64,000 nucleotides of DNA from Hyphococcus luteus (GTDB taxonomy: Bacteria; Pseudomonadota; Alphaproteobacteria; Caulobacterales; Parvularculaceae): the NCBI RefSeq assembly GCF_002943565.1, contig NZ_PJCH01000017.1, positions 186,001 to 250,000 on the forward strand. Reading direction: 5' to 3'. The notes under the pieces are model-generated. The model worked only from the letters and a program-made list of their open reading frames with translations. It was not told where the DNA came from and did not search any database. Of the stretch, positions 1-64,000 are shown one piece after another. Positions within the stretch are counted from its first letter, which is position 1; each line of letters begins with the position of its first letter. The translations under genes and the position numbers were made by a program.

Positions 1-255
1 GTATTCAAGACCCACGGACGAAAACACGGCGGACAGGCCGATGACCTTGCCGTCCTTTTCGAGCACCATGGTGTAGACCTCGCCATTCGGCGCCGTCGCG
101 TTGGCTTCGAAACTCGCTGCAGCGAACTCCACACGCTTGCGCAGCGAGTCCGGATCGGACGGAAGGTTGGTCATGCCGCCGCCCGACTGTTTGGCGAGCG
201 CAAGAATCTCATCGAAATCCTCGCGCCGCACCGGGCGCATAAAGGCGTGCGACAT
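1..255 (-). CDS. astA: Arginine N-succinyltransferase, N-terminal part (cut by window edge)
   Basis: About 85 N-terminal residues are present and the rest lies left of the window. The protein starts MSHAFMRPV and runs through an LAKQSGGGMTNLP stretch and an EKDGKVIGLSAVFSSVG stretch, the N-terminal pattern of the AstA family. AstA transfers succinate from succinyl-CoA to arginine in the ammonia-producing arginine succinyltransferase catabolic pathway in the cytoplasm. The ATG shares one base with the stop codon of the upstream M20 hydrolase gene (TGATG), so the two are probably translated as an operon. Family assignment is by recognition of the N-terminal motif; the catalytic core cannot be checked. 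Confidence 0.85.
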   Translation of the reverse strand, partial: MSHAFMRPVRREDFDEILALAKQSGGGMTNLPSDPDSLRKRVEFAAASFEANATAPNGEVYTMVLEKDGKVIGLSAVFSSVGLEY

Positions 256-1502
256 CAGGTTTTCTCCGCAACAAAGGCGCCGGGATTGGGAAGGTCCCCG
301 GCCGCAATCTTTAAAAGCAAGAGCGCGGAAAGTTTCGCGCGCTCCACAAGGCTGTCGAGCTTGGCGATTTCCTGCGCCGAATGGATATTGGCGCCCCTGA
401 CGCCGAGCGTGTCGATGACCGGAATGCCAGCGGCGGCGATATTGTTGCCGTCGCAGCAGCCGCCCGTGGGAACCCAGTCGATATTGATCCCCAGTTCCTC
501 GCCGGTCGCGCGCAGAGCGAGGAAGAACGCTTCCAATTGCGCCGTCATGGGCTTCGGCGGACGGGTAAACCCGCCCTCGAGTTTCGCCGAATAGCCCTCG
601 CGGGCGTCGATCTCCGCAATCAGGGCGTTGGCCTGTTCCAGAAGCCAGTCGGAATCCGCGGGCTGTTCGAGGCGGACATTAAAGCGCGCCACCGCAAGGT
701 CGGGCACCACATTGTTTGGCCCGCCGCCGTCGAGGCGCGCGACATTGACGGTGAGGCCTTCGCGCTGGCCCGACAGCTTGTCGATGCCGGCGATGAAATC
801 CGCCGCCGCGACGAGGGCGTTCCGTCCCAGATGATGCTCGCGCCCGGCATGGGCGCTTTTCCCGCGAATGACCGCCGAGAAATTGCCGCTGCCTTTGCGC
901 GCGCCGGCGAGCGTCCCGTCGGCGAGCGCCGGTTCGTAAACGCAGGCGAACTGCGCGCGCTTCGCCGCTTCGGTGAGCATATGCGCCGAACCGATGGAGC
1001 CGATCTCTTCGTCAGCGTTGATCAGCACTTCATAACCGACGCGCTCGGCGAGGGGGGAGTTCTCAATCGCCATCAGCGCATTCAGCATGACGAGGAGGCC
1101 GCCCTTCATGTCGGCGGCGCCCGGCGCATTCAGCGTGTCGTCATCGAGAAACCGTTCGGACTGGAACGGATGGTCTTCGCCGAAGACCGTGTCCATGTGC
1201 CCGGTCAGGAGCACCCGCACCGGCGCCTGGGGGCGCTTCACAAGCCGCAGCATATCGCCCACGGGCTGTTCAACCACCTCGCCGTCTTCGGTGACGATCT
1301 GATGCGGGCGCGAGGGAACGGTTTCGATCTCGGCGCCGAGACCGGCGAAACCTTCGCAAAGCGCGGCGTGCATGCGCTTCAATCCGGCGAGATTGGCGCT
1401 GCCGGAATTGATGGCGCACCAGGCTCGCAAGGTCTCGGTCATGGGCCCGCGCCTGTCGTCCAGAAAGGCGAGGTCGGCTTTATAATTATGGGCGGCTGTC
1501 AT
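255..1502 (-). CDS. M20-family metallopeptidase / hydrolase of the AST gene cluster
   Basis: A 415-residue cytoplasmic zinc hydrolase. The M20 signatures are visible in order: GHMDTVFG (first metal His plus Asp), GAADMKGG (bridging Asp), and NADEEIGS (catalytic Glu pair), with a dimerisation-type middle domain and a C-terminal HSAQE metal ligand. It resembles the glutamate carboxypeptidase-like hydrolases that sit beside astA in alphaproteobacteria, so a role in arginine or succinylated amino-acid breakdown is inferred; the substrate is unknown. The ATG at 1502 is preferred over an upstream in-frame start at 1571 because the extra 23 residues look non-native. It is coupled to astA downstream and divergent from hpnN. 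Confidence 0.8.
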   Translation of the reverse strand: MTAAHNYKADLAFLDDRRGPMTETLRAWCAINSGSANLAGLKRMHAALCEGFAGLGAEIETVPSRPHQIVTEDGEVVEQPVGDMLRLVKRPQAPVRVLLTGHMDTVFGEDHPFQSERFLDDDTLNAPGAADMKGGLLVMLNALMAIENSPLAERVGYEVLINADEEIGSIGSAHMLTEAAKRAQFACVYEPALADGTLAGARKGSGNFSAVIRGKSAHAGREHHLGRNALVAAADFIAGIDKLSGQREGLTVNVARLDGGGPNNVVPDLAVARFNVRLEQPADSDWLLEQANALIAEIDAREGYSAKLEGGFTRPPKPMTAQLEAFFLALRATGEELGINIDWVPTGGCCDGNNIAAAGIPVIDTLGVRGANIHSAQEIAKLDSLVERAKLSALLLLKIAAGDLPNPGAFVAEKT

Positions 1503-1633
1503 GGGCCAAGAGCAGTAGCGATCCTTGCGAATCCCCGCAAGTGAGGGCCTTGGGCAGATATGGGCGCGCATCGTTTCTTCCCGGCGCGAAGCGGCCTATA
1601 GTCCGCCAAAACGCGAGTCATTCTTGTAGGCGG

Positions 1634-4216
1634 ATGCTGACATTCATCGAAAAAGTGCTGGCGGCGTGGACTGAGACGGCGCGCCGGGGCGGGCCGTTTT
1701 TGGCGGCGCTGATCCTGCTCCTGGCGGGCGTAGCGGGCTATTACGCGGCGACCCATCTCAAGGTTAACACCGACACGAGCGCCATGCTCGACCCGGACCT
1801 GCCGTTCCAGAAGCGCGCGACGGAGCTGCGCGACGCCTTCCCGGAGATCAAGGACGACATTCTCATCCTGGTGCGCGCGCCGACCCTCGACGAAGCCGAC
1901 GCCTATTCGGCCGAGCTTCGGGGCGCCATCCTCGCCGATACGGAAAACTTCACCGCCGTCTTCGCGCCCGCCGCCGAACCGTTCTTCCGCAATAACGGGC
2001 TTCTTTATTTAAGCTCGGACGAGTTGGAATCGCGGCTGACGCAGATGTCGAAAGCCGCGGGGCTGATCGAAACCCTGATCCAGTCGCCGACGCTGGGGAC
2101 GCTGTTCACCACCCTCGCCGACAATGACGAACTCGCCGAACGCTCCGATCTCGGCCAGGAGACCCTGCAGCAGATTTACGCCGAGCTTGCCGATGTCGCC
2201 GAAGCCAGCCTTGCAGGCGAGCGGCGGCCCTTTTCATGGATGGGCGCGCTCGATGAAGAAACCAGAGACGAGGAAACGCATACGCGCCTCGTCTATGCAA
2301 CGCCGGTTCTCGATTATTCGAAGCTGAAGCCCGCCAAGGCGGCGATCAACGCGCTGCGGGCGCAGACCGCAAAGCTCGACGAGACCTATGGCGGCCGGGT
2401 CGAGACTTACGTCACCGGCGATCCGGCGCTGAGGATGGAGGAGCTCGAGGCGGTGACGACGGGGATCGGCCTTTCCTTCCTCCTGTCCTTCGTGCTCGTC
2501 ACCTTCCTCCTGCTTGTCTGCTACCGCTCTCTCGCCATGGCGCTGCTGACGCTCGCCGGCCTTGTCGTCACGCTCACCCTCACCTCGGCCTTTGCGGCGC
2601 TGACCGTGGGCGAGCTCAATCTCGTTTCCGTCGCGTTCACCGTGCTGCTGGTGGGGCTCGGGCTCGACTTCGCCATTCACCTCCTTCTCCATATTCAGGA
2701 ACACCGCGCCGCGGGCCGCGACAATATGAGCGCCCTGCGGCGGACCGTGCATGAGGTGGGCCCGGCGCTCACCCTCGCCGCGCCGACGACGGCGCTCGCC
2801 TTTCTCTCCTTCGTGCCGACGCGCTTCGACGGCATCGCCCAGCTCGGGATCATCGCCGGCGCCGGGGTCGTCATCGCTTTCCTCGTCACCGTCACCTTCG
2901 CGCCGGCGGCGCTGTTCCTGTTCAGGAAACAGCCGCGCGCGGCGGGCCATGGCGCGGTCAGGGCCGTCTTCAACTGGATCAGCAATCATTCCGGCCCCAT
3001 CGCCGGCGCCACGGTCGTTTTCGGCGTCGCCGCTTTGTTCCTGATGCCGCAGGTGCGGTTCGACGCCGACCAGATGGCGCTTCGAAATCCGAAAGCGCAG
3101 TCGGTCGTCGGCTTCAATTATCTTTTCGACGACGCGGAAACCGCGCCCTACCGGTTAAGCCGCATCGTTTCCAGCGCAGAGGACGTGGCGGAAACCGAAG
3201 ACCTCCTCAACGATCTCGAAACGGTCGAAAGCGTGCGCGCCCTCACCGACTACGTGCCCGAGGACCAGGACGAAAAGCTGGAGCTCATCGATTTCGGCGC
3301 AGGCACTTTGATCTTCGCTCTCGACGCCGAGCCGGGATCGGTGGAAGGCCCCTCAACGGCGGACGGCGTCGCCGCCCTCAAGGCGCGCCTCGACGAAGCC
3401 TATAGCGACGGCCCCGCCGCGCGGCTGGCGGCGCTGCTCGGCGAGCTTCAGAACAATGACGCCGCGCAGGCGAAAATGCAGGAAAACGTCTTCGCCTTCT
3501 GGCCGCAGCTGGTGGCGCAGCTGCGCGCCGGTTTCAACGCCGATTATGTGGCGCTCGAAGACGTGCCCGACGCCTTGAGCAGCCGCTATTTAAGCGCCGG
3601 CGGCAAATGGCGGGTCGACATTCTGCCGAGCGAGGATGTGCGCGACCACCGCGCGCTCGATCGTTTCGTCGACGATGTCGAAGCGGTCATTCCCGATCTC
3701 GCCGGCGGCGCCTATCAGGCGAAGAAAGCAGGCGAAACGATTTCCAACGCCATGCTGGAAGCGACCGGCATCGCCTTCGCAGCCATCGCGATTTTCCTGT
3801 GGCTTCTGGTGCGCAGCTTCAAGACCGTTCTCCTGATGCTGTTTCCGCTCGCCCTGGCGGCGGTGCTGACCTCGGCGGCGGGCGTCCTCCTCGACATTCC
3901 GTTCAACTACGCCAATGTCATCGTCCTGCCGCTCCTGATCGGCATCGGCGTCGACAGCGGCATTCACCTCGTCCTCAGGAACGAGCAGGTGAAGGCGGGC
4001 GAAGGCGTCTACGGCACGTCGACGCCGCGCGCCGTCTTCTTCTCGGCGCTCACCACCGTCGCCTCCTTCGGCAGCCTGATGCTGTCGCCGCACCGGGGCA
4101 CGGCCTCCATGGGCGAGCTTCTTTCTGTGGCCATCGCTTTCACGCTGATCTGCACGCTCATCGTCCTGCCCGCCGCCTTCCACTACGAAGAGACGCGGGC
4201 GTCGAAAAAGACTTGA
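1634..4216 (+). CDS. hpnN: Hopanoid biosynthesis-associated RND transporter HpnN
   Basis: 860 residues with the MmpL/RND layout: one N-terminal membrane helix, a periplasmic domain, a block of five helices beginning near residue 270, a second periplasmic domain, and a final five-helix block starting near residue 715. Two sterol-sensing-like helix pairs are visible (GLGLDFAIHLLLH and GIGVDSGIHLVLR), which is typical of HpnN. HpnN moves hopanoids from the inner to the outer membrane. The start at 1634 (MLTFIEKVL) is chosen because the upstream extension is basic and unlike the family. It is the first gene of a plus-strand unit with hpnM. Confidence 0.88.
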   Translation: MLTFIEKVLAAWTETARRGGPFLAALILLLAGVAGYYAATHLKVNTDTSAMLDPDLPFQKRATELRDAFPEIKDDILILVRAPTLDEADAYSAELRGAILADTENFTAVFAPAAEPFFRNNGLLYLSSDELESRLTQMSKAAGLIETLIQSPTLGTLFTTLADNDELAERSDLGQETLQQIYAELADVAEASLAGERRPFSWMGALDEETRDEETHTRLVYATPVLDYSKLKPAKAAINALRAQTAKLDETYGGRVETYVTGDPALRMEELEAVTTGIGLSFLLSFVLVTFLLLVCYRSLAMALLTLAGLVVTLTLTSAFAALTVGELNLVSVAFTVLLVGLGLDFAIHLLLHIQEHRAAGRDNMSALRRTVHEVGPALTLAAPTTALAFLSFVPTRFDGIAQLGIIAGAGVVIAFLVTVTFAPAALFLFRKQPRAAGHGAVRAVFNWISNHSGPIAGATVVFGVAALFLMPQVRFDADQMALRNPKAQSVVGFNYLFDDAETAPYRLSRIVSSAEDVAETEDLLNDLETVESVRALTDYVPEDQDEKLELIDFGAGTLIFALDAEPGSVEGPSTADGVAALKARLDEAYSDGPAARLAALLGELQNNDAAQAKMQENVFAFWPQLVAQLRAGFNADYVALEDVPDALSSRYLSAGGKWRVDILPSEDVRDHRALDRFVDDVEAVIPDLAGGAYQAKKAGETISNAMLEATGIAFAAIAIFLWLLVRSFKTVLLMLFPLALAAVLTSAAGVLLDIPFNYANVIVLPLLIGIGVDSGIHLVLRNEQVKAGEGVYGTSTPRAVFFSALTTVASFGSLMLSPHRGTASMGELLSVAIAFTLICTLIVLPAAFHYEETRASKKT

Positions 4217-4403
4217 TTTTCAAGCTATTGTGGAAAATTTCGGCGGCCTCTCCGAACGAGAACGTTAACCCGCCTAACGCAAATGTCATGCGCCGGGGCG
4301 GGCGCGGTCCCAATGCTGCTGGATTTCCGCCGCAATCGTCCCATATTGGTCGGACTTCATTTCAGCGCCTTCCGGCGCGCCGCAAATCTCGAGGGCTATC
4401 CGC

Positions 4404-5030
4404 ATGTTCATGTCTCGCGTCCGCATTCTCGCCGCGCTCATCGCCGCAACCTCCGCCATGCCCGCCGCCGCGCAAGACCCCGAGCCGGCGGCCGAATCGG
4501 AGAGCGCCGCTGTCGACGGCGCCATTGCCTTCGCCAAGGAGCTGACGGCGAACGCCACCACGGCGCTGACCTCCGACAAGCCGGAGGCCGACCAGCTCGA
4601 AGATTTCCGCGCCGTGCTGTCCGACGGCATGGCCCTCGACGTCATCGGCCGGTTCATGATCGGCGATACCCGCAAGACCATGAGCGAGGAGCAGCTCGCT
4701 CGCTACAATGCGGTCTTCCCGCAATATCTCACCAAGCTTTACGCCGAACAGTTCCAGGACATTGTCGGCAAGCCGCTGCAGGTCATCGAGGCCAAACAGC
4801 TCGGCGCCAAGGATGTGATCGTCCGGACGAAATTCGACCGCAAGGACGGCGGCCCGATCATGGTCGACTGGCGCGTGCGCCAGCTGCGCTCGGGCGAGCG
4901 CAAGGCCATCGACATCATCGTTTCCGGCGTTTCCATCATGCTGGTGAAACGCGAGGAGTTCTCGTCCTTTATCGCGTCGAACGGCGTCGATCCCTTGCTG
5001 GATCGCTTGGAGGAAGACGCGGCGGCTTAA
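4404..5030 (+). CDS. hpnM: HpnM / MlaC-family periplasmic lipid-binding protein
   Basis: 208 residues with a clear signal peptide (about residues 3-24, cleavage after AAAQ) followed by an MlaC/Ttg2D fold: DVIGRFMIGD, then LARYNAVFPQYLTKLYAEQF, then VDWRVRQL and the IDIIVSGVSIMLVKREEF ending. MlaC-type proteins carry lipids across the periplasm; in hopanoid loci the family is called HpnM and is found beside hpnN. A 188-bp gap separates it from hpnN and contains no obvious terminator, so co-expression is plausible. The ATG at 4404 or the ATG two codons later could both serve. Function is inferred from family and neighbour. Confidence 0.82.
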   Translation: MFMSRVRILAALIAATSAMPAAAQDPEPAAESESAAVDGAIAFAKELTANATTALTSDKPEADQLEDFRAVLSDGMALDVIGRFMIGDTRKTMSEEQLARYNAVFPQYLTKLYAEQFQDIVGKPLQVIEAKQLGAKDVIVRTKFDRKDGGPIMVDWRVRQLRSGERKAIDIIVSGVSIMLVKREEFSSFIASNGVDPLLDRLEEDAAA

Positions 5031-5034
5031 TCGC

Positions 5035-5544
5035 ATGACGGTCACGTCATCATCACACAACTCGCGCGAGTTCGAATTGGCGGAATTATTCTTCCAAGAC
5101 GCTCGCGCGGTTATGCTTGGCGACAAACAAAGAATTGAGTTCGACAGCCCAACCTTTCTGAAAATAATAGAATACCCATCCTCACGCGCTCGTTTTAAGG
5201 CGCTGGTACGCGAACAATGTCAAAATGAAGAATTGCGCGACATTATAGTCACGTTTCTTGAGGACATCGCCGATGAAGCGTCGGACCAAGCAGAAAAGCA
5301 TAGTACAACTGCGAAACTACTCGACCAATCGGTTACGGGAACTGGTCTCGTGGCGGCCGGAGCCGGTATAGCAGCGATTCTCGCATCCGGCGGGGTTGGA
5401 GCTGTCGTCGCCGTCGCTGGCGGGCTTTTCAGTATTGGCGTTGGCGCCGTCTCCGCAAGCGTGCAGCGGCAAAAATCAACGAAAAAGAAGGCAGACTCAC
5501 GTAAACTCAGCCGCTTAATCAATGACTTGAAAAAGTCGCCCTGA
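5035..5544 (+). CDS. Unrecognised low-GC protein with a glycine-rich hydrophobic hairpin
   Basis: 169 residues. An acidic, helical N-terminal half (1-100) is followed by about 45 hydrophobic Gly/Ala/Val-rich residues (roughly 103-147), which look like two short membrane segments, and a strongly basic tail (QRQKSTKKK). No signal peptide. I do not recognise the family. The ATG lies 4 bp after the hpnM stop, so it may be read from the hpnM transcript, yet its base composition is clearly lower in GC than hpnM or ispA and its codon use includes AT-ending codons that the neighbours avoid. Together with the next small gene it looks like horizontally acquired cargo at the hpnM/ispA convergent junction. 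Confidence 0.6.
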   Translation: MTVTSSSHNSREFELAELFFQDARAVMLGDKQRIEFDSPTFLKIIEYPSSRARFKALVREQCQNEELRDIIVTFLEDIADEASDQAEKHSTTAKLLDQSVTGTGLVAAGAGIAAILASGGVGAVVAVAGGLFSIGVGAVSASVQRQKSTKKKADSRKLSRLINDLKKSP

Positions 5545-5561
5545 ATTGCGAAATTACGAAC

Positions 5562-5798
5562 ATGGAGTTCGGTATGTCAGAATTTGAGCTTTCCTTAACC
5601 GTACTAGGCATGACAGTGGCGGCGTGGTCCATCGGCGCAGCATTAACATTTAGTCTGCGTGCGGAGCGGGATGACCGTATTGCGTTCAGCCATCTTATTT
5701 CGTCGTTTGCCGATCAGATTCGTATGCTTAATCAGCGCGAAGGCGTCTATTTCACAGTAGCTTCCGAAAAGCGCACAGAGCCTACGCAGCAGAAGTAA
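5562..5798 (+). CDS. Small low-GC single-helix membrane protein, unknown
   Basis: 78 residues with one hydrophobic helix near the N-terminus (around LTVLGMTVAAWSIGAALTF) and a polar C-terminal tail. A second ATG four codons in (5574) is an equally possible start. It follows the preceding low-GC gene by 17 bp in the same direction and shares its lower GC content, so the two are probably one acquired unit. Its 3' end is 14 bp from the 3' end of the convergent ispA gene. No family recognised; a membrane-bound partner of the upstream hydrophobic protein is only a guess. Confidence 0.5.
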   Translation: MEFGMSEFELSLTVLGMTVAAWSIGAALTFSLRAERDDRIAFSHLISSFADQIRMLNQREGVYFTVASEKRTEPTQQK

Positions 5799-5812
5799 TT
5801 CCGCCATTCAGA

Positions 5813-6700
5813 CTAACTCTTCCGCTCGAACACGAAATCCGCCGCGCCTTTGAGCGGCTCCGCTGCATCGCCGAAGCGGTCGAGATGCGACTTGCAGCGC
5901 TCGACGAGGTCCGCCGCCTTTGACTTCGCGCCGTCCATGCCGAGAAGCTTGATGAAGGTCGCCTTGTCCATCTCCGCGTCCTGGCCGGCGGGCTTGCCAA
6001 GGGTTTCGGCGTCGGCGGTGGCGTCGAGAATATCGTCGACGATCTGGAAGGCGAGCCCCAGATCTTCGGCGTAAGCCGCGAGCGCCGCGATTTCATCGGC
6101 CGACGCCTCGCCGATCAGCCCGCCGCCGACGGCGGAAAAACGAATGAGCGCGCCGGTCTTGAGGCGCTGCAGCTCCTCGATGCCTTCGATGTCGAATTCC
6201 TTCTGCTCGGCGTAGATGTCGATCATCTGACCGCCCACCATGCCGATCTTGCCGGCGGCGCGGGAGAGCTCCAGCGCGACCGCACAGCGCACGTCGCCGG
6301 AAGAGTGGGTTTCCTTTTCCGCGAGAATTTCGAAGGCCTGCGTCAAAAGCGCGTCGCCCGCAAGGATCGCTGTCGCGTCGTCGAATTTCTTGTGCACCGA
6401 AGGGCGGCCGCGGCGCAGGTCCGAATCGTCCATGGCGGGGAGGTCGTCATGGATCAGCGAATAGCAATGGATCATTTCCACCGCGCAGCCAACGCGCACC
6501 GAGCGCGACCGGGGACAGTCGAACATATCCGCCGCCGCAATCACCAGAAAGGGACGCAGCCGCTTGCCGCCGTCGAGCGCCCCCCAGCGCATGGCGTCGA
6601 CGACCCGGCCCAATGGCCCGCCGCGCGTCGGCAGGAAGCCGTCGAGCGCGTCTTCGACAAGGGCGGCGGTTTCTTTGATGGTGCTCGCAAAGGCTGACAT
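5813..6700 (-). CDS. ispA: Polyprenyl (farnesyl) diphosphate synthase
   Basis: 295 residues, the normal length for short-chain trans-prenyl transferases. The first aspartate-rich motif DDLPAMD is at 85-91, the second DDILD at 222-226, and the allylic binding GGKRLRP at 44-50. It condenses DMAPP/GPP with IPP, most likely giving farnesyl diphosphate, the substrate that HpnC and HpnD use for presqualene and squalene. The enzyme is cytosolic. Its presence between hpnM and ispH fits precursor supply to the hopanoid locus. Chain length (C15) is inferred from the family and size. Confidence 0.88.
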   Translation of the reverse strand: MSAFASTIKETAALVEDALDGFLPTRGGPLGRVVDAMRWGALDGGKRLRPFLVIAAADMFDCPRSRSVRVGCAVEMIHCYSLIHDDLPAMDDSDLRRGRPSVHKKFDDATAILAGDALLTQAFEILAEKETHSSGDVRCAVALELSRAAGKIGMVGGQMIDIYAEQKEFDIEGIEELQRLKTGALIRFSAVGGGLIGEASADEIAALAAYAEDLGLAFQIVDDILDATADAETLGKPAGQDAEMDKATFIKLLGMDGAKSKAADLVERCKSHLDRFGDAAEPLKGAADFVFERKS

Positions 6701-6734
6701 TCAGACTGGTCTTTCTTTTCCGTTCTTACCGTCT

Positions 6735-6832
6735 CTTCATCCTGAGGAGCGCCCAATCCCTTCGTCCTTCGAGACGCGTTCGCTCCGCGAACGCCCTCAG
6801 GATGAAGGGATTGGGCGCGTCTCGAAGGACGC
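6735..6832. repeat. Dispersed palindromic repeat, CTTCATCCTGAGG / CTTCGAGACG family, copy 1
   Basis: Between the starts of ispA and the zinc-finger gene region lies a compound inverted repeat. CTTCATCCTGAGG (6735-6747) pairs with CCTCAGGATGAAG (6795-6807), and CGTCCTTCGAGACG pairs with the later CGTCTCGAAGGACG. A second copy with the same two modules in altered order lies at 41312-41407. It looks like a REP/MITE-type extragenic element rather than a gene. Confidence 0.75.
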
Positions 6833-6877
6833 CGGGATGAGCAGATGAATATGCAGCATTTTCAGAAAACGCCACCC

Positions 6878-7537
6878 TCACCGCGCATTCACGAATCCTG
6901 AGCCGTCGCATTCGCCGCACAGGCGCGCAAAGAAGCCGCGTTTGCCGCGCCCGCCGCAATCGGAACAGATCGCGCGCTTTTCTTTGCCGCCGAGGAAACT
7001 CGCCAGCATGTCCACCGGCCTTCCCTCCACCGGCGCCGGGGCGGCGTTGACGGCGAATTCGCGCGCCGCTTCCATCCGCGCCGCCGGAAAGGCCGCCGCC
7101 ATGGAGGCGCCGTCGCCGGAAATCCGGGCGAGCGTCATCATCAGATCGCGCTTCCAGCTTTCGAGCATCATCATGAACTGCGCCTGATCGAAGGCGCCCG
7201 CGACCTCGAGCCCCGCCATCAGGAAAAGATCGCCGCTGTCTTCGATAGAGGCGACGGAGATGTGGAGATTGCGGTTGATCGCCTCGACCTGGAACTCGCT
7301 CACCTCAAAGCCGACAAAGCGGGCGAGAAAACCCATCTCCTCGACCTTGCCGGAGCCTTCCGCGGTCTGCATCAGGGCGACGATAAAATTGATTCCATTA
7401 TGCTGGACGCCATAGACCGAAAGCGGCCCGTCCTCGCCCAGCTTGTGAAGACCGCCATATTGCGTCTCCAGCGCGGCGACGACCTTGTCGACCGGCCAGG
7501 ACGCCTCGCGCGCCCCGCCTGTAAATTTGCGAAACAT
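6878..7537 (-). CDS. YbjN-like protein with a C-terminal DnaJ-type zinc ribbon
   Basis: 219 residues. Residues about 15-135 have the look of a YbjN/type III chaperone-like fold (VQHNGINFIVALM, GFEVSEFQVEAINRN, SGDLFLMAGLEVAG). The last 30 residues hold two CxxCxGxG-style knuckles (CSDCGGRG and CGECDGSG), the pattern of the DnaJ central zinc domain. No signal peptide, so probably cytoplasmic. The combination suggests a protein-binding or chaperone-like role, but no function is established. It is divergent from ispH and followed by a palindromic repeat and ispA on the same strand. The YbjN link is moderate; the zinc motif is certain. Confidence 0.6.
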   Translation of the reverse strand: MFRKFTGGAREASWPVDKVVAALETQYGGLHKLGEDGPLSVYGVQHNGINFIVALMQTAEGSGKVEEMGFLARFVGFEVSEFQVEAINRNLHISVASIEDSGDLFLMAGLEVAGAFDQAQFMMMLESWKRDLMMTLARISGDGASMAAAFPAARMEAAREFAVNAAPAPVEGRPVDMLASFLGGKEKRAICSDCGGRGKRGFFARLCGECDGSGFVNAR

Positions 7538-7767
7538 GATTGCCGGGCCCCCTCACCCAATCGTTACCCACATACACCCTCGCCGGGAACGCTACACGAG
7601 GGGACCTTTTGAGCCAAGAAGTCCGAATCGCGGCGTCTGGACGGGCCCCGGCTGGCTTCTGGGCGGACGTGCCCGCGGCGCAACGGGCGTCTGAAATCCG
7701 AGTAAGGCGCGCTGGGTTCTTTTGCACTGCAGCGCAACTCGCGATATAGAAGGGGAAATGAAAATAC

Positions 7768-7817
7768 GGGCCCGGCCTTCAATCAGGCCGCCGCCCGGTT
7801 GAAGGCTGGCCGGGCCC
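7768..7817 (+). promoter_or_regulatory. Long GC-rich hairpin in the ispH leader
   Basis: GGGCCCGGCC (7768-7777) pairs perfectly with GGCCGGGCCC (7808-7817), and the adjoining TTCAA pairs with TTGAA across a small bulge. The hairpin ends 52 bases upstream of the ispH ATG. The stretch 7538-7869 otherwise contains no gene that I can support; it would hold the divergent promoters for ispH and the zinc-ribbon gene. The hairpin could be an attenuator or an mRNA stabiliser; no U-tract follows. Confidence 0.4.
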
Positions 7818-7869
7818 ATGAAATAAAGCGGCTGTCGTTTGAGCGTGTATGGCGGAGGGGCGAGATTTT

Positions 7870-8862
7870 ATGGCGACGGATAATAAGAAAATCAAAGTCG
7901 TTCTGGCCCAGCCGCGGGGGTTCTGCGCCGGCGTCGAGCGCGCCATCGACATTGTCGAACGGGCGCTGGAGAAATACGGCGCCCCCGTCTATGTCCGCCA
8001 CGAGATCGTCCACAACAAATATGTGGTGGAGACCCTGCGCGCCCGGGGCGCGATTTTCGTCGAGGAAATCGACGAAATCCCGACCGGCGCGGTCACCGTT
8101 TTTTCCGCCCATGGCGTCGCCCGAAAGGTCGAAACCGGGGCGCTGGAGCGCGATCTCGACGTCATCGACGCCACCTGTCCGCTCGTCACCAAAGTCCACA
8201 AGGAGGGCCGCCGCTACGCCGAGAAGGGCTACGACATCGTCCTCATCGGCCATATCGGCCATCCGGAAGTGGAAGGCACGCTGGGCCAGATCGCCGGCCC
8301 CGTTCATGTGATTTCCGAGCCGGAAGACGTCGCCGGCCTCGACGTGGCGGACCCCGAGCGCGTCGCTTTCGTCACCCAGACGACGCTGTCGGTGAACGAC
8401 ACCAAGGACGTCATCGCGGCCCTCAAGGAACGCTTCCCGAATATCGTCGGGCCCGACACCCGCGACATCTGCTACGCGACGCAGAACCGCCAGACGGCGG
8501 TGATCGCCATGGCGAAGCAGGTGGATCTCCTGCTCGTCGTCGGCGCGCACAACTCCTCGAACTCGAACCGCCTGCGCGAGATCGGCGAGAATTTCGGCAT
8601 TCCGAGTTATCTCATCGAAGATGCGCGGATGTTCGATCCGGCCTGGCTCGACGGCGTTGAAACCATCGGCCTCACCGCCGGCGCCTCGGCGCCCGAAACC
8701 CTGGTGCAGGACACGATCTCGCGCCTCAAGCAACATTGCGACGTCACGGTCGACCTGCTCGACGGCGTCGAAGAAAACGTCCACTTCAAATTGCCGAAGG
8801 AACTCGCCGACACGCCGCGCCCGAAAGACGCGCTGGAAGCCTGGGCCGTCAGCAGCGCCTAA
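7870..8862 (+). CDS. ispH: 4-hydroxy-3-methylbut-2-enyl diphosphate reductase
   Basis: 330 residues. The three cysteines that hold the [4Fe-4S] cluster are at C19 (PRGFCAG), C103 (DATCPLV) and C201 ([11 protein letters not shown]), with the substrate-binding histidines in EIVHNK (48) and SAHGV (81). It is the last step of the MEP pathway, producing IPP and DMAPP. The ATG at 7870 is chosen over one at 7849 because GGAGGGG sits about 11 bases upstream of it. It is followed after 42 bp by hpnH; an ispH-hpnH pairing is common in hopanoid loci and links isoprenoid supply to hopanoid side-chain assembly. Confidence 0.95.
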
Positions 8863-8904
8863 CTCATCCGACCCTGAATTAGAAAAAACTCCGGAGACCC
8901 GCTC

Positions 8905-10059
8905 ATGTCAGTATCGCTTCACCAGCAGATCCGCGTCGGCGCCTATGTGGCGAAGCAAACCCTTATGGGTCGCGAGAAATATCCGCTGGTCCTGTTTCTT
9001 GAGCCGCTTTTCCGCTGCAACCTCGCTTGCCCCGGCTGCGGCAAGATCGATTATCCGGCGCCGATCCTCAATAAGCGCCTGTCGGCGCAGGAATGCCTCG
9101 ACGCTGTCGACGAATGCGGCGCGCCCGTGGTGGCGATCCCCGGCGGCGAACCGCTGATCCACAAGGAAATCGGCGAAATCGTCGAGGGCATCGTCAAGCG
9201 CAAGAAATTCGTGTCGCTTTGCACCAACGCGCTGCTGCTCGAGAAGAAACTGCACCTCTTCAAACCGTCGCCTTTCCTCTTCTTCTCCGTTCATCTCGAC
9301 GGCCTCGAGGAAGAGCACGACCGCGCGGTCGACCAGAAAGGCACCTTCAAGATCGCCGTCAAGGCGATCAAGGCGGCGCAGGACGCGGGCTTCCAGGTCA
9401 ATGTCAACGCAACGATCTTCGACAACATGACCGCGGAGCAGGTCGCGGACTATCTCGATTTCGCCACCGATCTCGGCTGCAACATCTCGATCTCGCCGGG
9501 CTACGCCTATGAGCGCGCCGAGGACAAGGAACACTTCCTGTCGCGCGAGAAAACCAAGAACCTCTTCCGCGACATCTTCAAGATCGGCAAGGAACGCGGG
9601 CGCGAATGGAACCTGTCGCACTCCTCGCTCTTCCTCAATTTCCTCGCCGGCAATGAAGAATATCACTGCACGCCCTGGGGCTCGCCGACGCGCAATGTCT
9701 TCGGCTGGCAAAAGCCCTGCTACCTTCTCGGCGAAGGCTATGTCTCCACCTTCAAGGAGCTGATGGAGACGACCGAGTGGGACAAATACGGCACCGGCAA
9801 ATACGAGAAATGCTCGAACTGCATGGCCCATTGCGGCTATGAGCCGACGGCGGCCATGGACGCGGTGAAGCATCCCTTCAAGATGTTCCGCATCCCGAAC
9901 ATGTTCAAGATCAAGACCGAGGGCCCCATGGCGCCGGAGATCGATCTGTCGAACGCGCGGCCCGCCGAGGACATGCACGAAGAACTGGTCGAAGCCGAGA
10001 TGTCAAAGATCGAGGCTGAGAAAAAGTCGGCCAAAGAGCGGGCCGAGGCTGCGGCGTAG
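8905..10059 (+). CDS. hpnH: Adenosyl-hopene transferase HpnH (radical SAM)
   Basis: 384 residues. The radical-SAM cluster motif CX3CX2C is at C38, C42 and C45 (RCNLACPGC), followed by GGEPL. A C-terminal Cys group (CSNCMAHCG) and a strongly charged Lys/Glu/Ala tail end the protein. HpnH adds the 5'-deoxyadenosyl group to hopene (diploptene), the first step of C35 hopanoid synthesis. The last 57 bases of the gene are repeated at 10368-10424 with four mismatches, flanking a low-GC insert. The next hopanoid step, HpnG, lies convergently downstream. Confidence 0.93.
   Translation: MSVSLHQQIRVGAYVAKQTLMGREKYPLVLFLEPLFRCNLACPGCGKIDYPAPILNKRLSAQECLDAVDECGAPVVAIPGGEPLIHKEIGEIVEGIVKRKKFVSLCTNALLLEKKLHLFKPSPFLFFSVHLDGLEEEHDRAVDQKGTFKIAVKAIKAAQDAGFQVNVNATIFDNMTAEQVADYLDFATDLGCNISISPGYAYERAEDKEHFLSREKTKNLFRDIFKIGKERGREWNLSHSSLFLNFLAGNEEYHCTPWGSPTRNVFGWQKPCYLLGEGYVSTFKELMETTEWDKYGTGKYEKCSNCMAHCGYEPTAAMDAVKHPFKMFRIPNMFKIKTEGPMAPEIDLSNARPAEDMHEELVEAEMSKIEAEKKSAKERAEAAA
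10003..10059. repeat. Direct repeat of hpnH 3' end, left copy
   Basis: These 57 bases are the hpnH 3' end, from the SKIEAEKK codons through the stop. They recur at 10368-10424 in the same orientation with four mismatches. The repeats flank 308 bp of low-GC DNA and behave like the duplicated ends of a site-specific insertion. Confidence 0.85.
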
Positions 10060-10086
10060 CGGCAGAAGCAGTGGGGGGGCTTGGGA

Positions 10087-10353
10087 ATGAACAACGTTAC
10101 AGCCACTGAGTTACTTCAATACTCTGCCGCTGCGATTGCAGTTCTTGTTTTTCTATTTGGATTATTAAGATGGGTACTGAAACTCGGAGATTTGGGACGA
10201 CTTCCAGCGTACCAACTTATCTTCGCACCATTGGCCTTGATACTAATAGTGGTTCTTGTTGGGGCAGGATGCGAGATGTTAATGGGCGACCGCTGTCCAT
10301 CACCCATAATGCAAAAGCGGTTAGAAGAGGGCCAGAACAAGACAGGCCCTTAG
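10087..10353 (+). CDS. Small low-GC two-helix membrane protein in a repeat-flanked insert
   Basis: 88 residues with two hydrophobic helices (about 13-32, AAAIAVLVFLFGLL; about 44-63, LIFAPLALILIVVLVGAGC) and a polar tail with two cysteines. The ATG at 10087 is used; an in-frame TTG lies two codons earlier. A GGGGGGG run stands just upstream and may act as ribosome binding. The GC content is well below hpnH and hpnG. The gene lies entirely between the two copies of the hpnH 3' end, so it is probable acquired cargo. No family recognised. Confidence 0.55.
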   Translation: MNNVTATELLQYSAAAIAVLVFLFGLLRWVLKLGDLGRLPAYQLIFAPLALILIVVLVGAGCEMLMGDRCPSPIMQKRLEEGQNKTGP

Positions 10354-10367
10354 CAAAAAGCGACAAA

Positions 10368-10424
10368 TCAAAGATCGAGGCTGAGAAAAAGGCGGCTAAA
10401 GAGCGGGCCAAGGCTGCGGCGTAA
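10368..10424. repeat. Direct repeat of hpnH 3' end, right copy
   Basis: Copy of 10003-10059 with four differences in 57 bases. The plus strand reads the duplicate HpnH tail codons out of any hpnH context, ending in TAA. The minus strand of this copy supplies the last 18 codons and the stop of hpnG, so the duplication rebuilt the 3' ends of both convergent genes. Confidence 0.85.
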
Positions 10425-11159
10425 AGTTTTCGCCGCGGCGGCCGAGTCCTGCCCGAGCTCTCTCAACGCCCATAATTGTTTGGGATCGCGCAGCGCCGCG
10501 CCGACCGTGGCGAGCGCGCGCACGGACCCGTCCGGCGCCACGGCGTTCAAGGCCGCCGGCGGCAGGGCCCGGTCCGCCGGGTCGGCGATGGCGCGGATGG
10601 CGAGAAACGGCGCGCCGGCGCGTGCGGCGGCCCGCGCCGCGCCATGGCTTTCCATGTCGACGGCGACGGCGCCGTGGTTCTGAAACAGCGCGGACTTTTT
10701 CAGCGTGCTGTCGACGATCTCGTCCGCGCCGAACAGCGCCGCCAATCTTGCTTCTACCTTCCCCCGCTCATCCCCGCGCAGGCGGGGATCCATTTTTGCA
10801 GACCTTCCTGGATTCCCGCTTTCGCGGGAAAGAGCGGGATTGAGACAACCGAGCAGATAACGGTCGCCCGCATAGACCGACCCGTCATCGGCGATGATCG
10901 TCTCGCCGATGACGAGATCGCCCGGCCTCAGCGCCGGATCGAGGCCGCCGGAAAAGCCGATGGAAAAGATCGCGCTCGCGCCCTCATTGCAGAAGTCCCG
11001 AGCGATGTCTTCCGCACGCGCCGCATTAGCGCCGGAAACCCCGATGCGGATCTTGGATTTGTCGACGCCCGCCGCAACAGCCTGCGCTTCGGATTTCAAC
11101 CCGCAAATGACGCCGATGAAATTGGAGCTATTAGTATCAGAGGCGCACATAGTTTTCAT
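10368..11159 (-). CDS. hpnG: Hopanoid nucleoside phosphorylase/nucleosidase HpnG, with an in-frame repeat insertion
   Basis: 263 residues of the MTA/SAH nucleosidase-phosphorylase fold: SIGFSGGLDPALRPGDLVI early, then VAVDMESHGAARAA (purine/ribose pocket) and FLAIRAIADPAD. In hopanoid loci this family (HpnG) removes adenine from adenosylhopane. Two oddities. Codons at 10758-10841 are a 28-codon palindromic repeat (SRESGNP ... MDPRLRGD) inserted in frame between YLLGCL and VEARLAALFG. The last 18 residues are the antisense of the duplicated hpnH tail. The start overlaps the upstream 68-aa ORF by 23 bp (an ATG at 11150 is also possible). Whether the altered protein is active is unknown. Confidence 0.82.
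   Translation of the reverse strand: MKTMCASDTNSSNFIGVICGLKSEAQAVAAGVDKSKIRIGVSGANAARAEDIARDFCNEGASAIFSIGFSGGLDPALRPGDLVIGETIIADDGSVYAGDRYLLGCLNPALSRESGNPGRSAKMDPRLRGDERGKVEARLAALFGADEIVDSTLKKSALFQNHGAVAVDMESHGAARAAARAGAPFLAIRAIADPADRALPPAALNAVAPDGSVRALATVGAALRDPKQLWALRELGQDSAAAAKTLRRSLGPLFSRLFLSLDL
10758..10841. repeat. Palindromic repeat inserted in frame inside hpnG (CCGCTCATCCCCGC family)
   Basis: 84 bp, exactly 28 codons. It is made of two hairpins, TCCCCGC-GCAG-GCGGGGA and TTCCCGC-TTT-CGCGGGAA, enclosed by CCGCTC ... GAGCGG-type outer arms. The same family occurs between genes at 57852-57941, and related ATCCCGGC-type hairpins lie at 56412-56617. Here it is translated rather than extragenic. 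Confidence 0.88.
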
Positions 11160-11343
11160 GAGTTGGATCTTCAGAACAGTAGATCCTAACCTCTACAATT
11201 TGACCATTATGCTCGATATTCTGAAGAGCCATTTCACCTACGCCACATTCAGGACATTTTACGTCGCGCTTGCCTTGTCTAAGGTCTTCGAAGGCTTTTA
11301 CCCATGCCTTAACTTTATCCTGAATATTGTTTCCGTCTTTCAC
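11137..11343 (-). CDS. Small low-GC protein with a cysteine knuckle, between hpnE and hpnG
   Basis: 68 residues starting at GTG, whose bases overlap the hpnE stop (GTGA), so it is translationally coupled to hpnE. It contains CPECG near the middle and a later YCSEDPTHEN with one Cys and one His, a possible partial zinc ribbon. Its base composition is far lower in GC than hpnE and hpnG. It occupies the position where squalene-hopene cyclase (hpnF) commonly lies. Its 3' end runs 23 bp into hpnG in another frame. No function is recognised. Confidence 0.5.
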   Translation of the reverse strand: MKDGNNIQDKVKAWVKAFEDLRQGKRDVKCPECGVGEMALQNIEHNGQIVEVRIYCSEDPTHENYVRL

Positions 11344-12611
11344 GAAATACTCCGAATCGCCAACTCCGCCGCCCGGTCTCCCGACCTGATCGATCCTTCA
11401 ATCGTCGCGGGCACGCCCGTATCCGTATGGTCGCCGGCGAGGAAGAGATTGCGCCACTGCGTTTCCGGTTTCAGGCGCTTGCGCGCGCCTTCCGGGCTCT
11501 GGTCCGGCGTGGCGCGCTTTTCGCGGATGACGCGCACGCGCTCATACTCCGTATCCTCTAACCCAAGCGCAATCTGCGTTTCGCGCCAGATTTTCGAAAC
11601 CACATCGTCATTGGGCTGATCGTCGGCGCCAATGGCGTTGGAGGCCGAGGTCGTCAGGCTGATGACGTCGTCGCGCACAAAGGCCCACTGGCCGAGGCTC
11701 GACACCATGCCGATGAACGGCCCGTCGCCGACCGCCGCACGCGGAACCGGTTTGCCGAGCCGGTAGTGAATGTTCAAAATGCTGGCGTCGTCATTCGGCG
11801 GATCGATATCGGGCAGCAAGTCTTTGAGCCGCGTCGGCGGAATGGCGAAGATCGCCTTGTCGCCTTCCTCCAAAGTTACGGTCTCGTCGGCGAAGTTGAG
11901 CGTCGTCACTTCGCCGCCTTCCATCCAGACGCCGCGCACCCGCGCGCCGAGACGCACGGTCCCGCCATGGGCCTCGATGAACTTCACCGCCGGCTCGATG
12001 AAGGCGTGGCCAAGCCCGGTCTTCGCGGTCAGCGGCACGGAAGCCTGCCCGCCCAGAAGGAACGTCTCGCGGATCACCCGCCAGAGCAGTTTCGCCTGGC
12101 CCTTTTCCGGCGTCGTATTCAAGACGGCGAGGGTCAGGGGCTCCCAGAAGCAGGGATAGAGAACGCTATTTTTATCAACAACTTCCGCCACAGTCTTGCC
12201 GTCACCGGCGAAGGCGATTCCCGCCGCCTTCACATAATCCATGACGTTCGTGTCGGGCACGCGCCATTTCCTGTCGAAGACCCAGAAGGGGATCGGCCCT
12301 TCATTGATCCGCACCGTCCAACGCTTGCCCGATTTAACGTCCACGAACGGATAGAGCGCGAAGGGCGGGCCGGTGAGCGGATCTTCCGCGCCGATGCGCG
12401 CGAGGTAAGACAATGCCGACTTGTTGCCTGACATGATCAGATGGTTGCCGTTGTCGATCTCGCATTCGAGATGGCGGTCGTAAAAGGTGCGGCAGCGCCC
12501 GCCCGCCTGGCCCGCGCTTTCGTAAACCGTCACCGGCACATCGTGTTCGATGAGACGCACGGCTGCGGCGAGGCCCGACAGCCCCGCGCCGATAATATGA
12601 ACGCGGGTCAT
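11340..12611 (-). CDS. hpnE: Squalene-associated FAD-dependent oxidoreductase HpnE
   Basis: 423 residues with an N-terminal dinucleotide-binding GAGLSGLAAAVRL (8-20), an ESAGQAGGRCRT stretch that binds FAD, and a C-terminal LFLAGDHTDTGVPATIEGSIRSG FAD motif typical of phytoene-desaturase-like amine oxidases. HpnE reduces hydroxysqualene to squalene after HpnD and HpnC act. The start overlaps the hpnD stop (ATGA), so hpnC-hpnD-hpnE are coupled. The cyclase that would use its product is not found in this window. Confidence 0.92.
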   Translation of the reverse strand: MTRVHIIGAGLSGLAAAVRLIEHDVPVTVYESAGQAGGRCRTFYDRHLECEIDNGNHLIMSGNKSALSYLARIGAEDPLTGPPFALYPFVDVKSGKRWTVRINEGPIPFWVFDRKWRVPDTNVMDYVKAAGIAFAGDGKTVAEVVDKNSVLYPCFWEPLTLAVLNTTPEKGQAKLLWRVIRETFLLGGQASVPLTAKTGLGHAFIEPAVKFIEAHGGTVRLGARVRGVWMEGGEVTTLNFADETVTLEEGDKAIFAIPPTRLKDLLPDIDPPNDDASILNIHYRLGKPVPRAAVGDGPFIGMVSSLGQWAFVRDDVISLTTSASNAIGADDQPNDDVVSKIWRETQIALGLEDTEYERVRVIREKRATPDQSPEGARKRLKPETQWRNLFLAGDHTDTGVPATIEGSIRSGDRAAELAIRSIS

Positions 12612-13483
12612 TGGCCGGGCGCCTCGCGGGTCAATTTCGGCGCGATGAGCCAGCGGATCGCGATGATGGTTTTTTCCTGTTTTGACAGCATGACCCGCGG
12701 CTGGCCGTTGGCCCAGCCGCGCGCCGCCATCTTATCGAGATAGCGCTCATAAACGCCCATCATAAGAAGAGCGGGCCGGAGCACGCGCCAGTCGAGGGAT
12801 TTCAACGCTGCGCGCGCGGCGGCGAATTTCTCCCGCGCCAGCTCGGCAAGCTCCGCGCGCACGGCGGGGAGCCCTTCCGCCGCGGCGATCGCGTCCGGCG
12901 TCAACGGGCAGCCATGTTTCTCAAGAAGCTCGCGCGGCAAATAGAGGCGGCCTTCTTTCGCGTCCTGTTCCACATCCCGCAGAATATTGGTTAGCTGCAG
13001 CGCGTCGCCGAGCGATATCGCGAAATCGTCGGACGCCTTGCCCTTGGGCGCGCCGAAGATCGGCATGGAAAGCTGACCCGCCGCGCCGGCCGCCCGCCGC
13101 GTATAGGCGGCAAGTTCGTCCATTGACGGCGCGACGATGGGGCCTTTTGCGTCCATCTCCATGCCCTCGATCATGAGGATAAATTCCTCCTTGGGCAGAT
13201 CGAACTGGCGCATGGGCTCCAAGAGCGCGATGCCTGTCGGATATTCAGGGCGTCCTTCGAACAACCGGTCGATTTCCTCGCGCCAGCCCTTGAGCCCTGC
13301 AAGTTTTTCCTCGCGGGTCCCGCCTTCGTCGGCGATGTCGTCCACCTCGCGGCAGAAGGCATAGACGGCGTACATGCCGTCGCGCCGATCCCTGGAAAGA
13401 ATGCGCATGCCCGGCCCGAAAGAGGTTTTCGAGCGCCGCACCGTTTCTTCGGCGTGACGGCGCGCATCCTCCGGGCTGATCAT
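12608..13483 (-). CDS. hpnD: Presqualene diphosphate synthase HpnD
   Basis: 291 residues from the ATG at 13483 (MISPEDARRHAEETV). The first Asp-rich site REVDDIADE and the second, DVEQDAKEGRLYLP, are the squalene/phytoene synthase signatures. HpnD joins two farnesyl diphosphates into presqualene diphosphate. An in-frame start at 13570 would lie inside hpnC and add a basic extension, so the shorter form is preferred; it starts 16 bp after the hpnC stop. Part of the hpnCDE unit. Confidence 0.92.
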   Translation of the reverse strand: MISPEDARRHAEETVRRSKTSFGPGMRILSRDRRDGMYAVYAFCREVDDIADEGGTREEKLAGLKGWREEIDRLFEGRPEYPTGIALLEPMRQFDLPKEEFILMIEGMEMDAKGPIVAPSMDELAAYTRRAAGAAGQLSMPIFGAPKGKASDDFAISLGDALQLTNILRDVEQDAKEGRLYLPRELLEKHGCPLTPDAIAAAEGLPAVRAELAELAREKFAAARAALKSLDWRVLRPALLMMGVYERYLDKMAARGWANGQPRVMLSKQEKTIIAIRWLIAPKLTREAPGQ

Positions 13484-13499
13484 GGCCGCGTCCACGAAA

Positions 13500-14396
13500 T
13501 CACTCCGCGCCTTTGCCCGCTGAGAAAAAGCCCGCCGCCGCGCCACGCAGGCTTGCTGATGCGAAATCAAGCTTGGTGAGCGCCACGCGCCGCGCCAGCG
13601 GATCGCCTTTGCGCAGAATCTGAATAAGGCGTTCGGCGAGCCGCACGATCACCGCCGATTCCATGGCGAGGTGTTTCGAGTTGAGGGCGGAAGGCAGTTT
13701 GCGCGCGTCTTTCATCAGCTCTTCGCAGCCGTCGAGCATCCGGTCCATGACCTTGCGGAACCCGGGTGAGACAGCATCGCGTTCAACCACGGTAAAATCT
13801 TCGCCCTCTTCCTTCAGCCAGTCGCCGATCATGTAAATGCGGTCGAGCTCGCGCTTGTCGTCGCCGCAATCCTGCAAATGGTTAGTGATCTGCAACACGG
13901 TGCACAGCGCGTCGGAATAGCGGTAGCCGGCTTTGTCTTCGCCATGAAGGTCAAGGAGATAACGGCCCACCGGATTGGCGGAAAGCTCGCAATAACCGAG
14001 GAGTTCGTCCCATGTGGCGTAACGGCTTTTCTCGGCGTCGAGAATGAAAGCGGCGACGAGATCCGAACCATGCTTGGTGGTGACGCCCGTTTCCTGCAGG
14101 CTTTCGCGTAAGGCGTGGGCCTTGTGATAGGCCTCGCCATAGCCGGGCGCGCCGTTCAGGGCCGCATCGAAAGCGGTAAGGCGTTTGATCTTCTCTTCGG
14201 AGGAAAGCGCGGCGTTGTCGGCGACATCGTCGATGGCCCGGGCGAAGGCGTAAAAAACCGCCACATGGGGGCGCAGATGTTTCGGCAGGAGGAAAGACCC
14301 GACGGGAAAATTCTCGTCCTTCGCGCCTTTTCCTGAAGGGGTCTCCGCCCCGGCTGAGGCGGGCGCATCGACAGCAATATCCCGTGCGGTTGACAT
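13500..14396 (-). CDS. hpnC: Hydroxysqualene synthase HpnC
   Basis: 298 residues of the trans-isoprenyl diphosphate synthase head-to-head type. Visible motifs are FARAIDDVADNA (first Asp-rich site), GYCELSANPVGRYLLDL, and LQDCGDDKRELDRIY (second site). HpnC converts presqualene diphosphate to hydroxysqualene. It is the first gene of the minus-strand hpnC-hpnD-hpnE unit and is divergent from hpnB, with 76 bp between the two starts for both promoters. The ATG at 14396 (MSTARD) is used; a GTG three codons upstream is unlikely. Confidence 0.92.
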   Translation of the reverse strand: MSTARDIAVDAPASAGAETPSGKGAKDENFPVGSFLLPKHLRPHVAVFYAFARAIDDVADNAALSSEEKIKRLTAFDAALNGAPGYGEAYHKAHALRESLQETGVTTKHGSDLVAAFILDAEKSRYATWDELLGYCELSANPVGRYLLDLHGEDKAGYRYSDALCTVLQITNHLQDCGDDKRELDRIYMIGDWLKEEGEDFTVVERDAVSPGFRKVMDRMLDGCEELMKDARKLPSALNSKHLAMESAVIVRLAERLIQILRKGDPLARRVALTKLDFASASLRGAAAGFFSAGKGAE

Positions 14397-14472
14397 GGGG
14401 CGCACCTTACGGATTTCGACCGCTTTTCCAAGGCGGGTTTTGCCGCTCCCTGAAAGCCGCTATTGGAGCTCC

Positions 14473-15639
14473 ATGTTGACCTTCATCGCCTTTGCCACGC
14501 TCGCCGCCTGGGGCTGGCTGACGCTCCTGCGCGGCGATTTCTGGCGCGCTTCGGAACGCCTCGGCGATCCCCCGGCGCCTGAGGCCTGGCCCGATATCGT
14601 TGCGGTGATCCCCGCCCGGGACGAGGCGGAAACCATCGGTGCGGTCATCCGCGCCCATATGGCCGCCGATTATCCGGGCAAGCTGACGGTGATCCTCGCC
14701 GATGACGGCTCGAGCGACGGAACGGCGGACATCGCGCTCGCCGCCGCGGCCGGCGATGAGCGGGCTTTGGACGTGGTCACGGTCCCGCCCCTGCCCGATG
14801 GCTGGACCGGCAAGCTCTGGGCCGTCGAAAACGGTCTGGAGCGCGCAAAAGAAATCGCGCCGGACGCAAAATACGTCCTGTTGACTGATGCGGACATCGT
14901 GCTTTCCCGCGATACGCTCGCCCGGCTCGTCTCGAAAGCTGAAAAAGAAAATCTCGCGCTGGCCTCGCTGATGGCGCGGCTCGATTCGCGGGGGCCCTGG
15001 GCCTCATTCCTCATTCCCGCTTTCGTCTATTTCTTCCAGAAACTTTATCCCTTCCCGCGCGCCAACGACCCCGACGACAACATGGCGGCGGCGGCGGGCG
15101 GCTGCATGCTGGCGCGGCGCGCAGCGATCGAGGCGATCGGCGGCATGGGCGCGATCAGGACCGCGCTCATCGATGACTGCACTTTCGCGAAAGCCGTGAA
15201 GGACCTGACGCCCGCGACCCGAATCTGGATCGGGCTCGCGCGCGACGAAGCCGTCTCTCTGCGCGACAATCGCGAGCTGTCCTCGATCTGGAACATGGTG
15301 GCGCGCACGGCCTATGCGCAGTTGGACTATTCGCCCTTGATGCTGGCGGGGACGGCGCTCGGCATGGCGCTGATCTATCTGGCGCCGCCGCTGATCATCC
15401 TCACCCTGTTTTCACACTGGAATCTGGCGGCGCTCGCCTACGCCGCGGGGGCCTGCGCCCTCATGGGCTACACTTACTGGCCAACCTTGCGGCTTTACGG
15501 CCGCGCGCCCTGGGAGGCGGCGCTGTTGCCCGTCGCCGCCGGGTTTTATTCGGCCATGACGGTTTCCTCCGCCCTGCGCCACGAACAGGGGCAAGGCGGA
15601 CAATGGAAAGGCCGGACCTATTCCCGGCCCGGCGCCTGA
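14473..15639 (+). CDS. hpnB: Hopene-associated glycosyltransferase HpnB
   Basis: 388 residues with a short N-terminal membrane helix, then a GT2-type domain: PARDEAETIG, the nucleotide-sugar motif ADDGSSDGT, the metal-binding LLTDADIVLS, and a C-terminal stretch of three to four helices (GTALGMALIYLAPPLIILTL and later). HpnB-type enzymes are encoded next to hpnC in many hopanoid clusters and are thought to glycosylate hopanoids or related lipids at the inner membrane. GGAG lies 7 bases before the ATG. It ends 7 bp from the convergent stress-protein gene. Confidence 0.88.
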   Translation: MLTFIAFATLAAWGWLTLLRGDFWRASERLGDPPAPEAWPDIVAVIPARDEAETIGAVIRAHMAADYPGKLTVILADDGSSDGTADIALAAAAGDERALDVVTVPPLPDGWTGKLWAVENGLERAKEIAPDAKYVLLTDADIVLSRDTLARLVSKAEKENLALASLMARLDSRGPWASFLIPAFVYFFQKLYPFPRANDPDDNMAAAAGGCMLARRAAIEAIGGMGAIRTALIDDCTFAKAVKDLTPATRIWIGLARDEAVSLRDNRELSSIWNMVARTAYAQLDYSPLMLAGTALGMALIYLAPPLIILTLFSHWNLAALAYAAGACALMGYTYWPTLRLYGRAPWEAALLPVAAGFYSAMTVSSALRHEQGQGGQWKGRTYSRPGA

Positions 15640-15646
15640 GAGCTTC

Positions 15647-16126
15647 TTATTTGTGCTTTTCGGCGAAGGCCTTGGTCACGAGGAACACCGCGCAGGGCGC
15701 CTCGCGCACCAGCTCCATGGAGGCGCTGCCCTGGAATAGCGAGCCCCAGAAATTGCGCTGGTGCGAGCCCGTCACGATGACGTCGGCGCCGATCTTGGCG
15801 GCATATTGGGCGACTTCGTCCGGCGCTTCGCCGTCGAGCATGACCGACTTGGCCGAGGGGGCGCGCTTCTCGGTCATCGCCTCGAGCTGCTTGACCGCGT
15901 CCGCACGGCCTTCCTTGTGCTGCTCCATGAGCGCTTCGGTGACCACGGACGAACTGGCGCCGAGCTCGGCGGAAAAGCCGGGCGTCGCCGTGGTCAGCGG
16001 CGGCCAGACGCTGACGATCTGCAGCCCCGCCCCGTCCTTATGGGCGAGACTGGCGGCGGCGCTGACCACGCCTTCGGCGAGATCGTCGTCGAGATCGATG
16101 GCGGCGATAATGGATTTGAACTGCAT
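15647..16126 (-). CDS. Universal stress protein family
   Basis: 159 residues forming a single UspA domain: SIIAAIDLDD at the start, then IGADVIVTGSHQRNFWGSLFQGSAS (the ATP-binding GxxG-9x-GS pattern) and PCAVFLVT at the end. Universal stress proteins help survival under starvation or oxygen limitation. An FNR/FixK-type palindrome, TTGATcgcgATCAA, lies 73-86 bp upstream of the start, with a TATA-like stretch between. Regulation by oxygen level is therefore a plausible inference. The gene is convergent with hpnB. Confidence 0.88.
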   Translation of the reverse strand: MQFKSIIAAIDLDDDLAEGVVSAAASLAHKDGAGLQIVSVWPPLTTATPGFSAELGASSSVVTEALMEQHKEGRADAVKQLEAMTEKRAPSAKSVMLDGEAPDEVAQYAAKIGADVIVTGSHQRNFWGSLFQGSASMELVREAPCAVFLVTKAFAEKHK

Positions 16127-16198
16127 AGCTGCGCTCCCTGGCCTCTAGCCTATATAAGCATCCTATTTTGCAGCTTAAACCGCCGCCGGCGCAATGAC

Positions 16199-16212
16199 TT
16201 GATCGCGATCAA
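16199..16212 (-). promoter_or_regulatory. FNR/FixK-type operator upstream of the stress-protein gene
   Basis: TTGATCGCGATCAA is a perfect match to the FNR/FixK consensus TTGAT-N4-ATCAA. It lies immediately 3' of the PhyH gene and upstream of the minus-strand usp gene. On the minus strand a TTATAT -10-like hexamer follows about 42-47 bases after the palindrome, a class I activator geometry. Family knowledge links such boxes to low-oxygen activation of stress genes. Confidence 0.6.
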
Positions 16213-16216
16213 GAAC

Positions 16217-17083
16217 TTAATCGCCAAGCAGGCGTTTCGGGTGCCGCCCGTCCACATAACCCATGAAAGGCGGATGAATGGAATAACCGAGGAGCTCCTG
16301 CGCCCGGACCGGCAGGGTCCGCGCGATGGCCGGGGGGACGGCGAGAGACATGTTTTCAAGGGGACGCGTCCAGCCCGGGCAATATTGCGGCGTGATGAGG
16401 AGGCGGTCCTGATCCGAGACATTGGCGCCGCCGCGGTGCCAGAGCGTCCCTTTGGCGACCATAAGAGAACCTGCGGGCATCACCGCCTTCACCGCATCGG
16501 GCCGGAAACCAGGATCCCCCTCGCGCTTGCCGGTCTTCGAGAAATCGTCTTCAGCGATGGCGCCTTCGATATGGTCCTCCGCCCACAGATGACTGCCGGG
16601 CAGGATTTCCGTGGCGCCGTTGGTCTCCATCGTGTCGGTGATCGCCCAGAAAGTCGAGACGCCAAGCGATGGCCGCGGGCGCGGCCACCCGCAATGACTG
16701 TCATCGAAATGCCAGGGCTGGGCGGTCTCGCCGGGATGGAGATTGATGGCGAGGCAGGCGGACAGAAGACAGTCCGGCCCCAGATCGGCCTCTGCGAAAG
16801 CCATGGCCAGGGGATGCGTCACCAGGTCCGCAAAGACCGGCGACTTCGCCAGCATGGCGTAAACACGGTTCGACTCCCGGCCTTCGAATTCGTTGCGCCC
16901 CCTGACGTTCTGATCGAGATAAGGCGCCAGCGCGGCCTTGATTGCGGCGAGTTGTTCGCCGCTCAGGACATTTTTGAATATGAGATAGCCCTCGCGGTCG
17001 AACTCCTCGCGCCAGTCATCGAAATCGCGCCCGCCGAGCCAGCGTGCGTATTCAACGGGTTGTTTTTCTTCAACAGCGCTCAT
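16217..17083 (-). CDS. Phytanoyl-CoA dioxygenase family (PhyH) Fe(II)/2-oxoglutarate oxygenase
   Basis: 288 residues. The facial triad is visible: PWHFDDSH supplies HxD, and LWHRGGANVS supplies the distal His, followed by the RLLITPQY arginine region for 2-oxoglutarate. Such enzymes hydroxylate lipids, acyl-CoA or small molecules in the cytoplasm. It follows the hpnA-like gene by 44 bp on the same strand, so it is probably the last gene of the sulfotransferase-lipoprotein-hpnA unit. Substrate not identified; a lipid or hopanoid is suggested only by context. Confidence 0.8.
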   Translation of the reverse strand: MSAVEEKQPVEYARWLGGRDFDDWREEFDREGYLIFKNVLSGEQLAAIKAALAPYLDQNVRGRNEFEGRESNRVYAMLAKSPVFADLVTHPLAMAFAEADLGPDCLLSACLAINLHPGETAQPWHFDDSHCGWPRPRPSLGVSTFWAITDTMETNGATEILPGSHLWAEDHIEGAIAEDDFSKTGKREGDPGFRPDAVKAVMPAGSLMVAKGTLWHRGGANVSDQDRLLITPQYCPGWTRPLENMSLAVPPAIARTLPVRAQELLGYSIHPPFMGYVDGRHPKRLLGD

Positions 17084-17127
17084 CGCAACCTCTCCTGCAC
17101 GCGATGATGGGACTTTTTGACGACAGG

Positions 17128-18114
17128 TTAAACCGCTTTCAGCAGTCCCTTTTCACGCGCCCAGACGAGCATGGCGGCGAGCGCCGGTTCGGCGGGCGCG
17201 GCGCGCCAGCCGAGTTCTCTCGCCGCTTTTTCAGAAGAAAACGACACCTGACGCCCCGCAAGGCGCACGCCGGTGAGCGGCGCTTTCGGCGGCTTGCCGG
17301 TAATTGCTGACACAATCCCCGTATCGACGGCGCCTGCGGCGAGCGCCACCCAGTAAGGCATTCTGGTTTTCGGCGCCGGACGCCCGGTCTGCTTTTCAAT
17401 CATCGCAAGAAGCCGCGTCATGGGAATGTTCTCGCCGCCCAAAAGATAGCGCTCGCCCTTGCGGCCCTTATCGCGCGCAGCGATCAGCCCTTCGGCGAGG
17501 CTGTCGACGGGCACGAAATTCAGGACGCAGTCGATAAAGGCCGGCGTCTCGCCATTGGCGAAATCGAGGATCATCTGCGTCGGCGGCGTAATGACGTCAT
17601 CGCCCGGCCCCAAAGGCTCCGTCGGCAGCGCGATGACCGCGTCGAGGCCCTCGCGCGCCGCCTGTTCGACAGCATGTTCGGCCAGCAATTTCGACCGCGG
17701 ATAAAGTCCAAGCATGTCTTCCGGCGTCCAGCGGAGCGTTTCGTCCGCATTTGACGCGCCGATAGGAGTCTTTGCGCTGACCAGCGTCGTCAGGCTCGAA
17801 CAATGGACGAGGCGCGCGCCAGCATCTTTAGCAGAATGCGCGACGAGGATCGTTCCCTGATGATTGACGAGATCGAACACCGTGTCGTCGCGCGCCGAGA
17901 GCTGGGCATTGCCGGCGAGATGAAAGACGGAGGAGGCGCCGGCCATGGCGCGCGTTACGGCGTCCCTGTCGGTGATGGACCCCTGCATGTCGTCTTCATG
18001 AACGGGCGCTGCAAGATCGAAACTGCGGACGCGCTCGCCTTGGGCGCGCAAGCGTTCAACCAGCGCCTTGCCCACAAAGCCGGCGCCGCCGGTGACCAGC
18101 GTCACGCCGCTCAT
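17128..18114 (-). CDS. hpnA: Hopanoid-associated NAD-dependent sugar epimerase/dehydratase, HpnA-like
   Basis: 328 residues of the extended SDR family: TGGAGFVG nucleotide motif at 8-15, a CSSLTTL active-site strand and YPRSK as the catalytic YxxxK. The second half follows the HpnA pattern closely (GPGDDVITPPTQMILDFANG, DSLAEGLIAARDKGRKGERYLLGGEN, VRLAGRQVSFSSEKAARELGW). HpnA is named for its place in hopanoid loci, with a sugar epimerase or dehydratase role. The ATG overlaps the preceding lipoprotein gene (ATGA). The symbol is given for family resemblance; a related non-hopanoid SDR cannot be excluded. Confidence 0.72.
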   Translation of the reverse strand: MSGVTLVTGGAGFVGKALVERLRAQGERVRSFDLAAPVHEDDMQGSITDRDAVTRAMAGASSVFHLAGNAQLSARDDTVFDLVNHQGTILVAHSAKDAGARLVHCSSLTTLVSAKTPIGASNADETLRWTPEDMLGLYPRSKLLAEHAVEQAAREGLDAVIALPTEPLGPGDDVITPPTQMILDFANGETPAFIDCVLNFVPVDSLAEGLIAARDKGRKGERYLLGGENIPMTRLLAMIEKQTGRPAPKTRMPYWVALAAGAVDTGIVSAITGKPPKAPLTGVRLAGRQVSFSSEKAARELGWRAAPAEPALAAMLVWAREKGLLKAV

Positions 18115-19172
18115 GAAGCCGCCTGACAGACAAGCAGCCCTTCATCGGTGACCGATCCGGCGGCGAGGCCGTTTTCGGTTTCGATGGCGACGGTGGCGGC
18201 GCTGAACAGCGCGCCTTTGGGATCGTCGAACAGGATCTCGACCGCCCCCGTCTCCGGGTCCGCTTTGACGATGCGCGACGGCGCCGCGCCGAACCCGAAT
18301 TTACGGGTCAGCATCAGCTTGAAAAGCGAGGGATGGGCCGCCGCGACGATGTCGCCGTCATCAGCGATCGTGAGATTGTCGGGTCCGCCGGGAATGGCGA
18401 TGCGCCCGGTTTCCGCAAAGTCGTCGCCGAGGGTCAGGAGCGCGTCTTCGCGCGTCGCCGCCATCACGAGATCGCCATTTTGACGATGCGCGAGGCCGTT
18501 GGCGAAAAGCGCCTTGTCGAAAAGCGTCTCACCGCGGCGCGCAACGCCGCTGCGTTTCAGACCGAAGACGTTTTCAAACCCGGCGCCCAGCCCGCAGGAG
18601 CCATGATCGAAACTGGTCACGACCCCGTCTGCGTCCGCCGCCACATCATTGGCGGCGCAATGGGCTGCTTCCGCCACACCCACGTAAACTTCGCCATTGG
18701 CGCCGATGCGCCTCAGATGCGGCGTCATTGTCCATTTGCGCCCGTCGCGCCTGTAAGCGCGGTTGATGAAGACAAGCTCATGGTTCGCCGCATCGAAGGA
18801 AAGCCCGTGCGGATGCAAGCCCCCGGCGAAGTCCGCCGGACTAGCGAGCGACTCGGCTTTCAGCGCCTGTGTCTCAGGGTTGAAAAGATCGGCGAGCGCC
18901 ACGGCGTAAAGCCCGCCCTGGGGCAGCGTCTCGCGTTTCTTGCGCGCGGCTTTTTCGACCGCGCGCCGGTCATAGGCGGAAATGAAAAGCCGTCCGTTTT
19001 CGGCGTCGAGGGCGAAATCCTCGGCGCCGCGCACCGCCGCGCCCGTCGCGGCGTCGATCAGCGAAACGCGGCGGCAGTCATCGCCCCCGTATTTCGCCGC
19101 GCCGATTTCCGCGCGCCCGCAGGCGGCGAGAAGCAACGCCAAAGCCGCGATTTTAAGCAGCGTCTTCCCCAT
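18111..19172 (-). CDS. Beta-propeller lipoprotein, SMP-30/arylesterase-like
   Basis: 353 residues. The signal peptide ends in a lipobox, ALLLAAC, so it is a predicted lipoprotein of the cell envelope. The body carries repeated propeller-type strands, including GGLHPHGLSFDAANHELVFINR, VAADADGVVTSFDHGS, ANGLAHRQNGDLVMAATR and PDNLTIADDGDIVAAAHP, resembling the paraoxonase/SMP-30 calcium-dependent lactonase or esterase group. The start at 19172 (MGKTLLK) is chosen because it begins the signal peptide; an ATG eight codons earlier is possible. Its 5' end overlaps the sulfotransferase gene by 20 bp and its 3' end overlaps hpnA, so the three are translationally linked. Substrate unknown. Confidence 0.7.
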   Translation of the reverse strand: MGKTLLKIAALALLLAACGRAEIGAAKYGGDDCRRVSLIDAATGAAVRGAEDFALDAENGRLFISAYDRRAVEKAARKKRETLPQGGLYAVALADLFNPETQALKAESLASPADFAGGLHPHGLSFDAANHELVFINRAYRRDGRKWTMTPHLRRIGANGEVYVGVAEAAHCAANDVAADADGVVTSFDHGSCGLGAGFENVFGLKRSGVARRGETLFDKALFANGLAHRQNGDLVMAATREDALLTLGDDFAETGRIAIPGGPDNLTIADDGDIVAAAHPSLFKLMLTRKFGFGAAPSRIVKADPETGAVEILFDDPKGALFSAATVAIETENGLAAGSVTDEGLLVCQAAS

Positions 19173-20301
19173 GCGCCCCTTCGCCCTTCCCTTCATCGCC
19201 GGCGGGCTTTTCTTGTTTCCGGCCCGGCCGGCGATAATCCCATTTGTCGATGAAGGGCTTCAGACGCGCCTCTACTTTGGCCGCCGCTTCGTCGGAATAA
19301 TCGAACTTATTTTTCTCGAAGGTCGCGACGGAGGCAAGATAGGCCTCGAATTTGCCCCTGGCCGCCTCAAAACCGGGCAGCCCCAGCCGGTCGTAGACTG
19401 TCTCCACCGACGCCATCGGATCGGCGTCTAGTTCGTCATAGCGCAGCTCCACAAGCTTGTCCGGCCCCATGCCTTCCGCATCGCGCAGATAATCGGTCAT
19501 CATCCGCTCGTAAACGGAGAGGATGGTCTCGTCGATATCCACATGATCGTAGCCCTGCAGCGCGAATTCCTTCAAAAGTTTTTTATAGAAATTCCGCATA
19601 GAGACGAAAACGTCGTAAGGATTGCGGTGAATGTGGATGAATTTCGCGTCGGGAAACATGTCCTTCAGCATGGCGAAGCGGCCCGTATAAACCGGGTTCT
19701 TGATAAGGAGCGGCTTTTCGTCCTGATAGAGGTAAAGCTTCCTCAGGAAATATGAGAACTGCTTGCGCCAGCCGCGAATGTCGGCCGTCGTGCAGCCGTC
19801 GAAGAAAAGGCCGCGCGTTACGTTTTCGGCGAACGCCTTCGGAAAATAGATGCCGTGATAGAACGAGACTTCCGACATGTTCGCGATGGCGATCTCGTCT
19901 TCCTGCGGGCTCGTCGGCGTCACCGGAATATTGTCGATATAACGGTGCTTGGGGAGCGCGCGTTCGAGCAGCGGGTTGAAGACTTTTGCGAGCCCGAAAA
20001 GATCCCAGGGCAGGCCCGTCGCCACCGGCGGCACATAGCCCCACTCGCCGCTCTCGCACATGATGTTGTAGAGATGGGTCGTGCCTGAGCGCCAGTGACC
20101 GAGAATGAAGACCGGCGCCGGCATGTCTTCGAGTTTCGGCAGCTTGCCGTCCATAATCAGCCGCTCGGCGGTGGAAAACGGCCAGCGCGCGAGCGCCGAG
20201 AGCCCGATCGCCGCCCCTTGAAGCGGGTGGCTGGGCAGGCCCGACCGGCCCATCACCGTCGCCAGAGTGCCGGGATTGGCTCCGCTCAGAGGATGCGCCA
20301 T
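19153..20301 (-). CDS. Sulfotransferase family protein
   Basis: 382 residues. The PAPS 5'-phosphosulfate loop is clear, FILGHWRSGTTHLYN near residue 67-81, and the 3'-phosphate motif FIHIHRNPYDVFVSMRNFYKK lies near residue 229-249. Family members move a sulfuryl group from PAPS to a hydroxyl of a lipid, sugar or small molecule. A basic, disordered tail ends the protein. It is the first gene of a coupled run with the propeller lipoprotein, HpnA-like SDR and PhyH oxygenase, which suggests a lipid or glycan tailoring unit. No signal peptide. Confidence 0.82.
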   Translation of the reverse strand: MAHPLSGANPGTLATVMGRSGLPSHPLQGAAIGLSALARWPFSTAERLIMDGKLPKLEDMPAPVFILGHWRSGTTHLYNIMCESGEWGYVPPVATGLPWDLFGLAKVFNPLLERALPKHRYIDNIPVTPTSPQEDEIAIANMSEVSFYHGIYFPKAFAENVTRGLFFDGCTTADIRGWRKQFSYFLRKLYLYQDEKPLLIKNPVYTGRFAMLKDMFPDAKFIHIHRNPYDVFVSMRNFYKKLLKEFALQGYDHVDIDETILSVYERMMTDYLRDAEGMGPDKLVELRYDELDADPMASVETVYDRLGLPGFEAARGKFEAYLASVATFEKNKFDYSDEAAAKVEARLKPFIDKWDYRRPGRKQEKPAGDEGKGEGAHGEDAA

Positions 20302-20344
20302 GGAATGTTTCGCCTTTCAGCCTGTTAACGCTTCAGAGCCGGGG

Positions 20345-20490
20345 TCGAACTGCCAGCAACCCTGTGAGGAAAGAGGAAGATCAGACGTTCCTTTCCACGC
20401 CACGATGCGAGGCCGGCTCTGCTCTTGAAGGAGAAGAGCCTTGGCGGCATCGGGTCTTCGGCTAGCGAACGTCTGTCCATCCGGTTCCTC
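20345..20490. repeat. Structured dispersed repeat, GACGTTC / GGCTCT family, copy 1
   Basis: A nested set of arms is present: AGACGTTC with GAACGTCT, GATGC with GCATC, and GGCTCT with AGAGCC. A related copy with the same order of arms lies at 30152-30297. The copies differ at many positions yet keep the arms, partly by changes on both sides. The 20302-20754 gap holds this element and the divergent promoters of the sulfotransferase and tamA genes; no gene is supported. Confidence 0.6.
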
Positions 20491-20653
20491 ACGGCGTTGC
20501 GAACTTTTGAGCCGGGCTCTGGACGGGCATAGCGCACCCCGCCCGCCCCCGCCAAGCTGAGGAGACCGGGAGGACCGCCGGAAAATCGCCGCAAAGCCGT
20601 TGAATACCCTCATTTCGGCGGAAACGCCGGCCTCCCGGGCCTATTTGCAGCAC

Positions 20654-20665
20654 ATGGTTAACCAT
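20654..20665. promoter_or_regulatory. ATGGTTAACCAT palindrome upstream of tamA
   Basis: A perfect 12-bp palindrome containing the TTAACCAT form of the CtrA half-site, about 90 bp before the tamA ATG. It may be a CtrA site or chance; no second TTAA at the right spacing is seen. Confidence 0.3.
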
Positions 20666-20754
20666 GGCGTGACAGGCTGCGCAGAAACACTCCATGGAGG
20701 GAGCGGCCGGGCCCCGCACCGGGGCTGCGGGTCAGGCGTGAATTGAGCAAGGAC

Positions 20755-22560
20755 ATGTTGCGTTTCCAGCGGCGATCATACTGGCAAGCGGCGGTTTTCT
20801 GCGGCCTTGCCGCGAGCCTCATTCCCGCCGCCAGCGCGCCCGCCTTCGCCGCCCAGGGGGAGGAGGACGAGGCGGCGCCCGACCTCTCCTATTCCACGAG
20901 GATCGAAGGCGCGCCCGAAGGGCTTAAGCCGAAGCTCCAGTTGATCTCCGATCTGGTCAAAGGCAAGCGCGACTATCCAACCGCTGCGGCGCTGCGCCGC
21001 GCCGCGCGGCGGGATATAGAAGCTTTCGACGAGGCGCTGAGCGCCGCCGGCTATTACGCCGGCAAGGCCGATTTCGAGCTGGTCTATCCAGACGGCGGCG
21101 GCGACCCGACGGTCGTGTTCAAGATCGCGCCCGGCGAGGCTTTCAAGGTCGTCGAATATGAAGTCCTCTACAAGGACGAAGCCGAAGGCCGGCCGCAAAC
21201 CTTGAAAGAGGCGAAAATCAAGACAAGAGGCAAGGCCGACGGCGCGAGTTTGCGCGCGCATCAGGAAGCCTTCGTCACCTATCTTCTGAACAACGGATTT
21301 CCCGAAGCGCAAATTGTTGCGCGCCGCGCCATCGCCGACTTCGAAAGCGGCGAAGCTCACGCCGTCTTCGTTTTCCAGAGCGGTCCCAAAGCGCAATTCG
21401 GCAAGCCGCGCGTCAATGTCGACGGCAAGTCCGACCCGTCCTTCATTGCGCGCATGAAAACCTGGGAAGAAGGCGAGGAGTTCGACCGGGAGAAACTGAC
21501 CGCCTATTACGACCGTCTCAGCAAGACCGGCCTTTATTCCAAAATCGACGTTCATGCGGGCCCGCTCGACGAAAACGGCGCCGCGCCGATCGTCGTCAAT
21601 CTCGAAGAGCGCAAGCAGCGCACCATCGGCGCCGGCCTTTCCTATTCCACCTCGGAAGGCCCTGGCGGGCGCCTGTTCTTCGAACATCGCAACATGTTCG
21701 GCCATGGCGAAAACGGCCGCCTTGAATTTCGCGGCTCGGAAATCGAGCAGTCGGCCAATGTGAAGCTCTCCCGCCCCCTGCCCCGTCTGGGCGGCGAGGC
21801 TTTCGGAAACGCCGCCTTCACCAATGAGACGACCGACGCCTATAATGCGCGCTCACTCGAGCTGTCCGCCGGGCTTTCGAAGAAATGGCTCAAAGACAAG
21901 CTCGAAACCCGCGGAACGCTTGCGCTTGAAACCTCGAATGTGCGCAACAATGGCGAGGAAGAGCGGAATTATCTGGTCTCAACGCCCTTGTCGGTGATCT
22001 GGAATTCCGAAGACGACTTACTCGATCCGAGCAAAGGCTTCCGCGCCGCTTTCACCGTCGCGCCCTACACCGGGTCCAAGAGCTTTACGCAGATGGATTT
22101 CTCGACCCGCGGGCGCGTCCATATCGGCAAGAACGATCTTGTGACCCTGGCGGCGCGCGCCGCGCTCGGCTCCACTTACGCGATCGACTTCGCCGACCTG
22201 CCGCTCAACAAGCGCTACTATGCCGGCGGCGGCGGGTCGGTGCGCGGCTACAGCTACCAGGAGGCCGGCCCGCTCGACGCCGACAACGATCCCATCGGCG
22301 GGCGCTCCAAAGTCGAAGGCGCCTTCGAGGCGCGGGTCAAGGTGATCAAGAAAGTGCAGCTCGCCGGCTTCGTGGACGCCGGCTCGGTTTCGACCAAAGC
22401 GGTTCCCGATTTCACCGATGAATATTTCATCGGCTATGGCGGCGGCGTGCGCTATCTGACGCCGATCGGGCCGATCCGCGTCGATGTCGCCTTTCCCCTC
22501 GACAAGCGCGAGACCGACAGCGACTTCCAGATTTACATCGCGCTGGGGCAGCCCTTCTGA
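20755..22560 (+). CDS. tamA: TamA-like outer-membrane Omp85 protein
   Basis: 601 residues. Signal peptide to about residue 34 (PAFAAQ), three POTRA-like segments (about 40-285), then a C-terminal 16-strand Omp85 barrel containing GLSYSTSEGPGGRLFFEHRN, GGGGSVRGYSYQEAGP (the VRGY/F motif of the L6 loop) and a final strand ending in GQPF with the terminal Phe expected for BAM substrates. TamA and TamB form the translocation and assembly module that links inner and outer membranes and shapes envelope lipid and protein transport. The ATG at 20755 is used; a TTG four codons earlier is in frame. The stop overlaps the tamB ATG (TGATG). Confidence 0.9.
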   Translation: MLRFQRRSYWQAAVFCGLAASLIPAASAPAFAAQGEEDEAAPDLSYSTRIEGAPEGLKPKLQLISDLVKGKRDYPTAAALRRAARRDIEAFDEALSAAGYYAGKADFELVYPDGGGDPTVVFKIAPGEAFKVVEYEVLYKDEAEGRPQTLKEAKIKTRGKADGASLRAHQEAFVTYLLNNGFPEAQIVARRAIADFESGEAHAVFVFQSGPKAQFGKPRVNVDGKSDPSFIARMKTWEEGEEFDREKLTAYYDRLSKTGLYSKIDVHAGPLDENGAAPIVVNLEERKQRTIGAGLSYSTSEGPGGRLFFEHRNMFGHGENGRLEFRGSEIEQSANVKLSRPLPRLGGEAFGNAAFTNETTDAYNARSLELSAGLSKKWLKDKLETRGTLALETSNVRNNGEEERNYLVSTPLSVIWNSEDDLLDPSKGFRAAFTVAPYTGSKSFTQMDFSTRGRVHIGKNDLVTLAARAALGSTYAIDFADLPLNKRYYAGGGGSVRGYSYQEAGPLDADNDPIGGRSKVEGAFEARVKVIKKVQLAGFVDAGSVSTKAVPDFTDEYFIGYGGGVRYLTPIGPIRVDVAFPLDKRETDSDFQIYIALGQPF

Positions 22561-25500
22561 TGCGCCATGCGATCGTCATATCCCTCGTTGCGCTCGGTTC
22601 CGTCATCGCCGTCGTCATCGGCGCGTGGATCGGACTCTTCCACACGCCGCCGGGACGCGAGTTCCTGGAGGAAATCGTGGAAAGCCAGCTCGGCGGCGCG
22701 CTTGACAGCCGCGCGGATGTCGGCGCGCTCAAGGGCGGCCTGCCCGGTCATATCATTCTCGACGGCGTCGCTCTTTGGGACCCGACATCGCCTGACGATG
22801 CCGATCCCTGGCTTTCCGCAGAAAAGCTCGAGCTGAGATGGCGGCCTTTCGCCCTCCTCCGTAAACGGATTATCATCGACGAGGCTGTGCTGACCGGCGC
22901 CGATCTGAAAGGCGCGCCGCCGGAAGGCGAAACGCAAAACGACGAGGCGCGGCAATTCAAGATTTTCGGCGAGGCGCCGCATATCGACATTCGCCGTCTC
23001 GTCGTCGACGGTTTCACGGCGCGCGTGAACGGCGTCGAGCGGCGCATTGACGGCGGCGGCGCAGTGCGTCTCGACGGCCCCGAGATTGCGCTGGCGCTCA
23101 ATCTCTCAAGCCGGGACGGCGCCGACGAGGCCGACATCCTGTTCGATAAATCGCCCTCGCAAGGCCATTTCAAACTGGATGCAACGATCAAGGGCGCGCC
23201 CGGCGGCGCCTTGACCACGCTCATCGGGCTTGAAGGCCCACTCTCCCTCCATGCGGCCGGCGACGGCCCGGTCAATGAAGCCCCCATGACCATCGCGGGA
23301 GCCATCGGCGGTTATGGCGATATCGAAGCGCAGATCGTCGCGAATTTCGACGGCTTCGACGGCGCGGACATCAAGCTGAGCCTCGCGCCCGGCCCCCGGC
23401 TCAATTCGGTCACCGAGCTGTCGGGGCCGGTGGCGCTCGATGCGCGCTATGACGTGAAAAACCGCGGCGGCGCCCTCGCCATTCGCAAGCTGACCTCGGC
23501 GCTGGGCGAGATCGAAGGCGGGCTCCGGTGGCGCGCGCCGCGCGGCTTCGTCGACAGGCTGAATGTGGAGGTGAAGGCCCAGCTCGCCGAAGACTACCGC
23601 CCGGAGATTCAGGAGATCGCCGGCGATGAGCTCGCCCTCAAAGCCGTGCTCGACTGGCGGCGCGACGACTACGCCTTGAAAGGAACGCTCGCCGGGCCGC
23701 TGGCGACGCTCACCCTTGAAAACGGCGCAACGGATCTGCGCCATCTGATTTCCGGCGATGCGAGGCTTGAGGCCGGCCCCCGCGACAACGCGCCTGTCTG
23801 GCTTGAAGACGGCTTTGTTTTCGAAGCCGGCCTCGACGCCGATTTCGAAACCCGCGCAGAGTTCACGAATGCGCGCTTTGAAACCGGCGGCGGCGCGCGC
23901 TTTACGGGCGCCGGCGCTTACGGCTTCGAAGACGACTCGCTCGCCCTGAAAGGCGACATCATCCTGCCGGCGGAGGTCGCCGAAAAACTGGCGCCGGGAA
24001 CGGATTTTTCCGGCGCCGTGACCGGCGACATCGATCTTTCCGGCCCGCTCGATCTCTTCACGCTCAACACTGCGTTCGAAACGCCCGCCATCAAGATGAA
24101 CGACAGCACGCTGCCGCCGATGAATGCGCAGGCGGCGCTGTCCGGCCTGCCGCGCTATCCCAATGGCGAGGTGAAAGCGCGCGCTGCGAACGATGCGCCG
24201 CGCCGCCTCGAGGTCCGGTTCCGGTCCTCCGAGGACGGAACGGTTCGGCTCCCGCAACTGCTTTACGCCGGGCGCGGCTTTGAGCTCAAAGGGACCGGGC
24301 GCGTGGAGCCCGACCGCCAGACAGTAAATCTCGACCTCGCCTATGAAGGCGACAAAGACGCCGAGCCCTGGCCCGGCGTGAACGCCGCCGGCGATCTTGC
24401 GATCAAGGGCGTTCTTTCCCGCGAAGGCGCGCTCAGCAAGATGCAGGCGAGCGCCGGCAGGCTGCGCGTCAACGAGATAGCGGTCAGCGGCGCCGAAGCG
24501 ACGGCCGAAGGCCCGCCCGGCGCCATGGAGCTCACCGTTTCGAGCGACAGCGTGACGACGCCCCAGGCCGGCGCGATCACCGGGTTTTCGGCGCGCGGCC
24601 AGTTCAATGCGCGCGGCGCGCCGACCCTGACCCTCACCGCCTTCGAGGCGGTTATCCGCGACAACCGGGCGGAGCTGACAGCCCCGGCCCGGTTTGATTT
24701 CGAAGACGGCGTCGATATCCGCAATCTGCGCATGAATTGGGGCAAGGACGGCGTCATTTCCCTGGACGGCGGTTTCAGCGAAACGCGCTGGCGCGCCGAC
24801 GCGGCGTTCACTAACGCCAATATTCCGGGCGCCGACAGTCAGGTGACGGCGACCGTCGCCCTCGACACGGAGGCCGAAACGCCCGGCCGCGGCGAATTTT
24901 ATCTGCGTTCGCTGCTGGTCGCCGACGAGGAGGCCTCGATCGACGGCCGTCTCGTCTGGGACGGCGAAACCCTGCGCCTCACCGACCGCGGCGATGAAAA
25001 ATCGCTCGAAATGGACGTGCGCCTGCCGGCGAAGCTGGTCAAAACGCCGGCGCTGTCGGTCGACACATCCGAAGAGCTCGACGGCCGGGTGCGTTATGAA
25101 GGCGACATTCAGGCGCTCGCCGCCTATATGCCGCCGGTCCTGCAAAGCGTCGAAGGCGATCTCGCCGCCGATTTCAGACTTTCCGGCACGCTCGAGGCGC
25201 CGGACCTTTCGGGCCGCGCCGATCTCGCCGACGGCGCCTATACGGAAATCGAATCCGGCTTTTCGCTCGACGGCCTGCATGCCGAGGCACAGGCCTCCTA
25301 TGGCGGCGGGGCGAGCGCCCTGACCTTCAAAGGCGGCGCAAGTGGCGCCGGGCAGTCGCGCAAGGATACGATTACCTTCAACGGCGATCTGACGCTCGGC
25401 GAAGAGTCGAAGATCACGCTCGCGGTCAAGCTCGACGGCGCCGAACTCTCCGCCCATCCGGTGAACAAGGTGCGCGCCGACGGCGATCTTTCCTTGTCGG

Positions 25501-26384
25501 GGCCGCTCGGCGCCTTAAAGGCCGAAGGCGAGATCACCGTCGCCGAACTCGATGCGGAAATCGCCTCCCCGGAATCCACCGGCCTCGTCGATATCGAGGT
25601 CATCGCCTATAATGACGAACCCCAGGCGGCGCAGGAAACGGAAGCGGCGGCGTCCGAGCCCAATCTCGACTACGACATCCATGTGTCGGCGGACGACCGC
25701 ATTTTCATTCGCGGACGCGGGCTCGAAAGCGAATGGTCGGCGGACGTCAACGCCGTCACCGGCCGCGAGGCGCCGCTGGTGCTCGGCTCGCTTTCCTTGC
25801 GCCGCGGCTGGGTCGATTTCTCGGGCCGGCGCTTCGACCTCACCCGCGGATCCGTCGACTTCGACCGGCTGGCGCCGAACAATCCGCGCATCGACATCCG
25901 CGCCGAACTGAGCACCGCCGACATCACCGCCGTCATCACCGTCTCGGGCCGGGCCGACGATCCCGATATCGAGCTGACGTCGACGCCTTCCATGCCGTCG
26001 GAAGACATCATGGCCTTCGTCCTGTTCGGCAAACCCGCCCAGGAGCTGTCGGAAACGGAATCGGCGCAGGCCGCGCTCGCCCTCGCCTCGCTCAGCGGCA
26101 TCGGCCCGTTCGGCGGGGGCGGCGGCGGCATCACCGGGAAACTGCGCCGCGCGGTCGGACTCGATCTTTTGAATATCGATGTCGATCCGCAAAGCGGCGG
26201 CGGCTCGCTAACCGTCGGCAAATATGTGGCGGAGGGATTTTTCGTCTCCGCCAGTCAGGACGCGGAAGGCCGCAACGGCTCGGTCTCGGTCAAATACGAG
26301 ATCACCGACAATATCGTCGTTGAAACCGAACTTGAACAGAACGGCGACCAGACCGTCTCGGCGAACTGGAAAAAGGATTTTTAG
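22560..26384 (+). CDS. tamB: TamB, inner-membrane-anchored AsmA-like lipid-transfer protein
   Basis: 1274 residues. One N-terminal signal anchor (SLVALGSVIAVVIGAWIGLF) is followed by a very long beta-helical periplasmic region rich in short repeated strands, and the C-terminal DUF490/TamB domain near residues 900-1274 (SLRRGWVDFSGRRFDLTRG, SEDIMAFVLFGKP, VGLDLLNIDVD, then TVSANWKKDF). TamB spans the periplasm as a hydrophobic groove and works with TamA. The gene is coupled to tamA by a one-base overlap and followed by a strong hairpin at 26401. Confidence 0.92.
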   Translation: MRHAIVISLVALGSVIAVVIGAWIGLFHTPPGREFLEEIVESQLGGALDSRADVGALKGGLPGHIILDGVALWDPTSPDDADPWLSAEKLELRWRPFALLRKRIIIDEAVLTGADLKGAPPEGETQNDEARQFKIFGEAPHIDIRRLVVDGFTARVNGVERRIDGGGAVRLDGPEIALALNLSSRDGADEADILFDKSPSQGHFKLDATIKGAPGGALTTLIGLEGPLSLHAAGDGPVNEAPMTIAGAIGGYGDIEAQIVANFDGFDGADIKLSLAPGPRLNSVTELSGPVALDARYDVKNRGGALAIRKLTSALGEIEGGLRWRAPRGFVDRLNVEVKAQLAEDYRPEIQEIAGDELALKAVLDWRRDDYALKGTLAGPLATLTLENGATDLRHLISGDARLEAGPRDNAPVWLEDGFVFEAGLDADFETRAEFTNARFETGGGARFTGAGAYGFEDDSLALKGDIILPAEVAEKLAPGTDFSGAVTGDIDLSGPLDLFTLNTAFETPAIKMNDSTLPPMNAQAALSGLPRYPNGEVKARAANDAPRRLEVRFRSSEDGTVRLPQLLYAGRGFELKGTGRVEPDRQTVNLDLAYEGDKDAEPWPGVNAAGDLAIKGVLSREGALSKMQASAGRLRVNEIAVSGAEATAEGPPGAMELTVSSDSVTTPQAGAITGFSARGQFNARGAPTLTLTAFEAVIRDNRAELTAPARFDFEDGVDIRNLRMNWGKDGVISLDGGFSETRWRADAAFTNANIPGADSQVTATVALDTEAETPGRGEFYLRSLLVADEEASIDGRLVWDGETLRLTDRGDEKSLEMDVRLPAKLVKTPALSVDTSEELDGRVRYEGDIQALAAYMPPVLQSVEGDLAADFRLSGTLEAPDLSGRADLADGAYTEIESGFSLDGLHAEAQASYGGGASALTFKGGASGAGQSRKDTITFNGDLTLGEESKITLAVKLDGAELSAHPVNKVRADGDLSLSGPLGALKAEGEITVAELDAEIASPESTGLVDIEVIAYNDEPQAAQETEAAASEPNLDYDIHVSADDRIFIRGRGLESEWSADVNAVTGREAPLVLGSLSLRRGWVDFSGRRFDLTRGSVDFDRLAPNNPRIDIRAELSTADITAVITVSGRADDPDIELTSTPSMPSEDIMAFVLFGKPAQELSETESAQAALALASLSGIGPFGGGGGGITGKLRRAVGLDLLNIDVDPQSGGGSLTVGKYVAEGFFVSASQDAEGRNGSVSVKYEITDNIVVETELEQNGDQTVSANWKKDF

Positions 26385-26400
26385 GGACGCCCCAAACCCG

Positions 26401-26436
26401 AAAGCGCCGCCCCCGTGAAAACAGGGACGGCGCTTT
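26401..26436 (+). terminator. Terminator-like hairpin after tamB
   Basis: AAAGCGCCG (26401-26409) pairs with CGGCGCTTT (26428-26436), with CCC/GGG pairing inside. It lies 17 bp after the tamB stop. The following U-tract is weak. It could serve either strand between the convergent tamB and rpsI genes. Confidence 0.6.
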
Positions 26437-26573
26437 GGGATAGTTGTGTGGGGGACCGGCAGAATCGGCCCCGGGCCTTCAAAACGCAAATTACCAATCG
26501 GACACGAAAGCGCTCCAGGATTAACCTTTGGAAAGCCTCCGCCACAGATCTCCCAGCGTTTGGAGAACCGCCC

Positions 26574-26597
26574 TCCAAGCGCCGATCAGCGCTTGGA
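26574..26597 (-). terminator. Possible terminator hairpin downstream of rpsI
   Basis: TCCAAGCGC and GCGCTTGGA form a 9-bp stem with a 6-base loop, 20 bp beyond the rpsI stop. No strong U-tract. Related CTTTGGAAA and GTTTGGAGAA strings stand nearby. Confidence 0.4.
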
Positions 26598-26617
26598 AAA
26601 CCGGCCCGGAAACGTGA

Positions 26618-27109
26618 TTAACGTTTCGAGAACTGGAACGAGCGGCGGGCTTTCTTGCGACCGTATTTCTTGCGTTCGACGGTCCGGCTGTCGCGGGTCA
26701 GGAACCCGCCCTTTTTCAGCACAGAGCGCAGGGACGGCTCGTAAAAGGTGAGCGCGCGGGCGATGCCGTGGCGCACGGCGCCGGCCTGGCCCGACGGGCC
26801 CGAGCCCGTGACAGTGCAAAAGACATCATACTGGTCGTTGCGTTCGGCGGCGACGAGCGGCTGTTTGATGATCATCTGCAGCACCGCGCGGCCGAAATAT
26901 TCCGTCTGGTCCTTGCCGTTGACGGTGATCTTGCCGGCGCCCGGCTTGATCCACACGCGCGCCACGGCGGTCTTGCGCTTGCCGGTGGCGTAGGAGCGGC
27001 CTTGCGCGTCGATTTTCGGCTCGGGCAGCGCAGTTTCTTCCGGCGCGGCTTCAACGACGCCGGCTTCGGTCGCGACGTCTTTCAGGTCTTCAAGGGAAGT
27101 CGTGCTCAT
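26618..27109 (-). CDS. rpsI: 30S ribosomal protein S9
   Basis: 163 residues. The conserved S9 core starts with [18 protein letters not shown] at about residue 40, then [19 protein letters not shown] and [24 protein letters not shown] at the end, where the terminal KR binds the P-site tRNA. The 35-residue acidic N-terminal extension is common in alphaproteobacterial S9. The ATG follows the rplM stop by 3 bp, the universal rplM-rpsI pair. Confidence 0.97.
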
Positions 27110-27112
27110 GGC

Positions 27113-27586
27113 TTAGGCTTCTTTCTTGTTCTTAACGTTCATCGCGGCGACGTCGAGCTTGACGGGGCTTTGCGCCTCGTGCGGATGCTCCGCGCCGGCG
27201 TAGATTTTAAGGTTGGTCATCTGCTTGCGGGCGAGCGGCGATTCCTTGGGCATCATGCGCTCGACAGCTTTCATGAGAACGCGCTCGGGATGCGCCCCGC
27301 CCAGGATCTTCTCCATGGTGCGCTCCTTGATGCCGCCCGGATAACCGGTGTGCCAGTAGAACTTCTTGTTCCACAGCTTGTCGCCGGTGAAGACGATCTT
27401 GTCGGCGTTGACGACGACGATATTGTCGCCGCAATCCACATGCGGCGTATAGGCGGGCTTGTGCTTGCCGCGAAGGCGCGTGGCGATGACCGTCGCGAGG
27501 CGGCCGACGACAAGGCCCTCCGCATCGATCAGGATCCAGTTCTTCTGCGCATCCGCTTCCGCCGGTTTCATGGCGTAGGTTTTCAT
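27113..27586 (-). CDS. rplM: 50S ribosomal protein L13
   Basis: 157 residues with the full L13 pattern: [56 protein letters not shown] and [16 protein letters not shown]. The ATG at 27586 (MKTYAMKP) is chosen; upstream in-frame codons are leader sequence. The leader is about 160 nt long and contains a promoter-like TTGACA/TCATAA pair with a perfect palindrome between them. First gene of rplM-rpsI. Confidence 0.97.
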
Positions 27587-27752
27587 TGGTCCAATCCTGG
27601 GGTCTTTTCCCGTAAAGGGAGCGGTTCGGTTGAATTCATGGGGCGGAACGCCGCGTTTCGGGCGCATCCCGCCGCTGGAAGCGCGGCAGGTACCCGTCCG
27701 GCGCGTTTGCGTCAACACCCTTCCAATAAATATATGGAAATCAGGGCATTAT

Positions 27753-27782
27753 TTATGAGGTATTTTGATACCTCATTGTCAA
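27753..27782 (-). promoter_or_regulatory. Putative rplM promoter enclosing a perfect 8+8 palindrome
   Basis: On the minus strand TTGACA (27782-27777) is followed after 18 bases by TCATAA (27758-27753). The spacer and -10 region hold TGAGGTAT-CAAA-ATACCTCA (27756-27775). Such placement suggests a repressor or activator site. A second inverted repeat, GCTGAGC/GCTCAGC, stands at 27783-27808 just upstream. The regulator is not known. Confidence 0.5.
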
Positions 27783-27873
27783 GCTGAGCAAACCGTCATC
27801 GGCTCAGCCTTGACGGCGCCAGGCGCGCAGCGGACAAGGACGCCAAGCCCGTAACCGAAAATAGGCCCCTATC

Positions 27874-28992
27874 ATGCGTCTTGCCGCCCCTCTCCTCGCC
27901 GGACTTCTGCTTTTCGCCGCCGCTTGCGAGCGCGAAGCGTCCCCGCCGGGCGAAGCGCCGCAGGAAGCTCCCTCCGTCACCGCGCCGGTGAGCGACGAAC
28001 TGCCGGGCCTGCCCGCGCCGGCGACCGGGATCGCCTTCTGGGATCACCCGACGCTTTCCTTTAACGGGCTGATGATCGTGGCGACGGAGGACGGCGTTCT
28101 CTCCTATTCCATGGAGGACGGAACGGAAGTCTCGCGCATCGACGGGTTTAACGCGGACGGCGTCGCCACGGGCTATCTCGGCCTCGGCGATGCGGCGGCA
28201 GGCTTCATCGCGTTTCTCGACGGCGACGAAAACACATTCCGGTTTTACGGCGTCGACAATCAGAGCCGCGCCTTCCTGCCGCTCGAGGCCGGCCCCGCCA
28301 TTCGCGGCGCGGTGCGCGGTTTCTGTCTCGGCCGCGGACTGGGCGTCGCGGCGCCGTCGCTCTTCGTCATTCAGAAAGACAAGATCCAAGTCTTCAATCT
28401 CGCCGCCAGCGAAAGCGGCGTCGCCGTCGACAGCCAAACCGAAATCGCCGCGCCGGACAACCTCGTCAGCTGCGCCGTCGATCTCGACGGCGCGCTTCTC
28501 GCCGCGGCGGACACTGGCGACATCTACCGGCTTGCCGGCGATAACAGCTTCGCCGCGCCCTTCGCGAAAGGCCCGGCGGACCGGACCGGCGATCTCAGCG
28601 TTGTTCCCGCCGCCGGCGAAGAAGACGCCTCCGGCATTACAGGCCACCTCTTCCTCGCCGGCCTTGCGCAAGGCGAAGTCCATGTCTTCGACCGCGAAAC
28701 CGGCGCCGCGCTGGGCTCGGTGCGGCTTATCGAGACAAGCTCGCTCCCGGCGGTCGGCGAAGCTGAGGTCTTCGGCGCGACCGGCGCCAATCTCGGCGCG
28801 CTTTACCGCAACGGCGTCATCGCCTTCGGCGTCGCCGAAACGGAAGACGGTCCGGCGATCCGCATCGCGCCGGCGAGCACGGTGAAGAACGCGCTTTCGC
28901 TGCCGCTCGGCGAGCCGGTCTCTCCGCGGGGCGAGGCGCCCACGACCGAAGACGGCGGACTTATCATCCCCGCCAACTTCGATCAGCAATAA
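27874..28992 (+). CDS. Predicted lipoprotein with propeller-like repeats, unknown
   Basis: 372 residues. The N-terminal signal ends at a lipobox, LLFAAAC, and is followed by a Pro/Glu-rich linker and a body of repeated beta-strand units (GLMIVATEDGVLSYSMEDG, SLFVIQKDKIQVFNLA, LAGLAQGEVHVFDRETGAALG). This looks like a beta-propeller, perhaps related to the phytase-like group, but no catalytic signature is certain. Envelope location is inferred from the lipobox. It stands alone between the ribosomal pair (divergent) and the methyltransferase gene (same strand, 96 bp later). Confidence 0.65.
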   Translation: MRLAAPLLAGLLLFAAACEREASPPGEAPQEAPSVTAPVSDELPGLPAPATGIAFWDHPTLSFNGLMIVATEDGVLSYSMEDGTEVSRIDGFNADGVATGYLGLGDAAAGFIAFLDGDENTFRFYGVDNQSRAFLPLEAGPAIRGAVRGFCLGRGLGVAAPSLFVIQKDKIQVFNLAASESGVAVDSQTEIAAPDNLVSCAVDLDGALLAAADTGDIYRLAGDNSFAAPFAKGPADRTGDLSVVPAAGEEDASGITGHLFLAGLAQGEVHVFDRETGAALGSVRLIETSSLPAVGEAEVFGATGANLGALYRNGVIAFGVAETEDGPAIRIAPASTVKNALSLPLGEPVSPRGEAPTTEDGGLIIPANFDQQ

Positions 28993-29088
28993 GCGACAGC
29001 TCCCCCGTCAACTGTCATCGAATTCCGTGTTAGCCTCCCCCGGCTGCGGGCGCTCAGCCCGCTATAAGCAATCACGGGGAGTGAACTC

Positions 29089-30147
29089 ATGACAGCACCG
29101 AACGAAGCAAAGCTGGAAGAGCTGGCCGGAAAGGTCATCGGCGATATCGCCGGCGCGACCGGCGTTCTCATGGCTTATCTCGGCGATCAGGCCGGCGTCT
29201 ACGACGCCATGGACGGCGAAGGGCCGATGACGTCCGAAACACTCGCCAAAAAGACCGGCCTTAACGAGCGTTATCTGCGCGAATGGCTGAGCGTCAACGC
29301 CGCGGCCGGTTATGTCGATTATGACGCCAAGAACGAAACTTTCGCGCTGTCGCCGGAGCAGGCGACGATTTTCGGGCGCGAAGGCCAGCCCATGTGCATG
29401 CAAGGGTTCTTCCAGGCGATCGTTTCCCAGTTCGAATCTCACGAGAAAATTGTCGACACGTTCAAGTCCGGCAAGGGCCGTCCGTGGAGCGACCAGCCGC
29501 CCTGCTGCTTTTGCGCAACGGACCGGTTCTTCCGGCCCGGCTATGCGGCGCATCTCATGGATGCGTGGATCCCGTCTTTAACGGGCGTCAAGGACAAGCT
29601 CGAAGCCGGCGGCTCGGTCGCCGATATCGGCTGCGGCTATGGCAGCTCGACGATCCTCATGGCCAAGACTTTTCCGAATTCGACTTTCACCGGTTTCGAT
29701 TTCCACGAACCGTCGGTCGAGAAAGCGCGCGAAGAGGCGGCGAAGGAAGGCGTCGCCAATGTGAAATTCGAAGTCGCCTCGGCAAAGGATTTTCCGGGGT
29801 CGGATTACGATCTCGCCTGCATCTTCGACGCGTTGCACGATATGGGCGATCCCGTCGGCGCGGCGGCGCATATCCGCGAAACCCTGTCGCCGGACGGCGT
29901 TTTCATGCTGGTCGAGCCCATGGCGGGCGACAAGCTGGAGGAAAACCTGCATCCGCTGGGCCGCATCTTCTACGGCTTTTCGACGACCGCGTGCGTGCCC
30001 GCCTCGCTGGCCCAGGAAGTGGGTCTCGGGCTCGGCGCGCAGGCGGGCGAAAAGCGCCTGACGCAAGTCCTCAATGAAGCGGGCTTCACGAAAGTGCGCC
30101 GGGCGAGCGAGACGCCCACCAATATGGTGCTCGAAGCGCGGGCCTAA
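29089..30147 (+). CDS. SAM-dependent class I methyltransferase with N-terminal winged helix
   Basis: 352 residues. Residues about 20-90 form a winged-helix-like dimer region (GVYDAMDGEGPMTSETLAKKTGLNERYLREWL), as in Rv2258c-type methyltransferases. The SAM motif I follows (VADIGCGYGSSTILMA) with motif II/III acidic residues FTGFDFHEPS and FDALHDMGDP. A CCFC cysteine cluster lies between the two domains. The substrate is unknown. It is convergent with ctaA, and a structured repeat lies in the gap. Confidence 0.78.
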   Translation: MTAPNEAKLEELAGKVIGDIAGATGVLMAYLGDQAGVYDAMDGEGPMTSETLAKKTGLNERYLREWLSVNAAAGYVDYDAKNETFALSPEQATIFGREGQPMCMQGFFQAIVSQFESHEKIVDTFKSGKGRPWSDQPPCCFCATDRFFRPGYAAHLMDAWIPSLTGVKDKLEAGGSVADIGCGYGSSTILMAKTFPNSTFTGFDFHEPSVEKAREEAAKEGVANVKFEVASAKDFPGSDYDLACIFDALHDMGDPVGAAAHIRETLSPDGVFMLVEPMAGDKLEENLHPLGRIFYGFSTTACVPASLAQEVGLGLGAQAGEKRLTQVLNEAGFTKVRRASETPTNMVLEARA

Positions 30148-30151
30148 GAGC

Positions 30152-30297
30152 CTGACCGAAAATGCAGCAAGCTTCCGAGAGGAGGCGTAATCGGACGTTC
30201 GCTTGCCAGGATACGATGCGCATCAGGCTCTTCGTTCTAAACAATGAGAGCCCGAGGAGCATCGGGTTCGCGCTGGCGGACGTCTGACCGTCAGGCA
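30152..30297. repeat. Structured dispersed repeat, GACGTTC / GGCTCT family, copy 2
   Basis: Contains GACGTTCGC, GATGCG, GGCTCT, GAGAGCC, GCATCGGG and GCGGACGTC in the same order as the 20345 copy. The outer arms pair as GACGT...ACGTC plus an added GC pair instead of the copy 1 pairing. It fills the convergent gap between the methyltransferase and ctaA stops and extends to the last bases of ctaA. Confidence 0.6.
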
Positions 30298-31382
30298 TGA
30301 ACGCATTTTATTGAATTTTCGGGCGGGCTCTCAGCCCGTTTGGCGCCATGGGCGGCGTAAAGCGCCGTTGCGAAAACGATCAGTGCGCCGGCCTGGTGCA
30401 AAAGGCCGAGCGCGATCGGCGTCGCGGCGATAACGGTCCATATTCCTAAAAGGATCTGCACGCCCAACGCTGCGAGAATGAGATGCGCGCGGTGTTTATA
30501 GGCGCCCTTGCGCGCAGCGAGATAAAACCAGACGGCGCCGGCGGCGAGAAGATAAGCGCCGATGCGGTGATTGAACTGCACCGCCGCCATGGTCTCGAAA
30601 AGATCGTGGAAGGTGGCGGGGGTGTTGAAATACCCGTCCGGGAAAAACTTGCCGTCCATCAGGGGCCATGTGTTGAAAGTGCGCCCTGCGCGCAAGCCCG
30701 CCACAAAGGCGCCGAGCACCATCTGAAGAAAAACGCCGGCCGCGAGCGCCATGGCGCCAAGCTGCAGATTTTTGGAAACCCCGATTTTCTTTTGCGGCCA
30801 CAAATCGAGCGCCAGCCAGAACATCGCCGCGAAGAGCAGGACGGCGAGCGACAGATGCGCCGCAAGCCGGTACTGGCTGACATCGATGCGGTCGGCGAAA
30901 CCGGACGTCACCATCCACCAGCCGAGCGCGCCCTGCATCCCGCCCAAGACAAAAAGTCCCCCCAGCTTGACGGAAAGATCGCGCGTCAGCTGTTTCGTCG
31001 CGGCGAAAAAGATCAGCGGCAGGAGGAACGCGAAGCCGATAATGCGCCCGAGCAGCCGGTGGCCCCATTCCCACCAGTAAATCCGTTTGAACTCGGCGAG
31101 ACTCATCCCGAAATTGACCTGGGCGTATTCGGGAATGGTCTTGTATTTCTCGAATTCCGAAAGCCAGTCCGCTTCGCTCATGGGCGGGATCGCGCCGGTG
31201 ACAGGCCGCCATTCGACGATGGAAAGACCGGAATCGGTGAGCCGCGTCGCGCCGCCGACGATCACCATGGCGGCGACGAGCCCGCACATGAAGAACAGCC
31301 AGAGCGCGATGCGCCGATTGCTGCGGGAGGCGCCGGGCGCGGCGCTGTTTGGCGCGGGCTGGGAAGACGTGCTAGAGGCCAT
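30291..31382 (-). CDS. ctaA: Heme A synthase (COX15/CtaA, type 2)
   Basis: 363 residues with about eight membrane helices. The heme-ligand histidines are in WWEWGHRLLGR, YRLAAHLSLA, QFNHRIGAYLL and LGLLHQAGAL, the four positions of CtaA/COX15. It oxidises heme O to heme A for cytochrome aa3 oxidase in the inner membrane. The C-terminal tail overlaps the edge of a dispersed repeat. ctaB and cox genes are not in the window. Confidence 0.93.
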   Translation of the reverse strand: MASSTSSQPAPNSAAPGASRSNRRIALWLFFMCGLVAAMVIVGGATRLTDSGLSIVEWRPVTGAIPPMSEADWLSEFEKYKTIPEYAQVNFGMSLAEFKRIYWWEWGHRLLGRIIGFAFLLPLIFFAATKQLTRDLSVKLGGLFVLGGMQGALGWWMVTSGFADRIDVSQYRLAAHLSLAVLLFAAMFWLALDLWPQKKIGVSKNLQLGAMALAAGVFLQMVLGAFVAGLRAGRTFNTWPLMDGKFFPDGYFNTPATFHDLFETMAAVQFNHRIGAYLLAAGAVWFYLAARKGAYKHRAHLILAALGVQILLGIWTVIAATPIALGLLHQAGALIVFATALYAAHGAKRAESPPENSIKCVHA

Positions 31383-31453
31383 GGCCGTCCTTTAGGGCAT
31401 TCCCGCCCATTTCGCACGCGGCGCTGCGTCGCGGCCTCAACAAACGGTCCCGA

Positions 31454-31675
31454 ATGAGCCCGCGCATCAAGAAGCTGATCGGCTTTCTCGCCTTCCTGCC
31501 GGCGCTAATGCTGTATTTTTTCGCAGCCGCCGCGCTCGGCGAATATGTCCCGAATAACCAGCTTCTGAAAGCCCTTTACTTTCTCGTTGCGGGCGTCGCC
31601 TGGGCGTTTCCGGCCCGTTACGCGATGCAATGGATGGAAGCCGAGCCCCGCAAAAAGAAGGGCCTCGATAGTTAA
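31454..31675 (+). CDS. DUF2842 small membrane protein
   Basis: 73 residues with two helices (about 8-27 and 39-58) and a short basic tail, matching the alphaproteobacterial DUF2842 proteins in length and in the PARYAMQWME ending. Function unknown. It is divergent from ctaA with 71 bp between the starts. Confidence 0.75.
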   Translation: MSPRIKKLIGFLAFLPALMLYFFAAAALGEYVPNNQLLKALYFLVAGVAWAFPARYAMQWMEAEPRKKKGLDS

Positions 31676-31765
31676 AGCCCCGCAAAGGTTAATCTGGCAA
31701 GCCGGTTGCAAGTCCCTCTCGCGAGACCCGCCTTTTGGGTATGGGCGGCGAAACGGGGACCCAAG

Positions 31766-32308
31766 ATGAGCGCCTTCGATGCAAAGCAGCGGACCTACCG
31801 CCACCGCAACGAGATCTGCGTCACCTTGCGCATGTCGACCAGCGAGGAGCCGGTGGCGGCCACCGTCTTTGCGAGCCTAGGCGAGCGCGCCTCCGACCTG
31901 TTGAACGATTCCCGCGCCTTTATCCCGGTGCGCCTTGCCTCCGGCGAGACGATGATCATCGCCAAAAGCCAGATCGCCTCGATCACAGAGAAAGAAACCG
32001 AAGCCCAAGACAAAAAGAAATCCAATCTGCACGGCGAAGACTTTTCCGGCGAGCCGAAGCTTGAAGAAAAACCCATGAAGCCGTTCGACGCCTACGCCGC
32101 TCTGCGCGTCGCGCCGTCGGCGTCCGATGAGGAAATCCGCAGCGCCTACAAGGCGCGCATGAAAGCGGTGCATCCGGACCGCCTGTCTTCGCTCGGCCTC
32201 GACGAAGAGATCGCGAAAGCGGCCGTGCACGCCTCGCAAAAAGTCAATTACGCCTATCAGAAAATCATGCGCGAACGCGGCGCGACGCAGACCGACCGCG
32301 TGGCTTAA
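31766..32308 (+). CDS. J-domain protein with an N-terminal DUF6812-like domain
   Basis: 180 residues. Residues about 10-70 carry a small beta domain (ICVTLRMS, DLLNDSRAFIPVRLASGETMIIAKSQIASI). Residues about 113-175 are a J-domain: PFDAYAALRVAPSASDEEIRSAYK, then the HPD tripeptide in AVHPDRL, and YAYQKIM. J-domains stimulate DnaK ATPase. The ATG at 31766 (MSAFDAKQ) is preferred to one at 31706. No Gly/Phe or zinc region, so it is a type III J-protein. It is convergent with the next gene, 3 bp away. Confidence 0.78.
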   Translation: MSAFDAKQRTYRHRNEICVTLRMSTSEEPVAATVFASLGERASDLLNDSRAFIPVRLASGETMIIAKSQIASITEKETEAQDKKKSNLHGEDFSGEPKLEEKPMKPFDAYAALRVAPSASDEEIRSAYKARMKAVHPDRLSSLGLDEEIAKAAVHASQKVNYAYQKIMRERGATQTDRVA

Positions 32309-32311
32309 AGC

Positions 32312-32746
32312 TCAGCTCTTCCGGCAGTTATACTGGTTCCATTCGGGCTGGCTGGCGCAATCGGGCAGGTCCGGCCCCTGATTGCGCGAGGCGACGAACG
32401 CCGCAAGCGCGATCAATAGCACGCCGATGACAATCAAAAGCCGGTAGGAAGGATGTTGATGACCGCCCATGAGATGGTCTTCTTCCTCCTCTTCTTCGTC
32501 TTCCTCGTCGTCGGTCTCGATGATGACTTTCGCGAAAGACGGCGCCGGTTCGGGCGGGCGCGCGAAGGACGGCGCATCGTTCTGCGCCTCAGGACCGGCG
32601 TTCGAATTCGGAATGGCGAAATCGGGCGTCGCCGTATCGGGAGCCTTGAATTCCTCTTCTCCGCCGGCGCCGGGTAAGCTGGACGGGCCGAAGGATTTGG
32701 TCTGATTGTCCGGCGGAACCGCGTCCGGAAGCCTCGGTCGGCTCAT
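32312..32746 (-). CDS. Tail-anchored acidic protein of unknown function
   Basis: 144 residues. A disordered Pro/Asn/Ala-rich N-terminal region (1-85) leads to a run of Asp/Glu (about 78-90), a hydrophobic helix (about 102-117, LLIVIGVLLIALAAFVA) and a short tail with two cysteines (PDCASQ, YNCRKS) that may form a disulfide on the periplasmic side. Nothing recognised. The acidic stretch could bind basic partners; this is inference only. Confidence 0.6.
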   Translation of the reverse strand: MSRPRLPDAVPPDNQTKSFGPSSLPGAGGEEEFKAPDTATPDFAIPNSNAGPEAQNDAPSFARPPEPAPSFAKVIIETDDEEDEEEEEEDHLMGGHQHPSYRLLIVIGVLLIALAAFVASRNQGPDLPDCASQPEWNQYNCRKS

Positions 32747-32898
32747 CTACTACGCCCCCATTACTCCTTTGGAGAGCCTATAGCACTCATCCGGCGCTGA
32801 AAAGTTTGCAGGCTCATATTCGCGTTAAACGCAATATCCGCGAGCCCGCACAACCCTCTGTATTCCGGCGGGTTTCCCCGGAAAATTGAGACGGCGCC

Positions 32899-33495
32899 TC
32901 AACCGAAGATATATGTGATCACGTCAGGGCGCATCAATACGGTCAGCACGACGCCGGCGATCGCGCCGGCGAGATGCGCCTCATGAGCGGTCTTGCCGCC
33001 GAAGCGGCCCATCATGTTGGCGGAAATGAGAATGTAAAAGACGCCGTACAGGATCGCCGGGATGCCGATGGGAATCAAAAAGAAATAGATCGGCGCCAGC
33101 GGATAAAACAGACAAAAAGACAGAACGACGCCCGAAACCCCGTCCGACGCCCCGAGCGAGGTATAGGCGTAATTCTTCCTGTTCACATAAAAGGAGACGA
33201 TGCCGCTCGCCAGCACCGCGCCGAAATAGACCACCAGAAACCCGTCCGTACCCAGAAGTCTTTCAACCTGGGGCCCGAAAAACCACAGGGTCATCATGTT
33301 GAACAGGAGATGGAAATAGTCGCCATGCAGGAAGGACGAGGTGAAGACGCGGTAATGCTGCTTCGCTTTCGCCAGCGCGCCGACATTGAAGGCGAAAGAA
33401 CCGACAAAACCCCGGTCAAAGGAAAGCCCATAAATGCTGGCGACCAGATTGGCGATAATCAGGGCGTAGGTGGCGGGCGCGCCGGGAAGTTCCAT
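32899..33495 (-). CDS. Rhomboid-family intramembrane protease
   Basis: 198 residues with six helices. Conserved signs are HGDYFHLLFNMMTLWFFGP (HxxxN region), GASDGVSGVVL with the catalytic Ser, and AHEAHLAGAIAGVVL with the catalytic His. The usual GxSG appears here as SLGASDGVSG, so the exact nucleophile (the serine of GASDG or of GVSG) should be checked by alignment. It cleaves membrane proteins within helices. Same strand as the bolA gene, which it follows by 25 bp. Confidence 0.85.
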   Translation of the reverse strand: MELPGAPATYALIIANLVASIYGLSFDRGFVGSFAFNVGALAKAKQHYRVFTSSFLHGDYFHLLFNMMTLWFFGPQVERLLGTDGFLVVYFGAVLASGIVSFYVNRKNYAYTSLGASDGVSGVVLSFCLFYPLAPIYFFLIPIGIPAILYGVFYILISANMMGRFGGKTAHEAHLAGAIAGVVLTVLMRPDVITYIFG

Positions 33496-33520
33496 GGCTG
33501 TTTTCGGTCCCGCTCTTTTC

Positions 33521-33799
33521 TTACGCCGCCGCCGCTTCGTCCGGCGTCAGCGTCTTCATGGCGAGGGCGTGGACGGGGCCGGAAAGCTCTTCGCTGAGAA
33601 GACCGTTGACGAGGCGCTGGCGGGCGACGCGGCTCAAGCCCTCGAAAGCGGCGGAAACGATGAGGAGCCGAAAATGCGATTCGCCCCCTTCCGGCGCGCT
33701 GGCGTGCCCCGCATGGAGGTGGGATTCGTCGATCACCTCGAGCCGCTGAGGCGCGAGCCCCTTGGTTAATTTCTCATGGATGGAATCGGAAACCGGCAT
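33521..33799 (-). CDS. BolA-family protein
   Basis: 92 residues with the BolA pattern: IHEKLTKGLAPQRLEVIDESHLHAGHA, then GGESHFRLLIVSAAFEGLSRVARQRLVNGLLSEEL and HALAMKTLTP. BolA proteins partner monothiol glutaredoxins in iron-sulfur control. It is divergent from the J-domain gene, with 72 bp between. BolA-J-domain-cobS order is common in alphaproteobacteria. Confidence 0.9.
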   Translation of the reverse strand: MPVSDSIHEKLTKGLAPQRLEVIDESHLHAGHASAPEGGESHFRLLIVSAAFEGLSRVARQRLVNGLLSEELSGPVHALAMKTLTPDEAAAA

Positions 33800-33871
33800 G
33801 GGCCCAGAAACGACATAACAGCCATAGACGTCAAGATTGTGTCAAGACGCAACCGCCCCCATATTGCCCCG

Positions 33872-34525
33872 ATGTCTGAGAGAAATTACAAGCCCCGCCT
33901 CGGTTTCGACATTCGGGTCAAACCGCCCGGCCAGGAAAAGAAGAAGAAGACCGCCTCCGCGGCGCAGTCGGGCGAAGATCCGTCCAAACACGACTGCGCA
34001 GCGCCGGATTGCGAGTCGAAGGCCGCCTGCAGCCTGCCGAAATCCCCTCGCGAGCCGCGCGAGCGGATCTGGCTGTGCATGGCCCACGCCCGCGAGCACA
34101 ACCGCAGCTGGAATTATTTCGAGGGCCTCTCGGAAGGCGAGGCCCAGAAAGTGCGCGAGGCGAGCCAGTATGGCGACCGCCCGACCTGGTCTATGGGCAA
34201 GAACGACCGCGCCCGGGCCGCCGCCAACGCCCGCGGGCCGGCGGATATGGAGGATAGCTTCGGCGTCTTCGGCAAAGAGGCGAAGGTCCAGACAGAGACC
34301 CGCGGCCATTATCGCGGCGGCAAGCGGCTGACCAAGCTGCAGGTCAACGCCTTCGACACCATGGCGCTGTCCTATTCCGCCTCTTCCGGGGAGATCCGCC
34401 GCCGCTATGCGGAGCTCGTGCGCCGCTTCCACCCGGATTCCAATGGCGGCGACCGCAGCGCCGAGCAGCAGCTCGCCGAGGTTGTGAAGGCCCACCAGAT
34501 CCTGAAAAAGGGCCAGTTCCTCTAG
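33872..34525 (+). CDS. J-domain protein with C-terminal J domain
   Basis: 217 residues. The N-terminal 150 residues are family-specific, with a cysteine/His group (DCAAPDCESKAACSLP, LCMAHAREH) that may bind zinc, and a conserved SWNYFEGLSEGEAQ. The J-domain is at about 160-215: ALSYSASSGEIRRRYAELVRRFHPDSNGGDRS. This is the standard alphaproteobacterial protein encoded ahead of cobS. The ATG at 33872 (MSERNYKPR) is used rather than 33776. Confidence 0.8.
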   Translation: MSERNYKPRLGFDIRVKPPGQEKKKKTASAAQSGEDPSKHDCAAPDCESKAACSLPKSPREPRERIWLCMAHAREHNRSWNYFEGLSEGEAQKVREASQYGDRPTWSMGKNDRARAAANARGPADMEDSFGVFGKEAKVQTETRGHYRGGKRLTKLQVNAFDTMALSYSASSGEIRRRYAELVRRFHPDSNGGDRSAEQQLAEVVKAHQILKKGQFL

Positions 34526-34646
34526 CCCCAAGCCTTTACAGAGCCCCGCGGCGCCGCCATTTGTGGCGCCTTAGAGCCTTGTCATGGCGTCCCTTTCAGG
34601 CGAGGGTCCGCCCGCAAGTGCAGTGCAACAAACGAAAGCCGCCGCT

Positions 34647-35636
34647 ATGGCCGAAATGACCGACGAAGAATTCATGGACGCGCCCGACAAGACCGTCTCC
34701 GCCAAGGAGGTCTTCGGCGTCGCCATGGATATCGATATCCCCGCCTTTTCGAAGCCGAACACCTATGTGCCGCCGCTCGACGAGGCCTACCGGTTCGACC
34801 CGGAGACCACCATGGCGATCCTCGCCGGATTCGCCAGGAACCGCCGGGTCATGGTCCAGGGCTATCACGGCACCGGCAAGTCGACCCATATCGAACAGGT
34901 GGCGGCGCGCCTTAACTGGCCCTGCATCCGGATCAATCTCGACAGCCATGTCAGCCGCATCGATCTCATCGGCAAGGACGCCATTGTCGTTGAAGACGGC
35001 CAGCAGGTGACGGCGTTCAAGGAAGGCATCCTGCCCTGGGCGTTCCAGCGCCCGGTGGCGCTCGTCTTCGACGAATATGACGCCGGCCGCCCGGACGTGA
35101 TGTTCGTCATCCAGCGCGTGCTCGAAGCGGAAGGCCGCCTCACCCTCTTGGACCAGAACAAGGTCTTAACGCCGAACCCTTATTTCCGGCTCTTTTCGAC
35201 GACCAACACCATCGGGCTTGGCGACACGAGCGGCCTCTATCACGGCACGCAGCAGATCAACCAGGGCCAGATGGACCGCTGGTCCATCGTGACGACGCTC
35301 AACTATCTCGAACATGACGAAGAAGCGGAAATCGTGATCGCGAAATGTCCGCTTTACGATTCGAAAGAAGGCCGCGAGGCGATCAACGCCATGGTTCGCG
35401 TCGCCGACATGACGCGCAACGCCTTCATCGCCGGCGACATCTCCACGGTCATGAGCCCGCGCACGGTCATCACCTGGGCGCAGAACGCCGAGATCTTCCA
35501 GAATATCGGCTATGCCTTCCGCGTGACCTTCCTCAACAAATGCGACGAGCTCGAGCGCCCCACGGTCGCGGAATTCTATCAGCGCGCCTTCGGCGAAGAC
35601 CTGCCCGAAGCGGCGCCGCAGGTCTCCGTCGCGTAA
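34647..35636 (+). CDS. cobS: Aerobic cobaltochelatase subunit CobS (AAA+)
   Basis: 329 residues. Walker [10 protein letters not shown] lies near residue 72-80 and Walker [11 protein letters not shown] near residue 135-144, followed by [13 protein letters not shown] sensor motifs. CobS drives cobalt insertion into hydrogenobyrinate diamide with CobT and CobN. The start at 34647 (MAEMTDEEF) is favoured. The usual partner cobT does not follow; instead a small lipoprotein gene lies downstream. No obvious terminator is seen. Confidence 0.93.
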
Positions 35637-35757
35637 AACAGGATGCGGCGTTTATCGCCTTTTGGCGGTTTTCGCGGCTGCAGTTTTTTCTTTTCCTGAT
35701 CAGGCGGCGGGATTAGGCTGGCCTCATCCAAGTTTTGGCTTGAGGAGGCCTCTGCCC

Positions 35758-36261
35758 ATGCAGCGCGTCTTCGGTTTTTCCGCCTGCATCGCGGCTTTCG
35801 CGGCGACCGCCCTGCCCGCCTGCGCGACCTCTCAAGTCCCGCAGCCGCCAATTGCAAGCTTCGGCGACTATCAATGCAACATTGACGAGACCGCCGGCGT
35901 CACCTCATCCGCCGAAAGCTATGACCTGGATCGCGCCCCGGCGGCGTTTGTGTTCTCCGCCTATGAGTCGCCAGTCACGCCGGAAGAGTTGCGCAAAGGC
36001 CCTTTACGCGGCCTAGACCGCGATCTCAGCGGAGAAACCGACCGCTACGAACCCGAGCCCCGCCGCATGTTCAGTGCAAGCATAACGCCCGACATTTTTG
36101 CTGCGCCTGCACAGGCGCTGCGCTCCGCCGATCTGCACGTCTTTCACCAGGATGGCGTCACCATCGCCTTTGAAAAAGATTTGTCGTTTATCGCCTATGG
36201 CCCCGCCGCCGAAGGCGGCGTCGCCGTTTACGCGGGATCCTGCCGGGCGCCGCAGCAGTGA
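35758..36261 (+). CDS. Small predicted lipoprotein, unknown
   Basis: 167 residues. The signal peptide ends LPAC, a lipobox near residue 22, followed by ATSQVPQPP. The mature part has mixed strands with a SGSCRAP-like end (YAGSCRAP) and four cysteines in all. No family recognised. It follows cobS by 121 bp on the same strand, and stands just before the AT-rich spacer that precedes the protease gene. Confidence 0.55.
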   Translation: MQRVFGFSACIAAFAATALPACATSQVPQPPIASFGDYQCNIDETAGVTSSAESYDLDRAPAAFVFSAYESPVTPEELRKGPLRGLDRDLSGETDRYEPEPRRMFSASITPDIFAAPAQALRSADLHVFHQDGVTIAFEKDLSFIAYGPAAEGGVAVYAGSCRAPQQ

Positions 36262-36583
36262 TGAGTGATGTTATATCACGCGGTTTGCGCTGCGGCGAAA
36301 AATATTCCGTGTACTGATATTTGTGCATATAGGCGTTGCATCTAAAAATTGATGAAATTTTAGCGCAATAAATTCCTTTAATTGCATCATTCTTATATTT
36401 TCATGATCGCAATGAATGTTTGCTTGCACGATATTTCACGCTCATGATACTGATACAGCGCTTGGGGGAGACCGTCCTTTATTCGGGCGCTTTCCATAAA
36501 AGCAGCATACGCAAACGCTCTTACGTTTCTCTCGTCATTGAACGACGCAAGGGCGATTTCTGTAACACCGGAAAGGAATAACG
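36262..36583. other. AT-rich intergenic island upstream of the secreted protease
   Basis: About 320 bp of clearly lower GC than its surroundings, with runs such as AAAAATATTCC and TTATATTTTCATG. No ORF, tRNA or repeat is supported. It presumably holds the promoter of the protease gene; AAAGGAATAACG supplies its ribosome binding site. Confidence 0.5.
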
Positions 36584-38938
36584 ATGCTTAGAAAATTATT
36601 TCTCGGCGTCGGCATGGCCGCAGCGTTAAGCGCTGCTCCATCGCTGGCGAACGCCCAGGACGGCGGAAAAGATTCCCAGATGCGAAAAATAGGCGGCGCC
36701 TTGCAGGTCGTTTACAGCAAGAACCAATCCGCCGTTGCGCTGCGCAGCGCCCGCCGCGCCGCGCCCGCCGTGAAAACACGGCCCGACTGGTCCGGTGAAG
36801 GCGTCGAGCTTGGGCGCGCGCGCGCCGCCGGCGAACAAGAGCTTGTCATCGCGAATGTGAGCGAAGACGGATATGTGCGGCTAGACGCCATTGCGTCCGG
36901 CGCGACCGAAGATCTTTCCGCCACCATGGAGGCTATGGGCGCGCGCAATGTCTCGAGCCTGGGCAAAACCGTCTCCGCTTCTTTCCCGGTGGACCGCCTC
37001 GGCGATCTCGCCGGCAGCCACTATCTCGCCTTTGCGCGCCCCGCCCTGGCGACGACCAATGTCGGCCTGGTGACATCGCAGGGCGACCGCTCCATGCGCA
37101 CTGACATCGTCCGCCAGCAATTCGGCTATGACGGTTCGGGCCTCACCATCGGCGTCCTCTCCGACAGCTTCGCCTGCGATCCCGGCCCGCTCAACGCCGC
37201 CGGCGTTTACACGACGCCCGCTGAAGACGAAGCCAATAACGACATTCCGCCTAATGTCGGCATTCTCGCAGACCTTCCGACCACCGATCCCGATTGCATC
37301 GATGAAGGCCGCGGCATGGCGCAATTGATCCATGACGTCGCGCCGGAAGCGAAAATCCTGTTTCACACGGCCTTTGGCGGCGAAGCGGATTTCGCCAGCG
37401 GCATCGTGGAGCTCGCGCTAGCGGGCGCAGACGTGATCGTCGACGACGTGATCTATTTCACCGAACCGATGTTCCAGGACGGCATCATCGCGCAGGCGGC
37501 CGATGAAGTCTCGCGCCTCGGCGTTCCCTATTATTCCTCCAACGGCAACCGCGCCCGCGACTCTTACCAGTCGAAATACCGGGCGGTCGCCTTTGACGGT
37601 TCGACCTTCCACGATTTCGATCCGGGCCCGGGCGAAGATCCCTTGATGACCGTCCAGCTTGACGGCTCGCTCCAGACTAACCTGTCCTTCCAGTGGGACA
37701 GCCCGAACTTTTCGGTGTCGGGCGGCGACGGCGCTCAAAATGACGTCGACGTCATCATGTTCGACCAGGCCGGCGACCGGGTGGCCGACTGCTTCCCCGG
37801 CGGCGGACCGCTTGTCGTCCCCCCGAACGGCCTTTGCCAGTTCATCTTCACCGATGGCGGCGTGCCGATTGACGGCGGCGGCGGCGGCGACGCGATCGAG
37901 TTCCTGTCGCTCGTCGACTTTATCGGCGGCCAAACCGTGCAGCTCGGCTTTGAAACGCAGTCCGGCGATGCGCCCGGCTTCGTGAAATTCGTCATTGCAG
38001 GCGGCGGCTTTGCGTCTTCGGAATATGCAATCGACGCGCCTTCCGGTTATGGCCACAACAATGCGGCCGGCGCGGAAGGCGTCGGCGCGGCGGCGTTTTA
38101 CTTCACCGAAGAATTCATCGGCGATCCCTCGACGCAGCAATTGCGGGCCGAAGCCGGCGAACCGGAATGCGTCCCCGCCTGCCTTAACGACTTCTCCTCC
38201 GCAGGCGGCACGCCGATCTTCTTCGATACGGACGGCAACCGCCTCAGATGGCCGGACATTCGCCTGAAGCCGGGCGTCACCGCGCCGGACGGAACCAACA
38301 CGTCGTTTTTCTTTAATGACACCAGCCGCGACGACGATGACGGCGATGGCGTGTTCGAGACCGGCGAGCCGGGAGAATTCCCGAACTTCTTCGGCACCTC
38401 GGCCGCAGCGCCCCATGCCGCGTCCGTCGCGGCCCTGATGATCGATTCTGAAAATTCGCAGATCATCAAAACCGCCTATAATGGCGATGTCTTCTACAGG
38501 ATGTGCATGCCGCGCAAAAAGCATCCGCGAGGACACGGCTTCTTCCGTAAACACCATCCGCGCTCGGAACGGATCCGCGGGCGCGACCTTCACGTATCGC
38601 CTGAAGACGTTCAGGATCTTGTCGATGACGGCGCCCTGCTGGGCCCCTGCGACAGGACCGAGCCGGAGGAGATCTATTGGGTCATGCGCTCCACTGCGCA
38701 AAATATGAGCGTCAGGGCCGACAACGGCACCGGCGAAACGGTGCAGGTGTTCGACGAAGTCGGATTCGGCGGTTTCGATTTCGATTCCGGCTTCGGCATG
38801 GTCGACGCCAAAGCCGCGCTCAAGAAATTCAACCGCGGTCATGGCGGCCATCATGGCTGGGGCGCCGGCTGGGGCCATGGCTGGAACAATGGCTGGGGCC
38901 GCGGCTATGGCTGGCATGATGATGACCACCGCCGCTAA
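36584..38938 (+). CDS. Secreted subtilase-like serine protease with atypical triad and Gly/His/Trp tail
   Basis: 784 residues. Signal peptide to about residue 25 (SLANAQ). The peptidase core spans about 180-630: D194 in GVLSDSF, SSNGN (318-322) for the oxyanion Asn, and S606 in FGTSAAAPHAAS. Where a subtilisin has HG-type histidine, this protein has DEGRGM with E241, a sedolisin-like substitution. A jelly-roll-like insert lies at about 330-480, and an Asp-rich DDDDGDGVFE loop near 583 may bind calcium. The C-terminal 35 residues repeat GHGG/GWG/HGW units, a possible metal-binding tail. A His/Arg-rich stretch also occurs near residue 645-665. Secreted or surface-bound; substrate unknown. Confidence 0.75.
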   Translation: MLRKLFLGVGMAAALSAAPSLANAQDGGKDSQMRKIGGALQVVYSKNQSAVALRSARRAAPAVKTRPDWSGEGVELGRARAAGEQELVIANVSEDGYVRLDAIASGATEDLSATMEAMGARNVSSLGKTVSASFPVDRLGDLAGSHYLAFARPALATTNVGLVTSQGDRSMRTDIVRQQFGYDGSGLTIGVLSDSFACDPGPLNAAGVYTTPAEDEANNDIPPNVGILADLPTTDPDCIDEGRGMAQLIHDVAPEAKILFHTAFGGEADFASGIVELALAGADVIVDDVIYFTEPMFQDGIIAQAADEVSRLGVPYYSSNGNRARDSYQSKYRAVAFDGSTFHDFDPGPGEDPLMTVQLDGSLQTNLSFQWDSPNFSVSGGDGAQNDVDVIMFDQAGDRVADCFPGGGPLVVPPNGLCQFIFTDGGVPIDGGGGGDAIEFLSLVDFIGGQTVQLGFETQSGDAPGFVKFVIAGGGFASSEYAIDAPSGYGHNNAAGAEGVGAAAFYFTEEFIGDPSTQQLRAEAGEPECVPACLNDFSSAGGTPIFFDTDGNRLRWPDIRLKPGVTAPDGTNTSFFFNDTSRDDDDGDGVFETGEPGEFPNFFGTSAAAPHAASVAALMIDSENSQIIKTAYNGDVFYRMCMPRKKHPRGHGFFRKHHPRSERIRGRDLHVSPEDVQDLVDDGALLGPCDRTEPEEIYWVMRSTAQNMSVRADNGTGETVQVFDEVGFGGFDFDSGFGMVDAKAALKKFNRGHGGHHGWGAGWGHGWNNGWGRGYGWHDDDHRR

Positions 38939-38961
38939 ACCCGCCGTCTAACGCAAGAAGG

Positions 38962-38991
38962 AAAGCCCGCCGGTTTCGGCGGGCTTTTTTT
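38962..38991 (+). terminator. Rho-independent terminator after the protease gene
   Basis: AAAGCCCGCC and GGCGGGCTTTTTTT form a strong stem followed by seven T, 23 bp after the stop. A canonical intrinsic terminator. Confidence 0.92.
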
Positions 38992-39086
38992 AACGAACAT
39001 GAACCTTTGGAAGGATTGGAACCGCGCCGGGGCCGGCTTGTTGGCGGGGCGAGACACCGTGTTTTGCAACCTCCCGGAGGCGTTTC

Positions 39087-39725
39087 ATGCGTAAAAAGAA
39101 AACAATCCTGTTCCTCAGCGCCGCATCGCTGTGCGCGGCCGGCGCCGCGCAGGCGCAAGGCTATGGAGCCGGCGAGGAAAGCGTCGGGCCTTATCTGTCC
39201 GCCGGCTACAATTATATGGATTTCGACGAAAAGGTCGGCGGCGACGCCGACATCAGCGCGATCACCGCGCGCGGCGGCTGGCAGTTCGCCCGGTTTTTCG
39301 CCATCGAAAGCGACATTTCCTTCGGCGTTGACGATGGCGGGTTCGACTTCAACCGTAACGAAGACGACCTCGATTTCGACGACAATAACGACGATGACTT
39401 CAACGACGTGATCGCGGGCCCGGGCGATCTCGGCCTCGACTATCTGGTCGGCGGCTATGGCCGGTTCATCTTTCCCGTCAGCGACAAGGTCGACCTGTCA
39501 GCGCGCGCGGGCTACGCCTTCGCGGAAATCGATTCGACGGTTCAGACGCTCGGCGGCAATCAGCTTGTCTTCGGCGGCTCCGACGACGGCTTCGCCTTCG
39601 GCGGGTCGGCGGCCTACGACATCACCGAAAATCTGTCGCTGAGGGCCGACTACACCCACTACGATTTCAGCGATTCCAACGCCGAAAGCTTCGGCCTCAA
39701 CCTGGAAGTAAAATTCGGGGGCTGA
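39087..39725 (+). CDS. Outer-membrane beta-barrel protein (OmpA/porin-like)
   Basis: 212 residues. Signal peptide to about residue 23 (GAAQAQ), then alternating amphipathic strands of an eight-strand barrel: YLSAGYNYMDFDE, GGWQFARFFAIESDISFGV, YLVGGYGRFIFPVSDKVDLSARAGYAFAE, LSLRADYTHYDFSD, SFGLNLEVKFGG. An acidic loop (NRNEDDLDFDDNNDDDFND) may bind cations. Typical small porin-like surface protein of alphaproteobacteria. It ends before a strong terminator. Confidence 0.8.
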   Translation: MRKKKTILFLSAASLCAAGAAQAQGYGAGEESVGPYLSAGYNYMDFDEKVGGDADISAITARGGWQFARFFAIESDISFGVDDGGFDFNRNEDDLDFDDNNDDDFNDVIAGPGDLGLDYLVGGYGRFIFPVSDKVDLSARAGYAFAEIDSTVQTLGGNQLVFGGSDDGFAFGGSAAYDITENLSLRADYTHYDFSDSNAESFGLNLEVKFGG

Positions 39726-39754
39726 CCCTCTTCTCTCTCCCCTAAAGCCCCCGC

Positions 39755-39787
39755 GGGCGGCGCATCCCCCGGTGCGCCGCCCTTTTT
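39755..39787 (+). terminator. Rho-independent terminator after the barrel gene
   Basis: GGGCGGCGCA (39755-39764) pairs with TGCGCCGCCC (39773-39782), followed by five T. A canonical intrinsic terminator. Confidence 0.92.
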
Positions 39788-39866
39788 GCGTCTCGGGCCG
39801 GGTCTTTTATAGTCGCAAGAGTCACGCGCCCGCGGGCGCGAAAATTTATCGAAAAAGGACCATTTC

Positions 39867-41282
39867 ATGCGCCGCGCCCTTTTATCTCTTATCGCCTTCC
39901 TGCCCGCCGCCGCTTTTGCCGATGACAGCGCCGTCCTCGCAGATATCGACGCGCGCTATGACGATACGGCCGCCGTCGCGCGCCAGCTCTGGGAATGGGC
40001 CGAGGTCGGCTACAAGGAGGAGAAATCGAGCGCGCTCCTGCAGTCGAAGCTCGACGCCGCCGGCTTCGATATCCGCAAGGGCGTCGCCGGCATCCCCACG
40101 GCCTTCATCGCCGAATATGGAAAAGGCGGGCCGGTGATCGCCATTCTCGGCGAGTTCGACGCCCTGCCCGGGATCAACCAGGACGACGTCCCGACGCGCG
40201 AACCCATTGAAGGCAAGGCGGCGGGCCAGGCCTGCGGCCACAATCTGTTCGGCGCGGGATCGTTAACCGCCGTGCTCGCCATCCGCGACTGGCTCGAAGA
40301 GACGGGAACGCCGGGGCGCATCCGGTTTTACGGGACGCCCGCCGAAGAAGGCGGCAGCGGCAAGGTCTACATGGTGCGCGCCGGTCTTTTCGACGATGTG
40401 GACATCGCGCTGCACTGGCACGCCGATGACGAAAACTCCGCCGCCGCGCGCACCAGCCTCGCCAACCGCTCGGCGAAATTCCGCTTTCACGGACAGTCGG
40501 CCCACGCCGCCGGCGCGCCCCACCGGGCGCGCTCGGCGCTCGACGGCGTCGAGGCCTTCAACATGATGGTCAATCTGATGCGCGAGCATGTGCCGCAGGA
40601 TGCGCGCATCCACTATGTCATCACGCAAGGCGGCCTCGCGCCGAATGTGGTGCCGGATTTCGCGGAAGTCTTTTATTACGTCCGCCACCCCGAAGCCGAA
40701 GGCGTCGAGAAAATCTGGACGCGGGTCGAAGACGCCGCCCGGGGCGCGGCCTTGGGCACCGGCACGGAGGTCGAATGGGAGGTCATCCACGGCAACAACC
40801 CGCTCTTAATCAATGAAACGCTGGCGACCATGATGGATGAAAAGCTGCGCGAAGTCGGCGGCGTCACCTACACCCCGGCGGAGCGCAAATTCGCGACCAA
40901 GATCCGCGAAAGCTTCGACGGGGATGTTCCGAGCCTTGAAAGCGCCGAAGAGATCAAGCCCTATTCGCGCTCCCTCGGCTATGGCTCCACCGATGTGGGC
41001 GACGTTTCCTACGCCGCGCCGACTGTGGGCTTGCGGACCGCCACCTGGGCGCCGGGCACGTCCGCCCATTCCTGGCAGGCGGTTGCGGCGAGCGGCATGT
41101 CGATCGGCTATAAAGGCGCGCAGGTCGCGGCGAAAACTCTCACCCTCGCCGCCATTGAGCTTTACACCAATCCCGATTTGCGCGACGCGGCGCGCGCCGA
41201 GTTCGAAGAAGCGCGCGGCGAAGACTATGAATATTCCTCGCTCCTCGGCGACCGCGAGCCGCCGCTCGACTATCGCGACTGA
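39867..41282 (+). CDS. Periplasmic M20 amidohydrolase (AbgB-like)
   Basis: 471 residues. Signal peptide to about residue 18 (AAAFAD). M20D-type signs: ILGEFDALPG, GQACGHNLFGAGS (metal-binding CGHN), GTPAEEGGSGK (Glu-Glu), ALHWHADDE, HGQSAHAAGAPHRARSALD and the later GTSAHSWQ. These are features of p-aminobenzoyl-glutamate hydrolase subunit B and related amidohydrolases. Export to the periplasm suggests hydrolysis of an external amide. It stands alone after the barrel terminator. Confidence 0.8.
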   Translation: MRRALLSLIAFLPAAAFADDSAVLADIDARYDDTAAVARQLWEWAEVGYKEEKSSALLQSKLDAAGFDIRKGVAGIPTAFIAEYGKGGPVIAILGEFDALPGINQDDVPTREPIEGKAAGQACGHNLFGAGSLTAVLAIRDWLEETGTPGRIRFYGTPAEEGGSGKVYMVRAGLFDDVDIALHWHADDENSAAARTSLANRSAKFRFHGQSAHAAGAPHRARSALDGVEAFNMMVNLMREHVPQDARIHYVITQGGLAPNVVPDFAEVFYYVRHPEAEGVEKIWTRVEDAARGAALGTGTEVEWEVIHGNNPLLINETLATMMDEKLREVGGVTYTPAERKFATKIRESFDGDVPSLESAEEIKPYSRSLGYGSTDVGDVSYAAPTVGLRTATWAPGTSAHSWQAVAASGMSIGYKGAQVAAKTLTLAAIELYTNPDLRDAARAEFEEARGEDYEYSSLLGDREPPLDYRD

Positions 41283-41311
41283 AACGTCACGAAGATGCGT
41301 GCTTAAAAGGA

Positions 41312-41407
41312 GCCTTCGTCCTTCGAGACGCGCAAATTTCTTCATCCTGAGGAGGCCGTGAGACCGTCTCGAAGGACGACGAAATTTGCGCTCCTCAGGA
41401 TGAAGGC
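41312..41407. repeat. Dispersed palindromic repeat, CTTCATCCTGAGG / CTTCGAGACG family, copy 2
   Basis: Starts GCCTTCGTCCTTCGAGACG and ends CTCAGGATGAAGGC, with CGCAAATTTC/GAAATTTGCG inside. Same two modules as the 6735 copy in swapped order. It follows the M20 gene by 29 bp. The rest of 41283-41788 holds two hairpins and AT-rich DNA; a 65-aa plus-strand ORF there is not convincing. Confidence 0.75.
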
Positions 41408-41456
41408 TTAATGAACCATCTCATCGACAACCGACTTTAATACCCTTCGCCAGATA

Positions 41457-41492
41457 AAAACGCGCGAGCGCTGTGCTGCGCCCGCGCGTTTT
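41457..41492. terminator. Bidirectional terminator-like hairpin between the M20 gene and prfB
   Basis: AAAACGCGCG (41457-41466) pairs with CGCGCGTTTT (41483-41492). Read on the minus strand it is followed by TTTTTA, so it could end the prfB operon transcript; on the plus strand it would end the M20 transcript. Confidence 0.65.
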
Positions 41493-41736
41493 CCATTCGT
41501 CCCTGGCCAGCATCACAGACTGCATGATTGATGAGTGTGTTCTGTTGCGTGGTCCGGGATTCATGTCCCTTGATGTAAAAGCTTTGTTGCGAAAGCAAGG
41601 CTCCGTTCTGCTTCGATCACAAATTGTCGGTACAGGGAGGGAATTAGTACCTACAAGGAATATCGAATAACGAAAGCGCGGGACCGTCAATCGAAAACAA
41701 CGTTAACCATTTTCACATTTTAAGGTTTTGTTAAGA

Positions 41737-41772
41737 TTTCGGCGCGGAATCACTGGCGTTCCGGCGCCGAAA
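41737..41772 (-). terminator. Possible terminator hairpin immediately after prfB
   Basis: TTTCGGCGC and GCGCCGAAA with inner GGAA/TTCC pairing form a stem 17 bp past the prfB stop. The U-tract after it is poor. Confidence 0.4.
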
Positions 41773-41788
41773 CCGCCGCAATGCGCTG

Positions 41789-42899
41789 TCAGGAGGCGTC
41801 GCCGCCCACCCGCTGGGCGAGCGCGGCGCTCATGAAACCGTCAATGTCGCCGCCGAGCACTGCATCCGGGTCGGTGTGTTCGACGCCGGTGCGCGTGTCC
41901 TTCACCAGCTGATAAGGCTGCAACACGTAAGAGCGGATCTGGTGGCCCCAGCCGATGTCGGTTTTGCTCGACGCCTGGGCCAGCGCCTCTTCTTCGCGCC
42001 TTTGCAGCTCGCGTTCGTAAAGCCGGGCGCGCAGCATGTTCCAGGCGGTCGCCCGGTTCTTGTGCTGCGAGCGCTCGTTCTGGCACTGAACGACGATGCC
42101 GGTGGGTTCGTGGGTGATCCTGACGGCTGAGTCCGTGGTGTTCACATGCTGGCCGCCGGCGCCCGAGGCGCGGAAGGTGTCGACGCGGCATTCGGATTCA
42201 TTGACCTCGATGTCGATCTTGTCGTCGACCACCGGATAGACCCAGACGGAGGCGAAAGAGGTGTGCCGGCGCGCGTTCGAATCATAAGGCGAGATGCGCA
42301 CCAGCCGGTGCACGCCGGATTCCGTCTTGAGCCAGCCATAGGCGTTGTGGCCCTTGATCTGAATGGTCGCGGATTTAATGCCCGCTTCCTCGCCGGGCTG
42401 CTCTTCGATCACGTCGACCTTGTAGCCTGCCTTTTGCGCCCAGCGCACATACATGCGCATAAGCATCGAAGCCCAGTCGTTCGACTCCGTGCCGCCGGCG
42501 CCCGGATGAATTTCAACGAAACAGTCATTGGCGTCCGCCTCGCCCGACAAGAGCGCCTCGATCTCGGCTTTCTGGGCGCGCTCGCGCAAATCGGCGATCA
42601 AGCTTTGCGCCTCGTCGAGGCTCGCCGCGTCTTCTTCCTCCCAGGCCATTTCAGCAAGGCCCGAAAGATCGTCGAGTTCGGTCTGGATTTCGCCGACCGC
42701 GTTCATCTGACTCTCAAGCGCCGTGCGTTTTTGCATCAGCGCCTGCGCCTCTTCCGGATTGTCCCAGAGATTGGGGTCTTCGGCCTTGGCGTTCAGCTCG
42801 GCTAATTCTTTTTCTGACTTATCCCAGTCAAAGACGCCTCCTCAGCAGTTCCAGCGACTGCTTGATGTCGTCCGTGAGCGCCGTGATTTCCGCGCGCAT
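41789..42899 (-). CDS. prfB: Peptide chain release factor 2, requiring a +1 frameshift
   Basis: The full protein (369 residues) is split between two frames: codons 1-23 run from 42899 to 42831 (starting [11 protein letters not shown]), then an in-frame TGA at 42830-42828; after skipping one base the second frame continues [18 protein letters not shown] from 42829 to the stop at 41789. The GGQ loop is [13 protein letters not shown] and the UGA-recognition motif is [13 protein letters not shown] (SPY replacing SPF, usual in this class). RF2 ends translation at UGA and UAA. The frameshift is classical autoregulation. Last gene of the amidase-PBP1A-prfB unit. Confidence 0.94.
42827..42842 (-). 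promoter_or_regulatory. Programmed +1 frameshift site in prfB
   Basis: Read on the minus strand: AGGAGG, then CGT, CTT, TGA, C. A Shine-Dalgarno-like AGGAGG ends 3 bases before the slippery CTT codon, and the stop codon context is TGAC, as in the Escherichia coli site. Low RF2 favours slippage past the stop. Confidence 0.92.
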
Positions 42900-42987
42900 G
42901 ATCGGTCTCTCCTGCCTGGACTGCGCATCAACGCCGCAAGGGCCGCGCAGTCATCTTCTGCTGTTTCGATATATTGAGATCGCAGCC

Positions 42988-45903
42988 CTAGTAAAGCCCG
43001 TTGAGCTCGTCTTCCGACTCTGCGTCGTTCGGCGCGGCGCTCAACAGCGGGTCGAGCGCGTAATCGTCGTCGAGCGAGCGGCTGTGATTGGGATCGTCTT
43101 CGGCCTTGAACGCTTCGAGAATGACGTTCCCATCGCCCGGCCCCGCCGGCTTGCCGGTCTTGGCGTTGACCCTGACGAGACGCACGCCCGACGGCACGCG
43201 GAACGGAATGCCCGGGGTATCCTTAAGAGCCTCGACCATGAAATCGGCGAAAATCGGCGCCGCCACATGGCCGCCCGCCTCGCCCTGGCCGAGCGTTTGC
43301 GGCATGTCGAAGCCGACATAGACGCCGGCGGCGAGGTCCGGCGAAAAGCCGACGAACCAGGCGTCCTTGTAATCGTTGGTGGTGCCGGTCTTGCCGGCGA
43401 TGGGTTTGTTCGTGACCCGGCGCACGGCCGAGCCCGTCCCGCGGCGGACGACGCCTTCAAGGATCGAGGTGATCTGATAGGCGGTGCGCGGGTCCATCAC
43501 CTGGCGGCGCATGTCGGGCAATTGCGGCTCGGACTGGCCGGACCAGACCTCGACATTGCAGGCCGGGCATTGGCGCCTGTCGCGCTTGTAAATGGTCTCG
43601 CCGGTGCGGTCCTGAATGCGGTCGATGAGCACCGGGTCGACGCCCTTGCCGCCATTGACGAAGACCGAATAGCCCGCAGTAATCCGCATCACCGTCGTTT
43701 CAGCGGCGCCCAGAGAAATCGCCAGCTCGCGCGGCAGGCGGTCGGAGAGTTTGAAGCGCTCCACATAGTCCATGATGCGGCCGATGCCGAGATCCTGGGC
43801 GAGGCGCGCGGTCATCGTATTGCGCGACTGTTCAATGCCGAGACGCAAGGTCGACAGACCGTAAAACCGGCCTTCGATATAGTTGCCCGGGCGGTACCAG
43901 CTGTCGACGCCCGGCGCGACGAAGGGCGCGTCAAGCACGGTCGAGGACGGCGTGTAGCCATTATCGAGCGCCACCGAATAAACGAACGGCTTGAAAGCCG
44001 AGCCCGGCTGGCGCTCGGCCTGCACCGCGCGGTTGAATTCCGACATCTGGAACGAAAAGCCGCCGACCATGGCGAGAACCCGGCCCGTATGCGGATCCAT
44101 GGCGATGAGACCGCCATTGACCGCCGGGACCTGGCGCAGGGCGTAAGCGTTTTCCGGCGCCGGCTTGGCTTTCGCGCCGTCGGCGGCGTCTTCCGGCAGC
44201 GGCAGCGTGTCCCCGTCATATTTCACAACATAGACCACGTCGCCGCGCTTTAAGACGTCAGCGACGGACCGCACGTCCTCGCCGCGCTTGTTGGCGGAGA
44301 TGTATTCGCGCGCCCAGCGCATCAGGTCGAGCGGAAGGACAGCGGTCTCGCCGTCCTCGAACCCGATTTCGGCCTGGCGCGCGCCGGCGGACAGCACCAG
44401 CGCCGGACGCCAGGGCGCCATGTCGTCGGCGACCTTGCGGGCGTTTTTGAGATCGTCGACTTTTTCCGCAAACGGCTCGACCCAGTCTTCGCCGACCTCC
44501 ATCGCATCGATGGCGCCGCGCCAGCCGTGACGCTGGTCATAGTCGACGAGCCAGCGGCGCAAGGCCTCGCCGGCTTTTTTCTGCAGGTTCGGATCGACCG
44601 AGGTCCTGACGGCGAGGCCGCCATCGTAAAGCGCTTCGACGCCGTAAAGATCGACGATCCGTTTGCGGACCTCCTCGGCGAAATACTCCATGGTCCAGTC
44701 GCGCGCGCCGAGCGGCTGGGCGATGTCGGCGCCGAGCGGCTGCGCCTGCGCCTCGATCTCTTCTTCCTGCGTAATGCGCCCGTCTTCATAGAGGCGCCCG
44801 ATCACCCAGTTGCGCCGTTCCACCGCCCGGTCTTCGTTATAGATCGGATGATAATTGCTCGGCCCCTTGGTGATGGCGGCGAGATAAGCGGCTTCGGCGA
44901 TGGTCAGTTCGTCGAGGGACTTGTCGAAATAGTTGAGCGCCGCAGCGGCCACGCCATAGGAGCGGTTGCCGAGATAAATCTCGTTGAGATAGAGCTCGAG
45001 AATGTGGTCCTTGGTGAAGGTCCGCTCCATCTTCCGTGCAATGAGCATTTCCCGGAGCTTGCGCTCGACCCGCTGCTCGCTGGTCAGGAGAAAGTTTTTC
45101 GCCACCTGCTGGGTGATGGTCGAGCCGCCTTCGAGGCGCCGGCCGCGCAGCACGTTGCTCACATTCGAAATCTGCGCGCGCAAGAGCCCGCGGAAGTCGA
45201 GACCCGCATGATCGTAGAAGGATTTGTCCTCCGCCGAGACGAAGGCGTATTTGACGTGATCGGGGATCGCTTCGATGGGCACGAAAAGCCGGCGCTCGCG
45301 GGCGAATTCCGCCACCAGCGAGCCGTCGCCGGCGTAGACGCGCGTCGTGACCGGCGGCGCGTATTCCGCAAGCTGTTGATAGTCCGGCAGGTCCTTGTTG
45401 AGATTGTGGAGATACCAGGCGGAAAACCCGGCGACGCCGATCAGGCCAAGGGCGCCGGCCGCAAAAACAAAGCCGATGAATTTCATGGCCGACATCGCCC
45501 AGCCGCCCGGACCGCTACCGCCGCCGCCGGAGGCGGGTTCAGGCGCCGGCTCCGGCGGCGGCGGCGCCGCAGCGCGGCGCTTGGGCGCGGAAAGCGTTTC
45601 GGCCGGTTGCTCGTCCCGGATTTCCTCCGCCTCGCCCAGCACGACTTCGTCGTCGCCATCGGCGTCATCGCCAAGCTTGGGGCCGGGCGCGGGCGCCGGG
45701 CCGGCTTTCGCCGCCTCTGGGTCTTCCGTCCTGGCCGCCTCGTCGCGCGAGAACATATCGTCTTCGATGGGCTCCGCATCGTCTTCAGACGACGCCTGCG
45801 CTGTGCGGCGCGCGCCGTCCTCTTCCGGCGCATCGCCAAAAGACAGGCGCTCGCCGCCCCCCGGCGGCGTTTTTTTAGGCTCGTCGTCTTTGTGATCGCT
45901 CAT
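42988..45903 (-). CDS. mrcA: Bifunctional penicillin-binding protein 1A
   Basis: 971 residues. A long disordered, acidic and Pro-rich cytoplasmic segment (1-135) precedes a membrane helix (about 136-165). Glycosyltransferase domain: AEDKSFYDHAGLDFRG and EGGSTITQQVAKNFLL with catalytic Glu. An OB-like insert follows. Transpeptidase domain: SAFKPF (SxxK), SRNTM (SxN) and KTGTTND (KTG). PBP1A polymerises and cross-links peptidoglycan. The N-terminal extension is longer than in Escherichia coli PBP1A. Between amidase and prfB on the same strand, a conserved alphaproteobacterial grouping. Confidence 0.94.
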   Translation of the reverse strand: MSDHKDDEPKKTPPGGGERLSFGDAPEEDGARRTAQASSEDDAEPIEDDMFSRDEAARTEDPEAAKAGPAPAPGPKLGDDADGDDEVVLGEAEEIRDEQPAETLSAPKRRAAAPPPPEPAPEPASGGGGSGPGGWAMSAMKFIGFVFAAGALGLIGVAGFSAWYLHNLNKDLPDYQQLAEYAPPVTTRVYAGDGSLVAEFARERRLFVPIEAIPDHVKYAFVSAEDKSFYDHAGLDFRGLLRAQISNVSNVLRGRRLEGGSTITQQVAKNFLLTSEQRVERKLREMLIARKMERTFTKDHILELYLNEIYLGNRSYGVAAAALNYFDKSLDELTIAEAAYLAAITKGPSNYHPIYNEDRAVERRNWVIGRLYEDGRITQEEEIEAQAQPLGADIAQPLGARDWTMEYFAEEVRKRIVDLYGVEALYDGGLAVRTSVDPNLQKKAGEALRRWLVDYDQRHGWRGAIDAMEVGEDWVEPFAEKVDDLKNARKVADDMAPWRPALVLSAGARQAEIGFEDGETAVLPLDLMRWAREYISANKRGEDVRSVADVLKRGDVVYVVKYDGDTLPLPEDAADGAKAKPAPENAYALRQVPAVNGGLIAMDPHTGRVLAMVGGFSFQMSEFNRAVQAERQPGSAFKPFVYSVALDNGYTPSSTVLDAPFVAPGVDSWYRPGNYIEGRFYGLSTLRLGIEQSRNTMTARLAQDLGIGRIMDYVERFKLSDRLPRELAISLGAAETTVMRITAGYSVFVNGGKGVDPVLIDRIQDRTGETIYKRDRRQCPACNVEVWSGQSEPQLPDMRRQVMDPRTAYQITSILEGVVRRGTGSAVRRVTNKPIAGKTGTTNDYKDAWFVGFSPDLAAGVYVGFDMPQTLGQGEAGGHVAAPIFADFMVEALKDTPGIPFRVPSGVRLVRVNAKTGKPAGPGDGNVILEAFKAEDDPNHSRSLDDDYALDPLLSAAPNDAESEDELNGLY

Positions 45904-46034
45904 CTGTCTTTACGCTTGCCGCCGTACGCTTGCTGCCGCCCCCATGCGCTCCATATTCCGCCCTTTTACCGCATAAATTGGACGGCAGCGAGGCGCAATA
46001 GCCGCATAAATCCCTTATTTTCGTAAGGTTTTGA

Positions 46035-47330
46035 TTACTGTCCCGCCGCGGGCGCATATTGTGCATGGCGCTGCAGGGTGACGCCTTCGAAATAGGAGTC
46101 GATCGACGCAGCGACCGCAGTCATGGCGCGTTCGCGCCAGACCGGCGAATTCAGGTTCGCTTCGTCCTTGGCGTTGGAAATAAACGCCATTTCAAACAGC
46201 ACCGCCGGCACGTCCGCCGCCAGGAGAACCCGCAGATCGCCCTTGCGGTGCGAGCGGTTTAATAGCGGCGTTTTCCCGGAAAGGTTGTGGATCAACAGCT
46301 CGGCGAATTTCGACGATTCCGACATCGTCTTTTCCTGCGCTTTATCGAGGAGGATGCCGGCGATCGATTCGTAATCGTTCAGGGCGACGTCGAAGACGTG
46401 GTAATCGCCCTGGGATTTGGCGAGCTTGGCCGTGCGCGCCGTGCTTTCTTCGGCGAGGGTGTAGACCGAACCGCCGCGCACGGCGTGCTGGTCGATGGCG
46501 TCCGCATGCAGCGAAATGAAGAGATCGGCGCCGGCGGCGCGGGCCAGCGTCTCGCGCGCGTCGGGACGGATGGTCTCGTCCTCATTACGGGTCATGACGA
46601 CCTTGTAGTCGCCGCGCGCCTCCAGCAACTCGGCGAGCGCCTTGGCGGCGGCGAGCGTCACATTCTTTTCCTGCGTGCCGCTTTGCCCCAGCGCGCCGGG
46701 ATCGCGCCCGCCATGGCCGGGATCGATCACCACAATTTTCTTCTCGTCGGCGGCGGCCTCCGCATCCTTGCGGCTCGGCGCCGGCGGCGGAGAAAGGCTT
46801 GCAGTTTTACGGGCGACCTCACTGGCCGCGGCTTCATCCGGCGCAACCTGCGCGATGATGTCGGCGATGTCGTCCTTGGACGCCGGCAGGCTCGCCATGA
46901 GGGCTTTCTTGTCCGCCGTGGCGACGTCGATGACGAGACGGTGCTTGGTCACGCCGCCTTGCGGGTCGAGAACGAACAAGTCTTTGATTTTCGCGGTTTT
47001 CTTGAAATTCACCACAGCCCGGACCCGGGACCCGCCAATTTTGACGAAGCTGACGTCTGCGATATGGCCCCGCCCGCCCCGCGCCGCGAGAGAGCCCTCA
47101 AGGCTTGAAAAATCCACAAAGATCCGGCCCGCGCCGGCTTCATCGCCGGAGACGCGATAATCCGGCGCGCCCATGAGGTCGAAGACGATTCGCGTTTCGT
47201 CCGGTTTCGGGCCGAAGCGCACATCCAGAAGATCGGACGCGCGGGCGAGCCCCGACAACGCCAGCGCAAACCCGGCGAGCGCCGCGACGGCTCTCGCAAC
47301 CCTTTGTCCTGATTTGAAGAATCCGGCCAT
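46035..47330 (-). CDS. amiC: N-acetylmuramoyl-L-alanine amidase, AmiC-type
   Basis: 431 residues from the ATG at 47330 (MAGFFKSGQR); an ATG three codons earlier is possible. Signal peptide to about residue 34, an AMIN domain at about 35-140 (LLDVRFGPKPDETRIVFDL, VVNFKKTAKIKDLFVLDPQG), a linker, then Amidase_3 at about 205-415: VIDPGHGGRDPGALG (first zinc His), EKNVTLAAAK (zinc Glu), LFISLHADAID (zinc His) and VLFEMAFISN. It splits septal peptidoglycan in the periplasm. A CtrA-type box lies 119 bp upstream of the start. Confidence 0.92.
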   Translation of the reverse strand: MAGFFKSGQRVARAVAALAGFALALSGLARASDLLDVRFGPKPDETRIVFDLMGAPDYRVSGDEAGAGRIFVDFSSLEGSLAARGGRGHIADVSFVKIGGSRVRAVVNFKKTAKIKDLFVLDPQGGVTKHRLVIDVATADKKALMASLPASKDDIADIIAQVAPDEAAASEVARKTASLSPPPAPSRKDAEAAADEKKIVVIDPGHGGRDPGALGQSGTQEKNVTLAAAKALAELLEARGDYKVVMTRNEDETIRPDARETLARAAGADLFISLHADAIDQHAVRGGSVYTLAEESTARTAKLAKSQGDYHVFDVALNDYESIAGILLDKAQEKTMSESSKFAELLIHNLSGKTPLLNRSHRKGDLRVLLAADVPAVLFEMAFISNAKDEANLNSPVWRERAMTAVAASIDSYFEGVTLQRHAQYAPAAGQ

Positions 47331-47448
47331 GATGCCCATCCATACGCCCGCTTCAACACGCGCCGCGCGCCGCCGCGATAAACGCCGCCTTGTCGCCCCG
47401 GATGCTCCCGGCTTGATCTTTAATGGCGGCATTGTGATTTCGCCAGCG

Positions 47449-47463
47449 TTAACGCCGCGTTAA
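47449..47463. promoter_or_regulatory. CtrA-type box TTAA-N7-TTAA between amiC and rne
   Basis: TTAACGCCGCGTTAA matches the full CtrA consensus exactly. A second half-site, TTAACCAT, occurs at 47502-47509. The box is 119 bp upstream of the amidase start and about 600 bp before rne. CtrA is the cell-cycle regulator of many alphaproteobacteria; control of a division amidase would fit. Confidence 0.55.
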
Positions 47464-47842
47464 TCATTCATTCGATTTTCATATGCAACACTGAGTCGGC
47501 GTTAACCATGGGTTTTCTTTTTCCCCGCACTCATGGCAGTGTGAAAATTCGCTTGCGCCCGGCCCGATCCATCGGCCAAATGCCAGGCAGTTGATATCTG
47601 GCCGCGCAGGGGCCATTTAAAGGGGTGACCGAAGGGGCGCCAGAGCCCTGCGCTTTTAGAAGGAATTTTTCGGGAAACGGCGAAAAGACAAGCCTTTCCA
47701 GAAACTTGAAGCCGGCAAGCTCCCCAAGCCGGCCCGCGATGCCGGAACCCTCCGGCGGCGCGAGGAGCAAAAACAAACGGGCGCCCGTCGAATGATGACT
47801 GGGGGCCAAACACCCGGCGCATGTGCGCCACGAATAAAAAAA

Positions 47843-47906
47843 CGCCGGATTGCCGGCGCAAATTAACGCCGGATTTTCCGGCAATGGAACCCGCCGGATT
47901 TCCGGC
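47843..47906 (+). promoter_or_regulatory. Tandem GCCGGA-hairpin array in the rne leader
   Basis: Three consecutive hairpins lie about 25 nt apart: CGCCGG-ATTG-CCGGCG (47843-47858), GCCGGA-TTT-TCCGGC (47868-47882) and GCCGGA-TT-TCCGGC (47893-47906). Each sits in a near-direct repeat beginning AACGCCGGATT or AACCCGCCGGATT. RNase E leaders elsewhere serve autoregulation. No ORF in 47464-48068 is convincing. Confidence 0.6.
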
Positions 47907-48026
47907 ATGGAAAACAGCTTTCGCTGATGACAGTGACCGCCCATAGACTCTCCCCCGCCGCCAGCCGTGAAGGCTGTCCGGCGCGCGGAGACGAGCGCGC
48001 GCGTCGCGATCGGCGATCCAACATGA

Positions 48027-48055
48027 GCAATGCGCCGGCTACGCGCCCGCATTGC
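48027..48055 (+). promoter_or_regulatory. Hairpin abutting the rne ribosome binding site
   Basis: GCAATGCG (48027-48034) pairs perfectly with CGCATTGC (48048-48055). The ribosome binding site GGAG follows at once (48056-48059), and the ATG is at 48069. The stem could limit or guide ribosome loading. Confidence 0.5.
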
Positions 48056-48068
48056 GGAGCCTTATTCA

Positions 48069-50981
48069 ATGACAAAAAAAATGCTGATCGACGCGGCCCA
48101 CCCGGAAGAGGTGCGCGTCGCGGTTCTCGACAATGGCAAAGTCGAGGACTTCGACTTCGAATCCGCCTCCCGCAAACCGCTTAGAGGCAATATTTATCTG
48201 GCGCGCGTCACGCGCGTCGAACCATCGCTGCAGGCGGCCTTCGTCGAATATGGCGGCAACCGCCACGGCTTTCTCGCCTTCAGCGAGATCCATCCCGATT
48301 ATTACCAGATCCCGGTTTCCGACCGGCAGGCGCTGCAGGCCGCCGAAGCGGAAGTGGCCGAACTCGCCTCGCAGCTCGAGCTCTCCTCGCGCGGCGACGA
48401 AGACGATCACGACCATGATGACGAGGATGACGGCGATGACGAAGAGGACAATCGCCGGCCGCCGCGCAAGCGCAGCCGCCGCCGCAAGGAACAGGACGGC
48501 GACGACGAGGATTCAGACGAAAAGAATCTGAAAAAAGCCGGCGCCGAGGACGATGACGGCGATCCCACCGATGAAATCGCGGGCGATGCGTCCGGCGGCG
48601 ACGAGGAAGAAGAGGAAGAAGAAGACGGCGAAGAGAACGAAGACGCCGCGCCCGCCGCAGTGAAAACCAAAGACGAAGACGCCGCATCCGAAAACAGCGA
48701 AAGCGAACAGGATTCTGTTGACGCCGTCTCCGGCAAAGAAGACGCCGTCGAAGCCGCTTCCAGCGAAGACAGTGAAGAAGATGACGCGGACGCCGCCGAG
48801 GCGAGCGCTGAAGACGAAGACGAAGACGCCGACTCGGATGATGACGAAGACGGCGCTGAAGACGACGGCGAGGACGACGAAGACGAAACGCCCGAGACGA
48901 AACGTACAAAGGCGAAAGAACGCGCGGCGCTGTTCGAAAAGTACAAGGACGCCAAACGCCGCCGCTCGAACCTTTTGCGTAATTACAAGATCCAGGAAGT
49001 CATCAAGCGCCGCCAGATCCTGCTGGTGCAGGTCGTCAAGGAAGAGCGCGGCAACAAAGGCGCGGCGCTGACCACCTACATGTCGCTGGCCGGCCGCTAT
49101 TGCGTTTTGATGCCGAACACCGCCCGCGGCGGCGGCATTTCCCGCAAGATCCCCCATTCGGCGGACCGCAAGCGCCTGCGCCGCGTGGTCGACAGTCTCG
49201 ACGTGCCCCAGGGCATGGGGCTGATCATCCGCACCGCCGGCGCCAAGCGCACGAAGACGGAAATCAAGCGCGACTACGATTATCTCCTGCGCTTGTGGGA
49301 GACCATCCGCAGCCTGACGTTAAAGTCGATCGCGCCCTGCCTCATTTACGAGGAAGCAAGCCTCATCAAGCGCGCGATCCGCGATCTTTACGACAAGGAT
49401 ATCGGCGAAGTGCAGGTCGAAGGCGAAGCGGGCTACCGCGAAGCCAAAGACTTCATGAAGATGCTGATGCCCAGTCACGCCAAGTATGTGCAGCCCTATA
49501 AGGGCAATGCGCCGATCTTCCTGAAATACGGGGTCGAAACCCAGCTCGACGGCATGTATCAGCCGGTCGTGCGGCTGAAATCCGGCGGCTATATCGTCAT
49601 TCACCAGACCGAAGCCCTCGTCGCCATCGACGTGAACTCCGGCCGCGCGACGCGCGAACGCAATATCGAACAAACCGCACTGAAGACGAATATCGAAGCG
49701 GCTTACGAAGCCGCGCGCCAATTCCGCCTGCGCGACCTCGCCGGGCTGATCGTGCTCGACTTCATCGACATGGAAGAGCAACGCAACAACCGCAAGGTCG
49801 AAAAAGCGTTGAAAGACGCCATCAAAAACGACCGCGCGCGCATCCAGCTCGGCCGCATCTCGAATTTCGGACTTCTCGAAATGTCGAGACAACGCAGGCG
49901 CTCCGGCATTGTCGACGGCACCACCCAGGCCTGCCCGACCTGCGCCGGCGCCGGCGCCATCCGCTCGTCCGAAATGGCGGCGCTCAGGATCCTGCGCGCC
50001 GTCGAAGGCGAGGCCGTGTCCGGCAAGGCGGGCCTGTTGTCCGTGCATGCGCCGACCGATGTTGCGGTCTATGTGCTCAACCAGCATCGCGAATGGCTGA
50101 AACGCATCGAGGACCAGAACGGCGTCACCATCCAGCTCATCCCCGATCCCGAGCGCGCCGGCGACGACTTCTCGGTTGAAAAGAGCGGCGTCCCGCGCGA
50201 GCCGAAAGAAACCGCCCAGGTGATCCGCGCCGACCAGGCCGACTTCGATGCGACCGACGAAATCCCTGAGCCCGAAGCCGAGACCGCCGAGGCGGAAAGC
50301 GAAGACCGCGAGGGGGGCGAGCGCAAGAAGCGCCGCGGCCGCCGGCGGCGCCGCAAGGACAAGGATCAGGATCAAGACCAGGCCGAGGCCCGCGAGGCGG
50401 ACGACAGCGGCGAAGAGTCAGACGGCGGCGACGAAGACAAGTCCGACGACAAGGCTGAAGCCAGCGGCGGCGACAATGCTGACGAAGACGGCCAGACCAA
50501 GCGCCGGCGCAGGCGGGGTCGCCGCGGCGGACGGCGCAACCGCCGCAATCGCAGCGATAATGCTGAGGCGCAAGACGACGACCAGGCGGCCGCCCAAAGC
50601 GACGCTGCGCAGGATGGCGACCAGCCCTCCGGCAAGGACGATGCGGTCGAAGAAGTCGCCGTCATGGAAGCCGTAGAAGCAGCGGTCGAAGAGGCGCCCC
50701 AGACGTCGCTTGAAGCAACGTCGATTGAAGAGGCGCCGGCTGAAGCGGCTGAGACGCAAGAGCCCGCGCCGGAAGAACCGGCGGAGCAAGCGCCGCACGA
50801 AGCCGAACCGGCCGCGAACGGGCATGATGTCGCCGAGGACGCGGCGAAAGCCGCCGAAAAGCCCGCCAAGGAAGAGACCGGGGTTGAAGCCGGGGCTGAG
50901 ACCGACCTTGCCGAAGCGCCGCAGCCGGAAGTGAAAAAACCGCGCAAAAAAGGCTGGTGGAGCCGGGGAAGCGACGCCTGA
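48069..50981 (+). CDS. rne: Ribonuclease E
   Basis: 970 residues. S1 domain at the start (MLIDAAHPEEVRVAVLDNGKVEDFDFE, GNIYLARVTRVEPSLQAAFVEYGGNRHGFLAFSEIH), interrupted by a very acidic insertion (about 105-290), then LVQVVKEERGNKGAALTTYMSLAGRYCVLMPN. Catalytic Asp residues are D521 (AIDVNSG) and D564 (VLDFIDM), 43 apart as in Escherichia coli RNase E; the zinc-link CPTCAGAG follows. The C-terminal half is disordered, acidic and Arg-rich (RRRRGRRGGRRNRRNR), a degradosome scaffold. It directs mRNA turnover. A long structured leader precedes it. Confidence 0.95.
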   Translation: MTKKMLIDAAHPEEVRVAVLDNGKVEDFDFESASRKPLRGNIYLARVTRVEPSLQAAFVEYGGNRHGFLAFSEIHPDYYQIPVSDRQALQAAEAEVAELASQLELSSRGDEDDHDHDDEDDGDDEEDNRRPPRKRSRRRKEQDGDDEDSDEKNLKKAGAEDDDGDPTDEIAGDASGGDEEEEEEEDGEENEDAAPAAVKTKDEDAASENSESEQDSVDAVSGKEDAVEAASSEDSEEDDADAAEASAEDEDEDADSDDDEDGAEDDGEDDEDETPETKRTKAKERAALFEKYKDAKRRRSNLLRNYKIQEVIKRRQILLVQVVKEERGNKGAALTTYMSLAGRYCVLMPNTARGGGISRKIPHSADRKRLRRVVDSLDVPQGMGLIIRTAGAKRTKTEIKRDYDYLLRLWETIRSLTLKSIAPCLIYEEASLIKRAIRDLYDKDIGEVQVEGEAGYREAKDFMKMLMPSHAKYVQPYKGNAPIFLKYGVETQLDGMYQPVVRLKSGGYIVIHQTEALVAIDVNSGRATRERNIEQTALKTNIEAAYEAARQFRLRDLAGLIVLDFIDMEEQRNNRKVEKALKDAIKNDRARIQLGRISNFGLLEMSRQRRRSGIVDGTTQACPTCAGAGAIRSSEMAALRILRAVEGEAVSGKAGLLSVHAPTDVAVYVLNQHREWLKRIEDQNGVTIQLIPDPERAGDDFSVEKSGVPREPKETAQVIRADQADFDATDEIPEPEAETAEAESEDREGGERKKRRGRRRRRKDKDQDQDQAEAREADDSGEESDGGDEDKSDDKAEASGGDNADEDGQTKRRRRRGRRGGRRNRRNRSDNAEAQDDDQAAAQSDAAQDGDQPSGKDDAVEEVAVMEAVEAAVEEAPQTSLEATSIEEAPAEAAETQEPAPEEPAEQAPHEAEPAANGHDVAEDAAKAAEKPAKEETGVEAGAETDLAEAPQPEVKKPRKKGWWSRGSDA

Positions 50982-51132
50982 CGGGCGCAAATCCCCTTCT
51001 TTTCCGCCTCACAAATGCGGCGCCCAGGGGCGTGCGCATCTCGAAATCGCCGCAAAGCGCCCTTAAGATATAAGCGCGCGAGGCCTTGAGGGGACGATAT
51101 ATCCACGGGGGGCCGTGCGAAGAGGGTCAAGG

Positions 51133-52611
51133 ATGGCGTCAGGTCAGTTCGGGTTGCGTTTGAAGAAGGCCTTTCTGGCGTTCGCGGCGGCGGTTTCCGC
51201 GACGGCGCCGATTGCGAACGCCAATGCGCAAGGCATTTCGCTCTTGCGCGATGCGGAAACCGAAAAATTCCTCGATGATCACGCCCGCCCGATCTTCAAG
51301 GCGGCGGGGATCAATCCCAACTCGATTGAAATCCTTCTCGTCAACGACCAGACCTTCAACGCCTTCGCCGGGGCGCGCTATATGGGCGTCAACACCGGCA
51401 TGCTGACCTTCGCCGAAACGCCGAGCGAAGTCGACGCGGTGATCGCCCACGAAGCCGGCCATCTTGCGGCCAACCACACGACCCGCTCCGCCGAAGCCAT
51501 GGCCAACGCCAGCCGGCCGATGATCTTAGGGCTTCTCCTCGGCGCCGCGGCCATCGCGGCCGGGTCGCCGGAAGCAGGCATCGGGATTCTCGGCCTCGGC
51601 CAGAACGTCGCCATCGCCGATTATCTCGTCTACAGCCGCAGCCAGGAAGGCACCGCCGACCAGCTCTCGATCACCTATCTCGACCGTCTCGGCAAATCGA
51701 CGAAAGGCGCCATGGATCTGTGGAGCCGGATGCGCAATTACCAGATTATCACCGGCCGGCGCGCCAATCCTTTCCTGCAAACCCACCCGCTGGCGAATGA
51801 CCGCTATGCGGCGCTCGCCAAACGCGCGCAAGCTTCGCCCTATTTCGAAAAGAAAGACAGCCCGGAGGAAATTGCGCGCCTCAAACTCATTCAGGCGAAG
51901 ATCAAGGGCTTTCTCGAGGATCCGAACCAGGTGCTGCGCGATTATCCTTTGTCGGATCAGTCGGAGCCCGCCCATTACGCCCGCGCCGTCGCCTATTACC
52001 GCTATTCGGACATCGACAAGGCGTTGAAGGAAGTGCGCGCCCTGACCGGGGAGCGCCCTGACTATCCCTATTTTCACGAACTCGAAGGTCAGATCCTGTT
52101 CGAATACGGTCATGCCGACGAAGCGGTCGCGCCGAGCCGCAAGGCGGTGAAGCTCTTGCCGGCCAACGCCCTGATGCGCATACAGCTGGGCCGCACGCTG
52201 CTCGCCAGCAATGAACCCGACCTCGTCGAGGAAGCGGCGGTGGAATTGAAACGCGCAACCACGCTCGAACCCGACAACGGCTTCGCCTGGTTCGAACTGG
52301 CGCGCGCCTATTCGCAAATGGGCGACGAGCCGAAAGCGCAACTCGCCACGGCGGAAGCGCGCTATTACAGCGGCGCCAAACCCGACGCCAACCAGTTCGC
52401 GCGGCGCGCTCTGCGCGGGCTTGAGCGCGGCACGCCGGAATGGCGCCGCGCCATGGACATCATTCTCGCAACCCAGCCGGCCGAAGGCGCCCCGCCGCTG
52501 CCGCAAGCGGAGCCTGAAGAGAGCGGCGAGCCCAAACCTGTCCCGCAGGAAGAGCCCAAAACGCCGGACGTTCCCGATCCGATCATCATCGAAGACCACA
52601 ACACCAACTAA
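51133..52611 (+). CDS. M48 metalloprotease with TPR region (BepA/YfgC-like)
   Basis: 492 residues. Signal peptide to about residue 33, then an M48 peptidase domain with HEAGH at 106-110, the downstream Glu in SRSQEGTADQLS and a helix-rich lipid-facing stretch (GLLLGAAAIAAGSPEAGIGILGLG). The C-terminal half (about 270-420) is TPR-like (AVAYYRYSDIDKALKEVRAL, ALMRIQLGRTLLA, FAWFELARAYSQMGDEPKAQLATAEA). The family checks outer-membrane protein assembly in the periplasm. The start at 51133 (MASGQFG) is chosen over a GTG at 51115. Confidence 0.9.
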   Translation: MASGQFGLRLKKAFLAFAAAVSATAPIANANAQGISLLRDAETEKFLDDHARPIFKAAGINPNSIEILLVNDQTFNAFAGARYMGVNTGMLTFAETPSEVDAVIAHEAGHLAANHTTRSAEAMANASRPMILGLLLGAAAIAAGSPEAGIGILGLGQNVAIADYLVYSRSQEGTADQLSITYLDRLGKSTKGAMDLWSRMRNYQIITGRRANPFLQTHPLANDRYAALAKRAQASPYFEKKDSPEEIARLKLIQAKIKGFLEDPNQVLRDYPLSDQSEPAHYARAVAYYRYSDIDKALKEVRALTGERPDYPYFHELEGQILFEYGHADEAVAPSRKAVKLLPANALMRIQLGRTLLASNEPDLVEEAAVELKRATTLEPDNGFAWFELARAYSQMGDEPKAQLATAEARYYSGAKPDANQFARRALRGLERGTPEWRRAMDIILATQPAEGAPPLPQAEPEESGEPKPVPQEEPKTPDVPDPIIIEDHNTN

Positions 52612-52664
52612 AACGCCAGAGATTGCGCGCGGGGGGCCCCGAGCGCCGCAAAAAGGAGAGTTTC

Positions 52665-53507
52665 ATGCTGCAATCGAAGATCGCCGTCGGCGCCGCCCTT
52701 GGCGGCGCGTTTCTTCTCGGCGCGCTTGCGGTCGCCTATTCCGCCGCCCAGCCGAAACAGGATGAAGCGCCGGCGGAAGACGCCATGTCTCACGCCCCGT
52801 CGAAAGTCACGACTTCATTCTCCGATTTGCAGGAAGAAGAGATCGGCAAGATCGTGCGCGCCTATCTGATGGAAAATCCGGAAGTCATCATCGAGGCGGT
52901 GAACAAATACAGCTACGAACAGCGCGCCGCCGCGGAAGAGCAGATGAAGGCGGCGGCGGCGGACAGCCTGCCGGCGCTGCTCGATCCGAAGACAAGCTAT
53001 GTCGCGGGCAAAAACCCCGACAAGGCGAAAGTCGCGGTCGTCGAATTGTATGATTATCACTGCACCTACTGCAAACGCGCCGCCGACATCGTGAGCGACA
53101 TGGTCAAGAAAGACGCGGATGTGAAAGTCGTCTTCCGCGAATTGCCGATCCTGCGCGAGGAATCCGAATATGCGGCGGAAATGGCGCTCGCCGCCCGCGA
53201 CCAGGGCAAGTTTCTCGATTTCCACTTTGCGCTGCTCGACGCCTCGGGCGTCCTGACCGAAAAGCGCGTCAACGACATCGCCCGCAAGCAGGGCCTCGAT
53301 GTCGAGAAAATGCAGGCCGCCATCGAAAAGAACGGCATTCCGAAAATGATCACCGACAATCATGTGATGGCTTCGGCGCTCGGCGTCGAAGGCACGCCGG
53401 CCTTTATCGTCGCCGCCGTTGACGGTTCTTATGTCGACGTGGTGCCGGGCTTCGACCGCGACACGCTGGAAGAGAAAATCAAGGAAGCGAAAAAGGCGGC
53501 GCGCTAG
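52665..53507 (+). CDS. DsbA-family thioredoxin-like protein (ScsC/Com1-like)
   Basis: 280 residues. Signal anchor (9-27), a helical N-terminal extension (50-105, EEEIGKIVRAYLMENPEVIIEAVNKY) as in ScsC and BdbD/Com1 proteins, then a thioredoxin fold with CTYC at 133-136, DVKVVFRELPIL and the cis-Pro loop VEGTPAFI. It handles disulfides in the periplasm. AAAGGAGAG precedes the ATG. It is convergent with ccmD, and a palindromic element lies between. Confidence 0.9.
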   Translation: MLQSKIAVGAALGGAFLLGALAVAYSAAQPKQDEAPAEDAMSHAPSKVTTSFSDLQEEEIGKIVRAYLMENPEVIIEAVNKYSYEQRAAAEEQMKAAAADSLPALLDPKTSYVAGKNPDKAKVAVVELYDYHCTYCKRAADIVSDMVKKDADVKVVFRELPILREESEYAAEMALAARDQGKFLDFHFALLDASGVLTEKRVNDIARKQGLDVEKMQAAIEKNGIPKMITDNHVMASALGVEGTPAFIVAAVDGSYVDVVPGFDRDTLEEKIKEAKKAAR

Positions 53508-53508
53508 A

Positions 53509-53607
53509 GCGTTTTGAAGGAAAAGTGGTTTACCGGTTTTCCGTCTCAAAACGCGCGCAAAAGAATCTAGAGCATCCTGTTAAATCAACTAATGTGCAGG
53601 ATGCTCT
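53509..53607. repeat. Double palindromic element between dsbA-like gene and ccmD
   Basis: Two hairpins stand in a row: GCGTTTTGA (53509-53517) with TCAAAACGC (53546-53554), enclosing GGAAAAGTGG...CCGGTTTTCC, and AGAGCATCCTG (53569-53579) with CAGGATGCTCT (53597-53607). The second includes the ccmD stop codon. It may act as a bidirectional terminator. Similar GAAAAGTGG...CCGGTTTTC elements are dispersed in alphaproteobacterial genomes. Confidence 0.65.
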
Positions 53608-53749
53608 AATCGCGTTCGCCGAGCCGCTCTTCTTCGCGCTTCGCCTTTTTGAATTCGCGCACGCGCCAGACGATCAGCACGGCGAGCGCGAAGAGCGACA
53701 CAGCATAGGCCGTGAGGACGTAAGGCGTCGTGTGGGCGCTGAAATCCAT
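53606..53749 (-). CDS. ccmD: Heme exporter subunit CcmD
   Basis: 47 residues, short for an open frame search but typical for CcmD: one helix (about 10-30, VLTAYAVSLFALAVLIVWRV) then a basic-acidic tail REFKKAKREEERLGERD. CcmD helps release holo-CcmE from CcmABC. The ATG shares one base with the ccmC stop (TAATG). Its stop codon lies in the palindromic element above. Confidence 0.88.
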   Translation of the reverse strand: MDFSAHTTPYVLTAYAVSLFALAVLIVWRVREFKKAKREEERLGERD

Positions 53750-54495
53750 TATGTCGCCTCCGCCGGCGCCGCCGGCCGGCTCGGCGCCCGCGCGCCGCGC
53801 GCCTCGATCCGGCGTCTGGCGAGGGCCGCGCGCATGCCGAGAAAGACGAGCCAGACAAAGAGCGCCGTATAAGCGATGATCATCGCGAAAAGCGGCGTCA
53901 GCATGCTCGGATGGATGGTCGGACCGCCGGCGCGGATGATGCTCGCCGTCTGGTGCAGCGAATTCCACCAGTCGACGGAAAACTTGATGATCGGAATGTT
54001 GATGAAGCCGATCAGCGCGAGAATGCGCGCGAACCGCGCCGCGCGCGCCGTTTCCGGGACCGCCTGCCAGACCGCCATATAACCGAAATAGATAAACAAG
54101 AGGAGCAGCATGGAGGTGAGCCGCGCATCCCACACCCACCATGCGCCCCAGGTCGGCTTGCCCCACACGGCGCCGGTAAAGAGCGCCAATGCGGTGAATA
54201 TGGTTCCCGGCGCGGCGGCGGCGCGCGCGGCGACATCGGCCAGCGAATGACGCCAGACAAAGGCGATGAGGCTCATCATCGCGATGAAGCTGTAAGACGC
54301 CATGGCCATCCAGGCGGCGGGCACATGCACATACATGATGCGCGCCGAATCGCCCTGCTGGTAATCGGCCGGCGAAAAGAAAAGACCGGCGACAAGACCG
54401 AAAGCGGCGCAAAGAACGAACACGCCGCAGGCGATCGGCCCGGCTATGCGCGCAAGCCCTTCGAATTTCGCTGGATTGGAAAACCGGCTCCACAT
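53749..54495 (-). CDS. ccmC: Heme exporter/handling protein CcmC
   Basis: 248 residues with six helices. The tryptophan-rich heme-handling signature is WGAWWVWDARLTSMLLLLFIYFGY, and heme-ligand His residues are in MYVHVPAAWMA and DWWNSLHQTASI. It delivers heme to CcmE in the inner membrane. The ATG at 54495 (MWSRFSN) is used; a GTG eight codons upstream is unlikely. Part of ccmA-ccmB-ccmC-ccmD on the minus strand. Confidence 0.93.
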   Translation of the reverse strand: MWSRFSNPAKFEGLARIAGPIACGVFVLCAAFGLVAGLFFSPADYQQGDSARIMYVHVPAAWMAMASYSFIAMMSLIAFVWRHSLADVAARAAAAPGTIFTALALFTGAVWGKPTWGAWWVWDARLTSMLLLLFIYFGYMAVWQAVPETARAARFARILALIGFINIPIIKFSVDWWNSLHQTASIIRAGGPTIHPSMLTPLFAMIIAYTALFVWLVFLGMRAALARRRIEARGARAPSRPAAPAEAT

Positions 54496-54526
54496 GGTTG
54501 CGTTTCGTTCCCTTGTCACGGCTCGC

Positions 54527-55195
54527 TTATTCGAGGCTAACGCGCAGCGCCGCGATGGCGAAAGCGGGCGTCACGGCCGCCATAAACAGGCTAAGGGCCG
54601 CCAAAATCAAGGCCTCGGGCGAAGCGAGAACGCCGCCCAGAAGAAACGCCTTCGCGGCCATGACGCCGAAAACGAGCACCGGCGCGGCGAAGGGCGCGGC
54701 GATGACCATGGCCAGAAGCCCGCCGGCCCTCAGTCCCGCGCTCAAGGCGGCGGTGAGGATCGCGATGAAGACCAGCGCCGGCGCGCCGAGTAGAAGCAGG
54801 ACAGCGAGCCCGATCCCCTGCCCGAAGGCGACGCCGAGCATGGTCAGGAAAAACGGCGCCGCGACAATCATGGGCGCGGCGGCGGTCAGCGCCAGCAGCC
54901 CCGCCTTGGCGCACCAATACGGCAGGAGGCTTTTTTGCTCCGCCGCGAAGACGCGCAAGGAGCCGTCCGAAAGATCGCTTTCGAAAAGATCCGCCGCCGC
55001 AAACTGGATCGCCAGCGCCGCCGCGAGCCAGATCGCCGCCGGCGCCGCCGCGGCGAGCGCTGTCAGGGACGGACCGAAGGCGATGCCCGCCAGCGCGGTA
55101 AAGACCGCGAAGAAGAAGAGCGCGTAAAACCAGCCCCCGCCGGAGCGGAAGGCAAGCGCGAGATCGCGCGTTAAGATGGCGGCGCCCAGTTTCAT
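54527..55195 (-). CDS. ccmB: ABC transporter permease CcmB
   Basis: 222 residues, six helices: AILTRDLALAFRSGGGWFYALFFFAVF at the start, FESDLSDGSLRVFAAEQKSLLPYWCAKAGLL in the middle. Member of the cytochrome c biogenesis CcmAB transporter, which uses ATP to release holo-CcmE. The start overlaps the ccmA stop (ATGA), and the stop lies 31 bp before ccmC. Confidence 0.9.
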   Translation of the reverse strand: MKLGAAILTRDLALAFRSGGGWFYALFFFAVFTALAGIAFGPSLTALAAAAPAAIWLAAALAIQFAAADLFESDLSDGSLRVFAAEQKSLLPYWCAKAGLLALTAAAPMIVAAPFFLTMLGVAFGQGIGLAVLLLLGAPALVFIAILTAALSAGLRAGGLLAMVIAAPFAAPVLVFGVMAAKAFLLGGVLASPEALILAALSLFMAAVTPAFAIAALRVSLE

Positions 55196-55809
55196 CGCGC
55201 CAGCTCCAGGCGCTTGAAGCCGTTCCCGAGATCGTCATGGGTCGCGACAATGGCGACGCCGCCGCGCGCCAGGTGATCGGCGATCAGCTTGCGGATGATT
55301 TTGACGCCGTCGCGGTCGATGGCGGCGGCGGGTTCGTCGAGGAGCCAGACCTCGCGTTGCGCCAGAAAAGCCCGCGCAAGGTCCACCCGGCGGCGCTGGC
55401 CCGCCGACAGGGACCGCGCGCGCAAATGGCGGAAGGCCATAGCGTCGACGGCCTCGAGCGCCGCCCGCACATCTCCGCCGCCATAAGTCTTCGCCCAGAA
55501 GTCCAGATTCTCTTTGGCCGTCAGGGCCGGTTTGACGCTGGCGTCATGACCCAGAAAGAAGACGCTCCCCTCCGGCGGCCGGTCCGTCTCGGCCCCACCC
55601 TCACGCCAGCGCAAAGCCCCCTCCGCCGGGCGGATAAGCCCGGCGAACATGGAAAGAAGGCTAGACTTGCCCGCCCCGTTGGGCCCGAAAAGCTGCAGCC
55701 CCTCGCCCGGCTTCAGGGCGAAGCTCACCCCGCGCACAATCGCCGCCCCGGCGCGGTCGCACCCGGCGTTCTCGGCGGAAAGGCTGATGTCGCGCCGGTA
55801 TCGGTCCAT
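55192..55809 (-). CDS. ccmA: Heme ABC exporter ATP-binding protein CcmA
   Basis: 205 residues. Walker A GPNGAGKSS at 42-50, ABC signature LSAGQRRRVDLAR, Walker B WLLDEPAAAID, switch His in IVATHDD. It powers the CcmABCD complex in cytochrome c maturation. The gene is first in the minus-strand unit and divergent from ccmE with 123 bp between. Confidence 0.94.
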   Translation of the reverse strand: MDRYRRDISLSAENAGCDRAGAAIVRGVSFALKPGEGLQLFGPNGAGKSSLLSMFAGLIRPAEGALRWREGGAETDRPPEGSVFFLGHDASVKPALTAKENLDFWAKTYGGGDVRAALEAVDAMAFRHLRARSLSAGQRRRVDLARAFLAQREVWLLDEPAAAIDRDGVKIIRKLIADHLARGGVAIVATHDDLGNGFKRLELAR

Positions 55810-55932
55810 GGGCTCAAGGGTTTAGGGCAATTCGCCCGCGCTGGACAGGCGCGGGCGCCCCTCAAACGCCGCGACAATGAGCGCCTTGCGATAGCGTTTG
55901 GCGCCGGGCCCGGGACGCCTTAAATAGGGCCC

Positions 55933-56382
55933 ATGAAACCGATCCACCGGAACCGGCGGTTAGGCCTTGTGGTCGGCGGGGGCGTCCTCCTCGCCGCCGC
56001 GGCGGGGCTCGTCTTTACCGCCCTCAAGCGCAATATCTCTTACTTTTATACGCCAAGCGAGGCGCAGGAAGCGGGCGTCGCGCCCGACACGCGCATCCGC
56101 CTTGGCGGGCTCGTGGAGACGGGCAGCGTCGAACATGGGGACGGGCTTGCGATCTCCTTCCGCGTGACGGACGGGACCGCGACCATGCCGGTCACCTATG
56201 CCGGGATCGTGCCGGACCTCTTCCGCGAGGGCCAGGGCGTCATCGCGCAAGGCGCGTTCAACGCCGAGGGCGTTTTCGTCGCGCAGACGATCCTCGCCAA
56301 GCACGATGAGAATTACATCCCGAAAGAGCTTCAGGGCATCAGCCACGAATTGCCGGCTGAAAACGCGCCGCTGACGAATTAA
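55933..56382 (+). CDS. ccmE: Heme chaperone CcmE
   Basis: 149 residues: an N-terminal anchor (10-30), an OB-fold body (RLGGLVETGSVEHGDGLAISFRVTDG) and the heme-attaching motif KHDENYIP with H124 and Y128. CcmE binds heme covalently in the periplasm and hands it to CcmF. ccmF, ccmG and ccmH are not next to it in this window. Confidence 0.94.
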   Translation: MKPIHRNRRLGLVVGGGVLLAAAAGLVFTALKRNISYFYTPSEAQEAGVAPDTRIRLGGLVETGSVEHGDGLAISFRVTDGTATMPVTYAGIVPDLFREGQGVIAQGAFNAEGVFVAQTILAKHDENYIPKELQGISHELPAENAPLTN

Positions 56383-56411
56383 CTTTTCCGGGCGATGTCT
56401 TTTCACCGATC

Positions 56412-56617
56412 ATCCCGGCGAAAGCCGGGATCCAGATCGGTTTCCGTTTGGGCGCCAAGCTTCTCCATCATCGATTCCCCACGGCTTGACCGTGGGGTCA
56501 CCCTTCAAAAGGTCTGAGATGCTGGACGCCACGCTTAAAGCGTGGCGAGGCGCAATTGGTGAATTAAGACATTCTATTGAAAGTCTCCTACGCTGGATCC
56601 CGGCTTACGCCGGGATT
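56412..56617. repeat. Cluster of four hairpins (ATCCCGGC-type repeat) downstream of ccmE
   Basis: Four perfect stems in 206 bp: ATCCCGGC-GAAA-GCCGGGAT (56412-56431), CCCCACGG...CCGTGGGG (56477-56497), CGCCACGCTT...AGCGTGGCG (56527-56547) and ATCCCGGC-TTAC-GCCGGGAT (56598-56617). The first and last are the ends of a palindromic repeat family. No gene is supported from 56383 to 56674. Confidence 0.7.
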
Positions 56618-56674
56618 AGCGGAGTGAAAGTTTCGTAAAATCGATATTTCGAAGAATGAGCCCCCAACCCCATT

Positions 56675-57310
56675 TTACCCTTTCGTCCCGTAAATCCGGT
56701 CGCCGGCGTCGCCGAGGCCCGGCATAATATAGCCGACATCGTTGAGCTGGCGGTCGAGCGCTGCGGTGATGATCGGCACGTCGGGATGCGCCGCCGAGAA
56801 TTTTTCGACCCCTTCCGGCGCGGCGACGAGGCACAAAAATTTCATGGCTTTCGCACCCGCTTTCTTCAGTTCATTGGCGGCGTCGATGGCGGTGTTCCCC
56901 GTCGCCAGCATGGGATCGACAAGCACCACAAGCCGCTCGCCGAGCTTGTCCGGCGTCTTGAAATAATAACGGTGCGCCTCAAGCGTTTCATGATCGCGGT
57001 AAATGCCCACATGGCCGACGCGCGCCGACGGGATGAGATCGAGCAATCCATCAAGCAGCCCGTTCCCGGCGCGCAGGATCGAGACGAAACACAGTTTCTT
57101 GCCCTCGAGATAGGGCGCCGTCATTTTTTCAATCGGCGTTTCGATCTCCACCTCTTTCAGCTTTAAATCCTGCGTCACCTCACAGCCGAGCACGAAGGCG
57201 ACCTCGCGAATGACCTGGCGGAACTGCGCCGTCGAGGTGGTCTTGTCTCTGAGGATCGTGAGCTTGTGCTGGATCAGCGGATGATCGACGATGGTGAGAT
57301 TGTCAGACAT
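56675..57310 (-). CDS. upp: Uracil phosphoribosyltransferase
   Basis: 211 residues, normal length. The PRPP loop [11 protein letters not shown] is present, with [24 protein letters not shown] and the uracil pocket ending [22 protein letters not shown]. It makes UMP from uracil and PRPP in pyrimidine salvage. It is divergent from a cytosine deaminase gene, 81 bp away, which would supply uracil. Confidence 0.95.
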
Positions 57311-57391
57311 GGCTTTAAGCGCCCTTGATTGTCATAATCGCCTGGCGCCTTTATCGATCATGGGGCGGAGCTTGTCCATCGGGAGGGCCAG

Positions 57392-57838
57392 ATGCTGGAA
57401 GACTGGGATCAGGAGTTCATTGAGCGCGCCTACGCCCAAGCCAAAAAGAGCTATGACGAGGGCGGGCTTCCCATCGGCTCGGTGCTGGCGCGCGGGAGCG
57501 AGCTGATCGCCGAAGGCCATAATCAGCGCGTGCAAAAAGGCGATCCTATCGCCCATGGCGAGATGGACTGCTTGCGCAAAGCCGGCCGCCAGAAAAGCTA
57601 TCGCGAGTTGACGCTCTATACCTCGCTCTCGCCCTGCATGATGTGCTCAGGAACCATCGTGCAGTTCAAGATCCCGCGCGTCGTCATCAACGACACGGAA
57701 AATTTCGGCGGCAATGAAGAGTTCCTCAAGTCACGCGGCGTCGAGGTGATCGACGCCGCGCACCCCGCCTCGCTCGAGCTGATGGCGCGCTTCATCCGTG
57801 AAAAACCGGACTTGTGGAACGAGGATATTATGGAGTGA
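57392..57838 (+). CDS. Cytosine deaminase of the fungal (FCY1) type
   Basis: 148 residues, a CDA-fold enzyme. Zinc ligands: H55 in AHGEMDC with catalytic E57, and C82/C85 in SLSPCMMC. The protein follows yeast cytosine deaminase along its length: GGLPIGSVLARG, GHNQRVQKGDPIAHGE, TLYTSLSPCMMCSGTI, KIPRVVI, and the final WNEDIME next to yeast WFEDIGE. This is unlike the amidohydrolase CodA of Escherichia coli. Neighbouring upp fits cytosine to uracil to UMP salvage. A guanine or other deaminase is less likely. Confidence 0.82.
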   Translation: MLEDWDQEFIERAYAQAKKSYDEGGLPIGSVLARGSELIAEGHNQRVQKGDPIAHGEMDCLRKAGRQKSYRELTLYTSLSPCMMCSGTIVQFKIPRVVINDTENFGGNEEFLKSRGVEVIDAAHPASLELMARFIREKPDLWNEDIME

Positions 57839-57851
57839 GAGACACTCTCTC

Positions 57852-57941
57852 CCCGCTCATTCCCGCGCAAGCGGGAATCCAGAAAAGCAACTGATCAGAT
57901 AACTGACTGGAATGGATCCCCGCTTGCGCGGGGATGAGCGG
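57852..57941. repeat. Palindromic repeat, CCGCTCATTCCCGC family, extragenic copy
   Basis: CCGCTCATTCCCGC-GCAA-GCGGGAATCCAG at the left and TGGATCCCCGC-TTGC-GCGGGGATGAGCGG at the right. Same design as the element inside hpnG. It fills the convergent gap between the deaminase and leuB genes. Confidence 0.85.
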
Positions 57942-57947
57942 AGAATC

Positions 57948-58988
57948 TTATATCAACTCAACAACCGCATCGGTGAACGACGCCGTATCGTCCTCGCCGC
58001 CGATGTCGCCGGTGCCGCGCCCCGAGGCGAGCGCCTTTGAAACCGCCGCTTCGATATTGTCGGCGGCGGCGCTTTCTCCCAGCGAATAGCGCAGCAACAT
58101 GGCTGCGCTCATGATCGCGCCGGCGGGGTTCGCCTTGCCCTGCCCGGCAATGTCCGGCGCGGAGCCGTGGATCGGCTCGTAAAGCCCGCGCGGCCCCTCG
58201 CCCAATGACGCCGAAGGCGCAAGGCCGATGGAGCCCGACAGGACGCTCGCCTCGTCGCTCAAAATGTCGCCGAAAAGGTTCTCGGTGAGGATGACGTCAA
58301 ACTCCGCCGGCGCCTGGATGAGCTTCATGGCCATGGCGTCGACAAGGACATGCGTTAATTCAACGTCTTTGTATTCCGCTTCATGAAGCTCTTTGACGGC
58401 GCTGCGCCATAGCCGGCTCGTCGCCAGCACATTGGCCTTGTCCACCGACGCGACGCGTCCGCCGCGCTTTTTCGCCGCTTCGAAGGCGATGCGCGCGACC
58501 CGCGTCACCTCGTCTTTCGTGTAAAGGCATTGATCCGTCGCGAGATCGTAGCCTTCAGTGCGTTCGCCGAAATAAAGCCCGCCGGTCAGTTCGCGCACGA
58601 TCAGGAGATCGACGCCTTTCGCGCGTTCCTCGCGCAGGGGCGAGAGCTGCTCCATGCCGGGCGCCACGGAAACGGGCCGCAGATTGGCGAAAACGCCGAG
58701 CGCTTTTCGCATTTCGAGAAGTCCCGCCTCGGGCCGTTTTTTCGCGCCGTCCCATTTCGGCCCGCCAATGGCGCCGAGGAAAATCGCATCCGCCGACAGA
58801 CACGCCTCTTTGGTTTCCGCCGGGAACGGATCGCCCATGGCGTCGATGGCGGCGCCGCCGAAGAAACAGTCCGCATATTCAAGCGACAGTTCGTGTTTCT
58901 TCGCCGCAGCGTCGAGCACCTTTTTCGCCGCGTTTGCGACTTCGGGACCGACGCCGTCGCCAGGCAGGAATGCGATTTTCGAAGCCAT
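57948..58988 (-). CDS. leuB: 3-isopropylmalate dehydrogenase
   Basis: 346 residues. Starts MASKIAFLPGDGVGPEV; LLIVRELTGGLYFGE, then VDKANVLATSRLW, DAMAMKLIQAPAEFDVILTENLFGDILSDEAS and YEPIHGSAPDIAGQGKANPAGAIMSAAMLLRY are the family landmarks for substrate, metal and NAD. It makes 2-oxoisocaproate precursor in leucine synthesis. The ATG overlaps the leuD stop by one base (TAATG). It is the last gene of the operon. Confidence 0.96.
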   Translation of the reverse strand: MASKIAFLPGDGVGPEVANAAKKVLDAAAKKHELSLEYADCFFGGAAIDAMGDPFPAETKEACLSADAIFLGAIGGPKWDGAKKRPEAGLLEMRKALGVFANLRPVSVAPGMEQLSPLREERAKGVDLLIVRELTGGLYFGERTEGYDLATDQCLYTKDEVTRVARIAFEAAKKRGGRVASVDKANVLATSRLWRSAVKELHEAEYKDVELTHVLVDAMAMKLIQAPAEFDVILTENLFGDILSDEASVLSGSIGLAPSASLGEGPRGLYEPIHGSAPDIAGQGKANPAGAIMSAAMLLRYSLGESAAADNIEAAVSKALASGRGTGDIGGEDDTASFTDAVVELI

Positions 58989-59566
58989 TATCTTTGTCTT
59001 TCGTAGTCTTCGATGGCAGGCATCTGATTGATGAGGTGGCCAAGGGGGTCGACGCCGTCGAGGAGACACCGACGCGCGAAAGCTTCAATCGGGAAGCTTC
59101 CCTTTTCGCCGTCGCCGAACGTGACTTCGCACGTCTCGAGATCGATGGTGACTTGCGCGCCCGGCGAAGCGAGCAGTTTCTTGTGAGTTTCTTCGTCGAC
59201 TTCGACGGGCAGGAGCCCGTTCTTCTGGGCGTTGCTTTTGAAAATATCGGCGATGTCGGAGCTGATCACCGCGCGAAAGCCGAAATCGGCCAGCGCCCAG
59301 GGCGCATGCTCGCGCGACGAGCCGCAGCCGAAATTCGATCCGGCGACGAGAATTTTATGGGTCTCGGGGTCGACGCCGTTGAAGACGGAGGAATTTTTCG
59401 GTCGGCCGTCTTCGTCGTAACGCCAATCGTAAAAGGCCGAGGCGCCAAGTCCGTCCTTCACCGTGGTCGTCAGGAACCGCGCCGGAATGATCTGGTCGGT
59501 GTCGATATTCTCCTGGCTCAGAACAACCGTGCGCGAGGTCAACGTCTTGATCGGATCGAATGACAT
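58988..59566 (-). CDS. leuD: 3-isopropylmalate dehydratase small subunit
   Basis: 192 residues. Motifs include SQENIDTDQIIPARFL and LVAGSNFGCGSSREHAPWAL, which binds substrate. It works with LeuC to isomerise 2-isopropylmalate. Its ATG overlaps the leuC stop by one base (TAATG), and its stop overlaps the leuB ATG. Confidence 0.96.
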   Translation of the reverse strand: MSFDPIKTLTSRTVVLSQENIDTDQIIPARFLTTTVKDGLGASAFYDWRYDEDGRPKNSSVFNGVDPETHKILVAGSNFGCGSSREHAPWALADFGFRAVISSDIADIFKSNAQKNGLLPVEVDEETHKKLLASPGAQVTIDLETCEVTFGDGEKGSFPIEAFARRCLLDGVDPLGHLINQMPAIEDYERQR

Positions 59567-60996
59567 TACGCGCTCTCCTTCGCAAAGAGATAGGGCCGCG
59601 GATCGGCGATATGGCCTTCAATGGCAGAGGCCGCCGCCGTGGCGGGGCTTGCGAGCACGGTGCGAACGCCCTTGCCCTGGCGGCCTATAAAGTTGCGGTT
59701 CGAAGTCGAGACCACAAGTTCGCCCGGTTTTCCTGAATCGCCGTTCATGGCGATGCACATGGAGCAGCCCGGCTCGCGCCATTCGGCGCCGGCGGCCAGG
59801 AACACTTCGTGGAGCTTCTCCGCCTCCGCCGCGTGCTTCACCGCTTCCGATCCCGGCACGATGAGCGCGACGACGCCTTCTTTCACCTTGCGCCCGCGCA
59901 TCACCGCCGCCGCCTCGCGCAAATCGGAAAGCCGCGAATTGGTGCAGCTGCCGATAAAAACGCGGTCGACCGCAACGTCATGAAACGGTTTTCCCGCATT
60001 GAACTTCATATAATCGGCGGCGTGTTTTTCCGCCTCCGAATGGGGCTCCGGCGCGAGCGCGTCCACCGGCGCGGCGGCGTCCGGCGACACGCCATAAGTG
60101 ATCATGGGGCGGATTTTGGTCGCGTCCACATGCACTTCCTTGTCGAAATGGGCGCCGATCTCGCTTCTGAGATCCGTCCAGTCGGCAAGCGCTTCGTTCC
60201 ACGCCAACCCCTTCGGCACATAGTCGCGGCCATGGAGCCATTCGAAAGTGGTTTCGTCCGGCGCGATCATGCCGAAACGCGCGCCCGCCTCGATCGACAT
60301 GTTGCACAGCGTCATGCGCGCTTCCATGGAAAGGGCGCGCACGGCCTCGCCTGCAAATTCGATGGCGTAGCCCTGCCCGCCGTCTGCGCCGATCTGCGCA
60401 ATCATGGCGAGGGCCATGTCTTTGGCGCCGACGCCTTCCGGCAAAAGCCCGTCAAAGACGACGCGCATGGATTTGGGCTTCCTTTGAAGCACGCATTGCG
60501 TCGCCAGCACATGGCCCACTTCCGTGGTGCCGATGCCGAAGGCGAGCGCGCCGAAGGCGCCGTGGGTCGAGGTGTGGCTGTCGCCGCAGACGATGGTTTT
60601 GCCCGGCTGGGTCAGGCCCAACTCCGGCCCGATCACATGCACGATGCCGCGGCGCGGATCGCCCATATTGAGAAGCTCGATTCCGTGCTCTGCGCAGTTT
60701 TCAATAAGCCTTTCCACCTGGCTTTTCGCTTCCGGCGTCGCGTAAGGCAGCTCGCCCCGGTCATTCGCCGGCAGGGTCGGCGTCGAATGATCGAGCGTGC
60801 CGAAAGTCTTGTCGGGACGGCGCACTTTCACCCCGCGCCCTTCAAGCACCGAAAAGGCCTGAGGCGACGTCACCTCATGAATAAGATGCAGGTCGATATA
60901 CAACACCGCCGGCGCCTCGGCCGTCTCTTCGACGACCACATGACGCTCCCACAATTTGTCGAACAGGGACTTTGGACTGGAACCCTCAATACTCAT
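59566..60996 (-). CDS. leuC: 3-isopropylmalate dehydratase large subunit
   Basis: 476 residues. Aconitase-type: VCGDSHTSTHGAFGALAFGIGT, the iron-sulfur cysteines in IGSCTNSRL and EPGCSMCIAMN, and STSNRNFIGRQGKG. It forms the LeuCD isomerase with a [4Fe-4S] cluster. Its ATG overlaps the leuA stop (ATGA), indicating tight coupling. Confidence 0.97.
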   Translation of the reverse strand: MSIEGSSPKSLFDKLWERHVVVEETAEAPAVLYIDLHLIHEVTSPQAFSVLEGRGVKVRRPDKTFGTLDHSTPTLPANDRGELPYATPEAKSQVERLIENCAEHGIELLNMGDPRRGIVHVIGPELGLTQPGKTIVCGDSHTSTHGAFGALAFGIGTTEVGHVLATQCVLQRKPKSMRVVFDGLLPEGVGAKDMALAMIAQIGADGGQGYAIEFAGEAVRALSMEARMTLCNMSIEAGARFGMIAPDETTFEWLHGRDYVPKGLAWNEALADWTDLRSEIGAHFDKEVHVDATKIRPMITYGVSPDAAAPVDALAPEPHSEAEKHAADYMKFNAGKPFHDVAVDRVFIGSCTNSRLSDLREAAAVMRGRKVKEGVVALIVPGSEAVKHAAEAEKLHEVFLAAGAEWREPGCSMCIAMNGDSGKPGELVVSTSNRNFIGRQGKGVRTVLASPATAAASAIEGHIADPRPYLFAKESA

Positions 60997-62591
60997 GACG
61001 CCGCCGCCTCGCTTTCCACAACACCGAGACCGGCGCGGACCGCCGCCGCCTGATTGATCGCCGCCACGAAGGCCGCGACCGCCGCGTCGGCGATGTCCAC
61101 TTCCTTGCCCTTGCCGGCGTAGTCGCGCCCGTCCACGGTCACGACCGCGTCGGCGCGCACGACGCCCTCCTCCGCCTCGTGATGAAGATCGAGCGTCTTG
61201 ATGACGCCGGACACATCGGTGATGGCGCAGACGGCCGCGAAAGCGGCGTCGATGGGCCCGGCGCCTTCATGGGTCACCGTGTGCTGCTCGCCGCTGTCAT
61301 GTTCGAGCGTGATGCGCGCATAAGGCTTCGTCCCCTCCTCCATATCGATGCGCAGCTCCGTGCGGCGCATGCGCCAGGGGCCGACCCGCCCGTCGACGAC
61401 GGAATTGCCAGTGACCAGCTTGATGAGCTGTGCGTCGCTGACCTCGCGCGTCGTATCGGCGAGTTTTTTGAACGCCGGGAAGATGTCCTCCACCTTCTGC
61501 GGCGAAATCTTGAAACCCAAAGCTTCGGCGCGGGCGCGCACGGCGTGCTTGCCGGAATGCTTGCCGAGGACAATGGAATTTGCGGGCATGCCCACAGACT
61601 CCGCATCCATGATCTCGTAAGTGCGCTTGTTCGCCAAGACGCCGTGCTGATGAATGCCGCTTTCATGGGCGAAAGCGTTCTTGCCGACGACCGCCTTGTT
61701 GCGCGGGATCGGGTTGTGCGTGACGCGCGACAGAGCAAGGCTCGCCGGATAGATCTTGGTGGTGTCGATCTGGGTCCCGAGGCCGAAAAAGTCCTTGCGG
61801 GTCTCCAGCGCCATGACCGCCTCTTCCAGGGAGCAATTGCCGGCTCGCTCGCCGATGCCGTTGATGGCGCATTCGATCTGGCGGGCGCCGCCGCGCACGG
61901 CGGCCAGCGAATTGGCGACCGCCATGCCGAGATCGTCATGACAATGGGTCGAGAAGGTCACCTTGTCGGCGTCCTTGGCGTTTTCCTTGAGAAAACGGAA
62001 GAGATCGGCGATCTCCTCCGTCGTCGTGTAACCGACCGTGTCGGGGATGTTGATCGTCGTGGCGCCGGCCTCGATCGCCGTATTCACCGCTTCGATCAGA
62101 TAATCGCGTTCGGTGCGGATAGCGTCTTCGGGCGAGAACTCGACTTCGTCGCACAGGGGAACCGCAAAGGCGACGAGACGGCCAATCTTCTCGATGATCT
62201 CGTCCTTGGTCATCTTCAGCTTGGCGTCGCGATGCAGGGGGCTCGTGCCGATGAAGGTGTGGATGCGCTTATGGCGCGCCGGCTCCAGCGCCTTGGCCGA
62301 CGCCTCGATGTCCTTGTCGTTGAGGCGCGAGAGCGAACAGATCGTCGGCCCCTTGATCTCGGACGCAATGGCGGAGATCGCCGCCGCATCGCCGGGCGAG
62401 GCCGCGGCGAAGCCCGCCTCGATAATATCCACATTCAGCGCCTCAAGCGCCCGGGCGACGACCATCTTGGCGTCCGTCGCCATGGAAAAGCCCGGCGCCT
62501 GTTCGCCGTCGCGCAAGGTGGTGTCGAAAATCTTGACGTGATCGGCGGGTTTCGCCTTTACGTCGCTTTCTTCTGTTTCGGTCCTGGTCAC
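60993..62591 (-). CDS. leuA: 2-isopropylmalate synthase
   Basis: 532 residues from a GTG at 62591, preceded by AAGGGA 8 bases upstream. The N-terminal TIM barrel has FDTTLRDGEQAPGFSM, and HCHDDLGMAVANS supplies metal His. GKHSGKHAVRARAEALGF lies in the linker, and a C-terminal regulatory domain (about 390-515) senses leucine. It condenses acetyl-CoA and 2-oxoisovalerate. An in-frame upstream ATG at 62651 is less likely since the extension is basic and non-conserved. Confidence 0.95.
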   Translation of the reverse strand: MTRTETEESDVKAKPADHVKIFDTTLRDGEQAPGFSMATDAKMVVARALEALNVDIIEAGFAAASPGDAAAISAIASEIKGPTICSLSRLNDKDIEASAKALEPARHKRIHTFIGTSPLHRDAKLKMTKDEIIEKIGRLVAFAVPLCDEVEFSPEDAIRTERDYLIEAVNTAIEAGATTINIPDTVGYTTTEEIADLFRFLKENAKDADKVTFSTHCHDDLGMAVANSLAAVRGGARQIECAINGIGERAGNCSLEEAVMALETRKDFFGLGTQIDTTKIYPASLALSRVTHNPIPRNKAVVGKNAFAHESGIHQHGVLANKRTYEIMDAESVGMPANSIVLGKHSGKHAVRARAEALGFKISPQKVEDIFPAFKKLADTTREVSDAQLIKLVTGNSVVDGRVGPWRMRRTELRIDMEEGTKPYARITLEHDSGEQHTVTHEGAGPIDAAFAAVCAITDVSGVIKTLDLHHEAEEGVVRADAVVTVDGRDYAGKGKEVDIADAAVAAFVAAINQAAAVRAGLGVVESEAAAS

Positions 62592-62635
62592 TTTTGAATC
62601 CCTTCGTTCTGTTCCTTCATAACGCCGACTTCTAT

Positions 62636-62657
62636 CGCGCGGAGATTTCACCGCGCG
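62636..62657 (-). promoter_or_regulatory. Small hairpin in the ilvH-leuA gap
   Basis: CGCGCGG (62636-62642) and CCGCGCG (62651-62657) form a 7-bp stem in the 120-bp gap between the ilvH stop and the leuA start. It might tune expression of the leu genes; no leader peptide with Leu codons was seen. Confidence 0.3.
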
Positions 62658-62711
62658 GGGCTAAGGAGCAGGCTCGACAGGCTGTTCAACGAATGACGCA
62701 AAAACATGACA

Positions 62712-63266
62712 TCAGTCCCTTTCAACGCCGCGGCGAATAGAAAGGACGCCAGTGCGGGAAACTTCGGAGAGCCCCAAAGGCTTCATCAGATCGATAAAGG
62801 CGTTGATTTTTTCGCGCGCGCCGGTGATCTCGAAGACGAAAGACTGATGCGTCGTATCGAGCGCCTTGGCGCGGAAAATATCAGCCAGGCGCATGGCTTC
62901 GACGCGCTGTTCGCCTTCATTGACCACCTTGATAAGCGCCAGCTCGCGTTCGAGCGCATCCGTTTCAGCGGAAACGTCGACGACCCGGCGCACCGGCACC
63001 AGGCGGCCGAGCTGAGCCTTGATCTGCTCGATTTTCGAGGGCGAGCCGCGCGTCACCACGGTGATGCGCGAGGTGTGCTTTTCCATGTCGGTCTCGGCGA
63101 CCGTCAAGCTTTCGATATTGTAGCCGCGCGCGGAGATGAGACCGACGACGCGGGACAAGACGCCCGGCTCGTTGTCGACAATGACCGCGAGAATAACCTC
63201 GCGCTCCGCGCCTTCGTCGCGCGTGACCGGATAGACCGATTGCGATTGAGTGCTAGAGGCGGTCAT
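62712..63266 (-). CDS. ilvH: Acetolactate synthase small (regulatory) subunit
   Basis: 184 residues. The ACT domain contains VILAVIVDNEPGVLSRVVGLISARGYNIESLTVAETD, which binds valine. The C-terminal domain includes VVDVSAETDALERELALIKV. It controls IlvB. Its ATG overlaps the ilvB stop (ATGA). Confidence 0.96.
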   Translation of the reverse strand: MTASSTQSQSVYPVTRDEGAEREVILAVIVDNEPGVLSRVVGLISARGYNIESLTVAETDMEKHTSRITVVTRGSPSKIEQIKAQLGRLVPVRRVVDVSAETDALERELALIKVVNEGEQRVEAMRLADIFRAKALDTTHQSFVFEITGAREKINAFIDLMKPLGLSEVSRTGVLSIRRGVERD

Positions 63267-64000
63267 ACCAGCGTCTTCCCCTGCTCCGAAACGGAATCCT
63301 CTTTCATCTCGCCAAACAGCATCTCGTTATGCGCCGCGCCCGACGGGATCATCGGGAAGACGTTTTCTTCCTGCGTGACGACGCAGTCGAACAGCACGGG
63401 CTTGGGCGATGCGATCATCTCCATGATCTTTTCGTCGAGCTCCGCCGGGTCCGTTGCGCGAATGCCGTGGCCGCCATAAGCCTCGGCGAGCTTCACGAAA
63501 TCCGGCAGGCTGTCGGAATAGGAATGCGAATAACGCCCGCCATGGAGGAGCTCCTGCCACTGGCGCACCATGCCGAGATAGGCGTTGTTCAGGATGAAGA
63601 TCTTGATCGGCAGTTCGTGCTGGATCGCCGCCGACATCTCCTGCATGGTCATCTGCACCGAGGCGTCGCCGGCGATGTCGATGACGAGGGCGTCCGGATG
63701 CGCGGCCTGGACGCCGAGCGCGGCGGGCAATCCGTAGCCCATGGTGCCGAGCCCGCCTGAGGTCATCCAGCGGTTCGGCTCTTCGAAATGGAAGTGCTGC
63801 GCCGCCCACATCTGATGCTGGCCGACTTCCGTCGTCACATAAACGTCCTTGTCGCGGGTCAGGGCGTAAAGCCGCTCGACCGCATATTGCGGTTTGATAA
63901 AGGTCCCGCTGTTCGCATAGGCGAAGGATTTGCGCGCACGCCAGCCGTCGATCTGGCCCCACCAATCTTTAATGCGCGCCTTGTCATGGGCTTCCGACTT
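63263..64000 (-). CDS. ilvB: Acetolactate synthase large subunit, C-terminal part (cut by window edge)
   Basis: About 245 C-terminal residues are in the window. They hold the ThDP-binding domain: TTEVGQHQMWAAQHF, TSGGLGTMGYGLPAALGVQ, the GDASVQMTMQE ... NNAYLGMV GDG-type magnesium and ThDP motif, and VVTQEENVFPMIPSGAA at the end. It makes acetolactate for valine, leucine and isoleucine. First visible gene of ilvB-ilvH-leuACDB; the start is beyond 64000. Confidence 0.95.
   Translation of the reverse strand, partial: KSEAHDKARIKDWWGQIDGWRARKSFAYANSGTFIKPQYAVERLYALTRDKDVYVTTEVGQHQMWAAQHFHFEEPNRWMTSGGLGTMGYGLPAALGVQAAHPDALVIDIAGDASVQMTMQEMSAAIQHELPIKIFILNNAYLGMVRQWQELLHGGRYSHSYSDSLPDFVKLAEAYGGHGIRATDPAELDEKIMEMIASPKPVLFDCVVTQEENVFPMIPSGAAHNEMLFGEMKEDSVSEQGKTLV

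Follow-up and report, generated by a model that had tools for sequence, protein, structure and literature searches.

The window, that is the whole analysed stretch of 64,000 nucleotides of Hyphococcus luteus, holds the convergent hopanoid genes hpnH and hpnG. The junction consists of the following features.

8905-10059, + strand: hpnH, adenosyl-hopene transferase; its final 57 bp are the left copy (ORF list, TIGR03470).
10003-10059, + strand: left copy of the old hpnH/hpnG overlap, coding for the end of hpnH (repeat comparison).
10060-10367, no strand: spacer of 308 bp and lower GC, gained between the copies; no recombinase match, no terminator by hairpin scan, single match in the genome (repeat, GC, genome and profile scans).
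10087-10353, + strand: ORF of 88 codons, predicted small membrane protein, ORFan (ORF list, family and genome searches).
10368-10424, - strand: right copy of the old overlap, the last 18 codons and stop of hpnG (repeat and 57-mer comparison).
10368-11159, - strand: hpnG, hopanoid-associated phosphorylase; start codon uncertain (ORF list, TIGR03468, relatives).

hpnH scores well over the cut-off of TIGR03470. The best profile for hpnG is TIGR03468 (E 1.2e-49), at 168.8 bits and under the 187.1-bit cut-off; similarity starts at codon 2-15, varying with the relative compared.

The two copies differ at 4 of 57 positions by direct count. The borders of the repeat coincide exactly with the stop codons (hpnG, 10368-10370; hpnH, 10057-10059), and no duplicated sequence is detectable in the window beyond the 57 bp. 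Recovered in another register by the repeat search as 63 bp at 90%, and by BLASTN as 56 bp at 94.6% (E 1e-22). The left and right copies align with a score of 103, against a shuffle maximum of 36 (200 shuffles). Identity of the right copy is 0.93 to the left copy and also 0.93 to the closest of the 21 distinct 57-mers from overlapped relatives; 0 of 3476 control windows equal the latter match (control maximum 0.53). A chance repeat is ruled out by the shuffle and control-window scores. Read in antisense, the left copy still codes for an unbroken hpnG-like end, at 94% across 18 residues; on the + strand of the right copy the hpnH tail is still readable and ends in TAA. GC content per 150-bp window is 54-67% at 8500-10074, 45-49% at 10075-10374 and 60-81% at 10375-11049. 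The repeat of the hpnH end with its four mismatches, the low-GC insert with its 88-codon ORF and the antisense origin of the hpnG stop and last 18 codons, all described in the original prediction, are thus confirmed.

The spacer ORF has 88 codons from ATG, or 90 from TTG at 10081. The 88-residue product has two hydrophobic stretches, judged by eye. Matched in 0 of 384 other genomes of the class and, weakly, in 2 of 99 other relatives (E 1e-3 and 2e-3). Relatives were found neither in viral contigs nor in phages; against plasmids only one weak Nostoc match appeared (E 0.4), and PHROGs and NCBIfam gave no convincing family. The small gene was not seen as an old vertical member of hopanoid loci, a possibility raised alongside the original prediction. 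Further copies in the genome, for which a search had also been proposed, were not found: the spacer stretch matches itself only. No terminal inverted repeats (pairs of at least 12 nt) join the two ends of 10060-10367. The lack of such repeats and of other spacer copies in the genome speaks against a transposon or MITE with target-site duplication.

Overlapped relatives and separated loci of Parvularculaceae

The relatives' loci were the best 30 hpnH matches, the window's own among them; weaker or partial hits (G028, G058, G005, G019) were left out, and L012/L038, with a 54-bp flank, lies outside the judged set. G005, near by LeuA, has a partial hpnH, and no hpnG was found there. Of the 29 judged loci (window included in the 29), 20 have convergent hpnH and hpnG with a shared end of at least 57 bp. 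In 18 of these the overlap is exactly 57 bp from one stop to the other; that of L031 is 60 bp, and that of L023 reaches 321 bp because its hpnH has lost the usual stop and extends to 472 codons, possibly through an assembly error. The overlap is not kept in nine: the genes are 308 bp apart in the window (L002), 759 bp in L006, 1207 bp in L007, 350 bp in L029, 94 bp in L017 and 50 bp in L027, and share 4 bp in L008, L013 and L028.

Relatives without the insert overlapping by exactly 57 bp bear out the proposal that the two genes were once convergent and overlapping. Orthologues overlap in close relatives, and the gene ends of the window match those of overlapped relatives. Endings of hpnG resembling ..LFxRLFLSLDL are common to many overlapped relatives, so the hpnG end of the window is the old one. 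The C-terminus of hpnG was not rewritten, as had been supposed; duplication of the shared end left both genes with the ends they had in the ancestor.

In the PBP1a tree (27 genomes) the window genome, G000, groups with G025 (support 96/96), then with the overlapped G009 (100/99). This group stands beside a clade of G003, G004 and the overlapped G027, the position of G027 being unsure because of its long branch and split PBP1a. Overlapped loci occupy early branches of the Parvularculaceae tree, in which the outgroup join is a long-branch one.

Other separated loci were compared in a set of 11 on the Parvularculaceae side, one per genome (L045 belongs to an alphaproteobacterium; the diverged separated loci L063, L065 and L109 were left out). 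A copy of the old overlap lies under the hpnG end in six, four of them with other DNA in between. Identity to the overlapped 57-mers is 0.93 in L002, 0.79 in L035, 0.77 in L051, 0.74 in L041, 0.68 in L006 and 0.65 in L056; in each, 0 control windows match as well (control maxima 0.53-0.60). For the older cases it is the overlapped relatives that are matched, identity to the locus's own left copy being only 0.47-0.54; the overlapped 57-mers served as reference because direct left/right comparison is too weak in old cases (L006, L041). No overlap copy survives in L059, L042, L049, L052 and L045 (5 of 11). By the frame test the hpnH register is favoured in 7 of the 11 loci, and the shuffle is beaten in 4. 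What the junctions contain differs: the window has its ORFan, L006 a 176-aa ORF that no Pfam family matches, and L056 an alpha/beta hydrolase. At least three separation events are inferred within Parvularculaceae; four to six are likely.

L035 and L051 have a longer hpnH tail followed directly by the old overlap under hpnG. They are the only loci approaching a tail repeat without insert, the arrangement held to speak against insertion, and match it in part: the old overlap lies under hpnG, and the hpnH tail is a different one. These loci bear on homology-facilitated illegitimate recombination, a known mechanism by which a foreign hpnH 3' end with its adjoining DNA would have recombined within hpnH and been joined, at a random point, shortly before the resident overlap, the left copy being the donor's and the right copy the resident one. 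Duplication and new DNA would thereby be explained in one step, and L035 and L051 fit; for these two, recombination of foreign DNA within hpnH is a reasonable alternative. As an account of the window junction the mechanism is unlikely. Third-position divergence of the window hpnH makes no donor-like jump against either relative: 0.10-0.28 against G025, with 0.32 in the last window, where the G025 tail differs, and 0.12-0.35 throughout against G009. Closeness to five overlapped relatives is about equal for the two copies (left 0.89-0.95, right 0.86-0.93) and singles out no foreign left copy.

The hpnH tails are of two types, short and long (..ATLIDK.. and similar), as noted for L035, L051, L059, L042, L049 and L052. 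Their scatter on the PBP1a tree suggests that hpnH 3' ends were exchanged between lineages.

A second family of loci

A second family was assembled around the Bradyrhizobium MAG of L086. hpnH was matched in 148 of 248 genomes, at about 150 places, and 110 loci were taken: 16 overlapped, 59 separated and 35 without hpnG in range (about 1.5 kb). Overlaps measure 30-84 bp, 60-66 bp in 11 of the 16. Gaps measure 64-1061 bp and do not exceed 300 bp in 46 of the 59. The loci share descent, so that counts are not independent events; many of the genomes are MAGs.

One clear second case of separation is L252. It groups with the overlapped L232 and L264 (both with 66 bp overlap; support 100/97). Its left/right score is 93, against a control maximum of 28, and 0 of 47 controls reach it. 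The repeat takes in 66 bp and then continues for about 31 bp after the hpnH stop: the 29 bp directly following that stop match hpnG antisense (0 of 2000 shuffles), and the upstream side gives no significant match (506 of 2000 shuffles). The spacer of L252 holds a dispersed repeat with at least 42 matches in its genome, G580, the locus itself included and 40 of 83 candidates scored. Dispersed-repeat-like sequence (..CGCGTTTTC..GAAAACGC..) occurs in the hpnH-hpnG gap of L252, L221 and L246, the likeness of the latter two compared by eye.

Across the family, the left/right score exceeds all controls in 10 of the 59 separated loci, the place of the match not being homologous in some (L224, L228). 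On the + strand under hpnG, the hpnH register gives the most hpnH-like reading in 46 of the 59 (means 27.6 vs 16.6 and 15.8); locus by locus, 21 beat their own shuffles at 0.02 and 13 do not favour this register. Terminator-like hairpins lie downstream of hpnH in 44 of the 59 separated loci and serve hpnG in 30; 28 loci have both. None was found in 59 hpnH-internal segments or in the 16 overlapped loci (after hpnH only). As these controls are coding DNA, the hairpins speak for terminators gained with the gap and not for an excess over other intergenic regions. By the same rule no terminator was found in four Parvularculaceae inserts, the window included. Larger gaps carry genes: an HTH_20 protein and an AHSA1 protein in L220, a methyltransferase-domain protein in L267, a PIN-domain protein in L211.

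The family tree (74 of 75 loci, L293 left out) requires at least 10 changes of overlap state, and overlapped species are scattered among separated ones. This scatter would fit a history in which the separated state is ancestral and overlaps re-form repeatedly by deletion between repeats, and recombination is to be expected between direct repeats that lie 300 bp from each other. Such a history is nevertheless distinctly unlikely. Overlapped loci lie on the early Parvularculaceae branches and near the midpoint root of the second-family tree, a root used for drawing only. The hpnH stop under hpnG is lost in L252, L229, L246, L006 and L035 (kept in the window, L056, L051 and L221). The repeat is at once hpnH tail and antisense hpnG tail, and so needs an overlapping ancestor. 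Deletion between repeats could also bring overlaps back.

Site-specific integration at the hpnH 3' end is very unlikely. A small non-autonomous element would have been inserted by a tyrosine recombinase acting in trans, with the 57-bp repeats as attL and attR. Islands and cis-mobilizable elements at gene 3' ends consist of foreign DNA flanked by direct repeats of that end; the window has such repeats around its insert, with the gene intact, and different DNA stands at this junction in several species. Here, however, no recombinase was found in the window ORF or in seven ORFs from five other inserts (six inserts scanned), and neither fixed borders nor shared contents are present: a common repeat core and common insert ends do not recur across separate insertions. 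The repeat is 57 bp in the window and 66 bp plus about 31 bp in L252, where duplication past the hpnH stop means that the borders are not fixed like att sites. Also against integration are the single match of the spacer stretch in its own genome, the gaps of 300 bp or less in most separated second-family loci and a crude scan of 458.5 kb (the window and 394.5 kb of the same contig), in which hpnH/hpnG is the sole repeat-flanked convergent pair. That scan covered 435 candidate convergent ORF pairs, with crude gene calling and gaps under 30 left out; its 25 output pairs comprise 23 with the same DNA in both windows (gap <60), one 14-bp match and hpnH/hpnG itself.

A shared mobile cassette was rejected: single copy, ORFan, no recombinase in six inserts, contents and borders unlike those elsewhere. 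The mini cassette integrated in trans that the original prediction had put forward is not supported, given the same single copy, the nearly unmatched 88-aa protein, the unlike junctions of other loci and the differing borders of L252. Of the insertion with tail duplication originally envisaged, the duplicated overlap that left each gene an intact end stands; the mobile element lacks support.

Proposed history of the junction

The window junction is probably a natural decompression of a convergent hpnH/hpnG overlap, with the shared end duplicated and unrelated DNA between the copies. The old overlap is read here as having been undone repeatedly, by duplication plus gain of DNA; for the way in which the duplication arose a mechanism can be proposed. 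In the ancestor, hpnH and hpnG had their last 57 bp in common on opposite strands, as shown by comparison with relatives. A segment with at least the whole overlap would have been duplicated in direct orientation, so that the left copy now closes hpnH and the right copy closes hpnG; this result is visible at the locus, and the event itself may have been an ordinary short tandem or template-switch duplication without a dedicated enzyme. Unrelated DNA lies between the copies, here 308 bp with the ORFan membrane-protein gene, and would have come into the now non-coding gap during the duplication or later, an order that we infer. After separation the needed frame is kept in each copy and the other frame decays, as is seen in several other loci.

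Ends of the repeat at both stop codons would follow from selection: a duplication that falls short of the whole overlap breaks a gene, and surplus non-coding sequence decays or is deleted. The window repeat is nonetheless neater than a random duplication would give, since nothing is duplicated past the 57 bp, and this counts against the proposed history. Duplication without added DNA was not found, the smallest gap among the 59 separated loci being 64 bp; the two-step route thus stands without its intermediate.

The available text of PMC4161906 and PMC3843671 describes neighbouring bacterial genes that overlap in certain species and stand apart in others. The word "duplication" has 0 occurrences in either. 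The same text discusses moved start or stop codons, or lists separated pairs as a class, whereas in hpnH/hpnG the shared end is duplicated. For human genes, the text available of PMC3614620 argues that duplicating an overlapping gene pair would free each gene to evolve independently; there the whole pair is copied and the argument is general, whereas here the shared end alone is copied and cases are at hand. Engineered genome decompression is described, in the part of PMC11527146 available, for phiX174, where copying of the shared sequence lets the overlapping genes lie next to each other. That decompression is by design and in a phage; that of hpnH/hpnG is natural, chromosomal and repeated, and the other gene leaves a trace that decays. 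In the literature searched, mostly at the level of title listings, no account was found of overlaps decompressed naturally through duplication of the shared end.

Published work, as the available text of PMC4161906 puts it, has centred on the creation of overlaps and not on their loss, so that the separation of overlaps is less studied than their origin. hpnH/hpnG offers repeated cases beside overlapped sisters, in which a second copy of the shared DNA allows both proteins to be retained. The junction is also an example of a place at which ORFan genes and terminators can come into a packed cluster with the neighbours unbroken. The antisense ghost of hpnH under hpnG may reveal past overlaps after separation. 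More tentatively, and with the balance slightly against it, duplication of the shared segment may be a general and recurrent bacterial route out of long convergent overlaps, turning a locked junction into a slot for terminators, dispersed repeats and new genes; hpnH-hpnG would then be a natural replicate series with a readable ghost of the lost frame.

Other low-GC and palindromic sequences

A second small low-GC ORF, 11137-11343 on the - strand, lies between hpnE and hpnG: 68 codons, Zn-ribbon-like with CxxC, weak family matches only, matched in 0 of 59 other genomes; as for the 88-aa protein, a further search for relatives gave nothing. A palindromic repeat stands in frame within hpnG at 10765-10845 (..SRESGNPGRSAKMDPRLRGDE..) and resembles repeat-derived peptides (RPE-like). 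Similar palindromes occur between hpnE and hpnG in L035 and L037. The hpnE-hpnG gap contains a palindromic repeat in G025 and G009, and in G027 measures 569 bp with other low-GC DNA.
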